Source: Desulfobaculum xiamenense (GTDB lineage Bacteria; Desulfobacterota; Desulfovibrionia; Desulfovibrionales; Desulfovibrionaceae). Taken from it: a stretch of 64,000 nucleotides of DNA. The DNA is taken from contig NZ_JAATJA010000002.1 in assembly GCF_011927665.1 (NCBI RefSeq), positions 186,001-250,000 of the forward strand. Reading direction: 5' to 3'. Below the pieces are notes generated by a model. That model saw nothing but the letters and a program-made list of their open reading frames with translations, was not told the origin of the DNA and searched no databases. Below, piece after piece: positions 1 through 64,000 of the stretch; the stretch's first letter is position 1; the number at the start of each line of letters is the position of its first letter. The position numbers were made by a program, and so were the translations under genes.

Positions 1-685
1 CCAGCGTCTCCAGAAGGTGCCTGCCCGCGTCCGGGCCGTCGATGATGGTGCCGCCGAAGCCGAGCTGCGGGATGGCCACGCCGGTGATCTTCATGGAGAT
101 GGCCACCGCCGGGATGAGGAAGGCCACGATGAGCACGCAGTACTGCGAGACCTGCGTCCATGTGATGCCCTTCATGCCGCCAAGCCCGGCGTAGATGAAC
201 ACGATGACCATGCCGATGAGCACGCCGGTGTTCACGTCCGTTTCAAGGAAGCGCGAAAAGACGATGCCAACGCCGCGCATCTGCCCGGCCACGTAGGTCA
301 GCGAGACGAAGATGGCGCACACCAGCGCCACCACCCGTGCGCTCTTGGAGTAGTAGCGGTCGCCCACGAAGTCCGGCACGGTGAATTTGCCGAACTTGCG
401 CAGGTACGGGGCCAGCAGCAGCGCCAGCAGCACGTAGCCGCCCGTCCAGCCCATCAGGTACACCGCGCCGGTGTAGCCGAGGAACGAGATGATGCCCGCC
501 ATGGAGATGAACGACGCCGCGCTCATCCAGTCCGCCGCCGTGGCCATGCCGTTGGCCAGCGCGGGCACGCCGCCCCCGGCAACGTAGAAGCCTTTGGTGT
601 CGCGCACGCGCGACATCCACGCGATGGTCAGGTACACGCTGAAGGTCAGCCCGACCATGATGTATGTCCAGGTCTGAATCGACAT
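1..685 (-). CDS. Sodium:solute symporter, large subunit (partial, C-terminus beyond window)
   Basis: About 228 N-terminal residues are present and the gene runs off the left edge. The sequence begins MSIQTWTYIMVGLTFSVYL and shows successive hydrophobic segments plus the SSSF-family block GMATAADWMSAASFISMAG, as in acetate (ActP-like) symporters. The family couples Na+ entry to uptake of a small carboxylate across the inner membrane; the substrate cannot be read here. An AAGGAG ribosome site lies 6 to 7 bases before the ATG at 685. The small DUF4212 subunit is encoded 39 bases upstream, which identifies the two-subunit version of the family. Confidence 0.9.
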   Translation of the reverse strand, partial: MSIQTWTYIMVGLTFSVYLTIAWMSRVRDTKGFYVAGGGVPALANGMATAADWMSAASFISMAGIISFLGYTGAVYLMGWTGGYVLLALLLAPYLRKFGKFTVPDFVGDRYYSKSARVVALVCAIFVSLTYVAGQMRGVGIVFSRFLETDVNTGVLIGMVIVFIYAGLGGMKGITWTQVSQYCVLIVAFLIPAVAISMKITGVAIPQLGFGGTIIDGPDAGRHLLETL

Positions 686-724
686 GGCGCTCTCCTTGCC
701 TTGTGGTGTCCGCCCCCGGCGGGG

Positions 725-976
725 CTATTCGTGCACGTCGTACGCGCGGTCCAGACGGCGCATGAGCAGATGGTAGACGAAGATGATGATCACGAAGACG
801 TAGATGGAGCCCTGCTGCGCGAACCAGAAGCCCAGCGGGAACCCGCCGATTCGTATGGCGTTGAGCTGATTGACGAAGAGGATGCCGCATCCGTAGGATA
901 CCGTGGCCCAGATGCCGAGCAGAATGGCCATGTACCGGATGTTGTGCTTCCAGTATTCACGCATCTTGTCCTGCAT
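725..976 (-). CDS. DUF4212 small subunit of sodium/solute symporter
   Basis: This 83-residue protein has two hydrophobic helices (about residues 13-35 and 51-70) separated by a short loop, ending in a basic/acidic tail (RRLDRAYDVHE). That is the usual size and shape of DUF4212 proteins, which are encoded directly ahead of SSSF symporters and are thought to be their small membrane subunit. AAGGAGG precedes the ATG. It is first in a leftward unit with the symporter; the 370-base gap upstream should hold the promoter. Confidence 0.88.
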   Translation of the reverse strand: MQDKMREYWKHNIRYMAILLGIWATVSYGCGILFVNQLNAIRIGGFPLGFWFAQQGSIYVFVIIIFVYHLLMRRLDRAYDVHE

Positions 977-1347
977 GACGCCCTCCTTGTCCGCCTGTGT
1001 GACGCTCCGGCCGGTCGGCGGAAGCCATTGCCGGATTCATGATGGATGCAGTGAGTGTATGATGGTATCACAGTCTGCGCACGCAGTATTCGGTGAACGG
1101 TTCGAAGTGTGTCGCCAATCGGGAATGGATGGCTAAGATGCCGTTCGGCGGCTTCGATGCGCCGTCCGCCGCCCGATTCGGGATGGCGGCCGTCCCTTCG
1201 CTGAGGTGGGGCCGCACGGCTATTCACCTTTGGGCGAGGTTCTGCTAGGAAGCGCTGAGTGTTTCAGGCTGCGGCGCGCGGATTCCCGCGCGGTTCTCCA
1301 GACGCCACACCGGGCCTTCAGGGCCCGTTCGACAAGGAATTCCCTTC
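977..1347. other. Divergent intergenic region between symporter operon and cvpA
   Basis: No gene is seen. It must hold promoters for both directions. An imperfect dyad, GTGTATGATGGTATCACAG, lies near 1055-1073 and resembles a CRP/FNR half-site pair but with the wrong spacing, so no regulator is assigned. A small hairpin (CGGGCC/GGCCCG, 1311-1327) sits just before the cvpA ribosome site. Confidence 0.35.
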
Positions 1348-1980
1348 ATGTTCAACTTCCTTGATGTCGTCTTCATTGCCATCGCCGCGTTCTTCTTCAT
1401 CCGGGGAGCCTTCCGTGGACTGATCAAGGAAGTGGCCTCCACCCTCGGGCTGATTCTGGCCTACTGGCTGGCCAACACCCGCAACGACCTGTTGGTGGAC
1501 TTCTACGCCACGTGGTTCAAGAGTCCCGGGCTGTTACATTTCCTGTCCTACGTCTCGGTGTTCGTCGGTGTGATGCTCGCGGTGTCGTTCTGCGCGTGGG
1601 TGCTGGTGCGGCTGTTTCGCATCATGCCCGTGCTGTGGGTCGATATCCCCGGCGGCGCGGCGGTGGGAATGGCCAAGGCCGGTGCCTTCTGCTGCATCAT
1701 CCTCGTGGCGCTCGGGGCCTTTATGCCCGAGGCCGAATTCGTGAAGCAGTCGCGCATCGCGCCGTATCTGCACTCGGGCGTGGAGATGCTTTCGCAGTTC
1801 ACCCCGGAGAAGATGCGCCACTTCGACCCCTCCGACCTGCGCGAACGCATGCGTCTTGAGCGCGAGGAGGCCCTCGACCGCTTCCTGTCCGGCGGCAACT
1901 CCACCGGCGGCGATCTCGGCCAGAAATCCATGGAACTTCTCGACAAAATGAAAAAGTCCCTCAACGGGACCGGGGAATAA
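1348..1980 (+). CDS. cvpA: CvpA family membrane protein
   Basis: A 210-residue protein with hydrophobic segments at about residues 1-20, 28-45, 62-90 and 105-125, followed by a charged cytoplasmic tail from about residue 150. It opens MFNFLDVVFIAIAAFFFIRG, typical of CvpA, an inner-membrane family named for colicin V production and linked to envelope maintenance. AAGGA precedes the ATG. The stop is five bases before mazG, so the two are probably co-transcribed. The acidic/basic C-terminal tail is longer than in the E. coli protein. Confidence 0.85.
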   Translation: MFNFLDVVFIAIAAFFFIRGAFRGLIKEVASTLGLILAYWLANTRNDLLVDFYATWFKSPGLLHFLSYVSVFVGVMLAVSFCAWVLVRLFRIMPVLWVDIPGGAAVGMAKAGAFCCIILVALGAFMPEAEFVKQSRIAPYLHSGVEMLSQFTPEKMRHFDPSDLRERMRLEREEALDRFLSGGNSTGGDLGQKSMELLDKMKKSLNGTGE

Positions 1981-1984
1981 CGTC

Positions 1985-2833
1985 ATGACTGCAACGAAAG
2001 AAGGCGTCGCCGTGGCTGGCGACGCGGACTCCGCACGCTCGCTGACCGAACTCGTCGGCGTCATCCGGAGCCTTCTGGGCGAAAACGGCTGCCCGTGGGA
2101 CAAGGAACAGACCCCTTGGACCATGACCGACTACATCCTTGAGGAGGCCTTCGAACTGGCCGAGGCCATTCGGCACGACATTCCCGCCCATTCCACCGAG
2201 GCCACCCGCGCCGAGGTCATGGAAGAGCTGGGCGACGTGGCCTTCCTTCTCTACTTCGTGGCCGAACTCTACGAGCGAGCAGGGCATTTCTCCCTCGCCG
2301 AATCCCTCGACTACGCCCGCGCCAAGATGGTTCGCCGTCACCCCCACGTGTTCGGTGACCTGCACGTCGATTCGCAGGACGAACTGCTCGTCAACTGGGA
2401 GCGCATCAAGCGTTCCGAGAAGAACGGCGAGGGCGAGGCCCCCAAGCGCGTCTTCGAGTCCCTGCCCAAAGGCCTGCCGCCCATGCTCAAGGCCTATCGC
2501 ATCAACTCCAAGGCCGCTCGCGTCGGCTTCACCTGGGCCGACGACGAGGACCAGAAGCGCCACCTCGACGGCGAATGGCAGGAATGGCTCGAAGCCAAGG
2601 CCTCTGGCGATCAGGAACGCATGCAGGAGGAGTTCGGCGATTACCTCTTCTCCCTCATCGAGTACGGACGCCGCCACGGCCTCAAGGCTAACATGGCCCT
2701 CGATGACGCCAACGTGAAGTTCCTCAACCGCTTCAACGCCATGGAAGAGCTCGCGAGTCAGGAAGGTCGCGATATCGCCGACCTGTCCCTCGACGAGAAG
2801 AACGAACTCTGGGAGCGCGTGAAGGCCAGATAG
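1985..2833 (+). CDS. mazG: Nucleoside triphosphate pyrophosphohydrolase MazG
   Basis: A 282-residue, two-domain MazG. Domain 1 carries the Mg-binding helix signature LEEAFELAEAI (about residues 53-63) and EELGDVAF; the second domain has EEFGDYLF followed by HGLKANMALDDANVKF, the conserved C-terminal block. The family hydrolyses NTPs to NMP and pyrophosphate, removing abnormal or excess nucleotides. Length matches the E. coli enzyme (about 263) with a short N-terminal extension. It follows cvpA closely and is ended by the terminator at 2861. Confidence 0.93.
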   Translation: MTATKEGVAVAGDADSARSLTELVGVIRSLLGENGCPWDKEQTPWTMTDYILEEAFELAEAIRHDIPAHSTEATRAEVMEELGDVAFLLYFVAELYERAGHFSLAESLDYARAKMVRRHPHVFGDLHVDSQDELLVNWERIKRSEKNGEGEAPKRVFESLPKGLPPMLKAYRINSKAARVGFTWADDEDQKRHLDGEWQEWLEAKASGDQERMQEEFGDYLFSLIEYGRRHGLKANMALDDANVKFLNRFNAMEELASQEGRDIADLSLDEKNELWERVKAR

Positions 2834-2860
2834 CCTCCGCCATCCCGTACGCCAATGAAG

Positions 2861-2897
2861 GGGGACCGATGCGCACCGCGCGTCGGTCCCCTTTTTT
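2861..2897 (+). terminator. Intrinsic terminator after mazG
   Basis: Inverted repeat GGGGACCGA / TCGGTCCCC with an 11-base loop, followed by TTTTTT. It lies 28 bases after the mazG stop. Confidence 0.9.
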
Positions 2898-2940
2898 GTG
2901 GCGAAAAATTTGCCTCCGGCGGCTGGGCATGCGCGAAAAG

Positions 2941-3141
2941 TTTGCCTCCGGCGGCCGGGGCTCTGCCCCGGACCCCGGTCAAGGAAATGATTTCCTTGAC
3001 AATCCTCACTAGGGCTTCGTCGCGCAAAGCCGAACGGATTGCCAAGGGCAGACGGCCTATCGCATGTCGGGGGTCCAGGGGGCCAGCGGCCCCTTGGCCG
3101 GCGGAGCCTACGTCTTGCATGTGGCAACGAACGACACGGCC
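2941..3141 (+). repeat. Dispersed intergenic repeat, copy A
   Basis: About 200 bases built from nested inverted repeats: GCCGGGG-CTCT-GCCCCGG, TCAAGGAAAT/ATTTCCTTGA, and GGGGGCCAGCGGCCCC. It aligns with copy C (59646-59844) in the same orientation, nearly identically from about 3040 to 3141, and with copy B (23780-23957, inverted) over the first half. A partial duplicate of its first module (TTTGCCTCCGGCGGC) lies at 2910. It sits between the convergent genes mazG and the radical SAM gene. It encodes no protein that can be supported. Confidence 0.85.
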
Positions 3142-3187
3142 AGCCCTCCACGACCTAGCGCCAACGACGCGCTACGCGGCGTGTGGC

Positions 3188-4237
3188 CTAGCGCAGGGTG
3201 AAGGTGTTGGTGTCCTCGAAGGTGATGGCATCGGCTGGCAGGCCGATGTGCGCGTAGGCGTCGCGCATGGAGTTGGCGTGCCCGAGGAGGTCGCTTTGGA
3301 AGCGGCGTGGGCAGACGAGGTGCGTGGGGGCGTGGTTGAGTTCGGCGATGCGGCGGGAGATGTGGAGGAACAGTGCGCGCGAGCGGGCGAGCTGTCCCAT
3401 GGCGGGGTGCCATGGGCCGTCGAGGATGGCGTCTTGCATGTCCTGCTCGGGGGCGAGGCCGATGCGGATGATGTGGATATTGGCGGCCCAGAGGTCGAGG
3501 AGCGCCGGGGCGAGGGCGTCGATGGTGCGGTCGAGGGTCCATGGGGTGTAGTCGCCGCGTTTCCAGCGTGCGGCGAGGGGCGTGTGGGCGAGCACGACGC
3601 AGGGGTAGAGCCGTGCGGCTTCGGGGGCGAGGGCGCAGGCGGTGCGGATGTCGGCGGCGAAGGCGTCGGCGGTGTGCCCGGGCAGTCCGGGCATGAGCTG
3701 GACGCCGAGAGAGAGTCCGGAGGCGAGGACGTTGTCGCAGGCGCGGCGGGCGGTGTCGCCGGAGTATCCGCGTCCGGTGGCGGCGAGGGCTGTGTCGTCG
3801 AAGCTCTGGATGCCGAGCTCGACCATGTCGAGCCCCATGGAGCGCAGGCGGGCGAGGAGCTCTGGTGTCACGGCGTCGGGCCGGGTGGAGCAGCGCACGC
3901 GGGTGATGAGCCCCCGATCCCGAAAAGTGCGGGCGAGGGCGAGGAATCGGGCGATCCACTCCTCGGGTAGGGCCGTAAATGTGCCTCCGTAGAAGGCCAA
4001 TTCGAGGGAATTTGTACTTTTTTTAAGCGCGTTGTTGAGTCCACGCGCCAGATTGTCGTATACTGTCTCGAACTGTTCCGTCCGTTGTCCGGTAATTTCG
4101 TTTTGGGCGCAGTAGACGCAGCGAAACGGGCATCCGGCGAAGGGAATGAAGGCTGGCCAGATGCGCGTGCGCGGGGCCTGCGGTGCCGGGTGGCGGAAGG
4201 TGACGGGGGCCGTGACGGGACGCTGCGTGACGTTCAT
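3188..4237 (-). CDS. Radical SAM protein, Elp3-like
   Basis: A 349-residue protein with the radical SAM cluster motif CPFRCVYC (Cys36, Cys40, Cys43) and an Elp3-type barrel: the block SLGVQLMPGLPG and a following YPCVVLAHTPLA are characteristic of Elp3/HemN-like radical SAM domains. There is no acetyltransferase domain, so it is not a full Elp3; the substrate is unknown. The C-terminal third (about residues 230-349) has no motif I recognise. It is transcribed alone, leftward, from an AT-rich leader. Seven A residues in a row in the coding strand (4018-4024, KKS codons) are unusual in this GC-rich gene. Confidence 0.8.
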   Translation of the reverse strand: MNVTQRPVTAPVTFRHPAPQAPRTRIWPAFIPFAGCPFRCVYCAQNEITGQRTEQFETVYDNLARGLNNALKKSTNSLELAFYGGTFTALPEEWIARFLALARTFRDRGLITRVRCSTRPDAVTPELLARLRSMGLDMVELGIQSFDDTALAATGRGYSGDTARRACDNVLASGLSLGVQLMPGLPGHTADAFAADIRTACALAPEAARLYPCVVLAHTPLAARWKRGDYTPWTLDRTIDALAPALLDLWAANIHIIRIGLAPEQDMQDAILDGPWHPAMGQLARSRALFLHISRRIAELNHAPTHLVCPRRFQSDLLGHANSMRDAYAHIGLPADAITFEDTNTFTLR

Positions 4238-4674
4238 TGAAATTACTTGATAGAATAGAAAAGGTTAGGTAAGATTTTAGGTACGCTCGATGCGTGTTCA
4301 CTCTGCCTCTCGGGGGCGGCGCCTGCGCCTCCCCAGCCTGAGCCTCATACTGGTTTCGAGCCGAAATCGTCTATGGAACATATTGTGATAATTGCGTAGT
4401 CTGCAATGTATTCACAGGGTGCTTCACGGGGCTGATCTCATGCTGTCCCGAAACGCGCCGAAAGCGTGGTGTCCGTAGGGATGCCTGCGCAGTAGGTGCG
4501 TCCGCCTGCGAAGCGGCGGGATGGCGGTATCCGTCCCCACGGTCTCCCCCGGAAGGGAGAGACGGCTCCCAGCGCCGTGAAGATTGCCCCGATCATAAAC
4601 ATCGAAGAAATGGTCCGGTTGTGCCGGACCTTTCGGAAAACCGACTGCAAACCGGGGGAACGGAGGAGGACCAC
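4238..4674. other. Divergent intergenic region between radical SAM gene and ihfA
   Basis: No gene is seen. An AT-rich stretch at 4240-4290 probably contains the leftward promoter. A possible rightward promoter is TTGTGA near 4383 with TGTATT 18 bases on. A GTCTCC/GGAGAGAC imperfect dyad lies near 4549-4571. Confidence 0.35.
4612..4633 (+). promoter_or_regulatory. Stem-loop in the ihfA leader
   Basis: Perfect 7-bp stem GGTCCGG/CCGGACC with loop TTGTG, followed by TTT, 42 bases ahead of the ihfA start. The T-run is too short for confident termination; it could be an attenuator or simply leader structure. Confidence 0.4.
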
Positions 4675-4962
4675 ATGGGCAAGACGCTGACCAAAGCCGA
4701 CATTGTCGACAGTATCTACGAAAAGGTCGACAGAAACCGCGCGGAAGTCAAAAGCCACGTCGAATCCCTGCTGGAGATCATGAAGCAGGCCGTCAAGCGC
4801 GACCATTCCCTGCTTATCAGCGGGTTCGGGAAGTTCGAGGCCTACGACAAGCGCGCTCGCAAGGGGCGCAATCCGCAGACGGACGAAGCCATTGTGCTGC
4901 CGCCGCGCAAGGTCGTAGTCTTCAGGCTTTCGCGGAAGTTTCGGGCCGAACTCAATCCGTGA
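4675..4962 (+). CDS. ihfA: Integration host factor, alpha-type subunit
   Basis: A 95-residue DNA-bending protein of the HU/IHF family. The signature ISGFGKF is followed by the DNA-inserting arm tip GRNPQT (about residues 66-71), and the C-terminus VVVFRLSRKFRAELN is nearer to IhfA than to IhfB. The ATG at 4675 is chosen because GGAGG lies nine bases before it; in-frame GTG upstream would add a sequence unlike the family. IHF bends DNA at promoters, origins and recombination sites. Its 3' end overlaps the 3' end of the convergent rlpA by 11 bases. Confidence 0.92.
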   Translation: MGKTLTKADIVDSIYEKVDRNRAEVKSHVESLLEIMKQAVKRDHSLLISGFGKFEAYDKRARKGRNPQTDEAIVLPPRKVVVFRLSRKFRAELNP

Positions 4963-5746
4963 GCAGGAAACTGCCGGGATATTGTCTTTCGAGTCGGGCA
5001 TGGGTCTGCCGAGCGCGATCCATGCCCGCCACGGCCCCAGCCTGCACGCGCCAGAACGTCGCGCCGTCGATGTCCGCCTGCTGAATGCGGCTCTGCGCGA
5101 AGCCGCGACCCTCAAGTTCCCGTACGAGACGCTCCGCGTTGTCCCGGTTCCGGAACGAGCCGATCTGAATGAAGTATCTGGCCGAAGCCATCGTCTGCGA
5201 CACCGAGCGCGGCGAGTCTCCGGCCATGCCCACCGCTTCGAGTGTGACCGGCGCGGTGCCCGGTCCCAGCACCCCGATCTGCTTTGCCCCCGCATAGGAA
5301 AGATCCACGATTCGCGTGCCCACGAAGGGCCCCCTGTCGTTGACGCGCAGCACGACGCTCTTGCCGTTGTTGCGGTTGGTCACCCGGACCACCGTATTCA
5401 TGGGCAGGATCTTGTGCGCGCAGGTCATGGCGTACATGTTGTAGGTCTCGCCGTTGGAGGTCTTGCGTCCGTGGAAGGGCTCCCCGTACCACGAGGCCAG
5501 ACCGGAGTCCCGGTAGCCGTCGGCGCTGGACAGGGGATGGTAGCGCTTGCCGTCCACCGTGTAGGGCCGGAAGGTTGCCTTGGGAACCGGACCCGCCGTG
5601 TGGCCGTGCACGCTCGGTGCAGGACGTGGGGCGGAGGGCACGGGCGAGGCGTCGGGAATGCGGGACTTGCCGCAGCCGGTGAGCGCGAGCATGGCGCACG
5701 CGGCGAGGCAGAGGACGACGAGGGCGGGGCGGAAGGCGGACATCAT
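4952..5746 (-). CDS. rlpA: RlpA-like septal ring lipoprotein with SPOR domain
   Basis: A 264-residue lipoprotein: signal peptide with lipobox LTGC (Cys25), a low-complexity Pro/Ala linker, a double-psi beta-barrel domain (about residues 82-165; GLASWYGEPFHGRKTSNGE and VNDRGPF) and a C-terminal SPOR domain (about 187-264; YFIQIGSF). RlpA family members cleave glycan strands lacking stem peptides at the division septum, and SPOR binds such strands. The barrel retains the catalytic-region Asp (VNDRGP) and His (FHGRKT). It should be an outer-membrane lipoprotein facing the periplasm. Confidence 0.92.
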   Translation of the reverse strand: MMSAFRPALVVLCLAACAMLALTGCGKSRIPDASPVPSAPRPAPSVHGHTAGPVPKATFRPYTVDGKRYHPLSSADGYRDSGLASWYGEPFHGRKTSNGETYNMYAMTCAHKILPMNTVVRVTNRNNGKSVVLRVNDRGPFVGTRIVDLSYAGAKQIGVLGPGTAPVTLEAVGMAGDSPRSVSQTMASARYFIQIGSFRNRDNAERLVRELEGRGFAQSRIQQADIDGATFWRVQAGAVAGMDRARQTHARLERQYPGSFLLTD

Positions 5747-5986
5747 GTCTCCATGGGTGTTGACGATCTGGTTGGGAGTCCACGTTCTACATGATGACCA
5801 GTGCCCCCTGCAACACGAACCGGCGACAACGCCGGGGTGGGGGACGCCGTGGCCTGTGGATGTTCGAAATGTTCAAAACAACAGTAACAGTTCGTTTTAA
5901 TTCGCATTTTTATGAACAGCACGCCCGGTGTGGCCTCGGCGGAGCGGGGGCGGCTTTCGTCGCTGGCCTTTTTGGGAAAAATCGTT

Positions 5987-7162
5987 ATGGTGGCGGCGAT
6001 GCAATACGCCCAGCGGACATATGCGGTGCGCGCGGCTCGTGTTTTGCCGAAACCAGGCGCGTCCTCGTGGATCGAGGATGCGCTTTTTGTCGTGCGCGAC
6101 GGACGCATCGCCGAGCTTGGACCACGCCGCGAGGTGTCGCGGTGCTGGAGCGGACCTGTGACGGACCTTGGCGACGCATGGGTCGTGCCCGGCCTCGTCA
6201 ATGCGCATACGCATCTGGAACTGTCGCACCTGCGCGGAACCACCGTGTCCGGACGGGGCTTTGCCGCATGGGTCCAAAGCCTCATCTCGCAGCCCGCGCA
6301 GGAGCTGTCCGAAGCCGCCATGGAGGCGGCCATGGATGAGCTTGATGCCTGCGGGACGGCGTGGGTGTTCGACCACTGCGGACGAAGCGCGGCCCGCGTG
6401 AGCGCCGCGCTTGCCGCACGGGGCATCGGCTACTGGCTGGGCGCGGAGTTCTTCGGTCATGGCGGTCCGGACGACGGCCTCGCGTGGCCGGAGCACGTGC
6501 GCGATCTGCCGGAGGAGGCCGCCGCGCGCGTGGTGGCCGCCGGACACGCCCTGTACTCCACGAAGCCGCAGACCCTTCGCGCCGCGCACGACTGGTGCCA
6601 GCGACACGGGCGGACCTTCAGCATGCACCTCGCCGAGCATGCGGACGAGATCGAGACGCTGACCACGGGCCGGGGCGAGTTCGCGGACATGCTCCACGTG
6701 CGTGTGGTACCGAAGGACCATCCCGCACCGGGCATGCGGCCTGTGCCCTATGCCGACAGCCTCGGGCTATTGGATGAGCGGACGCTGGCCGTGCACTGCG
6801 TGCAACTCGACGCGGCGGACATCGCCACATTGGCCGGGCGCGGCGCAAGCGTGTGCCTGTGCCCGCGCAGCAACGCCTACATCGGCGTGGGCCGCGCTCC
6901 GTGGGAGGCCCTGCGCGATGCCGGGGTGAACCTGTGCCTCGGCACGGACAGCCTGTCGTCCAATACGGATCTGAACCTCTGGAACGAGGCTATGGCCGTG
7001 GTGACCGGCTCCGAGGGTCGCATCGGCGCGGCGCAGACTGTGGAGTGGATGACGACGAACGCGGCGCGAGCCGTGGGGGCCGACGCACAGGCCGGAAGCA
7101 TCGAGCCGGGACGCCCGGCACGCTACAGCGTGGTGCCTGACGCCATGCGCGAATTTTTCTGA
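5987..7162 (+). CDS. Amidohydrolase family protein (deaminase-like; possibly aminofutalosine deaminase type)
   Basis: About 391 residues with the metal-dependent deaminase/chlorohydrolase signature set: [10 protein letters not shown] (about residues 71-80), [20 protein letters not shown] and [13 protein letters not shown]. These are the His and Asp ligands of the subfamily containing SAH/methylthioadenosine and aminodeoxyfutalosine deaminases. Sulfate reducers of this type make menaquinone through futalosine, so the latter is an attractive but unproven role. The start is unclear: ATG at 5987 or 5999, neither with a strong ribosome site. It lies 41 bases ahead of pyrB. Confidence 0.8.
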
Positions 7163-7203
7163 CCGGGGCTTCTCCCGGTCCTCAACAGCATTCGGGGGAC
7201 CAT

Positions 7204-8154
7204 ATGCACTGGCCATACAAAGATCTGCTTGATGTAGACGTCCTCTCCGTGGAAGACGCGCAGCGAATATTCGAGACTGCCGATTCCTTCATGGAGGTCA
7301 ACACCCGTTCCGTTAAAAAAGTACCCACGCTCAAAGGCAAGAGCGTGGTTCTTTTTTTTGCGGAAGCGTCCACGCGAACCAAGACATCCTTCGATATGGC
7401 CGCCAAGCGCCTTTCGGCGGACAGCTTCTCGCTGGCCAAGAGCTCCAGTAGCCTGACCAAGGGCGAATCCCTCAAGGACACGGGCCTCACCCTGCAGGCC
7501 ATGAATCCCGACGCCATCGTCATCCGTGATTCCCGAAGCGGCGCGGCACGTTTTCTGGCCGAACGCCTCGACTGCGCGGTGGTCAACGCCGGTGACGGCT
7601 GGCACGCCCATCCCACGCAGGCCCTGCTCGACGCCTACACCCTGCGCAAGGTGTGGGACGGGCGCTTCGAGGGACGCACGCTGCTCATCCTTGGCGACAT
7701 CACGCATAGCCGCGTGGCACGCTCCAACGTGCATCTGCTGACGAAGCTCGGTGTGCGCGTGCGGCTGTGCGGCCCGCGTACGCTGCTGCCGCCGCGTCTG
7801 GACACGTGGCCGGTGGAGGTGTTCCACGATCTGGACGAGGCCGTGCGCGGCGTGGACGCCGTGATGTGCCTGCGTTTGCAGCTGGAGCGCCAGCAGGATG
7901 GCCTGCTGCCGGACCTGCGCGAATACTCGCGGACCTTCGGCCTCGGCCGCAGGCATCTGGAGCTTATGAATCCGGGCGCGCGCATCATGCATCCCGGCCC
8001 GGTGAACCGCGGCATGGAGGTTTCCTCCGAACTGGCGGACATGCCGGAGAGCCTGATCCTCGATCAGGTCACCTCGGGCGTGGCCGTGCGCATGGCCGTG
8101 CTCTTCCTCTTGATAACCCGCAAGGACCAGGGAGGCGAACGTGTCCAGTCCTGA
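7204..8154 (+). CDS. pyrB: Aspartate carbamoyltransferase catalytic chain
   Basis: A 316-residue transcarbamylase carrying the carbamoyl-phosphate loop [10 protein letters not shown] (about residues 56-65) and the [13 protein letters not shown] block. It condenses carbamoyl phosphate and aspartate, the first committed step of pyrimidine synthesis, in the cytoplasm. Length is normal for PyrB; no pyrI regulatory gene is nearby. The stop overlaps the pyrC start by 14 bases, so PyrB and PyrC are translationally coupled and could form the PyrB-PyrC complex known in some bacteria. A terminator-like structure lies inside the gene (7315-7359). Confidence 0.95.
7315..7359 (+). promoter_or_regulatory. 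Intrinsic-terminator-like structure inside pyrB coding sequence
   Basis: Perfect 8-bp stem CCACGCTC (7325-7332) / GAGCGTGG (7341-7348) with an 8-base loop, followed by TTCTTTTTTTT (7349-7359) and preceded by AAAAAA (7315-7320). It falls about codons 38-52 of pyrB. The T-run is coded as Leu-Phe-Phe with TTT codons, in a gene that otherwise favours C in third positions. This is the form of an intrinsic terminator and, because of the A-run, it reads as one on either strand. Confidence 0.6.
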
Positions 8155-9412
8155 TTTCGTGATCAAAAACGCGCTGTGGCGCGGCGAGGCTCATGACCTG
8201 TGCGTTGCCGACGGCAAGGTTCTCGAACTGCGCCCCGCCTCGGGCGAGGGCTACGGCGATGCTCCCGTGGTTGACGCCTCGGGCCTCGTCTTGCTGCCCG
8301 CGCTTATCGACGTGCACACCCACCTGCGCGAACCGGGCTTTGAGTGGAAGGAAGACATCGCCACCGGCCTGTCCGCCGCCGCCCACGGTGGCTTCGGCTC
8401 CGTGATGTGCATGGCCAACACGGACCCGGTCAACGACAACGCCGCCGTCACCGAACGCATGCTCGACCGCGCGCGTGAGGCGTTCCCCGGCGGCGGGCCC
8501 CGGTTGTTCCCGGTGGGCGCGCTCTCCGTGGGCCTTGCGGGCCACGAGCTTGCCCCCATGGGCGAGCTTGCCGCGGCGGGCTGCCGCGCCGTGTCCAACG
8601 ACGGCATGCCCGTGGCCAATTCCGAGCTGTTCCGCCACGCCGTGGAATATGCGGCCGATTTCGGGCTGACGGTCATCGACCACTGCGAGGACCCGCACAT
8701 GGCGCTTGGCGTTGGCGTGAACGAGGGCGCGATCAGCTCACGCCTTGGCCTCAAGGGTCAGCCCACCGTGGCCGAGAGCCTGCAGGTGGCGCGCGATGTG
8801 CTGCTGGCCGAGTATCTGGGCCTGCCCATCCACATCGCCCACGTGAGCTGCCGCGAGTCCGTGGAGCTCATCGCCCGCGCCAAGGAGCGCGGCGTGCGCG
8901 TCACGGCCGAGACCTGCCCGCATTACCTCCTCCTCACCGAGGACGCGGTGGAGGGCTACGACACGGCGGCCAAGGTCAATCCGCCCCTGCGGACCATGGA
9001 CCATGTGCAGGTGATGCGCGAGGCCCTGCGTACCGGTGTTATCGACATGCTGGCCACCGACCACGCGCCCCACGCCGCCCACGAGAAGGAAGTGCCCTTC
9101 ACGCAGGCCCCCAACGGCATCTCCGGGTTGGATACGGCCCTGTGCGTGACCATGGGGCTGGTGGACGAGGGTGTCTTGTCCCTCGACGACCTCGTGCGGG
9201 CGTGGGCGACGGCCCCGGCCAAGGCCTTCGGGCTTCCCGTGTGCGCCTTTGCGCCGGGCGATCCTGCGGACTTCACGCTCTACGATCCTTCGGCGTCGTG
9301 GGTGGTTTCCCCGCAGACCATGCATTCCAAGGGCAGGAACACCCCTCTTCTCGGGCGGACCATGCCCGGACGTACCGCGTTCCTGTACGTGAATGGTAAA
9401 CGTGTGGTTTGA
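8141..9412 (+). CDS. pyrC: Dihydroorotase
   Basis: A 423-residue class I dihydroorotase: [16 protein letters not shown] (metal HxH and substrate Arg), [33 protein letters not shown] and [13 protein letters not shown] are all present and intact. It interconverts carbamoyl-aspartate and dihydroorotate. The start is GTG at 8141 with GGGAGG upstream, inside the end of pyrB. The C-terminal [17 protein letters not shown] strand block is the usual end of the family. Confidence 0.95.
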
Positions 9413-9500
9413 CCTTCCGGCGGAGGCTTCATATAGTTCGTTCCTTCCGTATCGAATGGAAACCTGCGCCTGACACGACACGTCAAACGGAGTGATATAC

Positions 9501-10826
9501 ATGAGCGAGCCGTACAAGGACGCCGTTGGCATCTGCAAGACGATCATGCGAAACGGCTACGACGCCTACGTGATCAACGCCCGCCTGCAGCGGGAGATCA
9601 TGGAGGAAGGCAAGGAAGTCGAACTCGACATTGCCACTGACATCGATTTCAAGGGACTCGACAAGCTGTTCCCGGAAATTGCCCATCCCAACGAGCCGAA
9701 GGTTCTCGCCGCGCTGCGCGAGAACGAGGTGCTCTACCGCTTCTATCCCATCGAGGCCGAGGATGGCGCGTACCCCGAGGAGTGCGTGTCGCGTATGACG
9801 CCGCGCCTGCTCAAGCGCCTCGAAGAGCATGGCGACCTGCCGCCGACCCTCGCCTGTCCGTATCTGCCCGAGGCCAAGGACCGCTATTCCGGGTTCAAGG
9901 ACCTCGAAAGCGGCGTGGTGTGCCTCGCCGGGTTTGCGGACGACACCCTCAAGCGCGACTACCTGCGCGGCGTGCGCGCCCTGCGTTTCGCGGCCAACTA
10001 CAATCTCCCCATCGAGGAGAACACCTGGCTGGCCATCGTCCGTGGCGCGCGGCGCATTCTCGACTACGTCTCCGTGTCCGACATCATGGACGAGTGGCGC
10101 AAGGTCGAGGCCGAGAACATGCACAAGTTCGTGCAGTTGCTCTTCGACTGCCAGCTCCTGCATGGCCTCATCCCCGAGGTCGCGGCCCTGTCCCGCGTGG
10201 TGCAGCGCCGCAACGACGACATCGAGGAAACCGTCTTCGAGCACACCCTGAGCGTGATGCGCCACTACCCTGAGGAGAGTGCCTACGACTGGAAGGGCAC
10301 CCTCGCCTGCATGTTCCACGACGTGGGCAAGCTCTACACCGGCGAGTTCTTCGAGGGCAGCTGGCACTTCTACCAGCACCACCGCGTGGGTGCGCAGGTG
10401 ACCCGCAAGATCATGAACCGCCTGCGCTTTGCGTCGGAGGATGTGGATCTCGTCTGCAACCTCGTGCGCAACCACAAGCGCTTCAGCTTCATGCTCACGG
10501 ACCGGGGCATCCGCCGCTTCATGGCCCTTAGCGAGCACAAGCGCATCATTGAGATGGAGCGCGCATCGGTGAAGGCCCGCGAAGGCAACTACACCGAGTT
10601 CAATCACAACATGAAGATGATGGAGCGCACCGAGACCCCCGAGGAAATGCTCGAACCGCTCCTCAATGGCAACGAGATCATGGAATTCACCGGCCTGCAC
10701 CCCGGCCCCAGCGTTGGGCTTATCCGCGAGGCGCTGCTTCAGGCGCAGGTCGCGGGGGATGTGGCCTCGGTGCCGGATGCCGTGGAATTCGTCATCCGCT
10801 ACAAGGAGCGCGAGAACCTCTCCTGA
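9501..10826 (+). CDS. HD-domain protein with degenerate CCA-adding/poly(A) polymerase-like head
   Basis: A 441-residue protein with the architecture of bacterial tRNA nucleotidyltransferases (head, neck, HD domain), but the head has lost its catalytic motifs. Where the family has GGxVRD there is INARLQ (residues 25-30), and where it has DxDxxT there is ELDIAT (41-46). The neck YLRGVRALRFAANYNL fits the family's RR/FA motif. The HD domain is intact (HTLSVMRH, then FHDVGK at about 271-276, then HH and VRNHKRF). It is probably a phosphohydrolase of nucleotide or RNA ends rather than a polymerase; function is inferred. GGAG eight bases before the ATG at 9501 decides the start. Confidence 0.75.
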   Translation: MSEPYKDAVGICKTIMRNGYDAYVINARLQREIMEEGKEVELDIATDIDFKGLDKLFPEIAHPNEPKVLAALRENEVLYRFYPIEAEDGAYPEECVSRMTPRLLKRLEEHGDLPPTLACPYLPEAKDRYSGFKDLESGVVCLAGFADDTLKRDYLRGVRALRFAANYNLPIEENTWLAIVRGARRILDYVSVSDIMDEWRKVEAENMHKFVQLLFDCQLLHGLIPEVAALSRVVQRRNDDIEETVFEHTLSVMRHYPEESAYDWKGTLACMFHDVGKLYTGEFFEGSWHFYQHHRVGAQVTRKIMNRLRFASEDVDLVCNLVRNHKRFSFMLTDRGIRRFMALSEHKRIIEMERASVKAREGNYTEFNHNMKMMERTETPEEMLEPLLNGNEIMEFTGLHPGPSVGLIREALLQAQVAGDVASVPDAVEFVIRYKERENLS

Positions 10827-10996
10827 TGGAGACGTTTGGCGACCCCTTGAGAATCCCGGCCAAATAGGCGACAAGCGAACGGTGCGGGCGCAACGGTGCG
10901 CCCGCGCCGTCATCTCGTTTCCCGGCCACGGCCGATTTCCGGCCGGACGGGGAAACCGGTCCGCGCTGACCGCGCGAGACCGAAACCGGAAGGACT

Positions 10997-12052
10997 ATGG
11001 ATACGAAGAAAAACCTGCTCGACCTGACCCTTGACGATCTGCGCGAATTCATCCGCTCCCTTGGCGAACCCGCATACCGGGCGGACCAGGTGTTCCAGTG
11101 GCTGTGGCAGAAAGGCTGCCGCGACTTCGCGGAGATGACCAACATTTCCAAGGCGTTCAGGGAGAAGCTCGCCGAGGCCTCGTTCATCGGCTGGCCCGAC
11201 ATCGAGAAGACCGCCGTGAGCAGCGATGGAACGGTGAAGTTCCTGCTGCGCTACGCGGACGGGGAACTCGTGGAAACTGTGCTCATCCCGGAGGAGGGGC
11301 ACACCACGCAGTGCCTGTCCTCGCAGGTGGGCTGCCCCATGGCCTGCACCTTCTGCAGTACCGGCCAGATGGGGCTGACCCGCAACATGACCATGGGCGA
11401 GATTCTCGGGCAGGTGCTCGTTGCGCGCGAATACATCGCCGCCCACGAGGACGACGTCGCGCCGCTGCGCAACATCGTCTTCATGGGCATGGGCGACCCG
11501 CTGCTCAACGTGACGGAGATGGTGCGCGCCCTGACGACCATGACGCACGACAAGGGACTGGGATTCTCCAGCCGGAGAATCACGGTGTCGAGCGTCGGAA
11601 TCCTTAAAGGACTGGAGGTGCTCGGGGATTGTGGGCTGGCTCAGCTCGCCATCTCCCTGCATGCGCCGACGCAGGAGCTTCGGGAACAGCTTATGCCCAA
11701 GGCGGCCCGCCAGCTGCCTCTGGACCAGCTGATGGCGGTTCTCGACCGCTACCCCCTGAAGCCCCGTGAACGCGTCACCTACGAATACATCCTGCTGCGC
11801 GGCGTCAACGACAGACCCGAGCACGCACGGCAATTGGTGAAGCTTCTGGGCGGGCGCAAGGCGAAGGTCAACCTTATCGCCTACAACCCCTCGCCCGGCG
11901 CGCCGTACAAGGCCCCCCACCCGGACGACATTCTCGCCTTCGAGAAGATCCTCTGGGCCAAAGGGCTCACCGCCATCCTGCGCAAGAGCAAGGGGCAGGA
12001 CATCGCGGCGGCGTGCGGGCAGCTCAAGGCGAAACACATCTCCGAGTCCTAA
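10997..12052 (+). CDS. rlmN: 23S rRNA/tRNA adenine-C2 methyltransferase RlmN
   Basis: A 351-residue radical SAM methylase: cluster motif CPMACTFC within [19 protein letters not shown], then MGMGDPLLN, and the C-terminal catalytic Cys in AAACGQL. RlmN methylates C2 of A2503 in 23S rRNA and of A37 in some tRNAs, via a methylated Cys intermediate. The N-terminal RNA-binding helical region ([13 protein letters not shown]) is present. The ATG at 10997 follows a CGGAAGGA site. hisI starts 20 bases after the stop. Confidence 0.96.
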
Positions 12053-12072
12053 ACGTCACTGAAGGGTTCACA

Positions 12073-12447
12073 ATGTTCGCACCGGATTTCGACAAGCAGG
12101 GCGGGCTGGTCCCCGCCATCGCGCAGGACGCCGACACCGGCGAAGTGCTCATGCTGGCCTACATGAACGAGGAGGCGTGGAAGCGCACCCTCGAAACCGG
12201 CGAGGCCCACTACTGGAGCCGTAGCCGCCAGTGCCTGTGGCACAAGGGCGGCACCAGCGGCCACGTGCAGAAGGTGCGTTCCATCCGCATCGACTGCGAC
12301 GACGACACCCTCGTGCTCATGATCGAGCAGGTGGGCGGCGCGGCCTGCCATACCGGCCGCAGATCCTGCTTCTTCCGCGAACTCGTAAACGGCGAGGTGA
12401 GCGAATGCTCGCCCATGGTCTTCGACCCCAAGGAGGTCTACAGGTAA
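12073..12447 (+). CDS. hisI: Phosphoribosyl-AMP cyclohydrolase
   Basis: A 124-residue stand-alone HisI (no HisE fusion). It shows the substrate motif SRQCLWHKG, the Mg-binding DCDDDT and the zinc Cys ligands CHTGRRSC. It opens the ring of phosphoribosyl-AMP in histidine synthesis. The ATG at 12073 is chosen because [10 protein letters not shown] aligns with the family start; an upstream in-frame ATG lies inside rlmN. Its stop overlaps the hisG start (TAATG). Confidence 0.95.
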
Positions 12448-13352
12448 TGGCTGCCACCAACGGAAACGGCAACGGGAACATCCTCAAGTTCGGCATCCCC
12501 AAGGGATCGCTGCAGGACGCCACCATCTCCCTTCTGGCCAAGGCTGGCTGGAAGCTTCGGCAGCATCACCGTAACTACTTTCCCGACGTCAACGACCATG
12601 ACCTCAAGTGCAATCTCTGCCGCGTGCAGGAGATTCCCCGCTACGTGGTGGACGGCACCCTCGACCTCGGCCTCACCGGCAAGGACTGGCTCCACGAGAC
12701 CGGTTGCGATAAGGACGTGGTGGTCATCTCCGACCTCATCTATTCCAAGGTCTCCAACCGCCCGGCCCGCTGGGTGCTGGCCGTGGCGGGCGATTCCCCC
12801 TACCGCCGGCCCGAGGACCTTGCCGGAAAGAAGGTTGCCACGGAGCTCATGAACTTCACGCGGGAATATTTCGAGAACGCGGGCATTCCCGTGCAGGTTG
12901 AATACTCCTGGGGCGCGACGGAGGCCAAGGTCGTCGAAGGCCTTGCCGACGCCATTGTGGAGGTCACCGAGACCGGCACCACCATCAAGGCCCATGGCCT
13001 GCGCATCATAGCCGAGCTGATGCAGTCCAACACCCAGCTCATCGCCAACCGCAAGGCGTTGGAAGACCCCTTTAAGCGCGAGAAGATCCGCCAGATCGAC
13101 ATGTTGCTCAAGGGTGCGCTGGATGCGGAATCCATGGTCGGCCTCAAGATGAACGTGCCCGAGGACCGCATCCCCGCCATCCTCGACGAGCTTCCGGCCA
13201 TCACCGCGCCCACCGTGGCCAACCTGTGGAACAAGAGCTGGGTGTCGGTGGAGATCATCGTCAGTCAGTCCGTGGTGCGCGACCTCATCCCCAAGCTTGT
13301 GGACCTTGGTGCCAAGGGCATCATCGAGTACCCGCTGAACAAGATCATCTAA
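12447..13352 (+). CDS. hisG: ATP phosphoribosyltransferase, long form
   Basis: A 301-residue HisG: N-terminal KFGIPKGSLQDATISLLAKAG, LDLGLTGKDWL, and the PRPP-binding loop EVTETGTTIKAHGL. After about residue 225 comes the ACT-like regulatory domain (PAITAPTVANLW, then SVEIIVSQSVVRDLI), so this is the histidine-inhibited long form that needs no HisZ. It carries out the first step of histidine synthesis. AAGGAGG ends 10 bases before the ATG. A short Asn/Gly stretch (NGNGNGN) precedes the catalytic domain. Confidence 0.95.
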   Translation: MAATNGNGNGNILKFGIPKGSLQDATISLLAKAGWKLRQHHRNYFPDVNDHDLKCNLCRVQEIPRYVVDGTLDLGLTGKDWLHETGCDKDVVVISDLIYSKVSNRPARWVLAVAGDSPYRRPEDLAGKKVATELMNFTREYFENAGIPVQVEYSWGATEAKVVEGLADAIVEVTETGTTIKAHGLRIIAELMQSNTQLIANRKALEDPFKREKIRQIDMLLKGALDAESMVGLKMNVPEDRIPAILDELPAITAPTVANLWNKSWVSVEIIVSQSVVRDLIPKLVDLGAKGIIEYPLNKII

Positions 13353-13381
13353 CGGCACCGCGCCGTTTCGATCCATACGAC

Positions 13382-13412
13382 AAGGCCCCCTTCCGCGAGG
13401 AAGGGGGCCTTT
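13382..13412 (+). terminator. Terminator after hisG
   Basis: Perfect 13-bp stem AAGGCCCCCTTCC / GGAAGGGGGCCTT with a GCGA loop, then TT. The symmetrical A and T ends would let it serve both strands. Confidence 0.85.
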
Positions 13413-13466
13413 GCCTTTCGGTGGACGTGGGCGTCGGGGTAGGGAGCCGACGGCGTGTCCCCCGAA

Positions 13467-13502
13467 AAACGGTGAGAGCCTCCGGCCGATCCGGAGGCTC
13501 TC
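13467..13502 (-). terminator. Terminator after glnA
   Basis: Stem GAGAGCCTCCGG / CCGGAGGCTCTC with loop CCGAT; on the minus strand it is followed by ACCGTTTTTCGG. It lies about 37 bases past the glnA stop. Confidence 0.85.
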
Positions 13503-13538
13503 CCGTGTGTGCTTCTGAGGGGTCTATGGAGGTCGTGA

Positions 13539-14885
13539 TTACAGGACCGGCAGGTACCTGTTGATCTCGTATTCGGAGACGTGGGTGCGGTATTCGTCCC
13601 ACTCGGCCAGCTTGTTCTCCACGAGGTTCCTGTGGAGGGATTCGCCGAGGGTCTCCTTCATCAGTTCGGACGCTTCGAGGGTCTTGGCGGCGGTGTAGAG
13701 ATCGCCGGGCAGGGCCTCGATGCCATGGGTGTCCATGTCCTTCTCGGTGAAGGCGAAGATGTTCTTCTCCACCGCGGGTCCGAGCTCGTAGCCTTCCTCG
13801 ATGCCCTTGAGGCCAGCAGCGAGCTGCACGGCGAAGCAGAGGTAGGGGTTGGCCGCCGGATCGGGGTTACGCAGCTCGATGCGGGTGGCCGCTTCCTTGC
13901 CGGGCTTGTACATGGGCACGCGGATGAGGGCGGAGCGGTTGCGCTGGGCCCAGGCGATGTACACCGGAGCCTCGTAGCCGGGCACGAGACGCTTGTAGGA
14001 GTTCACCCACTGGTTCGTGACGCAGCAGAATTCCTTGGCGTGCTTGAGCAGGCCCGCGATGTAGGACTTGCACTCGCCGGAGAGGCCGTTGGGGTCCTTG
14101 GGATCGAAGAAGGCGTTGCGGCCGTTCTTGAACAGGGACTGGTGCACGTGCATGCCGGAGCCGTTCTGTCCGAAGATGGGCTTGGGCATGAAGGACACGT
14201 ACGCGCCGTGCTTGCGGGCCACTTCCTTGGCCACCACGCGGTAGGTGATGGCGATGTCGGCCATCAGCAGGCCTTCGTTGTAGCGCAGGTCGATTTCGTG
14301 CTGGGAGGGAGCCACCTCGTGGTGGGAGTACTCGACCTGCACGCCCATGCGCTGAAGGGCAAAGATGATTTCGCGGCGGATGTCGTTGCCGAGGTCCAGC
14401 GGCGGCGCATCGAAGTAGCCGCCCACATCCAGCGGGTCGGGCTTGCGGGAGTTGCCGAACACGAAGAACTCAAGCTCGGGGCCAACGTAGAAGGTGTAGC
14501 CCTTCTCGGCGGCCTTGGCGATGACCTTCTTGAGGACGTAGCGGGAATCGTTCTCGTAGGGGGTCATGTCGGGCAGCTTGATGTCGCAGAACATGCGCGC
14601 CACGGGGCGCTCGGTGGGCCGCCAGGACACCATCTGGAAGGTGGTGGGATCGGGGATGGCCACCATGTCCGACTCCTCGATGCGGGTGAAGCCGAGGATG
14701 GAGGAGCCATCGAAGCCCATGCCTTCCTCGAAGGCGGCCTCAAGCTCGTTCGGGGTGACCTGGAAGCTTTTCAGCGTGCCCAGGATGTCGATGAACCAGA
14801 ACTGTACGAAGCTGACGTTGTAGTCGCGTACGGCCTTGAGAACGTCATCCGCGTTCTTGCAGTTGAATACCGGCGTCTGTTCCAT
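13539..14885 (-). CDS. glnA: Type I glutamine synthetase
   Basis: A 448-residue glutamine synthetase. The beta-grasp N-terminus (FVQFWFIDILGTLKSFQV) is followed by GMGFDGSSI, the ATP/metal block NGSGMHVHQSLFKNGRNAF and the substrate loop NRSALIRVPMY. It makes glutamine from glutamate, ammonia and ATP. The region where adenylylated enzymes have NLYDLPPEE reads DLYTAAKTLEASE, so E. coli-type adenylylation control is doubtful and the GSI-alpha group is likelier. The ATG at 14885 has GGAGGG upstream; the reading frame continues 25 codons further but without a ribosome site or family similarity. Confidence 0.95.
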   Translation of the reverse strand: MEQTPVFNCKNADDVLKAVRDYNVSFVQFWFIDILGTLKSFQVTPNELEAAFEEGMGFDGSSILGFTRIEESDMVAIPDPTTFQMVSWRPTERPVARMFCDIKLPDMTPYENDSRYVLKKVIAKAAEKGYTFYVGPELEFFVFGNSRKPDPLDVGGYFDAPPLDLGNDIRREIIFALQRMGVQVEYSHHEVAPSQHEIDLRYNEGLLMADIAITYRVVAKEVARKHGAYVSFMPKPIFGQNGSGMHVHQSLFKNGRNAFFDPKDPNGLSGECKSYIAGLLKHAKEFCCVTNQWVNSYKRLVPGYEAPVYIAWAQRNRSALIRVPMYKPGKEAATRIELRNPDPAANPYLCFAVQLAAGLKGIEEGYELGPAVEKNIFAFTEKDMDTHGIEALPGDLYTAAKTLEASELMKETLGESLHRNLVENKLAEWDEYRTHVSEYEINRYLPVL

Positions 14886-14962
14886 GGGGTGATCCCTCCG
14901 GAAAATGGTGTATTCGTGAAAAGGTCTGTTGGCCCTTGTCGTCCGGAACTGCCCGGGCACAT

Positions 14963-14977
14963 ATCAAAACCCGGGCC
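14963..14977 (-). promoter_or_regulatory. Possible sigma-54 type promoter upstream of glnA
   Basis: On the minus strand, TGGCCCGGGTTTTGAT keeps the GG of the -24 element and has GA ten bases later where the consensus has GC. It lies about 80 bases from the glnA start. The -12 mismatch makes it weak. Confidence 0.25.
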
Positions 14978-15111
14978 AGAAGAACAAAATGTTGTCTGAT
15001 CAGCGGGATAGCAGAAAGCTGGCCCTATGGCAAATTTTTTATTCTGACATTTGTGTAAACAAAAGGGCTTTCAATAACGAAAAAAATACTCAAAATGTTA
15101 ATCTGACAAAA

Positions 15112-16077
15112 TTACGCACCACCAAGCAACCCGTCGATGAGAAACTTCGCCAACTCCGCCTCGCGTTGGTCGAGGCGGGAGAGGCCAGCCTCGCGGGCCA
15201 TGCGCTTGGCCTGCGCTATTTCCGCGCCCGTCGGCGAGCGCGCCAGTTCGCGGCGCTTCGCCGCCGGGCCGCAGGTGCGGTACTGGGCCATGACGTTGAC
15301 GTAGGTGTTGAGCGAGAGCCGCGCGAGGAAGACCATCCAGTCCTTCGTGCCCGCAAGGCCTTCCGGCAGCACCAGATGACGCACCAGAAGTCCCCGTTCG
15401 GCGATGCCGTCGTCGTTGACCACGAGGTCGTCCACCTGCCGGTGCATTTCGGCGATGGCCTCGCGGGCGCGCTGGGGATAGTCCTGTGCGTCGGCGTAGG
15501 CCTTGGCCGCGTCGCTGCTCCAGAATTTGGCGTCGGGCATGTAGATGTCCACCACGCCGTCCAGCAGGCGCAGGGTTTCCTGCGCGTCGTAGCCGCCGGA
15601 GTTGTAGACCAGCGGCAGGTTGAGGCCCTCCTCGCAGGCGATGACCAGCGCTTCGAGAATTTGCGGCACCACATGCGAGGGCGAGACGAGGTTGATGTTG
15701 TGCGCGCCGCGCCGGGCAAGCGACAGCATCATCCCGGCTAGCTCTCGCGCTGTGACCGGATGCCCCTCCGCCTCCGGGAATTCGTGGATGTGGCTCACCT
15801 CCCGGTTCTGGCAGAACGCGCACGAGAGGTTGCAGTGGGTGAAGAATATGGTGCCCGACCCGCGCGAGCCGCTTATGGGCGATTCCTCGCCGAAGTGCAG
15901 GTCGTGGCTGGCGACGCCTGCCAGCCGCCCCGTGCGGCAGTAACCGCGCGTGTCTTCGATGCGGTTCACGCCGCAGCTGCGCGGGCACAGGACGCAACGC
16001 TCCAGCGCGGCCACGGCGGCCTCGGCGCGGCGGACCAGTTCACCACTTCGATGCAGGGCGATGTATGACGGTTCCAT
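15112..16077 (-). CDS. Radical SAM protein, PflA-like (COG1313 type)
   Basis: A 321-residue radical SAM protein of the putative pyruvate-formate-lyase-activating group. An N-terminal Cys cluster, CVLCPRSCGV (about residues 28-37), precedes the SAM cluster motif CNLSCAFC (about 82-89). The barrel block INLVSPSHVVPQILEAL and the strand LPLVYNSGGYD are diagnostic. The family's substrate is not known; despite the name it need not activate a glycyl-radical enzyme, and no such enzyme is nearby. It is transcribed leftward, ending in an AT-rich region upstream of glnA. Confidence 0.85.
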   Translation of the reverse strand: MEPSYIALHRSGELVRRAEAAVAALERCVLCPRSCGVNRIEDTRGYCRTGRLAGVASHDLHFGEESPISGSRGSGTIFFTHCNLSCAFCQNREVSHIHEFPEAEGHPVTARELAGMMLSLARRGAHNINLVSPSHVVPQILEALVIACEEGLNLPLVYNSGGYDAQETLRLLDGVVDIYMPDAKFWSSDAAKAYADAQDYPQRAREAIAEMHRQVDDLVVNDDGIAERGLLVRHLVLPEGLAGTKDWMVFLARLSLNTYVNVMAQYRTCGPAAKRRELARSPTGAEIAQAKRMAREAGLSRLDQREAELAKFLIDGLLGGA

Positions 16078-16211
16078 GGAATCACTCTACACGCTTCCCG
16101 TCGTCGCTGCCAAGACGGGAATGAAACGGATGGGTGTCTTGTGGGACAGCCGGCATGCAACCGACCGGTATTCAAGGGAAAGAAGATGGAGTTGGCGGGA
16201 GGTGATGCGCC

Positions 16212-16724
16212 TTACGCGCGGCTGAGCGCAAGGGCGAGGGCCGTGGTCAGCTTGATGAGTTCCGAGTTGTTTTTGCGCACCGTGGCCGCCAGACGCTTCG
16301 ACAGCGCGGTGAGCAGGCGCACGCCGATGATCGGTTCGCGCTCCAGCAGGTCGAAGAACCGGGCGCGGTCCGTGCGCAGGAATTCGCAGGGTTCGAGGGT
16401 CTCCACCGTGGCGGAGCGGGTGTCGCGGTCGATGAGCGCCATTTCCCCGAATAGCGGGCACAGTGCGCCGTCGAGGGTGGCCAGCACCTTGCGCGGGTCC
16501 TTGAGCTCCTCCAGCGGGACGCTCATGCCCTTGATGAGCATGGACTTGGTGATGCGTACGCGTCCTTTTACAAGAATGTACATTTCGTCACCGGTGTCGC
16601 CTTCGGCGATGAGCTTCTCGCCCTTGTCCACGCTGAAGGTGGAGAAGATGGGCTTGACGCGTTCGAGCTCCTCGGGCGGGAAGTCCGCGAACAGGGCGAC
16701 GTTCGTCCACTGGAATTTGTCCAT
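16212..16724 (-). CDS. Cyclic nucleotide-binding (CAP-ED) domain protein
   Basis: A 170-residue protein that is essentially one cNMP-binding jelly roll: GEKLIAEGDTGDEMYILVKGRVRI at about residues 35-58, then LFGEMALIDRDTRSATVETLEPCEFL, the phosphate-binding-cassette position. The helical C-terminus (about 125-170) shows no DNA-binding helix-turn-helix, so it is not a CRP-type regulator. It starts 14 bases after the K+ channel gene, and the two are probably co-translated; it may sense a nucleotide for the channel or the citrate synthase, which is inference. Confidence 0.82.
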   Translation of the reverse strand: MDKFQWTNVALFADFPPEELERVKPIFSTFSVDKGEKLIAEGDTGDEMYILVKGRVRITKSMLIKGMSVPLEELKDPRKVLATLDGALCPLFGEMALIDRDTRSATVETLEPCEFLRTDRARFFDLLEREPIIGVRLLTALSKRLAATVRKNNSELIKLTTALALALSRA

Positions 16725-16738
16725 GCGTGGCCTCGCTT

Positions 16739-17884
16739 TCAGCCCCCGCTCGCCGCGGGCTTGAGGAACAGAATGCCGTCGTAGTCCGCCAGCGGCTGGG
16801 CCTGTTCTGGATTGACGAGGATGTCCGGACCGCTCTGGCCGAGGGAGGTCTGCTGCCCCGTGGCGGTGAACAGTTCGAGGATGAACTGGTCCAGCGCGGA
16901 GCCTTCGTCGAGCATGTCCTTGAGGTTTAGGTCCCTGGATTCCTTGCACAGGGCAAGGGGCAGTTCCCCGGCGCCAGTCTGCCGGGTCGCGACGAGCTCG
17001 CCCCAGTTCATGCGACGTTCGTCCGCCGAGAGTGCCCGGTAGTCGAGACAACCCGGCCCCTGCACGCCCACCAGCCGCTGGAGGAAGGGCCACACCGAGG
17101 GCGTCGCGCCCATCAGTCCGAGGATGAGGGAGGTCATCTCGCCGCGCGCTACGATTTCGTCCACACCTGCGCGCAGGAGGTGGGTGTAGTTCTCCGCGAG
17201 CATGACCTCGGCGTAGATTTTCGCCTTGGGGGCCAGCCCGCGCACGATGAGCGCGGCGTAGAGGTTCTGTTGGTCCGCGTCCTGCGGGGGCATGCCCGCC
17301 TGACTCAGGATGTAGACCACGCGGGCCTGCGTGGGGCTTGCGCGGTGGATGACGTTTTCGTGGGTGGGGTCGCCGTAGACGAAGTGCAGGCGGTTTTCCA
17401 TTTCGAGCTGAAAGGCCAGCGCCTCGCGTTCTTCGGCGGGGAGGTTGTTGACGAGGGTGAGTTCGGACCCACGCAGCACGCCTGTTTCCTTGAGCGTGCG
17501 GACGAGGTTGGGCGCGTAGGAGTTCCAGCCGACGATGATGACGTGTCCGGAGAGGTTCACCTTGAGCAGCCCCTTGCGGCGTTTGGCATGGCGCTCCACG
17601 ATGAGCGAGGCGAGGTTGCCCGTGAGCGTGGAGACCATGCCGATTCCAGAGATCATGACCAGAAGGCCCAGAATCCGTCCCTCGGTTGTGGCGGGCACGA
17701 GGTCGCCGTAGCCGACGGTGGTCAGCGTGACCACCGCCCACCATACGGCGCTCAGAAAGTCGTCGCGGCCCTGCGGCCTGAGTTCGATGAGGTAGAAGCC
17801 CACCGAACTCAGGCACAGGAGCAGGGCGATGAACAGCAGGAGCTTGTGGAATGGATTCCTAAACGCCGTCCTCGTGGTCGTCAT
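16739..17884 (-). CDS. Potassium channel with RCK/TrkA-N domain
   Basis: A 381-residue two-helix K+ channel: TM1 (about residues 14-34), selectivity filter TVGYGD (56-61), TM2 (70-90), then a cytoplasmic RCK domain beginning HVIIVGWNSYAPNL (about 113). A C-terminal extension (about 270-381) has no domain I recognise. Such channels are tetramers in the inner membrane gated by ligands bound to RCK. The start overlaps the end of the upstream citrate synthase gene by 26 bases, so translational coupling is likely. Confidence 0.9.
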   Translation of the reverse strand: MTTTRTAFRNPFHKLLLFIALLLCLSSVGFYLIELRPQGRDDFLSAVWWAVVTLTTVGYGDLVPATTEGRILGLLVMISGIGMVSTLTGNLASLIVERHAKRRKGLLKVNLSGHVIIVGWNSYAPNLVRTLKETGVLRGSELTLVNNLPAEEREALAFQLEMENRLHFVYGDPTHENVIHRASPTQARVVYILSQAGMPPQDADQQNLYAALIVRGLAPKAKIYAEVMLAENYTHLLRAGVDEIVARGEMTSLILGLMGATPSVWPFLQRLVGVQGPGCLDYRALSADERRMNWGELVATRQTGAGELPLALCKESRDLNLKDMLDEGSALDQFILELFTATGQQTSLGQSGPDILVNPEQAQPLADYDGILFLKPAASGG

Positions 17885-19688
17885 CCTCCATTGCCAGCGC
17901 CTCGTGGCGTCTCAGCAGTTCCTCGAAGCGGATGTCCGCGCCGAGGATGCCCTGGATTTCCAGATCCTCGTCGTCCACCGGGGTGGACACGGTGAGGCAC
18001 AGCTTGCCCGTGAAGTGGGACTTGTAGAAGTCCGTCACGTGCAGCTTGCCGGTGCGCATGGGCACGGTGAACCATTCACGGCCCGAGAAGTCGGTGGTGT
18101 AGTCGTAGGTCTTGTATTTGGGCCGGTCCTCGTCGTGGCAGACGGCGCTGGCGGTGAGATGGCCCGTGGTGTCGATGAGGTACATGTACTGGATGAACGG
18201 GTACTCGGTGAGGAATCCGTCCATGCAGCGCTCCACGTTGTCCGCGTCCATGCTGCGGATCTCGCACTGGGTGGAGAGCTTCTCGATGATGCGCGCGGCC
18301 AGCTTGTGGGCGATGCGCTTGAGGTGGTCGAATTCCGAGGGGAACAGCTCGGGCAGGTAGCGCTTCACCAGCGCCTTCATTTCCTTGTTGGAGAAGTGCG
18401 TGGTGCGTCCGCCCTCGTAGGCGCGGGCGATGTGTTCGGCGATGGCCGCCACGGTGGGGTGGCGCTTGTCGATGCGGTCCTCGCCCGAGAGGTCGAGATG
18501 CTGATTGATCCAGTAGGCCACGCCCGCCTTGCCCGTCTTGTCCGTGATGATGATGGGCACGGGGCGGCGCAGGATCTTGGTGGTGTCGAAGATGTTGTAG
18601 ATTTCCTCGTTCTTGATGAGGCCGTCCACGTGGATGCCCGCACTGGTGGCGTTGAAGTCGCGCCCCACGAAGGGATAGTTTTCCGGGATGTGGTAGTCCA
18701 GCTCGCGGGCGAAGTAGTCGCCTATTTCGGAGATGGTCTCGGTGACGGCGGCGTCGTCCTCGCCGGTGAGCGAGATGTATTCGATGACCAGCGCCTCCAG
18801 CGGGGCGTTGCCCGTGCGCTCGCCGAAGCCGAGCAGGGTGCCGTTGGCCCCGGAGCAGCCGTAGAGCCACGCCGTGGCGGCGTTGACGAGCACCTTGTGG
18901 AAGTCGTTGTGACCGTGCCACTCCAGCCACTGGCTAGGCACGCCCGCGTGGTCCGTGAAGGCCCGCACGATGCGCGCCACGGAGCGCGGCAGCGCCGCGC
19001 CGGGGTAGGGCACGCCGAAGCCGAGGGTGTCGCACAGGCGAATCTTCACGGGCAGGCCGCTTTCGCTGGCCAGTTCCATCAGCCTTGCGGCAAAGGGCAC
19101 GCAGAAGCCCATGATGTCTGCGCGGGTGACGTCCTCGAAGTGGCAGCGCGGCACGATGCCCCATTCCAGCGCCTTCTCCACGATGGCCAGATAGTCGTTC
19201 ATGGCCTGCTGGCGGTCTTTCCCGAGCTTCATATAGATGTGGTAGTCCGACACGGAGGTCAGCATGCCCGTCTCGTGAAGGCCCATTTCCTTCACCAGCC
19301 TCAGGTCGTCTGCGTTGGCGCGGATCCAGCCCGTGACCTCGGGGAACTTGTAGTCCTTGGCCATGCAGGCTTCCACGGCCTTACGGTCCTTCTTGGAGTA
19401 CAGGAAGAACTCGCTTTGGCGGATGAGGCCGGAGTGCCCGCCGAGCTTGTGCAGGAAGTCGAAGATGGTTGCGATCTGGGCGACGGTGTAGGGCGGTCTG
19501 GCCTGCTGGCCGTCGCGGAAGGTGGTGTCGGTGATGAACATCGGTTCCGCAGGACGCGGAATGAGAAAGTGGTCGTCGAAGTTCACGCGGCCGATCTTGG
19601 TGTAGGGGAAATTGTCCCTGAAAAGCTCGGGCTTGTCCGGGTTTTGCAGAGCCATGTTCGTGGGCCGGTTGAAGTGGAGGAACGGCAT
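17859..19688 (-). CDS. Re-citrate synthase family protein fused to a C-terminal Cache/PDC-like domain
   Basis: A 609-residue protein. Residues about 45-445 form an HMGL-type synthase: TDTTFRDGQQARPPYTV (from residue 53), RQSEFFLYSKKD, and the metal ligand block EWHGHNDF (about 255-262). The sequence follows the Re-citrate synthase of Clostridium kluyveri closely as I recall it (PYT..., EVTGWIRA, VPRCHFEDVTRAD, GNAPLEAL), rather than isopropylmalate synthase. Residues about 479-598 resemble a PDC/Cache sensor (FSGREWF..., LHVTDFYKS, LTVSTPVDD), normally found outside the cell in receptors. AAGGAG precedes the ATG at 19688; in-frame codons upstream lack family similarity. It probably supplies citrate in a strict anaerobe. 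Confidence 0.85.
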   Translation of the reverse strand: MPFLHFNRPTNMALQNPDKPELFRDNFPYTKIGRVNFDDHFLIPRPAEPMFITDTTFRDGQQARPPYTVAQIATIFDFLHKLGGHSGLIRQSEFFLYSKKDRKAVEACMAKDYKFPEVTGWIRANADDLRLVKEMGLHETGMLTSVSDYHIYMKLGKDRQQAMNDYLAIVEKALEWGIVPRCHFEDVTRADIMGFCVPFAARLMELASESGLPVKIRLCDTLGFGVPYPGAALPRSVARIVRAFTDHAGVPSQWLEWHGHNDFHKVLVNAATAWLYGCSGANGTLLGFGERTGNAPLEALVIEYISLTGEDDAAVTETISEIGDYFARELDYHIPENYPFVGRDFNATSAGIHVDGLIKNEEIYNIFDTTKILRRPVPIIITDKTGKAGVAYWINQHLDLSGEDRIDKRHPTVAAIAEHIARAYEGGRTTHFSNKEMKALVKRYLPELFPSEFDHLKRIAHKLAARIIEKLSTQCEIRSMDADNVERCMDGFLTEYPFIQYMYLIDTTGHLTASAVCHDEDRPKYKTYDYTTDFSGREWFTVPMRTGKLHVTDFYKSHFTGKLCLTVSTPVDDEDLEIQGILGADIRFEELLRRHEALAMEDDDHEDGV

Positions 19689-19849
19689 TCTGAAAAGCTC
19701 CTTGGTGTGGGGATATATGGGCCAAGGCAGGATGATCCCGCCCCAGGGTACGAAAAAAGATAACAGAATGCCGGACGACTGCAAGAGCGCCGGGAGCGTG
19801 CATCGTCGTGGAACGTGCGCCAAGGCTTGCGCACGGCGGGTTTCGGAGT

Positions 19850-20611
19850 CTAGGAACGCTTGGCCGTGATGCGCTCGCGTTCCTCGCCAAGCAGGTTGTG
19901 GTGGGGATTCATGCGTTCTGCCTCGGCAAGGGCGCGCAGGGCGTCCTCGCGCCAGCCGCCGGTGCGCAGGCTGCGTGCGGCCAGCAGGTACATGAGTTCC
20001 GGCTCGTCGTCATAGATGGCCTTGACGAGGCGTGGGTAGCCGCTGCCGAAGACCTCGCGCACCAGTTCCTCGCTGGCGAGGAAGAAGCGGGCCAGCAGTT
20101 CGTTGTCGCGGTGGCGGGGCAGATACTCCACCAGCAGGCTGCGGCAGTTGAAGAGGATGAAGCGAATGCGGTTGACCTCGCGCTGGATGCTCTCGTTGGT
20201 CTGATCCAGCACGCGCATCAGCTCCTGCGAGACGTGGCGGGCGTTCTCCGGCAGTTGGCGGCGTTGCAGCTCGCGGAACCATGGGGCGTAGTTCTGCTGC
20301 TGGTAGGCGTCTTCCTTGAGCTTCATGGTGTCATGGAAGATGTAGCCCATGCTCCAGTCGAGGAATTGGCCCAGAAGCCCGTTTTCCGAGGCGTTCTTCT
20401 TGAACAGCAGATGCGCCGTGTCCTTGAGCCGCCACAGCAGGCCCTTGTTGGTTTCCTGCCCCAGCAGATTCCTGATCACGGTGAAATCGACATGACCGGT
20501 CTTGTCGAAATGCCGAAATTCCCGCTCCAGTTCGCGGTGCACCTGGCAGAAGTCGCGCACCACGTCGCGCACGAAATCCGGCCGCTTGGCCCTGATCCAC
20601 GCCTTGGACAT
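19850..20611 (-). CDS. Conserved-looking hypothetical protein, helical, cytoplasmic
   Basis: A 253-residue protein that I do not recognise. It is rich in charged and aromatic residues, predicted mainly helical, with no signal peptide or membrane segment. Notable blocks are CQVHRELEREFRHFDKTGHVDF, shortened here to its core HRELEREFRHFDKTG, and a C-terminal region resembling a tetratricopeptide-like helical repeat (LAARSLRTGGWREDALRALAEAE). The ATG at 20611 has AGGAGAACGAAC upstream. It is transcribed leftward, between the small membrane protein and citrate synthase genes, with separate spacing from both. Confidence 0.6.
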   Translation of the reverse strand: MSKAWIRAKRPDFVRDVVRDFCQVHRELEREFRHFDKTGHVDFTVIRNLLGQETNKGLLWRLKDTAHLLFKKNASENGLLGQFLDWSMGYIFHDTMKLKEDAYQQQNYAPWFRELQRRQLPENARHVSQELMRVLDQTNESIQREVNRIRFILFNCRSLLVEYLPRHRDNELLARFFLASEELVREVFGSGYPRLVKAIYDDEPELMYLLAARSLRTGGWREDALRALAEAERMNPHHNLLGEERERITAKRS

Positions 20612-20763
20612 CGTCTGTTCGTTCTCCTTTTCCCCCCTCGGGACAGCTTCCCCTATCACACGTCACGAAACATGGAAACATTATCGGAGGGCCGACAGGC
20701 GCATTCCCCAGCCCTATCCCAACCGCGCGGACGCGCGCTGTTTCGCACGGGGCGCGGGGCTTT

Positions 20764-21162
20764 TCAGTCGCGCTTCGCTTCGCTGGCTGTGGCATTTCCA
20801 TCTGACACGGGTGCGTCATTACGCCGCCCCGCCACGTGAAATGTCAGGAACACCGCCCCCACCGAGCCGAAGACGCAGCATATCGAAAGAATGTACGGCA
20901 GGACGCCCTGCCCCTCGTAGGCGAGGGTCAGTTCGAGGAACACGCAGAATACGAGGACACTTGGCCAGAAGAGGGCCATGGTGCCAAGTCTGCGTCTGGC
21001 GTCGGCCAGAGCCCGCGTGGCGGCTTGCGCCGGACTCGCGCCGTCCTCGCGCATGGCCCCGAGAAGCCCAAGCGGTAAGAAGAGCGCCTGTGTTGCGGCC
21101 AGAAGACCGATGACCCCGATCCCAACCATGAATCCCGAAGCCAAAGCCTGTGCGAACGGCAT
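20764..21162 (-). CDS. Small membrane protein of unknown function
   Basis: A 132-residue protein with two or three hydrophobic helices (about residues 8-32, 61-80 and 86-110) and a polar C-terminus. It matches no family I know; the AMREDGASPAQAATRALADARRRLG loop between helices is cytoplasmic by the positive-inside rule. The ATG at 21162 is chosen for the GGAGG eight bases upstream. It lies divergently from topB. Confidence 0.5.
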   Translation of the reverse strand: MPFAQALASGFMVGIGVIGLLAATQALFLPLGLLGAMREDGASPAQAATRALADARRRLGTMALFWPSVLVFCVFLELTLAYEGQGVLPYILSICCVFGSVGAVFLTFHVAGRRNDAPVSDGNATASEAKRD

Positions 21163-21469
21163 GGTGCCTCCCCCCCCGGTTCGTGTGTTCGCGGCGGCGT
21201 CCCGCCTGCCATGGTCCGAAAACGCAGGGGGGATAGCCATTGTCACAGATTATGGCACTTGGCGGGGCATGTCGAGCCATGGGATGGGAATGTGCGGATG
21301 GTGGGACTTTTCGGCCTGCACTTTTTCCGCATTGACGGTCGGTTGCGGGCCGAACCCGTGTGCGGCTGCGTCGAAGTGTGCGCCAGCCCTTTCCCTTTGG
21401 CCTGTTCGAAGGTATGGGGATGCACATGCCGCCATGTTCGGCGGACAAAGAGCGGAGGCATCCCATAAC

Positions 21470-23737
21470 GTGGCACGGACACTCATCGTAGCGGAAAAGC
21501 CCTCGGTGGCGCGCGAAATCGCCAAGGTTCTCGGCGTGAACTCCCGGCGGGGCGACGGCTATCTCGCCGACGCCCGGCACGTGGTCACCTGGGCCGTGGG
21601 GCATTTGGTGAACATCGCCGAACCCGAGGAACAGGACCCGGCGTGGGCCGGACGCTGGAGCATGAACCAGCTCCCGATGATTCCCCGCAAATTCAAGCTG
21701 GCCGTCCTTGAAAGTTCGGCGCGGCAGTTCGCGGTGGTCCGTTCCCTCATGAACGCCGACGACGTCGAGGAGGTCATAAACGCCACCGACGCCGGGCGCG
21801 AAGGCGAGCTTATCTTTCGGCGCATCTACCTGATGGCCGGATGCTCCAAGCCCATCCGCCGCCTGTGGGCCAACGACATGACCGAGCAGGGCCTGCGCCG
21901 AGCGCTGGAGGGCACCGTCCCCGGCGAGAAGAAGCGCAACCTCGGGCTGGCCGCCTTTGCCCGCGCCGAGGCGGATTGGCTCATCGGCATGAACTATTCC
22001 CGCCTGTTCACGCTCAAGGACCGCCAGCTCATCACCGTGGGCCGTGTGCAGACTCCGGTTCTGCGCCTTTTGGTGGATCGCCGCCGCGAGATCGAAAACT
22101 TCACGGTGCAGGACTACTGGACCGTTGAGGCCACCATGGAGCGCGAGGGCGAGTCCTTCTCCGCCACATGGCATCGGCCGCCAGAATTTCGCGAAACCCG
22201 CGTGGACGTCGAGGCCGAGGCCTCGGCCATCGCTGACAAGTGTCGCGGCCGCGAGGGCGTGGTGGACAGCACCAAGAGCCAGCAGCGCCAGCAGGCCGCG
22301 CCACTGCCCTTCGACCTGACCACCCTCCAGCGCGAGGCCAACTCGCGCTACGGGCTGTCGGCCAAGGACACGCTGACCATCGCGCAGGCCCTCTACGAGC
22401 AGAAGAAACTCCTGACCTACCCGCGTACCGATTCGCGCTACCTGACCACGGACCTCTTCGCGGAGTGTCTGTCGCATCTGCGCGCGGTCTACCATCTGTT
22501 CCCGGACATTGCCGCCGACGCCGCCACGCGCATCACCGAGGCAGGCGACGCCGGAGCCAAGCGCTTCGCCTGCGTCAACGATAAGAAGGTCTCCGATCAC
22601 CACGCCATCATTCCCACGGCGCGCAAGGCCGATCGCAACGCCCTTTCCGAAAACGAATGGCGCGTATACGAGATGGTCTGCCGCCGGTTCATCGCCGCCT
22701 TCCTGCCGCCCGTGAAGTTCGCCGCCAGCACCGTGTGGGTTGTGGTGGAGGAGGAACGCTTCAAGGCCACCGGAAAGGTCTTTAGCGATCGGGGCTGGCT
22801 CGCCGCCGAGCCGTGGCGTACAGCCGCCGACAATCCGCTGCCCCGCCTGCGCAAGGGCTCCCGCGTCACGGTCACGGAACTCGAATCCCGCAAGCATCAG
22901 ACCAAGCCCCCGGCGCACTACACCGACGCCTCGCTCCTTGCGGCCATGGAAACCGCAGGCAAGCTGGTGGACGACGAGGAGTTGCGCGAGGCCATGAAGG
23001 AGCGCGGTCTCGGTACTCCGGCCACCCGCGCCCAGATCATCGAGACCCTGCTTTCCCGCAAATACGTGGAGAAGGACGGCAAGAAGCTCGTGGCCACGGA
23101 CACCGGCTGCCACGCCGTGGATCTTATTTCCGCCCATCTGCCCGACGTCACCTCCGCCGAACTCACCGGCGACTGGGAGAAGAAGCTCGGCGATATTGAG
23201 CGCGGCTCATTCAGCTATGGCGAATTCATGCAGGCCGTGCGCGAGAGCGTGTGGCGCAACGTGCACGCCATTCGCAATCATCGCGCCTTCGACCGTGACG
23301 GCTTCCCCGTGGCTCCGCCGCGGATGGGCGCTCCCGTCGCATCGGCGCCGAACCCTGCGACACCACCATCCCCCGCGCCGCCTGCCGCGCCGACACCCGC
23401 TCCCGTGCGCTACGACGCCGACGGCTTCCCCATCGAGGACACCCCGCGCGAGGCTCCTCGCCACGCTGGCGAGGTCATGGGCGTGTGCCCCCTGTGCGGG
23501 CGCAAGGTCCTTGAACAGCCGGACGTCTACGAATGCGAGGGGACGCTCGCCGGAGAATGCTCCTTCGGCATCAAGCGCCGCATGTTCGGCGGCGAAATCC
23601 TCCCCAACCAGATGCGCGACCTCCTCGACAAGGGCCGCACCTTCAAGCGCGGACGCTTCGTCTCCCGCGAGGGCAAGCGCTTCAACGCCAATCTTCGTCT
23701 CACCGACGGCCGACTCGACCTGTTCTTCGAGGATTAG
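21470..23737 (+). CDS. topB: DNA topoisomerase III
   Basis: A 755-residue type IA topoisomerase. The Toprim domain opens [21 protein letters not shown] and has [10 protein letters not shown]; the catalytic tyrosine is about Tyr317 in [19 protein letters not shown] and [13 protein letters not shown] follow the family order. After a Pro/Ala-rich linker (about residues 620-650) comes a C-terminal zinc-ribbon-like segment (CPLCGRKV...YECEG) and a [13 protein letters not shown] block. It decatenates replication and recombination intermediates. The GTG at 21470 with GGAGG upstream gives the canonical start; no earlier codon fits the family. Confidence 0.94.
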
Positions 23738-23779
23738 CCCCCGCCGCAGTGGCTGGGCGTATCGTTCGCTGACGGGTGC

Positions 23780-23957
23780 AAGCCGATAGCTCCGCTGGCC
23801 AAGGGGCCGCTGGCCCCTTTGAACCCCGATGAGGCGATGGGCGTGGTCACTGTTGGCTCACGTTGCGGCTTTTATCCAATAATTCCAATATATAAGGATT
23901 CTCAAGGGAATTATTCCCTTGAGCGGGGTCCGGGGCCGCGCCCCGGCCGCCGGAGGC
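23780..23957 (-). repeat. Dispersed intergenic repeat, copy B (inverted)
   Basis: In minus orientation this matches copy C almost base for base over about 92 bases: GCCTCCGGCGGCCGGGG, then the near-perfect palindrome CTCAAGGGAATAATTCCCTTGAG, then AATCCTTATATATTG and AATTATTGGATAAAAGCCG. Its distal half is more divergent but ends in the same GGGGCCAGCGGCCCCTTGG hairpin. It lies between convergent topB and bioY. Confidence 0.85.
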
Positions 23958-23994
23958 ATCTCTTTGCCTCTCGCGGCGTGCTCAATGTGTCGGT

Positions 23995-24552
23995 TTACAG
24001 ACGTAGGAGTCCACGCTGGCGCATGAAGCGTGCGCAGGCCAGCGCGGCGACGATCTTGACTGCGTCGGGGAGGATGAAGGGGGCGACGCCGATGGCGATG
24101 GCCTTGGCCCACGGCATGTCGAGGGCGGCGGCGAGTCGCCATGCGCCGATGCCGTAGGTGGCGGCGAGGGCGAGCGCTCCCCAGGCGAGGCCGGGGAGCC
24201 ATTGCGGCGTGTCGCCGTTTCGGGTGGTCATGCCACACAGGGTGGCGGCTGCGGCGAAACCGGCGAGGTAGCCGCCGGTGGGGCCGAGGAGGTAGGCGAA
24301 GCCGGCGTTGCCGCCGGCGAAGACGGGCAGGCCGATGGCCCCCGCGCCGATGTAGAGGGCGACGCAGAACGCGCCGTGCACCGGGCCGAGGATGTAGCCC
24401 GCGAGGAAGACGAAAAAGGGCTGCATGGAGAAGGGCACAGGCCCGATGGGGAAGTGTAGGTACGCGCCGATGGAGATGGTGGCCGCGAGCATGGCGGTCC
24501 ACACCAGCTTGTGGAGGGATTCGAGGGTTCCGAACTCGTCTGGTGCGTTCAT
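23995..24552 (-). CDS. bioY: Biotin transporter substrate-binding S component BioY
   Basis: A 185-residue, very hydrophobic protein with about six membrane helices. The blocks GPVPFSMQPFFVFLAGYILGP and GLPVFAGGNAGFAYLLGPTGGYL are the BioY biotin-binding signature. BioY is the S component of ECF transporters; no EcfA/EcfT genes are here, so it may act alone or with a shared module elsewhere. Its ATG overlaps the stop of bioB by four bases (ATGA), giving a bioB-bioY unit for making and importing biotin. Confidence 0.93.
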   Translation of the reverse strand: MNAPDEFGTLESLHKLVWTAMLAATISIGAYLHFPIGPVPFSMQPFFVFLAGYILGPVHGAFCVALYIGAGAIGLPVFAGGNAGFAYLLGPTGGYLAGFAAAATLCGMTTRNGDTPQWLPGLAWGALALAATYGIGAWRLAAALDMPWAKAIAIGVAPFILPDAVKIVAALACARFMRQRGLLRL

Positions 24553-25520
24553 CGGTTCTCCGCTTCGAGGCCCATGGCCTGTAGGTCGGCGAGGTCGGCG
24601 GCGACGGCGTTGCCCTTCACGGTGAGGTAGTCGCCGATCATGAGTCCGCTTGCGCCGCAGCGTAGCACGCGCATGCGGTCCTCGCCGAAGACGGTGGGCC
24701 GCCCACCGCAGATGCGGATGTGACGGTCCGGGAGCATGAGCCGCAGGAGCGCGACGATCTTGGCGGCTTCCTCCGGGGAGAGCACGGGGCGCGTGGCCAG
24801 CGGGGTGCCGGGGATGGGATGCAGGAAGTTCACCGGCACCGAGGGCACGCCCAGTTCGGCAAGCGTTCTGGCCAGTTCGGCGCGTTGCGCCCAGCTTTCG
24901 CCCATGCCGAACAGTCCGCCGGAGCAAACGTAGAGCCCTGCGGCCATGGCGTCGCGCACGGTCTGCACGTCCTCGTCGTAGTCGTGGGTGGTGCAGATGG
25001 CGGGGAAGAAGCTGCGGGCCGTCTCCAGATTATGATGATAGCCCGAAAGCCCGGCGCGTTTCAATGCGGCGAACCGTTCCGGCGCAAGAATGCCCACGCT
25101 GGCGTCCGCAGCGAGGCCGAGGGCGCGGATGCCGCGCACGGTGTCGAGCAGTTCGTCGAAGTCCGCGTCGGAGAGCCCTTTGCCGCTGGTGACCACGCTG
25201 AAGCGGCTGGCCCCGGCGGCCTTCATGGCCTGCGCGGCTTCGAGGATGCGCTTTGCGCCGACGAAGGGATAGTGGGGGCTCTGCGTGGCGTGGTGCGAGG
25301 ACTGGGCGCAGAAGCGGCAGTCCTCGGAGCAGCGTCCGCTCTTGGCGTTGATGATGGAGCACAGGCTGACGCGGTTGGCGAAGACGTGCTCCTTGACCCG
25401 CAGCGCCTGCGCGCAGAGGTCGTCCACGTCCGTTCCTGTTGCGTGCGCAACGGTGGCTACGTCGTCATCGGACAGCGGGATGCCGGAGAGCACCCGGTCC
25501 GCGAGTTCTCGGAATGTCAT
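24549..25520 (-). CDS. bioB: Biotin synthase
   Basis: A 323-residue radical SAM enzyme with the SAM cluster motif CSEDCRFC (in NAKSGRCSEDCRFCAQS). The family blocks HHNLETARSFFP, CSGGLFGMGES, FLHPIPGTPL and ICGGRPTVF supply the remaining Cys and Arg ligands of the auxiliary [2Fe-2S] cluster. It inserts sulfur into dethiobiotin. The ATG at 25520 overlaps the stop of the upstream Cdd1-like gene by four bases. Confidence 0.95.
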   Translation of the reverse strand: MTFRELADRVLSGIPLSDDDVATVAHATGTDVDDLCAQALRVKEHVFANRVSLCSIINAKSGRCSEDCRFCAQSSHHATQSPHYPFVGAKRILEAAQAMKAAGASRFSVVTSGKGLSDADFDELLDTVRGIRALGLAADASVGILAPERFAALKRAGLSGYHHNLETARSFFPAICTTHDYDEDVQTVRDAMAAGLYVCSGGLFGMGESWAQRAELARTLAELGVPSVPVNFLHPIPGTPLATRPVLSPEEAAKIVALLRLMLPDRHIRICGGRPTVFGEDRMRVLRCGASGLMIGDYLTVKGNAVAADLADLQAMGLEAENR

Positions 25521-25783
25521 GATGTCTTGGAGTCCTTCCAGTTCCACCACTTGAGGCGGTCGGGTTCGCGTCCGCCCTCGGCGAAGTATACGGCGAGGCG
25601 GAAGACGTAGAGGACGCAGCGGTCGATGTGCTGGCCGCGCAGCTCCATGAGCCGCTCGTACATCCGCTGCGGATCGTGGCCGGATAGCTCGTCCACGCCG
25701 CGATAGCCGAGGTCGGCGAGGTCGCGGGCGAGGCTTGGCCCCACGCCGGGTATGCGTTGCAGGTCCTTGAGCGTTGCGGTCAT
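25517..25783 (-). CDS. Cdd1-like helix-hairpin-helix protein
   Basis: An 88-residue protein: two helix-hairpin-helix elements at residues 3-30 (LQRIPGVGPSLARDLADLG), then MYERLMELRGQHIDRCVLYVFRLAVYF, which is the full-length Cdd1/pathogenicity-locus family pattern. The family's role is unknown; the HhH motif suggests nucleic-acid contact. It is coupled to bioB by a 4-base overlap and preceded by cobL after 48 bases. Confidence 0.8.
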   Translation of the reverse strand: MTATLKDLQRIPGVGPSLARDLADLGYRGVDELSGHDPQRMYERLMELRGQHIDRCVLYVFRLAVYFAEGGREPDRLKWWNWKDSKTS

Positions 25784-25831
25784 GGCCGGGGTTGTAGCGC
25801 GAAAGGCGCGGGGACACAAATGCCCCGTGGG

Positions 25832-27049
25832 CTAGGCGTCAGGCTTGTCGGCAATGAGGGCGAATACGGGGTTGTGCGCGGCGATGCGCAGGTCCCCGGC
25901 CAGCGGGGCGGATTCTCCGGCCTGAATGAGGGTGACGGAGTAGGGCCAGTCGCATTCGTCGAGAATCTGCCGGGCGCGGGTGAGGGTGTCGAGCAGCACG
26001 GCGTGCGCCACGAGGCGGCCACCGGGGCGCAGGCGCGCGCAGACCACTCCGAGTAGCGTGTCCGCGTCCTGCGTGAGGCCGCCGCCGATGAACACGCGGT
26101 CCGGGTCGGGCAGGTCCGGAAGGCAGCCGGGCATGGTGCCGTGGACGATCTCCGCGAGGTAGGCCCCGGTGCGACGGATGTTTTCGCGGATCATGGCTAC
26201 GCGGTTGGCGTTTTTTTCCACACAGAACACGCGGCCGTTGTAGGCGACGCTGGAGGCCTCGATGCCGAGGGCTCCGCAGCCCGCGCCGAGGTCCCACAGC
26301 ACGGATTCCGGGCGCAGGCGCAGGGCGGCGATGGCCACGGCCCGCGCAGGGCCCTTGGTGATGAGGCCCGTCTCGCGCATGAAGAGGTCGTCCGGCGTGC
26401 CGAGGCCGAGGGGCACCTCGGGCTGGGCCACGCGTTCCAGCATGACGATGCTGCGCGGGGAGAAGCTCTTCTTGCGGGCCTCGCCGAGGGTGTAGCGGTC
26501 GATGCGCTCGCGGTCGTCTTCGAGGTCTTCGAGGACCCACATGCGGTGGGTGTCGCCGCTCTTGTCGAGGATGCTTTGGGCGATGGCCGAGGGGATGTTG
26601 CGGGCGTCGGTGTACACGGCCACCCAGCGCGACTGGAGCAGGGCGGAGAACAGGGGCTGGTTGTCGTCCTGCCCGCCCAGGCTGACGGTGCGCACGTCCT
26701 GCCACGGAATCCGCAGGCGTGCGGCGGCGGTCTGGACGATGGTTACGCCGGGATGCACGCGGGTCTCGTCCGCGCCGAGGCGATCCACCAGAGCCTCGGC
26801 GATGCCGAAGAACAGCGGGTCGCCGCCGGTGAGCACCACCACCTCCAGCCCGTCGGACTGGCGTGCCGAGAGCTGGGCGCAGACCTCGTCGATGGGCGCG
26901 TCGAGGGGAATCTTTTCGGCGGGGTGGTCGTCGAAGCAGGCGAGGTCGTCCTGTGTCGCGCACAGCACCTGTGCCATGTCGATGAGGGTGCGCGAGTTGT
27001 CCGGGATGTTCTCGGGATTCTGGCCGAGGCCGACGATGTGGATGGTCAT
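25832..27049 (-). CDS. cobL: Precorrin-6Y C5,15-methyltransferase (CbiE-CbiT fusion)
   Basis: A 405-residue bifunctional enzyme. The N-terminal CbiE-type tetrapyrrole methylase (about residues 1-200) shows IHIVGLGQNPENI and VVVLTGGDPLFFG. The C-terminal CbiT-type methylase (about 225-400) has SAM motif I LWDLGAGCGALGIEAS and a second acidic strand VFCVEKN. It methylates C5 and C15 and decarboxylates in the corrin pathway. GGAGGAG precedes the ATG. It follows the btu operon after 228 bases, tying de novo B12 synthesis to the salvage genes. Confidence 0.93.
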   Translation of the reverse strand: MTIHIVGLGQNPENIPDNSRTLIDMAQVLCATQDDLACFDDHPAEKIPLDAPIDEVCAQLSARQSDGLEVVVLTGGDPLFFGIAEALVDRLGADETRVHPGVTIVQTAAARLRIPWQDVRTVSLGGQDDNQPLFSALLQSRWVAVYTDARNIPSAIAQSILDKSGDTHRMWVLEDLEDDRERIDRYTLGEARKKSFSPRSIVMLERVAQPEVPLGLGTPDDLFMRETGLITKGPARAVAIAALRLRPESVLWDLGAGCGALGIEASSVAYNGRVFCVEKNANRVAMIRENIRRTGAYLAEIVHGTMPGCLPDLPDPDRVFIGGGLTQDADTLLGVVCARLRPGGRLVAHAVLLDTLTRARQILDECDWPYSVTLIQAGESAPLAGDLRIAAHNPVFALIADKPDA

Positions 27050-27080
27050 GCGGGCTCCTCCGGGCTGGCGGTGCGGGCGC

Positions 27081-27122
27081 GTGTCAGGGGCTTGTCAGGG
27101 GCCTGTCGGGGGCCTGTCGGGG
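27081..27122. repeat. Short tandem repeat, about four 10-11 base units
   Basis: Units GTGTCAGGGG, CTTGTCAGGGG, CCTGTCGGGGG, CCTGTCGGGG in a row, just upstream of cobL. No function is evident; it may be replication slippage. Confidence 0.7.
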
Positions 27123-27277
27123 CGCGTCCGCTGGGCGTGCGACGGTGTGGGGTCTGGGCAACCATACCATTTCCGGAAGAATCGTCCAAAGAAAAGGCGG
27201 GGTTCGCGTTGCGGCCCGTGACGCGGGGGATTTCGGCGTGTCGGGCCGGGCGGTGCAGGGGGCGAGCGGCGGGAGGC

Positions 27278-28066
27278 CTAGCCGCGTTGGCCGGGCAGGG
27301 GGATGATGCGCGGGCGTCCCGTGTCCGGGGCGGTGTCGATGAGTAGGCGGCAGCCGTAGGCGGGTTCGAGGACTTCGGGGCGCAGGACGTCCTCGGGTGC
27401 GCCGCTGCGGACCACCCGGCCCGAGGCGAGGAGCACGAGCGTGTCCGCGTAGAGGGAGGCGAGGTTCAGATCGTGGGAGACGAGAACCACCGTGGTGCCC
27501 CGCTCCCGCGCGAGGCGGGACAGCAGGTCCATGACCTGCGTCTGGTGCGCGTAGTCCAGCGCGGCGGTGGGTTCGTCGAGGATCATGATCGGCGTTTCCT
27601 GACACACGGCGCGGGCGATGAAGGCACGCTGACGCTCGCCGCCGCTCAGGCGGTCGAGTGTGCGGGACGCGAGATTTTCGATGCCGGTGTAGCGCATGGC
27701 GAGGCGCGCGGCCTCGCGGTCTGCGGCGGTCTCGATGCCGAGGAGGCCCCCACGGGCGCTGCGGGCCATGAGCACGGTCTGCTCCACGGTGAAGGGAAAG
27801 CTGTCGGGGATGGTCTGCGGGACCATGGCGATGGCGCGGGCGCGCGCCGAGCGCGTCATGCGCGCCATGTCGCGCTCGCCGAGGAGCACCCGCCCCGCGC
27901 CGGGGCGCAGCAACCCGGCCAAAAGGCGCAGCAGCGTGCTCTTGCCCGAGCCGTTGGGGCCGATGATCGTGAACAGGCTACCACCGGGCACGTCGAGGCT
28001 CACGCCGTCGAGGACGGGGGTGCCGTTGTAGGCGAAGCGCAGGTCGCGGGCGCGGATGGCCGTCAT
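27278..28066 (-). CDS. btuD: ABC transporter ATP-binding protein, corrinoid/siderophore type
   Basis: A 262-residue ATPase: Walker [10 protein letters not shown] (about residues 36-44), Q-loop VPQT, signature [14 protein letters not shown], Walker [13 protein letters not shown] and H-loop SHDL. It belongs to the FecE/BtuD group. Its start overlaps the stop of the permease gene by four bases, and it is the last gene of the btuB-cbiZ-btuF-btuC-btuD series. The B12 assignment rests on that context, not on the ATPase itself. Confidence 0.88.
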
Positions 28067-29061
28067 TGGCGGCTTCTCCGCAGCAGCAGGATGAACAGCG
28101 GTGCGCCGATCATTGCCGTGAGCACGCCGACGGGCATTTCGCCCTGTGCGGGCAGGGTGCGGGCCAGCGTGTCGCAGATGACCATGAACGCCGCGCCGCA
28201 CAGGGCGCAGGCGGGCACGAGCACGCGGTGGTCCGGCCCGAGCACGAGGCGCAGAATGTGCGGCACCACGAGGCCCACGAAGCCGAGGAGTCCGGTCTGG
28301 CAGACCACGGCGGAGACCATGAGCGTGGTGATGAGGAGCAGCGCAGCGCTCACCCGCTTGACGCCCACGCCGAGGGAGCGCGCGGTGTCCGTGCCCATGG
28401 TGAGCAGATTCATGCGGTGCGAGAGCAGGAAGATCACGGCGAGGCCCGGCAGCACGGCGCTGGCGGTGAGGGCCAGCCTGTCCGCCCCGGCGGCGGGCAC
28501 CGTTCCCATGAGCCAGTGCAGCACGCCCGAGGCGCGGTCGTCTGGCACCATGGACACGAAGAACAAAATGAGGGCGGAGCAGAAGGCGTTGATCATCACG
28601 CCCGAGAGCAGGAGCGAATCGGACCCGGCAAGCCCGCGTCCCCGCGCCACGCAGAGCACGAGGAGCAGGGTGAGTACGCCCCCGGCAAAGGCCGCGAACA
28701 TGGAGGCCGTGTGCGATAGGGCGAGGATGAGTGCGGCGATGGCGCCCACGGCGGCACCGCCGGATACGCCGAGGATGTACGGTTCGGCCAGCGGATTGCG
28801 CAACAGCGCCTGCATGACCAGCCCGCCCGTGGCCAGCGTCGCTCCGGCGGCCATGGCCATGAGAACGCGCGGCAGGCGCAGCTTGAGGATGATGGCCGAG
28901 GTCACCGGGTCCGCCTCCGCGCCGGTGAACAGGGCGGCCAGCGCCTGCGGGTCGAAGCCGCTGGACCCGGCGCACAGGCCGAGGGCGCAGGCCGCGGCCA
29001 GAAGCGCGGACGAGGCGAGGATGGCCCCCGCAATGCGGGACAGGGTGCCTGCGCCGCGCAT
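28063..29061 (-). CDS. btuC: FecCD/BtuC-type ABC permease
   Basis: A 332-residue polytopic protein with about ten helices. RLPRVLMAMAAGATLATGGLVMQALLRNPLAEP, here cited by its core GATLATGGLVMQALLRNPL, and the coupling block GFVGLVVPHILRLVLG are family signatures. It forms the inner-membrane channel with BtuD. TGATG joins it to the preceding gene with one base of overlap. Confidence 0.9.
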   Translation of the reverse strand: MRGAGTLSRIAGAILASSALLAAACALGLCAGSSGFDPQALAALFTGAEADPVTSAIILKLRLPRVLMAMAAGATLATGGLVMQALLRNPLAEPYILGVSGGAAVGAIAALILALSHTASMFAAFAGGVLTLLLVLCVARGRGLAGSDSLLLSGVMINAFCSALILFFVSMVPDDRASGVLHWLMGTVPAAGADRLALTASAVLPGLAVIFLLSHRMNLLTMGTDTARSLGVGVKRVSAALLLITTLMVSAVVCQTGLLGFVGLVVPHILRLVLGPDHRVLVPACALCGAAFMVICDTLARTLPAQGEMPVGVLTAMIGAPLFILLLRRSRQ

Positions 29062-29969
29062 CACTGGTCTCCGGGGAAGAGTTCGGGGTGCAGCAGGCGC
29101 GCCATGTGTTCCAGCCCCTGCACGAGGCGGGGGGAGGGGCGGTCGAAGAGGTCGGAATTCACGTGGTGGATGCGCCCATCGCGCACGGCCGGGACGTGGG
29201 GCCACTCGCGCCATGCGGCGGCGGCCCGCGCGAAGGTGCTGGCGCGGTCCATGGACGGGACGATGATCACTTCGGGAGCGAGGGCGATGGCCTGCTCCAT
29301 GGTGAAGCGGGGATAGCCCCCGGTGGCGGCCGTGAGATTGCGTCCCCCGGCCAGCCGAATGATTTCGTCGAGAAATGTGCCGTATCCCGGTGCGATGATG
29401 GGTTCGGCGTTGATCTGATAGAGCACGCCGGGGCGCGTGGTCGCGTGGGCGGCCGTTTCCCGCACGGCGTCGATGCGTCGGCGCATGTTGTCGGCCACGG
29501 TGCGGGCCTCTTTGGTGCGCCCGAGGGCGTCGCCGATGGCGAGGACGGAGTCCACCACCTTGTCCAGTGTGCCGTTTTCCACGGCGAAGACTGGGATGCC
29601 GAAGCGTTCGAGGGCATCCACCGTGTCGCGGGGCGTGCCGTCGCGCACGGCGAGGCACAGGTCCGGCCAGAGCGTCACGATGCGTTCCACGTCGAGGCAG
29701 ACATAGGTGCCGACCACGGGCAGGGGCGCGGCCTGTGCGGGGTGGTCGCTGAACTGGGTGCGCCCGACGAGTTGCGGTCCGCCACCCACGGCAAAGGCGA
29801 TTTCCGTGACGCTCGGGGCCAGCGCCACCACGCGCACGGGATGCGCGGGGATGTCGAGAACGCGCCCGGTCTGGTCCGTCACGCGGCGAAGCTCGGCGGC
29901 CTGCGCCAGCGCGGCGCACGCGCACAGCGCCAGCGTGAGGACGAGGGCGGCTAGACCGTGGCGGCGCAT
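29061..29969 (-). CDS. btuF: Periplasmic corrinoid-binding protein, BtuF-like
   Basis: A 302-residue binding protein with a signal peptide (cleavage near ALAQAAE, about residue 25). Typical class III folds are shown by RVVALAPSVTEIAFAVGGG, LVGRTQFSDHP and the helix backbone IVTLWPDLCLA. It would pass corrinoid from BtuB to BtuCD. Its start lies 19 bases inside the end of cbiZ, so the two are translated together. An iron-chelate ligand is possible on sequence alone, but neighbours favour corrinoid. Confidence 0.85.
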   Translation of the reverse strand: MRRHGLAALVLTLALCACAALAQAAELRRVTDQTGRVLDIPAHPVRVVALAPSVTEIAFAVGGGPQLVGRTQFSDHPAQAAPLPVVGTYVCLDVERIVTLWPDLCLAVRDGTPRDTVDALERFGIPVFAVENGTLDKVVDSVLAIGDALGRTKEARTVADNMRRRIDAVRETAAHATTRPGVLYQINAEPIIAPGYGTFLDEIIRLAGGRNLTAATGGYPRFTMEQAIALAPEVIIVPSMDRASTFARAAAAWREWPHVPAVRDGRIHHVNSDLFDRPSPRLVQGLEHMARLLHPELFPGDQ

Positions 29970-30658
29970 TGGCTGTGCTCCCGGTACCATTCGAGGGATT
30001 GGGACAGGGCCTGCGCCGTGGCGCGGGCGAGCATTTCGCCGAAGAGCACATGCTTGCCGCAGTAGCGCACGTCCACCGGGCCGGGACCGCAGACCACGGC
30101 CGTGGCGTCGGTGCCGGTGCCGGTGGCCACGCCGCCGGACACGCGGCTTCGCACGTCCAGCTCCTGCAACGCGGCGGCCTTGGCTTCGCTGACCACGCAC
30201 AGGGCCTCGGCCATGCAGGCGGGCGAGAGGCGGGCGTTGGTCAGGATGATGATGTTGATGGTGCCCGGAGCGCAGGGCGCGTCGGCAAAGGCGCGCCAGT
30301 CGGCGCGGTCTCCGGCGCGGCGGGCGTTGGACAGCCCGGAGGTGACGAGTGCCGCGACGTCCACATCACCTTCGCGCAGGGTGACCATGCGCAAGGAGTT
30401 CATGGACGCGGCGGTCATCATGCCCACCGTGGTGCCTGCCCAGCCGTGCGCGCGGCAGACGTCGGCCAGCGTGTGCTCGGGCGGGACAAAGGGCGCGGAC
30501 GGGGCGTCCGGCGTGTGCTCCACGCGCAGGTTCAGGAGATGCGAGGCCCGCGTCAGCCCGCCGCCAAGCACGGCGCACGAGAGCACCTCGCGCGGGGTGG
30601 GGAGGCTGATGTGCACGAGGCGTGCGGTGTGTTCCAGTGCGTAGTGGGGCGTGTCCAT
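29951..30658 (-). CDS. cbiZ: Adenosylcobinamide amidohydrolase
   Basis: A 235-residue CbiZ: SMNSLRMVTLREGDVDVAALVTSGLSNARRAGD, of which VAALVTSGLSNARRAGD is the signature, then GTINIIILTNARLS and SGGVATGTGTDATAVV. CbiZ removes the aminopropanol side chain of adenosylcobinamide (and of pseudocobalamin in some bacteria), giving adenosylcobyric acid for rebuilding with another lower ligand. It is placed within a corrinoid-uptake operon, 56 bases after btuB. No strong ribosome site is seen before the ATG at 30658. Confidence 0.9.
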   Translation of the reverse strand: MDTPHYALEHTARLVHISLPTPREVLSCAVLGGGLTRASHLLNLRVEHTPDAPSAPFVPPEHTLADVCRAHGWAGTTVGMMTAASMNSLRMVTLREGDVDVAALVTSGLSNARRAGDRADWRAFADAPCAPGTINIIILTNARLSPACMAEALCVVSEAKAAALQELDVRSRVSGGVATGTGTDATAVVCGPGPVDVRYCGKHVLFGEMLARATAQALSQSLEWYREHSQCAATV

Positions 30659-30714
30659 GTTCGTAATGCGGACCCCCGTTGCCGGGGGCCCGCCGTGTTT
30701 CGCGTTTGGCGGAC

Positions 30715-32670
30715 CTAGAAGGTCCACTCCATTCCGCCGAAGAAGTTGCGCTCCGGCATGGGGTAGTCGTCGACGCTCCACGAGCTGGCATAGGCAAGGG
30801 TGGAGTACAGTTCGTCGAAGAGGTTGTTCACGCCGCAGAAGAGCGTCAGCCTTTCGCTGTAGCGATAGGTGAGCTTGGTGTCCACCACGGTGTAGGCGTT
30901 GAGCCTGTCGTATTCGTTGCCGGTGTCGCTGCCGCGGTACTGGTCGGAGACCCAGGTGCCGGACAGCGAGAAGGTCAGCGGCTTGATGATCTGCCAGTCG
31001 AGACCGGCGCTGACCGTGTTTTCGGGCACGAGGGGCACGGTTTCGTCCGTGTCGTCGAAGGTGGCCTTCATCCACGTGTAGTTGGCCCACAGGGTCAGCG
31101 GCTCCACAGGGAGGTACTTCACGCCCAGTTCCACGCCGTCGCGAATGGTCTTGTCGTCGTAGTTGGCGTTGGCTCCTGCGCCGCCCATCGCGGTTCCGTC
31201 ATAGTAGATTTCGTCCTCGTTCTCCACGCGGAAGACGGCGGCGGAGAAGGACAGGTTGTCCAGCGGCTTCAGATGGGTGCCGATCTCGTAGTTCTTCGTG
31301 CTCTGGGGCTTGAGGCCGGAGACGGCCTTGCCCAGCTCGTCCACACAGGGCGTGCGGTAGCCCGTGGCGTGGGTGGCGTACACGCTACCCATCTCGCCAA
31401 GGGAGTAGACCAGACCGAGGTCGTACACGGTCTTGTTCCACATGCGCTCGACGTCATTGCCCTTGAAGGTGCCTTCGGTGCGGAAGGAGTTGTAGCGTCC
31501 GCCGATCTGGAAGGAGAGGTCCTCGGTGAGGGCGAAGGTGCCCTGCATGAAGCCGCCGAGGCTGGTGACGTCGGCGTCGATGGCCGTGGAGGAGCCGCTG
31601 GTGCGCTCGTAGCCCGTGCTAAAGCCGTCCACGCCGGCGGTCACGGAATGCTCGCGGCCGAGGAGGTCGAAGGGCAGGGTGTGCGCGGCGGAGAAGTCCA
31701 CTGTGTCTTCCTCGATCTTGGAGGCGCTATACCAGACGTAGGGATTCTCGCGGTGGCGCAGACCGAGGGTGGTGGCCAGCGTGCCTGCGGAGCCGAAGTC
31801 GAAGTCTGCGTTGCCCATCACGCGCTGGTCGCGGGTTTCGCCATGGTCGGTGAGGGAGCTTGCGCCGGTGCGCAGGTCGCGGTCATCGGCGTTGGCGGCG
31901 GCAACGCCGCCGGGCATGCCGTATTCGTCCTCGTGGGCCAGAAGGGTCAGGCCGAGGGAGACATTGTCGGAGGGATCGAAGCCGAGGGCCACGGAGAGGT
32001 CCTTGCGGTCGAGCTCGTTGTTGTCGCGGTAGCCGTCGGACTCGTGCCACGCGGCGCTGGCGGCGAGGCTCAGGGCGTCCTTGGAGCCGTGCAGGTTCGC
32101 GCTCAGATCGCTGGTGGCGTAGGAGCCGTACTGCGCGCGCAGGCTGCCACCGGAGGGCACGCCGCGTCCCTTCTTGGTGATGATGTTGATGACGCCGCCG
32201 ATGGCGTTGTTGCCGTAGCGCACGCTGCCCGGTCCGCGCACGATCTCGATGCGTTCGATCTGGCTGAGGGCGACGGTGGTCAGGTCGGGCGAGCGCAGGT
32301 CCGTGGTGTTCAGGCGATGGCCATCCACGAGCACGAGGACGTTGGTGGGTGCGCCGTCGCCCTGTCCGCGCATGTCGATGGCGGCCCAGGAGTCCGTGCC
32401 GAAGTTGTGGCGGGCGGTGAGGCCCTGCTCGCGACCGAGGAGATCGACGAGGTTCTGCGCCGAGGACTTCTCGATGTCCTCGCGGGTGATGACGGTGACG
32501 TTTTTCGCGATGTCGCGGATCTGCGTAGCGGAAGAGGTGCCGGTGACGACGTACTCGTCCATCTCGAAGACCGGAGCCTTGGCGGCCTCGGGTTCGGCCG
32601 CGTTGGCCGCGAAGGCCGGGAGCTGAAGGAACAGGCAGGCCGCAAGCAGTGCGGCGGGAACGAAGCGCAT
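30715..32670 (-). CDS. btuB: TonB-dependent corrinoid receptor
   Basis: A 651-residue outer-membrane receptor. A signal peptide of about 24 residues (ends AFAANA) is followed by a TonB-box-like stretch MDEYVVTGT, the plug domain (ITREDIEKSSAQNLVDLLG, IEIVRGPGSVRYGNNAIGG) and a beta-barrel ending in the terminal Phe of FFGGMEWTF. It would carry corrinoids across the outer membrane. The riboswitch 5' of it identifies the ligand class. AAGGAGGT precedes the ATG at 32670. No tonB/exbBD is in the window. Confidence 0.93.
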   Translation of the reverse strand: MRFVPAALLAACLFLQLPAFAANAAEPEAAKAPVFEMDEYVVTGTSSATQIRDIAKNVTVITREDIEKSSAQNLVDLLGREQGLTARHNFGTDSWAAIDMRGQGDGAPTNVLVLVDGHRLNTTDLRSPDLTTVALSQIERIEIVRGPGSVRYGNNAIGGVINIITKKGRGVPSGGSLRAQYGSYATSDLSANLHGSKDALSLAASAAWHESDGYRDNNELDRKDLSVALGFDPSDNVSLGLTLLAHEDEYGMPGGVAAANADDRDLRTGASSLTDHGETRDQRVMGNADFDFGSAGTLATTLGLRHRENPYVWYSASKIEEDTVDFSAAHTLPFDLLGREHSVTAGVDGFSTGYERTSGSSTAIDADVTSLGGFMQGTFALTEDLSFQIGGRYNSFRTEGTFKGNDVERMWNKTVYDLGLVYSLGEMGSVYATHATGYRTPCVDELGKAVSGLKPQSTKNYEIGTHLKPLDNLSFSAAVFRVENEDEIYYDGTAMGGAGANANYDDKTIRDGVELGVKYLPVEPLTLWANYTWMKATFDDTDETVPLVPENTVSAGLDWQIIKPLTFSLSGTWVSDQYRGSDTGNEYDRLNAYTVVDTKLTYRYSERLTLFCGVNNLFDELYSTLAYASSWSVDDYPMPERNFFGGMEWTF

Positions 32671-32677
32671 GAAAAGA

Positions 32678-32714
32678 CCTCCTTCTTCATGCAGGCGAAG
32701 AGGAGGCTTCGAGG
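32678..32714 (-). promoter_or_regulatory. Ribosome-site sequestering hairpin of btuB (riboswitch expression platform)
   Basis: The btuB Shine-Dalgarno region GAAGAAGGAGG (complement of 32678-32688) can pair with CCTCCTCTTC (32697-32706) across an 8-base loop. The adjoining CCTCGAAGCC (32705-32714) is a perfect complement of GGCTTCGAGG (32788-32797) beside the aptamer, offering an alternative pairing. Confidence 0.6.
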
Positions 32715-32810
32715 GGTGTGATATTTTCGGCAGGGGACGCTCAACTCCGGGCATGGCGTACCCGTCATCCCTTGTGCCATGGCTCAGCCTCGAAGCCGTG
32801 AACTACACAC

Positions 32811-32994
32811 TCCCGCGGGCTGGTCTCCCGGCTTGGGGATCGTCCTACTCGCCGCGCCTTCCCATCGTAGCGTCCGCCTTCGCGGTGCGCCGTAGACAGT
32901 GGCCATTGCGGCTTTCGTCCCCCCTTACGGTTGCGGGCCAGCGCCGGTCTTTCACCGGACTTCCCAATTATCCCCCCAGTGGGGACCCGCGGGA
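32811..32994 (-). ncRNA. Cobalamin riboswitch aptamer
   Basis: On the minus strand all landmark elements of a class-I cobalamin riboswitch appear in order: closing stem P1 TCCCGCGGG (32986-32994) with CCCGCGGGA (32811-32819), GGGAAGTCCGGTGAAAGACC, GCTGGCCCGCAACCGTAAG, CCACTGTC, GGGAAGGCG, GTAGGACGATCC and the B12 box AAGCCGGGAGACC. It is the leader of btuB and should repress btuB-cbiZ-btuFCD when adenosylcobalamin is plentiful. Confidence 0.95.
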
Positions 32995-33059
32995 ACAGGT
33001 GTCGCCGTCCGCAAGCGGATGCGACCCAACAGATGACAAGAGCATGACGCGCCGCAACG

Positions 33060-33065
33060 TGTCAA
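33060..33065 (-). promoter_or_regulatory. Candidate -35 element for the btuB transcript
   Basis: TTGACA on the minus strand overlaps the stop of the upstream kinase gene and lies about 65 bases ahead of the riboswitch. No convincing -10 at 16-18 bases is seen. Confidence 0.3.
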
Positions 33066-36000
33066 GGTTGCGGTGGTTCTTCGGCTGGCAATAGGCGTTG
33101 CGATAGCTCGTGGGCCGCGCGGATGGCTTCGTCGTATCGGAAGCTGCGTGCGGCAAAGACGAGGCGCTCGGCGAGGGGGGCCATCTCCGCGCCCCAGTCC
33201 TCGGCTTCCACGCGTTCGAGCAGGGGGCGACAGCGTGTGGGTTTGCGCTGCGCAAGCAGCGGAAGAAGCTCCTCGATCATGGCCAGACGCAGCGCGTCGG
33301 GGCTGTCGTCCCCTGCGTTGTGTCTGGCGGTTTTTTGCAGGCGTTGTCCGTCGGCGGTGAGGGCTGCGCCCAGCGGCTTTACGCACTCCTCCAGCCGTTC
33401 GAGGAGCGGCTTAGGATCGCGTCCGTCGCGCAGGGCCTGCGTCAGGTCGGTCGCGGCGGTGTGGAGTGCAAAGGCTGCCGCGTTTTCCGCGAGCACCGCA
33501 AGGGAGGTGGCGAGTCGGCGCGCCTCGCCCATGGTGCCCATGCGGATGGCGTCGCGTAGGCGGTTCATCGTCGTGGCGTGTTCGGAGACGAGCCGCGCGA
33601 GCAGGGCGCGGTAGGCTTCGCGATTTCCAGCCGTGCGGCGAATGCCGAGGGCGATGTCCACGCCGGGCAGCACGTCCGGGAGAGCCAGCGTTTCGACGCT
33701 GACCACGGGGGCCTGCGGATGCTCTCCATGCGTCGAGGCCGGAGCCCGTAGCGCGTCCTGTGCGCCAGACGGGGGCCGGGGCTGCGCGTGGGCGCACAGC
33801 TCCGAAATGGCATCGCGCAGGGCCGTCGGGGTGATGGGCTTGATCAGTACCGCGTCTAGCGCGAGGTCCGGGGCGCGCTGGGCGAGGGCTTCGCGGGGGA
33901 AGGCCGTGGCGAGGACGACATGTGGCGGATTGTCGAGTGTCGTGTCGTCGAGGATGGCCCGGGCGGCGTCGATACCGTCCATGCCGGGCATCAGCCAGTC
34001 GAGGATGACGATGTCGAAGGGGGTTGGCCCGCCGTCTGCCTTGCGTAGGCTTGCGAGGGCCTCGGTCGCCGTTTCGGCCTGCTGCGTTTCGAGCCCCATG
34101 TCTTCGAGCAGATTCGCGAGGATGAGGCGCGCCGTCGGGCTATCATCGACGATGAGCGCCCTGTGTGGGCAGTTCGTGTCGGGCAGTCGTTCCGGGCGTA
34201 CTGTCGTCGCGCCCGGCAGGAGGGGAATGGTGAAGGTGACGGTGGTGCCGCGCTCTGGCGCGGTGTCCACGCGCATTTCTCCGCCGCAGAGTTCGACGAG
34301 CCGCCGCGACAGGGCAAGGCCGATGCCCACCCCGCCGTGCCTGCGCGTGGGGGTCTGGTCACCCTGCGTGAAGGGGGCGAAAAGGCGGGCGGCCTTTTCC
34401 TGCGACATGCCGATGCCGGTGTCGCGCACAGAGAATTCCATGAGCACGGACGATTCGTCCGAACGTAGCGTGCGGATGGAGACGACCACCTCGCCCTGCT
34501 GCGTGAAGCGGATGGCGTTGTCCGTGATGCTGTCGAGCACCTGCCGCAGTTTCATGGCGTCGCCCACGAGGGACGACGGCAGGTCCGGTGGCGTATCGAA
34601 GAGCACGTCGATGGGCTTGTCCTGTGCCTTGCGGGCCAGCGCTTCGCCGAGATGGCGCAGCAGGTCGTTCAGGTCGAAGGGCACGGCGTCCACGGACATG
34701 ATGCCGCCTTCGAGGCGCGAGAAGTCGAGGATGCTGGTGATGATGTCGAGCAGGGAATGGGATGCCGTGTCGATTTTTTCCAGATAGTCGCGCTGGCGAT
34801 CGGTGAGCTGCGTGCGGCGGATCAAGTGGCCCATGCCGATGATGGCGTTGAGGGGCGTGCGTATTTCGTGGCTCACATTGGCGAGGAATTCGCTTTTGAC
34901 CCGAACGGCCTCCTCGGCGGCCGCCTTGGCGATGCGCAGGGCTTCCTCCGTGTTGCGGTGCTCGGCGATTTCGCGCTCCAGCGCGGCGTTGATGTCGCGC
35001 AGGTCGTCGGTGCGCTCGCGGACGCGTTCCTCCAGTTCTTCCTGCGAGCGCACGAGGGCGCGGTACGCGCCGTTGAGGCGGTCGACCATGTCGTTGAACG
35101 ACGTGGCCAACTGCCCGAGTTCATCCTCAGAGGTGACATCGATGGTGCGCGTGAAATCCTGCGTGTCGGCGATCTCGGACATCTGGCGGCTGATTCGTGT
35201 CACGGGGCGGATGAAGCTGCGCCCTGCGGCGATGGAGATGCCGACGGCCAGCAGAAAGCCGAGCCCAAGACCGGCGAGCTGGAAGAGGATGATGGCGCGG
35301 GCGTGTCCCATGAGCGCGTCTCGCGAGATGAAGGCCGCAATGGTGCCGATGGGGTTCGTTTTGCGCTCGAAGAGGTGTGCCAGGACGAGGAAGGATGTGT
35401 TGTCCGCCGTGGCGGAAAAGGTTCCGTCGTCCGCCGGGGGAGCGAGGCGTGTGGGGAGGGCTGATGCGCTTGCGGCCACGCGCGCGCCCGAGGCATCGAA
35501 GACGGCCAGCTCCACGCTCTGCGTGCTGTGCACCCCGCGCAGCCACGAGTCGTCGAGCGTCTTTCGAAAGAGGATGGCTCCCACCACCTCGTCGCGTTCC
35601 TGCAGTGTGTCCGGGTCGAGAATCCGGGTGCGTAGTGGGGCGACGCCCTGAAGGGCCAGCCCTCGTTCCCCGACCTGCCATTCGACCAATGGCCCGAGGG
35701 GGAGCGACAGGGTCTGCGGCAGGTTCTGGGCCGGGACCACATTCTTCCACATCGGGCTTGCGAAACGGATGATGGCCGAGGGGCTGCTCGGGGCGTGGTG
35801 GACGATTTCGCCGTCCGCGCTTCGCGTCACGATGCGCAAGCTACCGGGCGTGGCGTATGCGACGAGGCCTGAAAGGCCGTAGAGGGCGACCTGATCGTAT
35901 CCCTTGTTGCGGGCTACGATCTGCAATTCCCGGATGACGCTCAAGTACAGGTCCGGTCGGAGGTCCGCGTCGTCATCGGACAGTTCGAAGGCGGATCTGG

Positions 36001-36250
36001 CCCGGAAGAGGATGGCGCGGTTGCGCGATTCGTGGAGGAGGCTGTCCTTGAAGTCGAAGAACGCTCTGGCCAGATTCTCGCGCAGACCGCCAAGGCCAGC
36101 CTCCAGCGCGGTATTGCCCGCCTGCCTCGATTCTCTGATGAGGATGAGCGACGAGGTGACGCTCCCGAACATGGCCACGAAGGTGGCCGGGAGCAGGATG
36201 AGCACGAGGAGCTTCATCCGTAGTGATTTGCGCAGGCGGACCATGGTCAT
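33062..36250 (-). CDS. Hybrid sensor histidine kinase with degenerate HPt-like region
   Basis: A 1062-residue inner-membrane kinase: TM1 (about 13-38), large periplasmic sensor (about 40-315), TM2 (about 317-343), HAMP (RPVTRISRQM onward), coiled coil, HisKA with His in NVSHEIRTPLN (about 458), HATPase (DTGIGMS, GGVGIGLALS), receiver (ALIVDDS at about 697; Asp in DIVILDWLMPG about 750; LIKPIT). Residues about 870-950 align with an HPt domain, but RRLATSLAVLAENAAAF replaces the AHxLKG phospho-site. A further helical tail follows. Last gene of the kinase operon; it starts nine bases after the binding-protein stop. Confidence 0.9.
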   Translation of the reverse strand: MTMVRLRKSLRMKLLVLILLPATFVAMFGSVTSSLILIRESRQAGNTALEAGLGGLRENLARAFFDFKDSLLHESRNRAILFRARSAFELSDDDADLRPDLYLSVIRELQIVARNKGYDQVALYGLSGLVAYATPGSLRIVTRSADGEIVHHAPSSPSAIIRFASPMWKNVVPAQNLPQTLSLPLGPLVEWQVGERGLALQGVAPLRTRILDPDTLQERDEVVGAILFRKTLDDSWLRGVHSTQSVELAVFDASGARVAASASALPTRLAPPADDGTFSATADNTSFLVLAHLFERKTNPIGTIAAFISRDALMGHARAIILFQLAGLGLGFLLAVGISIAAGRSFIRPVTRISRQMSEIADTQDFTRTIDVTSEDELGQLATSFNDMVDRLNGAYRALVRSQEELEERVRERTDDLRDINAALEREIAEHRNTEEALRIAKAAAEEAVRVKSEFLANVSHEIRTPLNAIIGMGHLIRRTQLTDRQRDYLEKIDTASHSLLDIITSILDFSRLEGGIMSVDAVPFDLNDLLRHLGEALARKAQDKPIDVLFDTPPDLPSSLVGDAMKLRQVLDSITDNAIRFTQQGEVVVSIRTLRSDESSVLMEFSVRDTGIGMSQEKAARLFAPFTQGDQTPTRRHGGVGIGLALSRRLVELCGGEMRVDTAPERGTTVTFTIPLLPGATTVRPERLPDTNCPHRALIVDDSPTARLILANLLEDMGLETQQAETATEALASLRKADGGPTPFDIVILDWLMPGMDGIDAARAILDDTTLDNPPHVVLATAFPREALAQRAPDLALDAVLIKPITPTALRDAISELCAHAQPRPPSGAQDALRAPASTHGEHPQAPVVSVETLALPDVLPGVDIALGIRRTAGNREAYRALLARLVSEHATTMNRLRDAIRMGTMGEARRLATSLAVLAENAAAFALHTAATDLTQALRDGRDPKPLLERLEECVKPLGAALTADGQRLQKTARHNAGDDSPDALRLAMIEELLPLLAQRKPTRCRPLLERVEAEDWGAEMAPLAERLVFAARSFRYDEAIRAAHELSQRLLPAEEPPQP

Positions 36251-36259
36251 GCCTTTGGC

Positions 36260-37210
36260 CTAGCGGACGTTTTCGCGTGCGAGTGCACGCACGGTTTCGA
36301 CGTTCTCCGCGTCCACGATGCCCACGCCGGTGTCGATGTCCGCAGGCGTGAGCGCGTAGCGCGCGGCGAGATCGAGGAGCATCACGGACATGAAGCCCTG
36401 CATGTAGGGCTGCTGGTCCACGGTGAAGTCCATGGTGCCCTCGCGGATGAGCTGGACCGTGAGCGGCGTGATGTCGAAGCTGGCGAAGTACAGGGCGGAG
36501 CCGCGTTTCTTGACCAGCGGTGCCAGCGCGTGCGTGCCGATCGGCCCGAGGCAGATGAGCCCGGATGTGTCCGGGCGGAGGCGGAGATGGTCCGTGACGA
36601 CCTGTCGCGCCACGTCCGGGTCGGACGTCACATCCAGCGCATCGACAATGATTCCCTGTTCTTCGAAGATGTTACGCAGGCCGTTCAGGCGGGAGGTCAG
36701 GCCCGTCAGTCCCGGCTGCTGCACGGCGACGGCCACCCGTGTGCGCAGGCGGCCTGAAGCCAGCGCGCGGCGTGCGGCCGCTTCTCCCGCGCTGTGGTCG
36801 TTCATGCCGATATAGGCCAGAAATGGCGTGCGGAGTCTGTCTACGTCGTGGGGCAGGGCGTTGAAGGCGACCACGGGAATGCCGCGTTCGCGAGCGAGGC
36901 GCAGCTTCGACGTGAGCGCCGTGGGGTGCGAAATGGTGGTGGCTATGCCGTCCGGGGCGGCGGCGATGGCCTGTTCCAGCAGTTCCGTCTGGCGGACGAT
37001 GTCGTTTGGAATGTCCGGCGCGAGGATGGTCAGTTGCGCTGCGCACATTTTCGCGGCGTCCATGGCGCCGCGAAATTCGATCTTCCAGAACGGATCCCCG
37101 GCTCCAGCGTGCGAGACGAGGAAGATTCTCGATCCTTCGGCCCGTCCTGGGAGCGGGCAGGACAGCAGCATGGCGAGTGCTGCGAGGACGAGCGCCGATT
37201 TCAAGTTCAT
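36260..37210 (-). CDS. Periplasmic substrate-binding protein (sugar-binding/LuxP-RbsB fold), sensory
   Basis: A 316-residue protein with signal peptide (cleavage near PGRAEG, about 24) and a type-1 periplasmic-binding fold: SHAGAGDPFWKIEFRGAMDAA, PDGIATTISHPTAL, GIPVVAFNALP, YIGMNDHSAG and DFTVDQQPYMQGF. These are RbsB/LuxP-like ligand-site blocks. There is no ABC permease or ATPase nearby; instead it lies between two hybrid kinases, overlapping the first by four bases (ATGA). It therefore probably presents a ligand to the kinases, as LuxP does for LuxQ. Confidence 0.88.
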   Translation of the reverse strand: MNLKSALVLAALAMLLSCPLPGRAEGSRIFLVSHAGAGDPFWKIEFRGAMDAAKMCAAQLTILAPDIPNDIVRQTELLEQAIAAAPDGIATTISHPTALTSKLRLARERGIPVVAFNALPHDVDRLRTPFLAYIGMNDHSAGEAAARRALASGRLRTRVAVAVQQPGLTGLTSRLNGLRNIFEEQGIIVDALDVTSDPDVARQVVTDHLRLRPDTSGLICLGPIGTHALAPLVKKRGSALYFASFDITPLTVQLIREGTMDFTVDQQPYMQGFMSVMLLDLAARYALTPADIDTGVGIVDAENVETVRALARENVR

Positions 37211-40200
37211 GGCGTATTCTCCGTGTTTCGGTTCCCCCCGTCGGGAGGGGCGGTTTGCGTGCCTGCCGCAGTATTCGCGTCGTCCGTGAACAGGATGGTG
37301 ATGGTGCGGATGAGGGCGTGTGCACTGACGGGTTTGATGAGGATCGCGTCGATTCCAATGCCCTTGGCGGCGGCGCGGATCTTCTCCCGCGCGTGGGCGG
37401 TGACCATGATGATGCGAGGACGCGGGCGCGGCCAGTCCGGCCCGAGAAGCTCTCGTGCGGCATCCAGTCCGCTCATGCCCGGCATGCCCCAGTCCATGAG
37501 GGTGAGGGCGAAGGGCGAATCCGGTGGGGCGGAGCGCAGGAGGTTCAGGGCGTCCGTGCCGTCTGTCGCTTCGGTGGCCCGCATGCCGAGGGACTCGACA
37601 AGCTCGCGCAGGATTTCGCGGGATGCGGGGTTGTCATCGACTACGAGCGCCCGGAGTCCGACGAGGGAGCGTGGAATTCGGTCTGGCCTGCGAAGTGTCC
37701 GGTGGTGTCTTTCGAAGGTGGCGCAGAAGCTCACCACGGTGCCCGTCTCGCTGGCTTCGATGCGAAGCTCGCCGCCCATGAGTTCCACGAGGCGGTTGGA
37801 CAGCGCCAATCCGATGCCGCTTCCGCCGTGTCGGCGCGTGCTGGAGGCGTCGCCGGGCGAAAAGGGCGCGAATGGGCCGTGCGCCAGCTCGGGCGGGAAG
37901 CCGATGCCCGTATCCGAGACACTGAAGTGCAGGGTGACACGCTCGTCCTGTGCGGATTCGGGACCGACGGCGATGACGACGTGCCCCTGCGGGGTGAACT
38001 TGATGGCGTTGTCGGCGAGACTGGTCAGCACCATTTCCAGCCGCGCCGCGTCCCCGACGAGGGTGGTTGGTGTGTCCGGGGCGATGCGCACGAGCAGTTC
38101 GAGGGACTTGTCGCGGGCCATTGGGGCCGCGAAGGCGTTCACGGCGTCCATGACGTCTTCGAGATTGAAGGGCTGATTGTCCATGGCGAGGCGGCCAGCC
38201 TCGATGTCGGAGATGTCGAGCAGTCGGTTGACGAGGCCAAGCAGACTTTGTCCTGCGGCACCTATCTGATCCAGATACGAACGGATGCGTGGGTTCGGGG
38301 CCTGACGCGTCGCGAGATGCGTCAGGCCGAGGATCGCGTTGAGCGGCGTGCGGATTTCGTGGTTCATGTTGTCGAGGAATTGCGCCTTGGCGCGCGCGGC
38401 GATGTCGGCGGCCTCGCAGGCTTCGGCCAGCGAGCGTTCGAGCCTGCGCGACTCGGAGACGTCCTCCGCCACGGCGAAGGCCTCGGTCGGGCTTGCTCCC
38501 GGAAGCAGCGGCGTGAAGGTGATGCGCAACGCTCGCGGCGTCTGTCCGGGGAGGAAGGAGCAAGGGCCTTCGTGGACGGACTTTCTGCCGTGTATGGCGC
38601 GCGTGGCGGCGATGCGCAGCTCTTCGTTCGGGCCATCGTCCGTTAGGGATATGCCGATGCATGCCGCGCGGTCGATGTCCGTCAGCGTGGCGAAGCGGGC
38701 GTTGCAGTCGATGACGCGGCCGTCCGTGGCAAGGTGCAGCATGCCGTGGGGGGCGTTGTCGAACAGAACGTGCCGATGCAGTTCGCACTGTTGGTGCTGT
38801 CGAAGCATGCGGCGCTTTTCCGTGAGGTCGTCGAGCAGGGCTATGGTTCCCGTCTTGCGTCCGCTCTGGTCCATGAGCGGGGCAGCGCTGATGGCGCAGC
38901 GCACGTCGCTGCCGTCGGGGCGGGCGAGGTCGATCTCGTAGCGGCTGGTCTGCCCCAACTCGCGCAAAATGACGTTGCGGCGAAGCTCCGTGTGCAGGCG
39001 CTCCGGGACGAATTCCGTGAACGCCTTACCGAGGAGGACCTCGGGCCGGACGTTGAGGATTTTCCCGACCGCCTCGTTCGCCTGCGTGATGACCGTGGCA
39101 TTGTCCACGATTATCACGCCAAGCTCCAGCATGCGGGAGATATGGTCCAGACGTTCGCGACATGTGTGGAGGGAGTCCTCGGCGTCCTGCCTGTGCGCGG
39201 CGTCTTCGCGTGCGGCGCTTTGCGCGGTGCGTAGCGCGGCGGCGAGTGTGGAGATTTCGTCGTGCCCGTCGGCAAGGCGGCCGAGATCGTCATGGACTCT
39301 TGTGGGGTGGACAACCACCTCGTGCAGGGCGCGAAGACGGTCCGTGACGGTGCGCACGACGATGAGGCGCTGGATCAGCAGGGCCGCGAGCATGCCGATG
39401 GCGGCGGTGGCTGCGGCGAAGGCCGGGCCGAGGTCGATAAGCGGGTGCATGCGCAGCACGGTGTCTTGTGTCCGGTGCAGTTCCGCCCGGGCTGTCGCCA
39501 GCGCATTGACGGAAATGGTTTCGGCAAGCGCTCCGAGTTGGGAGAGTATCCTGTCCGTGTTTCTGCGGTGCTCAATGCGTAGCGTGCAGAGATGAAAGAG
39601 ATTTTCCCGTTGCATCCCGGTGCGAAGCAGGCTGTGCAGGGCGGCGTTTTGCGTGTCGCTTGGGGGCGTGCTCGCGGGGACTGCGGCTTCGAGGCTGTTG
39701 TGCAGCCTCTGGAACCGCGTTGCGAGGCGTTCGACCGTTTCGAGGTCCGTCGCCAGCGCGGCTTCGTGCAGGAGGGCGACGGCCCGCCATGTGTCGGCAG
39801 CGGGGAGCGTGACCGTGTTGGATGCCGTGTCCGCGAGGCGGCGGGCGCGCGCAAGGGTTTCGCCGATGGTTGCGTCAAGGGTGAGGATGGCCAGCCGCTC
39901 GTCGCGCAGCAGGGGCAACAATGGCGGGACGCTGGCAATGGCTCGGGACAACGATTCTTCGCGCGCGGTCTGGGGTGGGGATGCATCGTGCAGGGTTTCC
40001 ACGATATCGCGCATGTGGTCGTGGATGGATTCAACGGCCCTGCCGGAAGGTGCGCTGGCCATGGCCTGTGCGCGTTCCGCGATCATGCTGGCCTGCGCCG
40101 CAAGGTGGATGTCCTCGTGCATGGCGGGGATGACCGTGCGCATCAGGGCGATGGCCGCGTCACCGAATTCGCGGAATTCGAGGACGACCATGACGCAGGC

Positions 40201-40272
40201 TGCGATGGTCAGCGCTGCGAGAAGGCCCAATGCTGCGGCGAGTTTGCCGCGGATGGTCATCCGCAGGGGCAT
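37207..40272 (-). CDS. Hybrid sensor histidine kinase with PAS domains
   Basis: A 1021-residue kinase: TM1 (about 8-32), helical periplasmic region (about 33-282), TM2 (about 283-305), HAMP-like linker, two PAS domains (about 365-480, containing LGVIIVDNATVITQANEAVG, and 495-610), HisKA with His in NMNHEIRTPLN (about 636), HATPase (DTGIGFP, GGSGIGLALS) and receiver (ALVVDDN about 874; Asp in LTLMDWGMPG about 922; LIKPVS). No HPt domain. The ATG at 40272 is chosen for GGGAG seven bases upstream; ATGs at 40293 and 40299 lack such sites. First gene of the operon. Confidence 0.9.
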   Translation of the reverse strand: MPLRMTIRGKLAAALGLLAALTIAACVMVVLEFREFGDAAIALMRTVIPAMHEDIHLAAQASMIAERAQAMASAPSGRAVESIHDHMRDIVETLHDASPPQTAREESLSRAIASVPPLLPLLRDERLAILTLDATIGETLARARRLADTASNTVTLPAADTWRAVALLHEAALATDLETVERLATRFQRLHNSLEAAVPASTPPSDTQNAALHSLLRTGMQRENLFHLCTLRIEHRRNTDRILSQLGALAETISVNALATARAELHRTQDTVLRMHPLIDLGPAFAAATAAIGMLAALLIQRLIVVRTVTDRLRALHEVVVHPTRVHDDLGRLADGHDEISTLAAALRTAQSAAREDAAHRQDAEDSLHTCRERLDHISRMLELGVIIVDNATVITQANEAVGKILNVRPEVLLGKAFTEFVPERLHTELRRNVILRELGQTSRYEIDLARPDGSDVRCAISAAPLMDQSGRKTGTIALLDDLTEKRRMLRQHQQCELHRHVLFDNAPHGMLHLATDGRVIDCNARFATLTDIDRAACIGISLTDDGPNEELRIAATRAIHGRKSVHEGPCSFLPGQTPRALRITFTPLLPGASPTEAFAVAEDVSESRRLERSLAEACEAADIAARAKAQFLDNMNHEIRTPLNAILGLTHLATRQAPNPRIRSYLDQIGAAGQSLLGLVNRLLDISDIEAGRLAMDNQPFNLEDVMDAVNAFAAPMARDKSLELLVRIAPDTPTTLVGDAARLEMVLTSLADNAIKFTPQGHVVIAVGPESAQDERVTLHFSVSDTGIGFPPELAHGPFAPFSPGDASSTRRHGGSGIGLALSNRLVELMGGELRIEASETGTVVSFCATFERHHRTLRRPDRIPRSLVGLRALVVDDNPASREILRELVESLGMRATEATDGTDALNLLRSAPPDSPFALTLMDWGMPGMSGLDAARELLGPDWPRPRPRIIMVTAHAREKIRAAAKGIGIDAILIKPVSAHALIRTITILFTDDANTAAGTQTAPPDGGNRNTENTP

Positions 40273-40629
40273 GGAGACTCCCGGAGTTGCCATGTTCATG
40301 ACGACCGCCGGATGGCGGACTGCGTGTCGCACCTTCCGGAACGGGATGGAGCGCTGCCCGGTCCGGGAGATTCCCTCATTGTTACACCATCGGAGAACAT
40401 TGGGGAAGACGGGTGGCGTGCGGTCTGCCTTCGTGCAAAGCAAATGCGCAGGTCGGCCGATGGCCGCCTGCGCATGCGTGGGGGACGAGGAGGGGGCACG
40501 AGGGGGATTGGTGGGGGTGAGGGAGGCCCCCTCCTCGCGGGCGTGGTCGGAACATCCGGCCACGCGTAGGGGAAGACCGTCGGAGCGGAGGGAGCCCGCT
40601 GCCGACGGGTGGTCGCTGTATGTTGTGGA
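40273..40629. other. Intergenic region between marR-like gene end and kinase operon start
   Basis: No gene is seen. It should contain the leftward promoter of the kinase operon, but no clear -35/-10 pair was found. It includes the strong stem-loop at 40444-40475. Confidence 0.4.
40444..40475. repeat. Strong inverted repeat
   Basis: ATGCGCAGG(T)CGGCC / GGCCGCCTGCGCAT: a 14-bp stem with one bulged T and a GAT loop. No T-run follows on either strand, so it is not an ordinary intrinsic terminator; it could be an operator or a structural end of the efflux transcript. Confidence 0.6.
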
Positions 40630-41088
40630 CTACTGGGCCAGCCTGAAGAGGCTGGCGCGGATGTCGACGAGCACCTTGGTGCAGGTCTCCAGTTCGTCCT
40701 TGGGAATGCCCTTTATGATCTCCTCGCGCAGGCTGATGGCGATGCGCTCGAAGTCGTCGAGGAAGCTGCCTGCCTGTGCCGTCAGGCGTACCAGCTTTTT
40801 GCGGCGGTCCGTTTCGGAGACCTCGCGAAGCACCCAGCCGTCCTGTTCGAGCCGGTCCAGCAGGCGGACAAGGGTCGGGCTTTCCACGCCGATGGTCTCG
40901 GCGAGATGCTTCTGGGAGGTCGGTCCGATCTTTTGCAGACACAAGAGTGCCACCCAGCGGGCGCCGCTCATGCCGAAGGGCTTCATGCGCTCGTCGAGGC
41001 GAAGCCGCCATTCGCGGGCTATTTCGGCGATGAGTAGGCCGAGTTCACGTTGCTTGCCGTTGAAGATTTCTGACAGTTTCGGGTCCAT
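40630..41088 (-). CDS. MarR family transcriptional regulator
   Basis: A 152-residue winged-helix regulator: LTDRQ-like start of the DNA-binding domain is here MSGARWVALLCLQKIGPTSQKHLAETIG, whose core is KHLAETIGVESPTLVRLLDRLEQDG, and the wing VLREVSETDRRKKLVRLT is classic. It follows the RND permease by 72 bases and probably represses the efflux operon, releasing it when a toxic compound binds. The conserved TDRR wing Asp-Arg pair is present. Confidence 0.92.
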   Translation of the reverse strand: MDPKLSEIFNGKQRELGLLIAEIAREWRLRLDERMKPFGMSGARWVALLCLQKIGPTSQKHLAETIGVESPTLVRLLDRLEQDGWVLREVSETDRRKKLVRLTAQAGSFLDDFERIAISLREEIIKGIPKDELETCTKVLVDIRASLFRLAQ

Positions 41089-41160
41089 GCGATGCTCCGG
41101 TGCAGGCGGATGGCCTGTTATCGCGCGGGGGTGGTGTGCCCGCCCCCGCGCGGTTCCAAC

Positions 41161-44100
41161 TTAGGCTTCCTTCACCTCGGCTGCGGGCCGGGGCTTCCTG
41201 ATGCGTTCCGAGAGGGACGCGATGGCCTTGTAGAAGGACGGAATGAAGAAGGTTGCGATAAACGTGGCGGCGAGCATGCCGCCAATGACGCCCGTGCCGA
41301 TGGAGTGGCGGCTGGCCGCGCCTGCGCCGTGGCTGATGGCCAGTGGCAGGCAGCCCAGAATGAAGGCCAGCGAGGTCATGACGATGGGGCGGAATCGCAG
41401 GCGTGCGGCCTCGATGGCGGCATCGACGATATTCAGTCCCTCGCGGTGCTTCATGGCCGCGAACTCCACGATGAGGATGGCGTTCTTGGACGCCAGACCG
41501 ATGAGCGTGACCAGCGCGATCTGGAAGTAGACGTCGTTGGCCAGCCCGCGCACCCAGTTGGCGGTGATGGCGCCGAACATGGCGAAGGGCACCACCATGA
41601 TGACCGCCAGCGGCAGGGTCCAGCGTTCGTACTGGGCTGCGAGGATCAGGAACACCATGAGCAGGCCGAGTAGGAACACCTGCGACGAGGTGCCGCCGGT
41701 GGCCTTCTCCTGATATGCGGAGCCGGTCCACGCGAGGGTGAAGTCGCCGGGCAGCGTTGCGGCCGCCACCTCTTCCATGGCCGTGAGGGCCTGACCGGAG
41801 CTGTAGCCCGGCGCGGGGCCGCCCACCACCTTGGCCGCGGGGAACACGTTGTAGCGTTCCACCACGTCGGGGCCGACGGTCTGCTCGATGTTCACCAGCG
41901 CGGTGAGCGGGATCATCTGGCCCGTCTCGGAGCGCACGTAGACGTTTCGCAGATCCTCGGGGGTGCTGCGGTAGTCGGATTCGGACTGGATCTGCACGCG
42001 GAATGTGCGGCCCATCTTGTTGAAGTCATTGACGTAGTAGGCGCCGAAGGTGGCCTGCATGGTCTGGAAGACGCGGTTGACCGGCACGCCGAGGGCCTTG
42101 GCCTTCTCGCGGTCCAGATGCACGTGCAGCTGGGGCGCGTTGGCGCTGAAGGTGGTGCTGAGGTTGCCGATCTCGGGGCGCTTGGAGGCCTCGGCCACGA
42201 AGGCGCGAACCTGCGCGGACAGCTGGCGGAGATCCGCCCCGCCACGGCTCTGCACGTAGCCTTCGAAGCCGCCGGTGTTGCTCATGCCGTTGATGGGCGG
42301 CGGGTTGAAGGCGAGGACCATGGCGTCCGTGATGCCGTAGGAGGTGCGGAAGATGTCGCCCACCACTGCATAGGACGAATGGGCCTCGTCACGCTCGTCC
42401 CATTTCTTCAGGTTGACGAAGCTGGTTCCGGAACTGGTCTTGTAGGTTCCGGAGAACAGGTCGTAGCCCGAGAGGGTGATGGTGTCCGCCACGGCGGCGT
42501 TGGAATGGATGGCTTCGTCGAGCTTGTCCATGACAACCCCGGTGCGCGAGAGGGACGCGCCGTCAGGCAGGAAGGCCACGGAGGCGAGGAAGCCCTGATC
42601 CTCGTTGGGGACCAGCGAGCCGGGCACCCTCTGGAACAGGCCCCACGTGCAGAAGCACAGGCCCGCGAAGAGCAGCACGCCCACGAGCGTCCGCTTCAGA
42701 AGGAAGCGCACGCCGGAGGTGTAGCCCGAGGTGACGCTTCCGAAGAAGCTGTTGAACCAGCGGAAGGGCAGGGCCGGTTCGCTGTGGCCGGGCTTGAGTA
42801 GCAGGGCGCACAGGGCCGGGGTCAGGGTCAGCGCCACGATGCCGGACAGGATGACCGACACGGCGATGGTGACTGCGAACTGCTTGTACATCTCGCCGGC
42901 CAGTCCGCCCATGAAGGCCACGGGCACGAACACGGAGCACAAGACCAGCACGATGGCGATGACCGGGCCGGTGACTTCTTCCATGGCCTTGACGGTGGCG
43001 TCGTGGGGCGAAAGCCCCTCGGAGGACATGATGCGTTCCACGTTCTCGATGACGACGATGGCGTCGTCCACGACGATGCCGATGGCCAGCACGAGGCCGA
43101 AGAGCGTCAGCGTGTTGATGGAGAAGCCGAGGACGTACATGCCGGCAAAGGTGCCGATGATGGACACCGGAACAGCGAGGCTCGGGATGATCGTCGCCCG
43201 CCAGTTCTGGAGGAAGACGAAGATGATGATGAACACCAGCGCCATGGCCTCGAACAGCGTCTGAACCACCTCGTGGATGGAGATGCGCACGAAGGTCGTG
43301 GTGTCGTAGGGGATCTGGTAGGTGATGCCGTCCGGGAAGCGCTGGGACAGTTCGTGCATCTTGGCGGTGACGCGGTCGGCGGTGTCGAGGGCGTTGGCGC
43401 CGGGGGCGAGGAACACGCCCAGAGCCACGCAGGGGTTGCCGTTGTGCTTGGCTTCCACGTTGTAGCTATATGCGCCGAGTTCGAGGCGCGCCACGTCCTT
43501 GAGGCGCAGGAGCGTGCCGTCCGGATTGGCGCGCAGGATGATGTCGCCGAACTGCTCGGCGGTGACCATGCGGCCCTGCGTGGTGACGGTGTAGGTCAGC
43601 TCCACGGGGTTGGACAGCGGTTCGAGACCGATGCCGCCCGCTGCGAACTGGGCGTTCTGCTCCTGAATGGCCGCGGCAATGTCGGCCGGGGTCAGCTTGA
43701 GCTGGGCGAGCTTGTCGGGGCGGAGCCACACGCGCATGGAGTAGTCGTGCTGGCCGAAGATCATGGCGTCGCCCACGCCGGGCAGGCGCTTGAGGTCGTC
43801 GAGGATGTTGACCAGCGCGTAGTTGCCCATGAACACCGTGTCGTAGCGGCCGTCGGACTCGATGTTGAGCACCTGGAGCATGCTCGGTGAGCGCTTGCTG
43901 ACGGTGACGCCCTGACGGCGCACTTCCTCGGGCAGTGTGGCCAGAGCCGCCTGCACGCGGTTGTTGACGTTAATGGTGGCCTGATCGGGGTCGGTGCCGA
44001 TGGCGAAAGTGACGCTGATGCTCAGCGCTCCACTGCTGGAGCTGGAGGAGCGCATGTAGAGCATGTTGTCCACGCCGTTGATCTGCTGCTCCAGCGGAGC

Positions 44101-44289
44101 GGCCACGGACTGGGCGATGACCTCGGCGCTGGCGCCGGGGTAGGTCGTGGAGACGTTGACCTCCGGCGGCACGAGGTCCGGGTACTGCGCGATGGGCAGC
44201 GTTTCGATCGCCAGCAGTCCACCCAGCGTGATCAGCAGCGAGATGACCGTGGCGAAGATGGGGCGGTTGATGAAGAAGCGTGAGATCAC
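41161..44289 (-). CDS. RND multidrug efflux permease (HAE1 family)
   Basis: A 1042-residue AcrB/MexB-type proton antiporter. Twelve helices and two large periplasmic loops are laid out normally; [20 protein letters not shown] opens the protein and [18 protein letters not shown] carries the proton-relay Asp pair in TM4. GERTN-like duplicated helices appear in the C-terminal half ([25 protein letters not shown]). It would export hydrophobic toxicants with the adaptor encoded 3 bases upstream. No outer-membrane channel gene is adjacent. Confidence 0.95.
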
Positions 44290-44292
44290 GGA

Positions 44293-45459
44293 TTAGCCCT
44301 CCGCACCCTTGGGCGCGGCGGGGGCCGCGCCCGCCACGTTCACGGGCATGCCGGGGCGGACCTTGACCACGCCCTCGGCCACGATGCGTTCGCCGCCTTC
44401 GAGGCCGCTTTCCACGATGAAGGATTCGCCGACGGTGTCGCCGAGAACCACGGGACGCGGGGAGGGGATGCCCTTGTCGTCGAGGACGTAGACGATGGGA
44501 CCGCTCTGCGTGAACAGCGCGGCGCGCTGCGGAATGAGCAGCGCGTTGGTGAGTACGCCGCCATCAAGCAGCACGCGCACGAACTGGCCGGGTAGCACCT
44601 GGCCCTGCGGGTTGGAGAACTCGGCGCGCGAGCGGATGGAGCCGGTCATGGGGTCGACCTGCTTGTCCGAGAAGTTGATGCGTCCGGGAACGGAATACAC
44701 CGCGCCGTCGCTCATGCGGATGCGCACGGTGTAGCCGTCGGTCGGGACGGAGAACTTCCCTTCGGCCGCGAGCTTGCGGTAGTGCAGGGCCTCGGTGCCG
44801 GGTATGGAGAAATTCACGTAGACCGGGTCGAGCTGGGTGATGGTGGTCAGCAGGCTGCCGGCGGCATCGGTGCTGACGAGGCTGCCCTCGGAGCGCGTCT
44901 CCTTGCTGGTCATGCCGGAAATGGGGGCGCGGACCTCGGTGTAGCCGAGATTGATGGCGGCCTCGCGCACGCGGGCGCTGGCGGCCTGCACGTCGGCCTC
45001 GGCAGCGTCGTAGGCGGTGATGGCGTTGTCGCGTTCCTGCGTGCTCACCGCGCCGTCGGCATAGAGTGCGAGGATGCGATCGCGGTCAAGGCCTGCCTGC
45101 TGGAGCGTGGCCTTGCATCTGGCCAACTGGCCGTTGGCCTGTGCCAGATCGGCGCGGAACGGCTCGGGGTCGATGGTGAACATGAGCTCGCCTTCGCGGA
45201 TGGGGCTGCCTTCCACGTAGGCGCGCTTGAGAAGGATGCCGCCCACGCGGGCACGGACCTCGACCTCGCGGGAACCGGCGGTCTGGCCAACGTACTCGAC
45301 CGTAAGCGGTATGTCGCTACGTTCGACGACCTGCGCCTTGACCAGCGGCGGGGGCGGGGTCTTGCCCGAACCTTTGGAGGCGTTGCCTTCGGTGCAGCCG
45401 CTCATGAGGGCTGTGGCGAAGAGCAGGCAGAGGAGCGTCAGACGTCCAACTTTCGACAT
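44293..45459 (-). CDS. RND efflux periplasmic adaptor lipoprotein
   Basis: A 388-residue membrane-fusion protein with lipobox LMSGC (Cys22), beta-barrel, lipoyl halves (VEVRARVGGILLKRAYVEGSPI and EVRAPISGMTSKETRSEGSLV, of which GGILLKRAYVEG is typical) and a helical hairpin (about 100-165). It links the inner-membrane pump to an outer-membrane channel. First gene of the operon; GGAGAG precedes the ATG. Confidence 0.94.
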   Translation of the reverse strand: MSKVGRLTLLCLLFATALMSGCTEGNASKGSGKTPPPPLVKAQVVERSDIPLTVEYVGQTAGSREVEVRARVGGILLKRAYVEGSPIREGELMFTIDPEPFRADLAQANGQLARCKATLQQAGLDRDRILALYADGAVSTQERDNAITAYDAAEADVQAASARVREAAINLGYTEVRAPISGMTSKETRSEGSLVSTDAAGSLLTTITQLDPVYVNFSIPGTEALHYRKLAAEGKFSVPTDGYTVRIRMSDGAVYSVPGRINFSDKQVDPMTGSIRSRAEFSNPQGQVLPGQFVRVLLDGGVLTNALLIPQRAALFTQSGPIVYVLDDKGIPSPRPVVLGDTVGESFIVESGLEGGERIVAEGVVKVRPGMPVNVAGAAPAAPKGAEG

Positions 45460-45484
45460 GGGAAACTCTCCGTTCGTTGTAGTT

Positions 45485-45535
45485 GCTTTTTGATAGGGAA
45501 ATAATAATTAGCTTGCTATCGTTTTGGAGTGCCAG
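45485..45535 (-). promoter_or_regulatory. Promoter/operator region of the efflux operon
   Basis: An AT-rich island in a GC-rich background. On the minus strand GATAGCAAGCTAATTATTATTTCC contains the dyad TAGC-AA-GCTA next to -10-like TAATTA/TATTAT. Such small dyads over the promoter suit a MarR dimer; binding is inference. Confidence 0.45.
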
Positions 45536-45701
45536 ATATATGAGCGCTCCGGTGGCTTGTCAAGCCATGCGCTGTGCGGGTTTTTGCACTTGTAGAGGGT
45601 GTGTCGGCGAGGGGGAACGCGTGGGTGTGTTTGAGTTTCCTGCGGAGCGGCGGCAGGTGCGAACGGGGCGGTGGACGCCCCGTTCCGGTTTCCTGTGGGG
45701 A

Positions 45702-46199
45702 TCAGGAAAAGTTTTTTTCGATGAAGCGGTCGTCGGCGCGGCGGGTTTCGCTCTGTCCGTCGCGGCCCTCCAGCCAGCCGATGCGCGTGGCGTCCGGCGC
45801 GTCGAAGCGGGGGACAAAGGGCTTCACGTCCAGCAGCGGCGTGCCGTCAAGGATGTCCACGCCGCGGATGTCGAGGCGCGTTCCACTCACGGCGAGCAGT
45901 TCCACCACCGAGAAACCGATGGGGTTCGGGCGCTTGGGGGCGCGGGTGGCGAAGAGGCCGCGCGGGGTGTCGTCCATGAACGGCGTGACCGTAAGCGAAA
46001 AGCCGTGCGAGGCGTGGAAGGCGTAGAGAAGGATAATGTGCGAGAAGCCGTCGAGGTCGTGAAGGCCCTTGGCGTATTTGGGGTCGATGTCGATGTAGCC
46101 GATGGCGTCCTGCGCGCCGGTGGGCTGGATGGGCATGCCCGCAAGCTCGCGGAAGGGGGAGCGGATGGTGCCGATGGGGGAGAATTCGAAGGTGGTCAT
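45702..46199 (-). CDS. trmO: TrmO-like tRNA methyltransferase (TsaA family)
   Basis: A 165-residue protein with the single-sheet TrmO fold: SPIGTIRSPF at the start, AIGYIDIDPKYAKGLHDLDGFSHIILLYAFH and RAPKRPNPIGFSVVELL, of which RPNPIGFS is the family hallmark. TrmO adds a methyl to N6 of threonylcarbamoyladenosine-37 in threonine tRNAs using SAM. The ATG at 46199 aligns with the family start. It is monocistronic, just downstream of tRNA genes. Confidence 0.88.
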   Translation of the reverse strand: MTTFEFSPIGTIRSPFRELAGMPIQPTGAQDAIGYIDIDPKYAKGLHDLDGFSHIILLYAFHASHGFSLTVTPFMDDTPRGLFATRAPKRPNPIGFSVVELLAVSGTRLDIRGVDILDGTPLLDVKPFVPRFDAPDATRIGWLEGRDGQSETRRADDRFIEKNFS

Positions 46200-46402
46200 G
46201 GTGTCGCGTCCTTGATGAAATGCGTGATGCTTTCGGTCTACCCCTCGGGGCGGCGGGGGGCAAGCGTGGACTGAGGGGGTGCACTGGCCTGCGCGGGCGG
46301 TGAAAAGTTTTCCACATGGCAGAGTCGGCATTTCGCCGTTATACTCATTCACATTCGTCTCAATGGCGAGGGGTGCGACGCGCCACGCGGATTTCACCCA
46401 CA

Positions 46403-46436
46403 ACAAAAAAGCCCTCCGGATTTCTCCGGAGGGCTT
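46403..46436 (-). terminator. Terminator of the first tRNA-Gln/Glu unit
   Basis: Stem AAGCCCTCCGGA / TCCGGAGGGCTT with a GAAA-type loop; on the minus strand followed by TTTTTTGTTG. Confidence 0.92.
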
Positions 46437-46444
46437 GACGCTCA

Positions 46445-46522
46445 TGGCGTCCCCAAGGGGATTTGAACCCCTGTCGCCTGCGTGAAAGGCAGGTGTCCTG
46501 GGCCGAGCTAGACGATGGGGAC
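46445..46522 (-). tRNA. tRNA-Glu (UUC)
   Basis: 78 bases including an encoded CCA. Acceptor GTCCCCA / TGGGGAC, anticodon stem CCTGC/GCAGG with loop CTTTCAC (anticodon TTC), T-arm GGGGTTCAAATCCCC. Identical to the copy at 46930-47007. It is separated by four bases from tRNA-Gln. Confidence 0.97.
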
Positions 46523-46526
46523 TTGT

Positions 46527-46601
46527 TGGCTGGCGGACAAGGACTCGAACCTTGACTACTGGAGCCAGAATCCAGCGTCCTGCCAATTAGACGATCCGCC
46601 A
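46527..46601 (-). tRNA. tRNA-Gln (CUG)
   Basis: 75 bases with encoded CCA. Acceptor TGGCGGA/TCCGCCA, anticodon stem CTGGA/TCCAG with loop TTCTGGC (anticodon CTG), T-arm AAGGTTCGAGTCCTT. Identical to the copy at 47013-47087. Confidence 0.97.
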
Positions 46602-46615
46602 ACAAAGGAAGTAGG

Positions 46616-46644
46616 CATCTACGCGCAAAACGGAGGGCTGTCAA
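46616..46644 (-). promoter_or_regulatory. Promoter of the first tRNA-Gln/Glu unit
   Basis: On the minus strand TTGACA (46639-46644), a 17-base spacer and TAGATG (46616-46621), 15 bases before the tRNA-Gln 5' end. This copy is therefore independently transcribed. Confidence 0.8.
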
Positions 46645-46889
46645 ATGGAAAATGCGGATGGGGGGCAAAAGGGAGGCGTGGATGGCGCGGCGTTCATGGC
46701 CGGGCGGGGTGACGGCGTGCGGAGAGGGGCGCGGGGAGAGGTGCTCTCTCTCAAGAGGGCGAGCCGGGCGCTGCCATGCGACAGGCCGCGTCGCGAAACG
46801 TCGTGTCGTGACGGCTCCGTATACTTCGCGCATACTCCGCCGTGGTCACGTGTGCGACCTTTCCCTCGTCGCCGCGCCTTGCCCACAAC
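46645..46889. other. Spacer between the two tRNA units
   Basis: About 245 bases with no supported gene. It is not similar to the flank of the other copy, so the duplication is confined to terminator plus tRNAs. Confidence 0.5.
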
Positions 46890-46921
46890 GAAAAAGCCCT
46901 CCGGATTTCTCCGGAGGGCTT
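46890..46921 (-). terminator. Terminator of the second tRNA-Gln/Glu unit
   Basis: Same stem as at 46403 (AGCCCTCCGGA/TCCGGAGGGCT), followed on the minus strand by TTTTTCGTTG. Confidence 0.92.
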
Positions 46922-46929
46922 GACGCTCA

Positions 46930-47007
46930 TGGCGTCCCCAAGGGGATTTGAACCCCTGTCGCCTGCGTGAAAGGCAGGTGTCCTGGGCCGAGCTAGACGA
47001 TGGGGAC
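46930..47007 (-). tRNA. tRNA-Glu (UUC), second copy
   Basis: 78 bases, identical in sequence to 46445-46522, with anticodon TTC and encoded CCA. The spacer to tRNA-Gln is five bases here (ACAGT side) instead of four. Confidence 0.97.
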
Positions 47008-47012
47008 AGTGT

Positions 47013-47087
47013 TGGCTGGCGGACAAGGACTCGAACCTTGACTACTGGAGCCAGAATCCAGCGTCCTGCCAATTAGACGATCCGCCA
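47013..47087 (-). tRNA. tRNA-Gln (CUG), second copy
   Basis: 75 bases, identical to 46527-46601, anticodon CTG with encoded CCA. Confidence 0.97.
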
Positions 47088-47100
47088 ACACGGAATTTGC

Positions 47101-47129
47101 GATTTACGGGTTTGGGCCGTTGCTGTCAA
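47101..47129 (-). promoter_or_regulatory. Promoter of the second tRNA-Gln/Glu unit
   Basis: On the minus strand TTGACA (47124-47129), 17-base spacer, TAAATC (47101-47106), 14 bases before the tRNA 5' end. Confidence 0.82.
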
Positions 47130-47159
47130 CTCTTTTCTACAGGAAAATTTCGGCGGCCG

Positions 47160-47498
47160 CTAGGCGTTGTGGGCCATGCGCCGCGTGTGCTTCTTCAGCT
47201 TGTTGATCTTCCTGCGGATGAGTTTGCGCTTGGTCTTGTCCGTGGTGTCGAGCTTGGCGGTCTGAAGCTCGTGGATGGTGCCCTTGAGGGATGCGATCTG
47301 GCCCTGATACGGGTTCGGCGCGCCCTCTTCGTGGTTGGCGATGCCAAGGGTCTCCTTGATGGCCGAGAGAAGCGTCTGCTTCTCCATGCCGGAGGCTCCG
47401 GTAATCTGCGGGGCCTCGCGGATGGCGAGCTCGCGCAGTTCCTTCACGGTCATCTTTTCGAGCGGCTTCTTCAGCTGGAAGGTGAGTGCTTCGCTCAT
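47160..47498 (-). CDS. Small basic protein with Rho_N-like domain
   Basis: A 112-residue protein. Residues about 14-52 (KMTVKELRELAIREAPQITG, then KQTLLSAIKETLGI) resemble the Rho N-terminal/SAP-like helical domain that binds nucleic acid. The C-terminal 30 residues are very basic (KRKLIRRKINKLKKHTRRM). No exact family is known to me. It is translationally coupled to the DciA-like gene by a four-base overlap, which points to a nucleic-acid-related role. Confidence 0.7.
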   Translation of the reverse strand: MSEALTFQLKKPLEKMTVKELRELAIREAPQITGASGMEKQTLLSAIKETLGIANHEEGAPNPYQGQIASLKGTIHELQTAKLDTTDKTKRKLIRRKINKLKKHTRRMAHNA

Positions 47499-48007
47499 CG
47501 TCTGATGTCCTCCTTGGGTATATGTGCATGAAGCGATCGGGAGCCGTCCGAATCTGGGCGGTTCCGGTCTCCGAAAAGCCTCACGTATGCTTCGTAGCAT
47601 CGTCCCACGGCGGAATCCGGGGCGAACGTCCCGGCCTTGGTGCCGAGCGTCGCGGGGCGGATGGCTTGCGGACGCGGCAGGGGAGCAAGCTCCCTGCGGA
47701 TCGCGTCGAGGGACATCCGATCCCTGATGAGTTCGGGCATGACCCTGTCGAACAGGGGCGTCCCGAGGAAGTCGTTGACCTGCTGGAGGATGCGTGGAGA
47801 GTAGAAGGTCAGTTCCTGCATGATCATGGAATCCTCCACGCCGATGAGCAGCGTGCGCTTGCGGTGGCCAATGGGCTTGGCCATCTCGGCGATGTGCTCG
47901 TCGACGATGTCCGGCCAGTGCCGCCACAGCCTGCGCAGGCATTGCTGCATGCCGTCGGGGTCGTGCTTCCTCAAGAGGGCCTGAAGCAGGGCGTCCATTC
48001 GTTCCAT
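47495..48007 (-). CDS. DUF721 / DciA-like protein
   Basis: A 170-residue protein with the DUF721 core: LRRLWRHWPDIVDEHIAEMAKPIG, with WPDIVDEHIAEMAKPI as the recognisable part, followed by TLLIGVEDSMIMQELTFYSPRILQQVN. DciA proteins load or assist the replicative helicase DnaB in bacteria without DnaC. The C-terminal half (about 105-170) is Pro/Arg-rich and not conserved in the family as I know it. The ATG at 48007 is the likely start; an alternative is 47998. Confidence 0.75.
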   Translation of the reverse strand: MERMDALLQALLRKHDPDGMQQCLRRLWRHWPDIVDEHIAEMAKPIGHRKRTLLIGVEDSMIMQELTFYSPRILQQVNDFLGTPLFDRVMPELIRDRMSLDAIRRELAPLPRPQAIRPATLGTKAGTFAPDSAVGRCYEAYVRLFGDRNRPDSDGSRSLHAHIPKEDIRR

Positions 48008-48270
48008 GTCGGGATGTGTCTCCTCGACAGGCAGACCAACACATCCCGCGCCGAACCGCAAGCCCCATGGCGGGCGTTGCGGGCGGCTGGCGGGCGTTTG
48101 CCCATCGCCGCGACGCGCAGGCCGCCGCCGCGCCACGCAATCTGCACTTTGCGCCTCGGGGTGCGGCCTGTTACAGTGCCCCGGTCGTCCGACGGCCCGG
48201 ATATTGCTACTGTCTCATCGCAGCCAGCGTGGCGACGCGCGGTTGACGCTTGGAAGACTTCGGAGGCGAC

Positions 48271-48714
48271 GTGGCGGGACGGTTTCGATTCAAGTTGCAG
48301 CGGGTGCTGGAATTTCGCGCCCAGCTGGAGGATCAGGCCAGAATGCAGTTGGCCGTGGCCGTGCGCGCCCACAACGAGCAGACCGCGCTGGTGGACCGCC
48401 TGCGCGACGGTCTGGCCCGGCACGAGGCCGCCCTCGACGGGCGCACGCGGCTCTCCGAAGGCGATCTGTGGCTGTGGCGGATGTATCGCGACAGGCTGAA
48501 GCACGACCTCGCCGAGGCGGAGCAGGAGCTGTTCCGCAGGGCCAAGGAGGTCAACGCTCGCCGTCAGGATCTCGTGGCCAAGGCCAAGGAAAGGAAATTG
48601 CTGGAACGGATGCGCGCCTCGCAGGAGGCCGCCTTCCGTCTGGAAGAAAACGCGAGGGAGCAGAGGGAAGCCGATGAAATGGCGACGCTTCGTTTCGGGG
48701 CTGGGACTTTCTAG
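48271..48714 (+). CDS. fliJ: Flagellar export chaperone FliJ
   Basis: A 147-residue, highly charged coiled-coil protein. FRFKLQRVLEFRAQLEDQA is the usual FliJ opening, and heptads continue to the end. FliJ helps couple the export ATPase FliI to the flagellar gate. GTG at 48271 with GGAGG four bases upstream decides the start; an upstream TTG is also in frame. It overlaps motE by 41 bases, indicating coupled translation. The remaining export genes must lie elsewhere. Confidence 0.88.
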   Translation: MAGRFRFKLQRVLEFRAQLEDQARMQLAVAVRAHNEQTALVDRLRDGLARHEAALDGRTRLSEGDLWLWRMYRDRLKHDLAEAEQELFRRAKEVNARRQDLVAKAKERKLLERMRASQEAAFRLEENAREQREADEMATLRFGAGTF

Positions 48715-49318
48715 GATACTCAAGGGCCTTATGTGTCTGGCCCTGTTCAAGCTGTGTCTGCTGGCCGTCCTCGGCTGGCAGGCCCTTGCGCCCGTGACCG
48801 ACGTCGCGCGCTCCGGCCGTGCGCAGGTGGCGGACGCGGCGCGTTCCGTCGTGCTCGATGCCGTGCGTCCGTCCGTGGCCCACGCCCAGAATGCTCCCGC
48901 CCCGGCCGCTGTCCCTGCCGCGCAGGCGCAGGCTCCCGCCGAACCGGCCCTTGGCCGCGATGCGCTCACGCGCATGCAGGAAGACCTCGACCGCCGCGAG
49001 CGTGACCTCAAGGCCTTGGAGCAGAAGATCGCCCGCGACATGGCGGAGCTGAAGAAGACCCGCGAGCAGATCGAGCGCATGCTCGAAGAGGCGAAGGCCG
49101 TCAAGGACAAGAAGGACAAGCATCTCGTCGAGGTGTTCTCCAACATGAAGGCCAAGCAGGCCGCGCAGGTGCTGGAGACCATGGACGAGCGTCAGGCCGT
49201 CAAGATTCTGTCGGGCATGCGCGGGCGTCAGGCTGGCGAGATTCTCTCCTTCGTGGACGCCAAGAAGGCGGCGCGACTGGCCGAGCAGCTCACGCGGCTC
49301 CAGATTCCCTTCGAGTAA
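48674..49318 (+). CDS. motE: MotE family flagellar/motility protein
   Basis: A 214-residue protein: N-terminal signal-anchor (about 14-38), Ala/Pro-rich linker, long coiled coil (about 95-150) and an MgtE-N-like C-terminal domain (LVEVFSNMKAKQAAQVLETMDERQAVKILSGM, cited by its core AAQVLETMDERQAVKIL). MotE acts as a periplasmic chaperone for the stator protein MotC in rhizobia; in this family the exact role elsewhere is open. It is between fliJ and truA with only three bases to the latter. Confidence 0.85.
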   Translation: MKWRRFVSGLGLSRILKGLMCLALFKLCLLAVLGWQALAPVTDVARSGRAQVADAARSVVLDAVRPSVAHAQNAPAPAAVPAAQAQAPAEPALGRDALTRMQEDLDRRERDLKALEQKIARDMAELKKTREQIERMLEEAKAVKDKKDKHLVEVFSNMKAKQAAQVLETMDERQAVKILSGMRGRQAGEILSFVDAKKAARLAEQLTRLQIPFE

Positions 49319-49321
49319 CCC

Positions 49322-50095
49322 ATGGCGCGTCTGTGGTTGACCCTCGCCTACGAGGGAACGGATTTCTGCGGCTGGCAGTTGCAGGCGGCCAAAGCGGGCC
49401 AGACGGTGCAGGGTGCGCTGGAGGACGTGGTCTCGCGCGTGTGCGGCGTGTCCGTGCGCGCCCACGGCTCGGGGCGCACCGATTCCGGCGTGCATGCCCT
49501 CGGGCAGGTGGCGCACGTGGACATTCCAGACGCCAAGGCCGCGCTGGACTGGCAGCACATCATCAACGCCCAGATCGACCCCGCCATCTCCATCATCGAC
49601 GCGCGCATCGTGGACGAGTCCATGCATGCGCGCTACAGCGTCGTCTCCAAGACCTACGCCTATAGTTTGTGGCTGAATGGCCGATACAGTATTCCGCAAA
49701 GGCGGAATTTTGTCTGGAAGGCAGGACCGCTCGACCTTGAGGCCATGGATGCCGCTGCGGCACTCTTCATGGGCGAGCACGATTTCCGGTCGTTCCAGAA
49801 CGCGGGCACTCCCGTGAAGAGCACCGTGCGCACGGTGCATGCGCTGACGCGCCACGCCGGGCAGACGCCGGATGAGATTGTCTGGCGGTTCTCGGCGGAC
49901 GGCTTCCTGAAGCAGATGGTGCGCAACATGATGGGCTTCATGGTCGCCGTGGGCCGTGGGCAGTTCGCCCCGCAGGACGTCTCCCGCGTTCTGGCCGCCA
50001 CGGATCGCAGCGCGTACCGCTATCCCACCGCGCCGCCGCAGGGCCTGTGCCTCGAAACCGTGGTCTACGCGCAGCCGGATTCCGGGCAGGCCTAG
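49322..50095 (+). CDS. truA: tRNA pseudouridine(38-40) synthase TruA
   Basis: A 257-residue TruA with the catalytic Asp in SGRTDSGVHALGQVAH (about residue 54). LWLNGRYSIPQRRNFVWK and GEHDFRSFQNAGT and FLKQMVRNMMGFMVAVGRG, particularly QMVRNMMG, are family blocks. It isomerises uridines at positions 38-40 of the anticodon arm. Its co-transcription with flagellar genes is positional and not functional as far as is known. Confidence 0.95.
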   Translation: MARLWLTLAYEGTDFCGWQLQAAKAGQTVQGALEDVVSRVCGVSVRAHGSGRTDSGVHALGQVAHVDIPDAKAALDWQHIINAQIDPAISIIDARIVDESMHARYSVVSKTYAYSLWLNGRYSIPQRRNFVWKAGPLDLEAMDAAAALFMGEHDFRSFQNAGTPVKSTVRTVHALTRHAGQTPDEIVWRFSADGFLKQMVRNMMGFMVAVGRGQFAPQDVSRVLAATDRSAYRYPTAPPQGLCLETVVYAQPDSGQA

Positions 50096-50152
50096 CGTCC
50101 TTCGCGTTCTTCCCGCCTTTGCGCGTTCGCGCGTCAACCTCCGGGCGGGGTC

Positions 50153-52234
50153 ATGGTCAGTATCGACTTTCAGGCTCTTCTGGCCTCCGTGAACATGCGG
50201 GTGGGCACACCGGGCGAGGGCAAGGCCGTCACCTCCGCCCTCGAACGCATGGCCTTCGACTCGCGCGTGGCGTGGCGCTACGAGCAGGCCGAGCGGCGCA
50301 TGCGCTACGGCAGGCTGGCCACCGGCGTGGTGGAAGGCCTTTCGGCGCGGGTGGAGGCGCTGGAGTCCTCGCTGTCGCGCTTTTCGTGGCCGGTGGAGGA
50401 CGCCCTGTCCCGCGCACGTCTCATCACACCGTCCAATGCCTCGGACGAGCTGGCCGGACGCCTCGTAGCCGAAGTGCGCGGTCAGGACGAGGCCTCCCGT
50501 TTCTACAAGTACTTCTCTCGCGGTCGCGATCCCTATGCCGACACGGGCCTCGATGGCACGTCCTACACCTTCCGCGTCACGCAGGGCGGCCAGTCCCGCA
50601 CCGTGACCGTGGACGTGCCTGACGGAGCAGACTGGGGGGAAATCCTCGACCTGCTCGCCGCGGAGATCAATAACCTGCCGCTGTCCGTACAGGCGCAGGT
50701 CATCCGCCAGAACGCCCCCCGCAATCAGCTCGATATTTTGAACCGCACCGGAGCCGTCCTCGCCGTGACGGTCAATGCCGCCCACGCCGATCAGGACGTG
50801 GAATTCGCGGATACAAACGGCCACCTCATCGCCGCTCTCGACCTCACGCAGACGGATGCCCCCGTCGGACCCGCCTCTCTGTCCACCTACGACGTTCGCG
50901 TCAATTCCCGCGCCATGCCAACGTCCATCCGCTCCACGGTGTTCGATCCGCAGGCAGTGGCCGGGGTGACCGCTGGCGAGCATCGCCTGCGCTACACCGT
51001 GGGCGGGGCGAGCGGCACCATCTCCGTTGGCATCGAGGACGGCATGACGTGGGACGAGGTGCTCACCGCCGTGGCCAACTCCATCAATTCCACCACCACG
51101 GGCCTTCGCGCCACGCTTCGCGATGGCGAGCGCTCCTCCGGTCTCGACAGCGCACCGCTTCTGGCCGAGGGGCGCTATCTGGAGGTGGAACTCGCCTCGC
51201 CCAAGCTCGGGCAGCGGCTGTTTCTGGAGGACTATGGCGGTCCGTGGCTCGGGGACGTCACCCGTTTCTTTGATCCGACCGGCGGCCTGCCCGCCGCTCC
51301 CATGGGCGGCGAGCGCTACGTGGCCACAGCCACGGCAAACGGCTGGGTGCAGGACCGCATTTACGAATACGACGGCGCGGCGTGGAACGAAACGACACCC
51401 GCTGCGTATAACGCATTGTATGACGAAGAGACCGGGATTGACGCCTTCTACGACGGGACGGGCTGGTCCTCCGCGCCATCCGGCGATTTGCTGGACCTTC
51501 TGGGCATGACGTCCACGGCCACGCCGGGCGCGGACGCCTCGGTCACCGTGGACGGGGTGGAGATGAGCTCGGAGACGGGGATATTCTCCCTCGACCGGGG
51601 GCGGGTGCTGGTTCAGGCCCAGTCGGGCACGGGCGAGGAGAGCCTGCCGCTTTCCCTCGTGGAGGCCTTCACCGAGGTGCAGGATCGCTTTACGGACGTG
51701 GTCAATGCCTACAACGACCTGCGAAGCGCCGTGCTGCCGGTGCAGGATCTTTTCGAGGACGGATTCGCCGAGCGCTGGCGGGCACCGTTCACCGCGCGCA
51801 GGAATGGACTGGGCGGGCTTGGCGTCAGCGAGTTCACGGCGGAGCGCCTGCTGTGGGTGGACGGCGATGCGTTTTGGGAGGGCATTGTGCGCGATCCGGC
51901 GGCGGCGCGGGAGTTGCTGGCGGGCAGTGACGGCTTCGTGCCCGCGCTTCTTTCGGCATCCGTGCGGGCGCGTACGCCGAGTCTGTATGACCGTCTGCTC
52001 ACGCCGTCGGCCCTCGTGGACCCTGGGCCGTCCGTGGAGCGGGAGTTCGACCTGCACAAGCGGGCATCGCTTTCCGAGGTCATCGATTCGCTGGCCACGA
52101 CCTCGGAGCGGGACGCCAATCCCTATCTGGAAGCCACGGGGCTGCTGACGGGCGTGGCGGAGACGCGGCGCAAGGCTCTTGCGGCCAAGGTCCGCGATGC
52201 GCTCGGAGGCGGGATTCTGAACGTGAAGAGCTAG
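50153..52234 (+). CDS. FliD-like flagellar hook-associated protein with an unusual insert
   Basis: A 693-residue protein with no membrane segment. Two flagellin_IN-like repeats occur at about 137-186 (YTFRVTQGGQSRTVTVDVPDG) and 276-325 (HRLRYTVGGASGTISVGIEDG), cited in part. The block DASVTVDGVEMSSETGIFSL (461-480) and the helical VEAFTEVQDRFTDVVNAYNDL (503-523) look like the FliD D-domain and C-terminal coiled coil. Residues 385-440 (GGERYVATATANGWVQDRIY, EYDGAAWNETTP) resemble a phage tail-fibre DUF2793 module. It follows truA after 57 bases, in a motility operon. The FliD assignment is by similarity only; it may be a filament-associated variant. Confidence 0.6.
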   Translation: MVSIDFQALLASVNMRVGTPGEGKAVTSALERMAFDSRVAWRYEQAERRMRYGRLATGVVEGLSARVEALESSLSRFSWPVEDALSRARLITPSNASDELAGRLVAEVRGQDEASRFYKYFSRGRDPYADTGLDGTSYTFRVTQGGQSRTVTVDVPDGADWGEILDLLAAEINNLPLSVQAQVIRQNAPRNQLDILNRTGAVLAVTVNAAHADQDVEFADTNGHLIAALDLTQTDAPVGPASLSTYDVRVNSRAMPTSIRSTVFDPQAVAGVTAGEHRLRYTVGGASGTISVGIEDGMTWDEVLTAVANSINSTTTGLRATLRDGERSSGLDSAPLLAEGRYLEVELASPKLGQRLFLEDYGGPWLGDVTRFFDPTGGLPAAPMGGERYVATATANGWVQDRIYEYDGAAWNETTPAAYNALYDEETGIDAFYDGTGWSSAPSGDLLDLLGMTSTATPGADASVTVDGVEMSSETGIFSLDRGRVLVQAQSGTGEESLPLSLVEAFTEVQDRFTDVVNAYNDLRSAVLPVQDLFEDGFAERWRAPFTARRNGLGGLGVSEFTAERLLWVDGDAFWEGIVRDPAAARELLAGSDGFVPALLSASVRARTPSLYDRLLTPSALVDPGPSVEREFDLHKRASLSEVIDSLATTSERDANPYLEATGLLTGVAETRRKALAAKVRDALGGGILNVKS

Positions 52235-52316
52235 CCGCGCCAGTGTCGCACGGTTGGGGCCACGATAGGGGCTTCGTGCTCGTGGCGGAGGATGTGGGGC
52301 GCGGTGAGGCGTCGCC

Positions 52317-53168
52317 TCACTCGACGATGGTCACCGTCTCGAAGCTCGCGTCGCGCAGGTCGAAGACGAGCATCCGGCCCGCCAGCGCCGGGGGCTGGCC
52401 CGAGAGGATGCGCATGATTTCGGCTGATTGCAGGCTGGCTGCGGCATAGACGCCCGGTGCGGGGCTGCCCTGACTGTCCTCGGCCGCGTGTCCCGTGCCG
52501 AGGAAGTCCGACGGTCCGGGCTGCCCCGGAAGCACGGTGGCCACGTAGCCCGATAGCCCGGCGATGCCAGCGGTGACCAGCGGGATGCCCGCGCTGGTGG
52601 CGGCGCGTTGTAGGGCGGGGCGGTTGTCCAGCCCGCCGAGGGCGTCCACGGCCACGTCCGCGCTGGCGCACATGGAGGCCATGTCCGCCTCGTCGGCGAA
52701 GGATTCGTGGGCTACGCACTCCACGGCGGGGTTCACGTCGGCCACGCGCATGGCGGCGATGCGGGCCTTGGACAGGCCCACCAGCGTGCTCGACGAGGTG
52801 AGCTGGCGGTTGAGGTTGCTTTCCTCGAAGCGGTCGCCGTCGGCCGCGACGATGCGCCCCACGCCCATGCGGGCCATGGCCTCGATGAGCAGACCGCCTA
52901 GCCCCCCGAGGCCCACGAGGGCCGCGCGGGAGGACAGGAGCCGCGCCTGTCCGGTCATGTCGACGGTGTGGAAGTTGCGCACGTAGTGCTCGGGCACCAC
53001 GCCTGCGCCGAGGGCGGCGATCTCCACCTCGCGCAGGGGCACGCGGAATTCGGCGGCGAGCTGCGCCGTGGCGTCGAGGCCTATGCTCAGATAGGGTGTG
53101 TCGTCGGGCATGGACTTTGGCCGTGCGCATTCGCGGATGCGCAGGCCGAGGGGATCGGCGTTGCCCAT
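52317..53168 (-). CDS. ThiF/MoeB-family adenylyltransferase
   Basis: A 283-residue E1-like enzyme with the ATP-binding motif GLGGLGG (about residues 87-93), DGDRFEESNLNRQLTSS with the Asp/Arg nucleotide contacts, and DALGGLDNRPALQRAA. It would adenylate the C-terminal Gly-Gly of the small carrier encoded three bases upstream. The CxxC zinc pairs of E. coli MoeB are missing. The C-terminus ends without the usual rhodanese domain. Confidence 0.88.
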   Translation of the reverse strand: MGNADPLGLRIRECARPKSMPDDTPYLSIGLDATAQLAAEFRVPLREVEIAALGAGVVPEHYVRNFHTVDMTGQARLLSSRAALVGLGGLGGLLIEAMARMGVGRIVAADGDRFEESNLNRQLTSSSTLVGLSKARIAAMRVADVNPAVECVAHESFADEADMASMCASADVAVDALGGLDNRPALQRAATSAGIPLVTAGIAGLSGYVATVLPGQPGPSDFLGTGHAAEDSQGSPAPGVYAAASLQSAEIMRILSGQPPALAGRMLVFDLRDASFETVTIVE

Positions 53169-53171
53169 GGT

Positions 53172-53399
53172 TCAGCCTCCGCCCACGGCAGGAAACAGGC
53201 CCACGCGGTCGCCGTCGGCGATGACAGCCTCGGGCGTGGTGTGCCTGCTGTTGATGAACATGATCTTCACCTCTTCCGGGTCGATGCCCAGAATGCCCAT
53301 GAGGCCGCCGACGGTGGTTTCATCGGGAAGCTCGAAGGCCTCGGCCTCGGCCGGTTCGAACGACTTGAGTGTCGCGAAGCATTTCACGGTGATCTTCAT
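53172..53399 (-). CDS. moaD: MoaD/ThiS-like sulfur carrier protein
   Basis: A 75-residue beta-grasp protein ending in the required Gly-Gly tail (FPAVGGG). MKITVKCFATLKSFEP and FINSRHTTPEAVIADGDRVGLFP fit MoaD/ThiS. Next to the adenylyltransferase and moeA genes it is probably the MoaD supplying dithiolene sulfur to the pyranopterin for the aldehyde oxidoreductase. A thiamine role is possible but no thi genes are here. Confidence 0.82.
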   Translation of the reverse strand: MKITVKCFATLKSFEPAEAEAFELPDETTVGGLMGILGIDPEEVKIMFINSRHTTPEAVIADGDRVGLFPAVGGG

Positions 53400-53521
53400 G
53401 GTGCGTATTGTGGCAAAAACGGGTGGAAAGGCAAGCCGCGCGACGGCGCGGTAGTCCGGTGGCACGTTCAGGGGCGGCGCTTCGCATGAAGCGCCGCCCT
53501 TGTCGTTCTTGTCTGTCCTGT

Positions 53522-55465
53522 CTAGGGCAGCGGCAGGCCGGGCGTCATGATCTGCCCGGTCAGCGCGGTCTCGTAGCCGCCAAGCGCCTCAATGCGTGTG
53601 CGGAAGTCCTCGGTTTTGATGAGCGCCAGCACCGCCTGCACGCGCGGGTCGTCGAGGCAGGCCCTCGGGATGAGCAGGTCGTAACGTTCGCGGGCAAGGG
53701 GCGCGAAGTCGAGCCCAAGCGCCCGCGCGGCGGCCATGATACCCAGTCCGCAGTCCGCCGCTCCGGTGAGCACGTTCACGGCCACGGCCATGTGCGTGAA
53801 CTCTTCCTTGTCGTAGCCCGCCACGCTGGACGGGGCGATGCCCGCCTGCGAGAGGTGCCAGTCGAGGAGGATGCGCGTGCCCGCGCCGCGCTGGCGGTTG
53901 ATGAAGCGCACGTCGTCGCGGGCGAGGTCCGCCACGCCGGTGATGCCCTTGGGGTTGCCGGCAGCCACGATGAGGCCCTGATGGCGCACGGCGAGGTTCA
54001 CCAGCACCGTGTCCATGTCGGGCAGGTACTTTTTGATGAAGGGGAAGTTGTAGTCGCCGGTCTCGGGGTCGAAGAGGTGCGTTCCGGCCATGTGGCAGGA
54101 GCCGTTCTTGACGGCCATGAGACCGCCCATGCTGCCCACGTGGGTGGAGGCGATGCGGATGGGGTTTTCGAGTCCCATGAGCGCGTCGGCCAGCAGGTCG
54201 ATGGTGTTGTCGTGGCTGCCCACGGTGACCAGCGTGCGTTCGAGGGCTTCCTCGGGCACCAGCAGTTCGGCGCGCAGGTGCTCGCCCTGATCCACGCCCT
54301 CGCTGTTGACCGGAATGCGGCAGATGCCCTGCGCGCGGGTCATGGTGGTGATCATGCCTGCCCCGCGCGAAAGCGGTGTGGCCACATGCTTGCCGCCCAC
54401 GTGGCCGATGGACACGCGTAGGAATTCTTCCATGCCGAGCTTGGACGGCACGCGGCGGGTGAGTTCCACCTCGACGGTTCTGCGACGGCCACGGACGCGG
54501 CCCTCAAGCCATGCGGCCAGCGGAGCCAGCAGTTCCTCGAAACAGACCACGGCGCTGACCGGATAGCCCGGCGCGCCAACCAGTAGCTTGCCGCCGTGGG
54601 CGGCGTCCGCCACGCCGAGGAGCGAGGGCTTGCCGGGCATGGCCTTGATGCCGTGTACCAGCACGGTGCCCACGCTCTCCATGATGGAACGCGTGTAGTC
54701 CTTGGCTCCGGCGGACGATCCTGCGCCGATGACCACGATGTGCGCGTCCGAGGCCAGCGCCTGCGTGACGGCGGCGGTGAGGGCCTCCGGGCGGTCCGGC
54801 ACCGGCGGCACGCGGCGGGCGTCGATGCCCCATGCCCGCGCCAGCGAGACGAAGACCTGCGAATTGCTCTCCACCACCTGTCCGGGACGCGGCTCGGGGC
54901 GGTCATGGAAGTCCAGCACCTCGTCGCCGGTGGGGATGAAGCAGGCACGCACGCGCTCGCGCACGGAGAGTTCCCAGATGCCAGCGGAGAGGAGCGCCCC
55001 GATGTCGTAGGCGTTCAGTTCGTGGTTCTGGGGGATGAGCAGTTCGGTGGCCACGATGTCCTCGCCGATGCGCCGCACGTGCTGCCACGGAAAGGCTGGG
55101 GCCTCGATGCTGGCCGTGCCGTCGGCGTTCATGACCACGTTCTCGATCATGATGACGGCGTCCATGCCTTTGGGCAGGGCGTTGCCTGTGTTCACCGGAA
55201 CGAATTCTCCGGGCGCGAGGCGTAGCGGCTCGTCCTCGCGGGCGGAGAAGGTGCGTTCGGCGCACACGGCGATGCCGTCCATGGCCGCGCTGTGGTAGGT
55301 GGGCGAGGACAGCCGCGCGTACACGGCTTCGGCCGTCACACGGCCCGTTGCCTCATGGGTGGGCACGGTTTCGGTTCCGATGAGCGCGTGCCTGTCGAGA
55401 AGGGCGCGGACTTTGGCGACGGCCTCGTCCATGGGAACGGTGTCGAGATAGATGTTGCGCTTCAT
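53522..55465 (-). CDS. moeA: MoeA fused to a periplasmic-binding-protein-like domain
   Basis: A 647-residue fusion. Residues 1-410 are a MoeA molybdopterin molybdenumtransferase (SAAMDGIAV, GNALPKGMDAVIMIENV, CFIPTGDEVLDF, IGAGSSAGAKDYT). Residues about 440-640 form the PBP-like domain that often follows MoeA (ASTHVGSMGGLMAVKNG, NRQRGAGTRILLDW, DCGLGIMAAARALGL). MoeA inserts Mo or W into the pterin; the PBP-like part may hold the oxyanion, which is inference. GGAGG precedes the ATG. It lies 122 bases after the moaD-like gene's start in the leftward series. Confidence 0.92.
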   Translation of the reverse strand: MKRNIYLDTVPMDEAVAKVRALLDRHALIGTETVPTHEATGRVTAEAVYARLSSPTYHSAAMDGIAVCAERTFSAREDEPLRLAPGEFVPVNTGNALPKGMDAVIMIENVVMNADGTASIEAPAFPWQHVRRIGEDIVATELLIPQNHELNAYDIGALLSAGIWELSVRERVRACFIPTGDEVLDFHDRPEPRPGQVVESNSQVFVSLARAWGIDARRVPPVPDRPEALTAAVTQALASDAHIVVIGAGSSAGAKDYTRSIMESVGTVLVHGIKAMPGKPSLLGVADAAHGGKLLVGAPGYPVSAVVCFEELLAPLAAWLEGRVRGRRRTVEVELTRRVPSKLGMEEFLRVSIGHVGGKHVATPLSRGAGMITTMTRAQGICRIPVNSEGVDQGEHLRAELLVPEEALERTLVTVGSHDNTIDLLADALMGLENPIRIASTHVGSMGGLMAVKNGSCHMAGTHLFDPETGDYNFPFIKKYLPDMDTVLVNLAVRHQGLIVAAGNPKGITGVADLARDDVRFINRQRGAGTRILLDWHLSQAGIAPSSVAGYDKEEFTHMAVAVNVLTGAADCGLGIMAAARALGLDFAPLARERYDLLIPRACLDDPRVQAVLALIKTEDFRTRIEALGGYETALTGQIMTPGLPLP

Positions 55466-55562
55466 GTGTGCCTCCGGCGTACGGCGTGGCCGTCGCGTTG
55501 GTGCGTGCGGATGCGTTCCGGTCGCTGGCGGGGCGGCGGGCCGCCCGCGTGGGACAACCGGA

Positions 55563-56807
55563 TCAGGTCAACAGCCAGACGTCCACGGTCTGGCCTTCGA
55601 AAAGTCCCTCGGTGTCCGCCGGGATGCGGATCAGGCCGTCGGCGCGCAGCATGGTGCGCAACAGGCCGGATTTGCCGAGGACTGGTACGGCGGCGAGGCT
55701 GCCGTCCTCGCGGTGCTCCATGCGCACGCGCACGTAGTCCTCACGCCCCTGTTTGGAGGCGATATTGCGGGCCAGCGTGGCGCTTCGCAGATTTTTGCGG
55801 GCGTCGCCAAAGGCTTCGGCGTCCCCGGCCAGATGGCGCAGGAAGGGCAGGCCGAATACGAGCATGACCACCTGCGCGGAGGTGACCTGTCCGGGCAGTC
55901 CCCACACGGCCTTGTTGCCCACACGGGCGAGGATGGTGGGTTTGCCGGGGCTTACTGCCACGCCGTGGGCGAGGATTTCGGAATCCGGCAGGCGTTCGAT
56001 GGCGGTCTGCGTGAGGTCGCGCACGCCGACGGAACTGCCGCCGGAGAGAAAGACCACGTCGTTTTCCGCAACGGCGCGTTCCACGGCGGCGCACAGGCTG
56101 TCCTCGTCGTCCGCCACGAGACCGTAGAGTGTGACCTCCGCCCCTGCACCGAGGACCAGCGCCCCGAGGGCGTGGGAGTTGACGTCGCGTATCTGGCCCG
56201 GTGCGGGAACGGATTCCACGGGCACCAGCTCGTCTCCGGTGGAAATGATGCCGACCCTAGGGCGGGCGTGGATCGGGACGCGGGCATAGCCCAGCGCGGC
56301 CAGCAGGCCGATTTCCTGCGGGCGCAGCAGGGTTCCGGCGGGCAGGGCGGTGTGTCCGGCGCGGGCGTCCTCGCCGCGAAGCATCACGTTTTCTGCCGGG
56401 GCCACGGACTTGCGGATTTCGATGGTTCCCGCGCCGAGTTCCTGCGTGTGCTCGACCATGACCACCGCGTCCGCTCCCTCGGGCAGGGTGCCACCGGTGA
56501 CGATGCCTACGCAGTGCCCCGGAGCGAGGGGGGTGTCCGGAATTCTGTCGATGGGGAGATGCTCTGTGCATTCGAGATAGGCGGGGTTGCCCTCGGTGGC
56601 CCCGAAGGCGTCGCGGGCCGAAAGCGCGTAGCCGTCCATGCACGAGCGGTTGACCATGGGCAGGTCCTCGTGTGCGGCGACATCTGCGGCGAGCGTGCGC
56701 CCAGTGGCCTCCAGCAGCCCTGCTTCGGCTGCAGCAAGCGCGGGGAAGCGCTTCAGAAGCCCCTTGAATTCGGTGGGGCTTACCACATGGAAAAAGCCTT
56801 TCTTCAC
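55563..56807 (-). CDS. moeA: Molybdopterin molybdenumtransferase MoeA, second paralogue
   Basis: A 414-residue stand-alone MoeA: VNRSCMDGYALSARD, GGTLPEGADAVVMVEHT, VGIISTGDELVPV, FLSGGSSVGVRDLT and GVAVSPGKPTI. All are normal for the family. Two MoeA genes in one cluster suggest separate handling of molybdate and tungstate or of two enzyme clients. It starts with GTG at 56807, with GGAGG six bases upstream. Confidence 0.93.
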   Translation of the reverse strand: MKKGFFHVVSPTEFKGLLKRFPALAAAEAGLLEATGRTLAADVAAHEDLPMVNRSCMDGYALSARDAFGATEGNPAYLECTEHLPIDRIPDTPLAPGHCVGIVTGGTLPEGADAVVMVEHTQELGAGTIEIRKSVAPAENVMLRGEDARAGHTALPAGTLLRPQEIGLLAALGYARVPIHARPRVGIISTGDELVPVESVPAPGQIRDVNSHALGALVLGAGAEVTLYGLVADDEDSLCAAVERAVAENDVVFLSGGSSVGVRDLTQTAIERLPDSEILAHGVAVSPGKPTILARVGNKAVWGLPGQVTSAQVVMLVFGLPFLRHLAGDAEAFGDARKNLRSATLARNIASKQGREDYVRVRMEHREDGSLAAVPVLGKSGLLRTMLRADGLIRIPADTEGLFEGQTVDVWLLT

Positions 56808-56932
56808 TGGTCCTCCGATCGAACATCCCGAATTGTCACGGGAATGGTTTGCTTTGCCTTACCGCAAGAATCGGCGATTGCAAATGCCCAAATCCAAATC
56901 CCGGTCGGCATCGTTCGGTCGCAGGCTCCGGT

Positions 56933-57562
56933 TCAGGCCGAAATTGCCGTGAACAGCGTGTCCTCGTCCGGCGTTTCGCGAAGCCATGCGAAAAGGACCT
57001 CTGGCGCAACCTCCTTTTCGTCGCGGCGGGCAGAGCGGAGGGCCTGTGCATCTTCACGCGCGAGCGCCGCCAGCGCGTCGGCCAGTCGAGCGCGTGGGAC
57101 GAGGACCCCTGCGGCCAGCGCGTGGCGTCCCGCATCGCGGCACACGAAGTTGAACATGCGCAGGGTGACGGTCCCCGCGCCGCGTTTCGCGTCGTCATGC
57201 GGGGCTTCGTAGGCGATGGAACTGCGCATGCGGGCCACGGGGCTGTCCCTGCGCATGGTGATGCCGCAGACGCCCGGGAGTGGGCCGGAAAGCGCCAATT
57301 CGCAGCCCGGTGTCACCACGGCGGCGTCGATGTCGTCCACGGGGTGCCCGTCGAGGAAAATGGTGCTCACCTCGCGCTCCACGTATCCGGTATCGAGGCC
57401 GAGGGGACCGGTCAGGAGCGCGCGAACGCTCATGGGGCCGTCAATCCGCAGCCCGACGCCCGTGTGGAGCAGCGCGCCCAGCAGGCCCAGCGCCTCCGGA
57501 GCGACGTGGACCGTCACGCCGGACGTGGGGGAGCCATTTGAGAACGGATTTTTGTTCGACAA
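56933..57562 (-). CDS. Uncharacterised protein of the tungsten-cofactor cluster
   Basis: About 209 residues; I know no family name. The segment at about 40-110 (MSVRALLTGPLGLDTGYVER, VSTIFLDGHPVDDIDAAVVTPG, ELALSGPLPG) has the strand and turn order of a beta-grasp MoaD-like fold but no terminal Gly-Gly. The C-terminal half is helical and charged. The start is uncertain: TTG at 57562 with GAGGG upstream, or a GTG about 13 codons in. It is divergent from aor and next to moeA, so a role in W-pterin handling is likely but unproven. Confidence 0.6.
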   Translation of the reverse strand: MSNKNPFSNGSPTSGVTVHVAPEALGLLGALLHTGVGLRIDGPMSVRALLTGPLGLDTGYVEREVSTIFLDGHPVDDIDAAVVTPGCELALSGPLPGVCGITMRRDSPVARMRSSIAYEAPHDDAKRGAGTVTLRMFNFVCRDAGRHALAAGVLVPRARLADALAALAREDAQALRSARRDEKEVAPEVLFAWLRETPDEDTLFTAISA

Positions 57563-57686
57563 AAATTGATGCCCTCTGCGGTTCGTATCTGTTGTTTGTC
57601 GTTGTTTTCTGTCGTGAACGGAATGCTTCGCATGGCGTTGCGTGCTGCAATGACCAGAAATATCCATTGTTACGCCTTGCGGCATT

Positions 57687-57716
57687 TTGACAATGCTTTC
57701 GCTTTGTACGTAGATG
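57687..57716 (+). promoter_or_regulatory. Promoter of the aldehyde oxidoreductase gene
   Basis: TTGACA (57687-57692), 18-base spacer, TAGATG (57711-57716), 62 bases before the gene. The same TTGACA/TAGATG pair serves one tRNA unit. Confidence 0.6.
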
Positions 57717-57777
57717 CTAATAGGTTTGGATCATTGAAGCAACGGTTTACCAGACGGCAATCTGGAGGAAAAACACG

Positions 57778-59502
57778 ATGAAGATTCTGCGCATCAACAC
57801 CCGTGAGCGTACCTGCGCCATTGAGGAGATGGGCGAGTATTCCGGCCTCGGCGGCCGCGCGCTCACCTCTCGCATCATCCGTCGCGAAGTTCCCGCGAAC
57901 GCGCATCCCCTGTCCAAGGAGAACAAGCTCGTCTTCGCGCCCGGTCTGCTCTCCGGCACCATGGCCGCCAACTCCGGCCGCATCTCCGTGGGCGCGAAGT
58001 CTCCGCTCACCGGCACCATCAAGGAATCCAACTCCGGCGGCATCGTTTCTCAAAAGCTCGCCAAGCTCGGCATCGGGGCCGTTATCCTCGAAGACAAGCC
58101 CGAGCGCGACGCGCCCTTCACCGCCATTCGTATCCACAAGGACGGCGTTGAGTTCTTCGACGCGCCCGAGCGTGGCGGTCGGGACAACTACGCCTATCAG
58201 GACGTCCTGAACGACTTCTTCGGCGGCAAGGCCGCCGTGGCGCTTATCGGCACCGCTGGCGAGCAGTGCATGCAGGCCGCCACCATCCAGTTCTCCGACC
58301 CCTACGGCAATCCCGCCCGCTCCGCCGGGCGCGGCGGCATGGGCGCGGTAATGGGTTCCAAGCGCGTGCGTTGCATCGCCGTGGATGACGCCGACGCCTC
58401 CGGCATCGAGTACGCCGACAAGGAGGCCTTCAAGGCCGCCAACCGGCGCTGGACCGAAATCCTCAAGAACCACCCCGTCACTGGGCAGGGACTGGCCGGA
58501 TTCGGCACCGCCATCCTCGTCAACATCATCAACGAGGCCGGAGCGCTGCCCACCAAGAACTTCCGCACCGGCCGCTTTGATCACGCCGCCGACGTCTCGG
58601 GCGAGAAGCTCAGCGAGACCATCGAGAAGCGCGGCGGCAAGGTTCACGAGGGCTGCCACCCCGGCTGCGTCATGCAGTGCTCGCAGCGCTACGTGGACGA
58701 GAAGGGCGAATACGTCACCTCCGGCTTCGAGTACGAAACCCTCTGGGCCTTCGGGCCGAATTCCCTCATTCACGATCTCGACCTCATCGCCGCGATGGAC
58801 CGCCTGTGCGACGAGAAGGGCATCGACACCATCGAGATGGGCAACACCGTGGCCATCGCCATGGAGGGCGGACTCATCCCGTGGGGCGACGGACCCGCCG
58901 CCTACGAACTGCTCAAGAAGATCGGCACCGCCGACCCCATGGGCCGCATCATCGGCAATGGCACCGGCTACACCGCCGCCGCCCTCGGCGTGGACCGTGT
59001 GCCCGTGGTTAAGAATCAGGCCCTGCCCGCCTATGACCCCCGCGCCGTCAAGGGCGTGGGCGTGACCTACGCCACCAACCCCATGGGCGGCGACCACACC
59101 GCGGGCTACGCCGTGTGCCAGAACGTCCTCAAGGTCGGTGGCGACGTCGACGGGCACAAGGACGAAGGCAACATCGAGCTCTCGAAGAACCTCCAGATCG
59201 CCACTGCCGCCATCGACTCCTCGGGCATGTGCCTGTTCGTGGCCTTCGCCGTCCTTGATACGCCGGACGCCATGCAGGTCATGTGCGATCTGCTCAATGC
59301 GCGCTACGGCGGCTCCATCACCCCGGACGACGTGTTGGCCCTCGGCGTGCAGGTGCTCAAGGACGAACATTCCTTCAACGCCGACGCAGGCTTCACCAAG
59401 CACGACGATCAGCTCCCCCGCTGGTTCCGTGAAGCACTGCCGCCCCACAACGTCACGTGGGACTACACCGACGACGAGCTGCAGGCCGCCAAGACCTTCT
59501 AG
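57778..59502 (+). CDS. aor: Tungsten-containing aldehyde:ferredoxin oxidoreductase
   Basis: A 574-residue AOR-family enzyme. LVFAPGLLSGTMAANSGRIS, GIGAVILEDKP and SAGRGGMGAVMGSKRV (the bis-pterin region) are all present. The [4Fe-4S] ligands are Cys293, Cys297 and Cys301 (GCHPGCVMQC) and about Cys485 (SSGMCLFVAF). It oxidises aldehydes to acids with ferredoxin in the cytoplasm, using a W-bispterin. GGAGG lies seven to eight bases before the ATG. The divergent cofactor cluster next to it matches its cofactor need. It is slightly shorter than the Pyrococcus enzyme (605). Confidence 0.95.
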   Translation: MKILRINTRERTCAIEEMGEYSGLGGRALTSRIIRREVPANAHPLSKENKLVFAPGLLSGTMAANSGRISVGAKSPLTGTIKESNSGGIVSQKLAKLGIGAVILEDKPERDAPFTAIRIHKDGVEFFDAPERGGRDNYAYQDVLNDFFGGKAAVALIGTAGEQCMQAATIQFSDPYGNPARSAGRGGMGAVMGSKRVRCIAVDDADASGIEYADKEAFKAANRRWTEILKNHPVTGQGLAGFGTAILVNIINEAGALPTKNFRTGRFDHAADVSGEKLSETIEKRGGKVHEGCHPGCVMQCSQRYVDEKGEYVTSGFEYETLWAFGPNSLIHDLDLIAAMDRLCDEKGIDTIEMGNTVAIAMEGGLIPWGDGPAAYELLKKIGTADPMGRIIGNGTGYTAAALGVDRVPVVKNQALPAYDPRAVKGVGVTYATNPMGGDHTAGYAVCQNVLKVGGDVDGHKDEGNIELSKNLQIATAAIDSSGMCLFVAFAVLDTPDAMQVMCDLLNARYGGSITPDDVLALGVQVLKDEHSFNADAGFTKHDDQLPRWFREALPPHNVTWDYTDDELQAAKTF

Positions 59503-59529
59503 CCCGTCGTATCAATCTGATCTCCATCC

Positions 59530-59566
59530 CGCCCCGGTCAGGCTTCGGTCTGGCTGGGGCCTTTTC
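59530..59566 (+). terminator. Terminator after aor
   Basis: CCCCGGTCAGG pairs with TCTGGCTGGGG (G-U pairs allowed) around a CTTCGG-type loop, then CCTTTTCG. Confidence 0.8.
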
Positions 59567-59645
59567 GTGCCTGCGGTAGACGGTACGACCGTCGCGTCGC
59601 GAAGGGGGGAAATGGGCCTGCGGCGGCCGGGCAGGGGGGAAAATC

Positions 59646-59844
59646 GCCTCCGGCGGCCGGGGCGCTGCCCCGGACCCCGCTCAAGGGAATAATTCCCTTG
59701 AGAATCCTTATATATTGAAATTATTGGATAAAAGCCGGTTGGTCTGCCAAGGGGAGACGGCCTATCGCATATCGGGGGTCCAGGGGGCCAGCGGCCCCTT
59801 GGCCGGCGGAGCCTGCGTCTTGCATGTGGCCGCGAACGATACGC
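59646..59844 (+). repeat. Dispersed intergenic repeat, copy C
   Basis: The most complete copy: GCCTCCGGCGGCCGGGGCGC module, near-palindrome CTCAAGGGAATAATTCCCTTGAG, AT-rich link, and the GGGGGCCAGCGGCCCC hairpin ending in TTGCATGTGGC. It shares its first half with copy B and its second half with copy A. It is preceded by a partial module at about 59607. It lies between convergent aor and cobS. Confidence 0.87.
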
Positions 59845-59875
59845 CCCGGCCACAGCGACGAGCGATGCGCCTGGC

Positions 59876-60640
59876 CTATGGCAGTAGTGGCAGATTCATG
59901 TTGGCGGCGATGCACCAGCCGAGGAGGGCGGAGATTTCGCCCCAGATGACGGCTGCGCCGAGGAAGTCGCCGTTCATGCCCTCGTTTCTGCGGGCGAGGG
60001 TGACGAGTTCGACGAGGCCGAGCAGGCACAGGCACAGGGTCGGGATGATGGTGATGGGGGGGATGACGAAGAGCGCGGCGAAGAGGGTCTGCGCGATGAC
60101 GAGGAGGATGACGGGGACGGTTGCCCCGGCGAGGAACAGCTTTCCGTTGCCTGCGCGGACGAGGGAGCGCCCGCAGAAGGCAGTGCATGCGGCGAGGCTG
60201 CGGCCGAGGATGAAGGCGAAGGCGACGGCGGTGTAGGCTTCGGCGGCAAGGGCCTGATGCAGGAGGAGGAGCTGTCCGGACAGGCCCATGACGAGGGCGA
60301 TGACGCCGAAGGCTCCGGTGCGGCTGTCCTTGACGATGTCCCAGAAGCGCTGGCCTTGCGCGTTGCTTCCCCAGCCGTCGAAGAGGTCGGCCCAGCCGTC
60401 CCAGTGCAGGCCACGGGTGAGGGCGAGGGAGCCGCCGAGGAGCAGCCACGCCTGAATCCATGGCTGCCCGCGCAGCACGCCGAGGGCGAAGGGCGCGGTG
60501 AGGAGCGTGCCGAGGACGAAGCCGACGAGGGGGAACCAGCCGATGGTGGCGGCGAAGACCTTGTCGTCGTAGATGCGGGGCGGCGCGAGGCGCGTGAGGA
60601 ATCCGAAGGCTGCGGTGAAGGAGAGAACAAAGGTTTTCAT
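59876..60640 (-). CDS. cobS: Cobalamin synthase (adenosylcobinamide-GDP ribazoletransferase)
   Basis: A 254-residue, multi-helix membrane enzyme: IGWFPLVGFVLG, TRGLHWDGWADLFDGWGSN (the DGxADxxD-type metal site) and KDSRTGAFGVIALV. It joins the lower-ligand ribazole to adenosylcobinamide-GDP, the last stage of B12 assembly. Its start overlaps the stop of the SAM hydrolase gene by four bases. The rest of the late B12 genes are not in this window. Confidence 0.94.
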   Translation of the reverse strand: MKTFVLSFTAAFGFLTRLAPPRIYDDKVFAATIGWFPLVGFVLGTLLTAPFALGVLRGQPWIQAWLLLGGSLALTRGLHWDGWADLFDGWGSNAQGQRFWDIVKDSRTGAFGVIALVMGLSGQLLLLHQALAAEAYTAVAFAFILGRSLAACTAFCGRSLVRAGNGKLFLAGATVPVILLVIAQTLFAALFVIPPITIIPTLCLCLLGLVELVTLARRNEGMNGDFLGAAVIWGEISALLGWCIAANMNLPLLP

Positions 60641-61455
60641 GATGCGTCGTCGGTGGCGGAGAGGGTGATGCGGGTGCCGCAGGTTGCAGAGAGGAGTCGG
60701 GCGGCGGAGGCTTGATTCATGGACAGTTCGAGATAGCCCTGACTGCCGCGCATGAGGCCGAGGGCGCCGAGGGGAATGTTCGAGTAGATCTGCGCGCAGA
60801 CCACGGAGGCGCTGTGTCGGCGTGAGGAGAGCGCGAGGCCGGACCATGCGCAGAAGGTGTCGAACCACGGGGCGTCTGGGATGTTGAGGATACAGTTGCC
60901 GAAGCGGTCCACGTGCAGGACCACGGCGGAGACGGCGCGTCGGTCTGCGGCGGGCTGTGGTGCGGCCCAGTCCAGCCGTTGGAGGGCGTCCACGGGGATT
61001 TGTGGCCCGAGGCTTTCGGGGGCTTCGCCGAGGGCGAGGCGCGCGGCCAGCGGTGCGAAGACGTCGCGCCCGTGGAAGGTGTGGCTAATGTCGGCGCGGG
61101 CGCGGATGTGGGCGCTCATGTCGAAGGCGCGGGCCTCGCCGGGGGCGGCCAGCACGAGGCCGAGCAGGCCGTTGTCCGGGGCGAGGATGCGCTGGCCGTC
61201 CTTTTCGAGGAGGACGATGCGCCGGGTGCCGCCCACGCCGGGATCGACGACGGCGACGAAGATGGTTCCCTGCGGGAAGTGGGGGCGGGTCGCATTGAGA
61301 TGAAACCCGCCCTGCGCGAGATTGAACGGTTCGATGCCGTGGGTCACGTCCACGATGAGCGCGTCGGGGTTGATGCGCAGGATCGCTCCCTTCATTTGGG
61401 CGACGTAGGGGTCGCCGGTTCCGAAGTCGGACAGCAGAGCCACGGGTGTCTTCAC
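60637..61455 (-). CDS. S-adenosyl-L-methionine hydrolase (DUF62 family)
   Basis: A 272-residue enzyme of the SAM hydroxide adenosyltransferase/fluorinase fold: LLSDFGTGDPYVAQMKG, VVDPGVGGTRR, APDNGLL, FHGRDVFAP and VDRFGN. Members convert SAM and water to adenosine and methionine. There is no chlorinase loop marker that I can confirm. It overlaps cobS by four bases and begins one base before the YitT gene's stop region, so the three may be one transcript. Confidence 0.92.
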   Translation of the reverse strand: MKTPVALLSDFGTGDPYVAQMKGAILRINPDALIVDVTHGIEPFNLAQGGFHLNATRPHFPQGTIFVAVVDPGVGGTRRIVLLEKDGQRILAPDNGLLGLVLAAPGEARAFDMSAHIRARADISHTFHGRDVFAPLAARLALGEAPESLGPQIPVDALQRLDWAAPQPAADRRAVSAVVLHVDRFGNCILNIPDAPWFDTFCAWSGLALSSRRHSASVVCAQIYSNIPLGALGLMRGSQGYLELSMNQASAARLLSATCGTRITLSATDDAS

Positions 61456-61456
61456 G

Positions 61457-62311
61457 TCAATAGACCTTCCTGCGGGAGAAGTTGTGCCCGAGGACGTTCA
61501 GCGGACTTTCGACGATGGTGAACGCCTGCGGGTCGATGGTGTAGACCGCCTCTTCGAGCCGTTTGACCTGGATGTTGTTGACCACGGTCAGCAGGATGCG
61601 CTTGCGCCGTCCGGAATAGGCCCCCCTTCCGTAGAGGTAGGTCGCGCCACGGTGCAGGTCCTTGAGCACAGTCTTGGCGATCTCCTCGGTCTTGTCCGAG
61701 ATGATGAGCGCCATCTTGCGCTGGTTGAACATGCCGAGGAAGTATTCCATGACCTGCGCGCCGATGAACACGGTGGCCAGCGAGTACAGCACGCGGTCAA
61801 CGTCGAGATAGTACATGCTGCATGCGAAAAGCGCCAGATTGAAGCTGAAGTTCACCGTTCCGATGCGCAGGTTGTAGCGCTGGTTGAGGGCCACGGCCAC
61901 GATGTCCGTGCCGCCGCAGGAACCGAGCGAACGGAAGGCGATGCCAAGCCCGGCGCCGAAGATGGTGCCCGCCGCCATGGCCGCGAGCCATGGGTCCTGC
62001 ACGGGGAATTTCCAGTCGATGAGGTCCACGAAGAACACCATGGCGACCGTGCCGTAGAGGCTATAGAAGAAGAATCGGCGGCTCACGGCGAACCAGCCGA
62101 TGAGAAAGACCGGGATGTTGAGCACGCACAGCCAGATGCCGGGCGTGAGTGCGTCCGTGAGGTAGTAGAGCAGGATGCCCAGACCGGCGATGCCGCCCGA
62201 GATGAAGCCGTGGGGCACGGCGATGCTCTTGACGGCCAGCGCGAAGAGCGCGGTGCCGATGGTGATCAGGCCAAGGTTCCAGGGAACGGAATAGGTGATG
62301 TCTCGTCGCAT
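61457..62311 (-). CDS. YitT family membrane protein
   Basis: A 284-residue protein with five hydrophobic helices (about 12-195) and a C-terminal cytoplasmic DUF2179 domain (about 210-284; KMALIISDKTEEIAKTVLKDLHRGAT in part). SLGSCGGTDIVAVALNQRY is the family's loop signature. Function is unknown. GGAGG precedes the ATG at 62311. It is last-but-upstream in the unit with the SAM hydrolase and cobS. Confidence 0.9.
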   Translation of the reverse strand: MRRDITYSVPWNLGLITIGTALFALAVKSIAVPHGFISGGIAGLGILLYYLTDALTPGIWLCVLNIPVFLIGWFAVSRRFFFYSLYGTVAMVFFVDLIDWKFPVQDPWLAAMAAGTIFGAGLGIAFRSLGSCGGTDIVAVALNQRYNLRIGTVNFSFNLALFACSMYYLDVDRVLYSLATVFIGAQVMEYFLGMFNQRKMALIISDKTEEIAKTVLKDLHRGATYLYGRGAYSGRRKRILLTVVNNIQVKRLEEAVYTIDPQAFTIVESPLNVLGHNFSRRKVY

Positions 62312-62507
62312 GTCGCCCCCTCCAGAGGGCATGTGGCCGCCGCACCGTGCGGCAGCCGTTCACGGCACATGTGCCAGTCTTCGGCGCAAAAGGAAACCCC
62401 GTTGTGACGGGAACGATTGTCGCAACGATAACAGGAAGATGCGCCCTTTGCCAGACCTTGGCGGTATGGCGCGTTTTCTTCGTTTCGCGGGGTGTGTTTG
62501 CGGCCAC
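62312..62507. other. Intergenic region upstream of the YitT gene
   Basis: No gene is seen. It contains a GCCGCAC/GTGCGGC hairpin near 62345 but no riboswitch motif that I recognise. Confidence 0.35.
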
Positions 62508-62541
62508 GAAAAAACCGCCCCGCTCTGACGAGCGGGGCGGC
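62508..62541 (-). terminator. Terminator after ahcY
   Basis: Stem CCGCCCCGCTC / GAGCGGGGCGG with loop GTCA, followed on the minus strand by TTTTTTCG. It lies about 30 bases after the ahcY stop. Confidence 0.93.
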
Positions 62542-62569
62542 GTGCGAGGCGAAGTCGGAACCGTGTGGA

Positions 62570-63997
<1,428 letters not shown>

Positions 63998-64000
63998 GAT

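Follow-up and report, generated by a model that had tools for sequence, protein, structure and literature searches.

The window analysed here, a stretch of 64,000 nucleotides from Desulfobaculum xiamenense, encodes on its minus strand a protein of 609 amino acids in which a barrel-type synthase, best identified as a Re-citrate synthase, is joined to a C-terminal sensor module of the Cache (PDC) kind. The gene and its parts, in window coordinates, are as follows.

17859..19688, minus strand: gene for the putative Re-citrate synthase with C-terminal Cache module, an open reading frame of 609 amino acids with its ATG at 19688
19698..19703, minus strand: AAGGAG, ribosome-binding-like, read in the sequence 9 bases 5' of the ATG
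18780..19535, minus strand: HMGL-like catalytic barrel, residues 52-303 (PF00682, E 2.6e-30; structure match to 6ktq)
18384..18779, minus strand: post-barrel region, residues 304-435, with a weak HCS_D2 match at 349-396, below the cut-off
18246..18383, minus strand: helical link, residues 436-481, with helices 434-444 and 452-472 in the predicted model
17913..18245, minus strand: Cache/PDC core, residues 482-592 (about), from profiles, predicted structure and structure searches
17934..18080, minus strand: pocket stretch with R537, W539, Y555, S557, T566, S568 and D585, from the PctA/KinD alignment and conservation

An open reading frame of 644 amino acids also lies opposite the gene on the plus strand (17829-19763), and is taken as a mechanical by-product of high G+C.

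The catalytic part has the HMGL/DRE-TIM fold of Re-citrate synthases. Structure comparison of the barrel gave a Z of 33.4 to the homocitrate synthase 6ktq over residues 48-450, and R58, D59, H258 and H260, which we take to be the catalytic residues of the enzyme family, are kept in 110 of 110 rows. All NCBIfam matches of the synthase part fall far below their cut-offs. The genome, which is listed as 100% complete, contains no match to the Si-citrate synthase profile PF00285, and the same search found Si-citrate synthase in 13 of 14 control genomes. Three proteins of the genome match PF00682 above the cut-off and a fourth below it; the two others above it, LeuA and citramalate synthase, also exceed their NCBIfam cut-offs, and each carries PF08502, the "LeuA allosteric (dimerisation) domain". 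In a survey of 297 genomes of the phylum, in which the Re-type family was counted at E up to 1e-60 and Si-citrate synthase at about 1e-60 or better, each of the two was found in 145 genomes (158 for Si-citrate synthase including weak matches). No strong Si-citrate synthase is present in 119 of the 145 genomes with the window-type synthase; another 119 have strong Si-citrate synthase only, 26 have both and 33 have neither (odds ratio 0.06, Fisher p 1.3e-26, uncorrected for kinship). The 13 of 158 PF00285 matches above 1e-60 were excluded from this main count, and their inclusion gives 28 genomes with both, 117 with the window type only, 130 with Si only and 22 with neither. The two citrate synthases thus largely replace each other across these genomes, and in the family to which the window belongs the replacement is complete (window type only in 8 of 11 genomes, Si only in 3 of 11).

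Gene neighbourhoods were searched with the genes around Cache-less synthases as seeds, in loci of unequal length. A gene resembling isocitrate dehydrogenase (IDH), aconitase or malate dehydrogenase (MDH) lies in 22 of 110 synthase loci, with the loci of the four short genes described below set aside, while the control seed, the window's glutamine synthetase, gave 0 of 114 loci. Ten of the neighbours behind the 22 loci were scanned with profiles, and six of them pass a cut-off. Two of these are NADP-IDH genes (L006 and L031), two are aconitate hydratases (L069 and L076), one is a malate dehydrogenase (L056), and the last, also in L006, passes as an aconitase-related hydratase with weaker aconitase matches. 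IDH is the best name, below every cut-off, for the IDH-like neighbours of L055, L059 and L069, and one L031 neighbour, which passes only subfamily cut-offs common to aconitase, homoaconitase and LeuC, could be LeuC- or homoaconitase-like. For the ten neighbours scanned, a gene context made up of leucine-pathway genes was considered and rejected. The scanned neighbours of the window's own gene (a potassium channel, a cNMP-binding protein and an unknown protein) include no IDH, aconitase or MDH. Genome content and the gene context of the relatives support Re-citrate synthase as the best identity for the window enzyme, the name that a sequence-only reading of this DNA had already given it. The enzyme resembles in this the Re-citrate synthases of Clostridium kluyveri, Syntrophus aciditrophicus and Heliomicrobium (HM1_2993), which are HMGL-related and replace Si-citrate synthase in anaerobes. 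Thermodesulfobacteriota are named among the users of Re-citrate synthase (PMC12016533).

The tail of the enzyme belongs to the Cache/PDC superfamily by both profile and fold. In Pfam, MCP-like_PDC_1 (PF22673) matches residues 498-591 with 40.9 bits against a cut-off of 27, and dCache_1 matches residues 484-591 with an E of 1e-10 and 42 bits, below its cut-off of 45; the dCache_1 match spans positions 57-155 of the 240 in the profile, that is, one module of two. Whereas dCache_1 receptors have two PDC modules held extracytoplasmically between membrane helices, the chain here ends after the single module, and no hydrophobic segments flank it. An alignment of the window protein with 75 relatives from 80 loci (L063, L064, L065, L070 and L079 were excluded as cut or shifted) yielded a full-length, single-chain model with a mean pLDDT of 90.8 and a pTM of 0.76. 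Because the VIA match list of this model was filled with barrel structures and hardly probed the tail, residues 436-609 were modelled separately with AlphaFold (pLDDT 86.3). Foldseek with this tail model returned KinD sensor structures first (best E 3.0e-9), followed by, among others, Tlp3, PctC, WalK, CtaA, Mlp37, DctB, PctB and PctA. VIA-align matched the tail to Cache sensors at Z 13-16, among them WalK (Z 16.4, rmsd 3.4, 133 aligned), KinD (Z 15.9, rmsd 4.6, 148 aligned), Tlp3 (Z 14.6, rmsd 4.3, 145 aligned), CitA (Z 14.2, rmsd 2.8, 125 aligned) and DctB (Z 14.2, rmsd 4.2, 148 aligned). The nearest solved chains to the sequence profile of the tail are those of Tlp3 (E 6.3e-11), KinD (3.1e-10) and PctA (4e-7), and the profile also matches the intracellular YkuI (2bas, E 3.3e-4).

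Profile and structure searches, the latter with a predicted model, confirm a PDC/Cache fold for the tail. The sequence-only reading had proposed a fusion of an HMGL-type synthase with a receptor-type sensor fold at residues 479-598, and had pointed to FSGREWF, DFYKS and LTVSTPV; the fusion is real by profiles, AlphaFold model and structure searches, with the synthase at 52-303 and a single module whose core, at about 482-592, lies close to the proposed limits. The three motifs stand at 534-540, 553-557 and 565-571 of the translated open reading frame, and the comparisons place KinD, Tlp3, PctA, CitA and DctB among the matches to the fold. An unrelated fold, such as an ACT or LeuA dimer-type one, had been named beforehand as an outcome that would speak against the proposal. 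A LeuA-type or ACT tail is ruled out, as a profile search extended to E values of 1 gave no match to either, PF08502 included; given this and the Cache/PDC fold, the objection from fold does not apply. The absence of a membrane segment between enzyme and sensor fold was likewise borne out by hydropathy: the highest 19-residue mean in the 609-residue protein is only 1.11, and the protein is therefore judged to have no membrane helix. Membrane insertion of the synthase-Cache protein is ruled out on the same ground.

Within its own genome the citrate synthase stands apart. MCP-like_PDC_1 has eight matches, seven of them above the cut-off, and in each of the seven other matching proteins (five chemoreceptors and two histidine kinases, six above the cut-off) a hydrophobic segment lies on either side of the module, so that the citrate synthase is the only MCP-like_PDC_1 protein of the genome without membrane segments. 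L125, below the MCP-like_PDC_1 cut-off, shows dCache_1 instead. The enzyme shares with LeuA and citramalate synthase the same kind of barrel and a C-terminal domain placed after the post-barrel region; their PF08502, however, is an unrelated profile, and in the window enzyme the Cache module occupies its place. The entry 6ktq, the nearest homocitrate synthase structure, is titled SaHCS(dRAM), which is read as the lack of a RAM domain. Because PF08502, RAM and Cache share the tail place, the C-terminal regulatory domain seems to be exchanged in this enzyme family. Diacid_rec occurs in transcription regulators. The window module shares the Cache superfamily with Diacid_rec and YkuI_C, whose domains are principally intracellular, but YkuI joins its domain to EAL and not to a biosynthetic enzyme (PMC4822843).

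The fusion is widespread. All 75 aligned relatives carry Cache, although the list of 80 loci leans to the full-length form because it was chosen by likeness to the full query. In the phylum survey the Cache region, scored as a match to profile position 596 or beyond, is present in 140 of 144 scorable genes; one gene (G278) was matched in two pieces, and another (G170), whose match stops at 327, was left unscored. Ten survey rows hold one stop, read through by the search; two of these rows were inspected, namely L108, which has 590 residues of open frame counted from the match start, and G294, which is among the short genes. The other four of the 144 genes end near residue 450 (G016, G034, G212 and G294, with 455, 460, 465 and 461 amino acids). 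By sequence and seed likeness, the short gene of G016 adjoins a malate dehydrogenase gene, that of G034 an IDH-family gene and that of G212 an aconitase-family gene, and no IDH, aconitase or MDH neighbour was seen in the stretch listed for G294. PF00285 has no match in any of the four genomes. As these Cache-less genes stand in genomes without Si-citrate synthase, Cache is probably unnecessary for catalysis; it seems dispensable for citrate supply, yet is nearly always retained.

The synthase-Cache fusion is old, with members in other phyla. Among 80 genomes of the phylum to which L030 belongs (Nitrospirae), 30 have a match: Cache is present in 28, one gene is cut by its contig and one is unclear. 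The phylum of L055 (Omnitrophota) gave matches in 5 of its 58 genomes, of which three include Cache and the other two stop at 451 and 466. The 80 loci also include Spirochaetes, Elusimicrobia, Armatimonadetes, Fibrobacteres and Lentisphaerae, and the Syntrophaceae relatives L037 and L039 carry Cache. A fusion created by a frameshift or an assembly error is ruled out by its presence in the 75 aligned relatives and in the 140 scorable genes of the phylum. A tree built from the catalytic part by a quick method (93 rows) leaves its deep forks open, and the four short genes need three changes on it. Cache distances follow catalytic distances (Mantel r 0.78 over 87 rows, a value reached in 0 of 2000 permutations); this demonstrates co-inheritance of Cache and the catalytic part but also plain shared descent.

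For the ligand pocket, the tail was aligned with PctA, numbered so that the five residues named for PctA fall in place. In this alignment Y121 corresponds to T532, R126 to R537, W128 to W539, Y129 to F540, Y144 to Y555 and D173 to D585. In PctA, R126 binds the carboxyl group of the ligand and Y129 is structural, with no ligand contact, and in sensors of amino acids and amines the residue at the D173 position touches the ligand (PMC10104139). Among 76 rows, W539 and D585 are kept in all 76, F540 in 75, R537 in 71 and Y555 in 64 (F in 10); in a larger set of 106 rows, which adds 30 from the phylum survey, W539 and D585 are kept in all 106, and R, W, Y and D jointly in 92. W539 and F540 may be conserved for stability. 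The window module thus shares with the sensors PctA (dCache_1AA), Tlp3 and KinD the PDC fold and, as R537, W539, Y555 and D585, the R126, W128, Y144 and D173 part of the dCache_1AA motif; unlike them, it has one module instead of two, lacks membrane segments, is fused to an enzyme and has no Y121. Because the equivalent of Y121, which opens the amino-acid motif, is a threonine, the strict form of this motif is absent; tyrosine stands at position 532 in 10 of 106 rows, L003-L012, all within the 16-row clade of the window. Nine pocket-aligned positions are conserved above the remaining 102 core positions (p 1.4e-4). Taken by themselves, the five positions of the amino-acid motif reach p 0.024, owing to position 532, which ranks 103rd of 111 in conservation.

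These residues also bear on the kind of ligand. The invariant D585 favours a ligand with an amino group, while the missing Y121 and the likeness to KinD urge caution. The corresponding aspartate is invariant in the motifs for amino acids and amines, and the purine sensor McpH has glycine in its place (PMC11245519); since the aspartate is kept here, a purine ligand is unlikely. R126, W128, Y144, D146 and D173 are the most frequent residues across dCache_1 domains at large (PMC7584622), and the presence of motif residues therefore also reflects descent. Four of the five AI-2-related positions (PMC7584622) are kept and D146 is replaced by serine; AI-2 is an unlikely ligand inside the cell.

The explanation that probably accounts best for the whole is a Re-citrate synthase with an allosteric cytoplasmic Cache domain, most likely one that senses amino acids. 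Its fold, lack of membrane segments, conservation, co-inheritance and genome context are what the analysis shows; ligand binding, the identity of the ligand and the sign of its effect are what we infer. In this proposal, the cell lacks Si-citrate synthase and the cytoplasmic enzyme would condense acetyl-CoA with oxaloacetate to citrate, and its single C-terminal Cache would act as an intracellular ligand-binding regulatory domain in the place of the LeuA-type allosteric domain. R537 is predicted to hold the carboxylate of the ligand, and D585 and Y555 its amino group, which would make the ligand an amino acid. This would probably be a member of the glutamate family, tuning citrate formation to the need for 2-oxoglutarate: citrate would lead to 2-oxoglutarate and on to glutamate, and binding of the amino acid to the cytoplasmic Cache would provide feedback. 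Desulfovibrio vulgaris is described as having a cycle that appears incomplete, and for Clostridiales it is stated that loss of citrate synthase should create a need for glutamate or glutamine (PMC12016533). The parts of the proposal differ in strength. Regulation of some kind through ligand binding is probable, an amino acid ligand is an evenly balanced prospect, and inhibition by a glutamate-family compound is suggested only tentatively. The sequence-only reading had the domain bind a small acid and regulate the enzyme, which the conserved pocket would fit; an amino acid would be a slightly better fit than a simple acid.

Alternatively, Cache could bind a plain carboxylate (pyruvate, citrate, 2-oxoglutarate or malate, for example) that would act as a feedback inhibitor or a feed-forward activator. 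KinD, the first Foldseek match, has one entry titled as a pyruvate complex, and its arginine R131, which is alanine in the R131A structure entries, aligns with R537; the sensors CitA (citrate) and DctB (C4-dicarboxylate) match the tail at a Z of about 14, and the Y121 of the amino-acid motif is missing. D585, however, is aspartate in every one of the 106 rows, at a position where KinD has alanine, and R537 is the only conserved base among the nine pocket positions compared, against two positive positions in carboxylic acid-binding dCache domains (PMC8694187), so that this alternative appears rather unlikely. It is less likely still that Cache binds nothing and serves dimer formation or enzyme stability. 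The most strictly conserved residues do include possible fold-holders (G509, L563 and F540), and the long helices 452-472, 482-495 and 588-606 of the single-chain model could pack between chains; yet the extra conservation of the nine pocket positions extends to R, S, T and D residues needless for a scaffold there, and module-less genes exist in genomes where no other citrate synthase was found. That the enzyme is some other condensing enzyme of the superfamily, such as a homocitrate synthase, is very improbable. Its best NCBIfam match is NifV homocitrate synthase, but at 139 of the 463 bits needed; against this alternative stand the lack of Si-citrate synthase in the genome, the replacement of that enzyme by the window-type family in the phylum, the IDH, aconitase and MDH genes adjoining some relatives, and the separately encoded LeuA and citramalate synthase.

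A standard survey describes Cache domains as extracellular sensors of signal transduction proteins, 78% of them confidently so, and sets apart two small families as principally intracellular (PMC4822843). The Re-citrate synthase paper makes no mention of Cache (PMC12016533), and the excerpts of the literature examined make none of any control of citrate formation by Re-citrate synthase. The open-access literature searched returned nothing relevant that pairs Cache or dCache with Re-citrate, homocitrate or citrate synthase, and no match for SYN_02536. The domain databases surely display the architecture already, and it is not claimed as a first sighting; the parts are known.

Against its reputation as an extracellular sensor, Cache is here a stable part of a central cytoplasmic enzyme in many anaerobes. 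Its presence opens the regulation of Re-citrate synthase to direct testing, and the receptors suggest which class of ligand to try. Glutamate-family amino acids may control citrate formation through a cytoplasmic Cache in anaerobes of several phyla, with Cache as another exchanged C-terminal regulatory domain beside the LeuA-type domain and RAM, a generalization that is plausible but falls short of being probable. If true, it would be a natural case of a sensor module moved from receptors to an enzyme.

The gene encoding the Cache-bearing Re-citrate synthase has the following neighbors in the window:

19850-20659, (-), 269-residue protein, upstream of the synthase gene
16212-17884, (-), potassium channel with a TrkA-N domain, immediately downstream of the synthase gene
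13539-14960, (-), glutamine synthetase, approximately 3 kb downstream of the synthase gene

The ATG of the potassium channel gene and the stop codon of the synthase gene lie within a 26-base overlap, and the next gene downstream encodes a cyclic-nucleotide-binding protein. This order of synthase, potassium channel, and cyclic-nucleotide-binding protein is repeated at the related locus L001, the only one of the 114 loci compared that holds this channel. It is conceivable that potassium balance and glutamate balance are linked. Relatives of the glutamine synthetase are absent from the other 114 synthase loci. The 269-residue protein matched none of the Pfam and NCBIfam profiles scanned, and its relatives are also found upstream of the synthase in L001, L002, L010, and L045.

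Within the Cache pocket, the residue at position 532, which aligns with Tyr121 of the amino acid sensor PctA, is lineage-dependent across the family; glutamate is the most common, and tyrosine, serine, aspartate, arginine, threonine, and lysine are also seen. This variation could tune the choice of ligand.

In the phylum survey, 33 of the 297 genomes, including those resembling G028, contain neither this synthase family nor a strong match to Si-citrate synthase. Four loci (L115, L116, L117, and L118) carry short Re-citrate synthase genes that lack the Cache domain, all in genomes without Si-citrate synthase, and these short genes provide ready-made natural controls for enzymatic studies.
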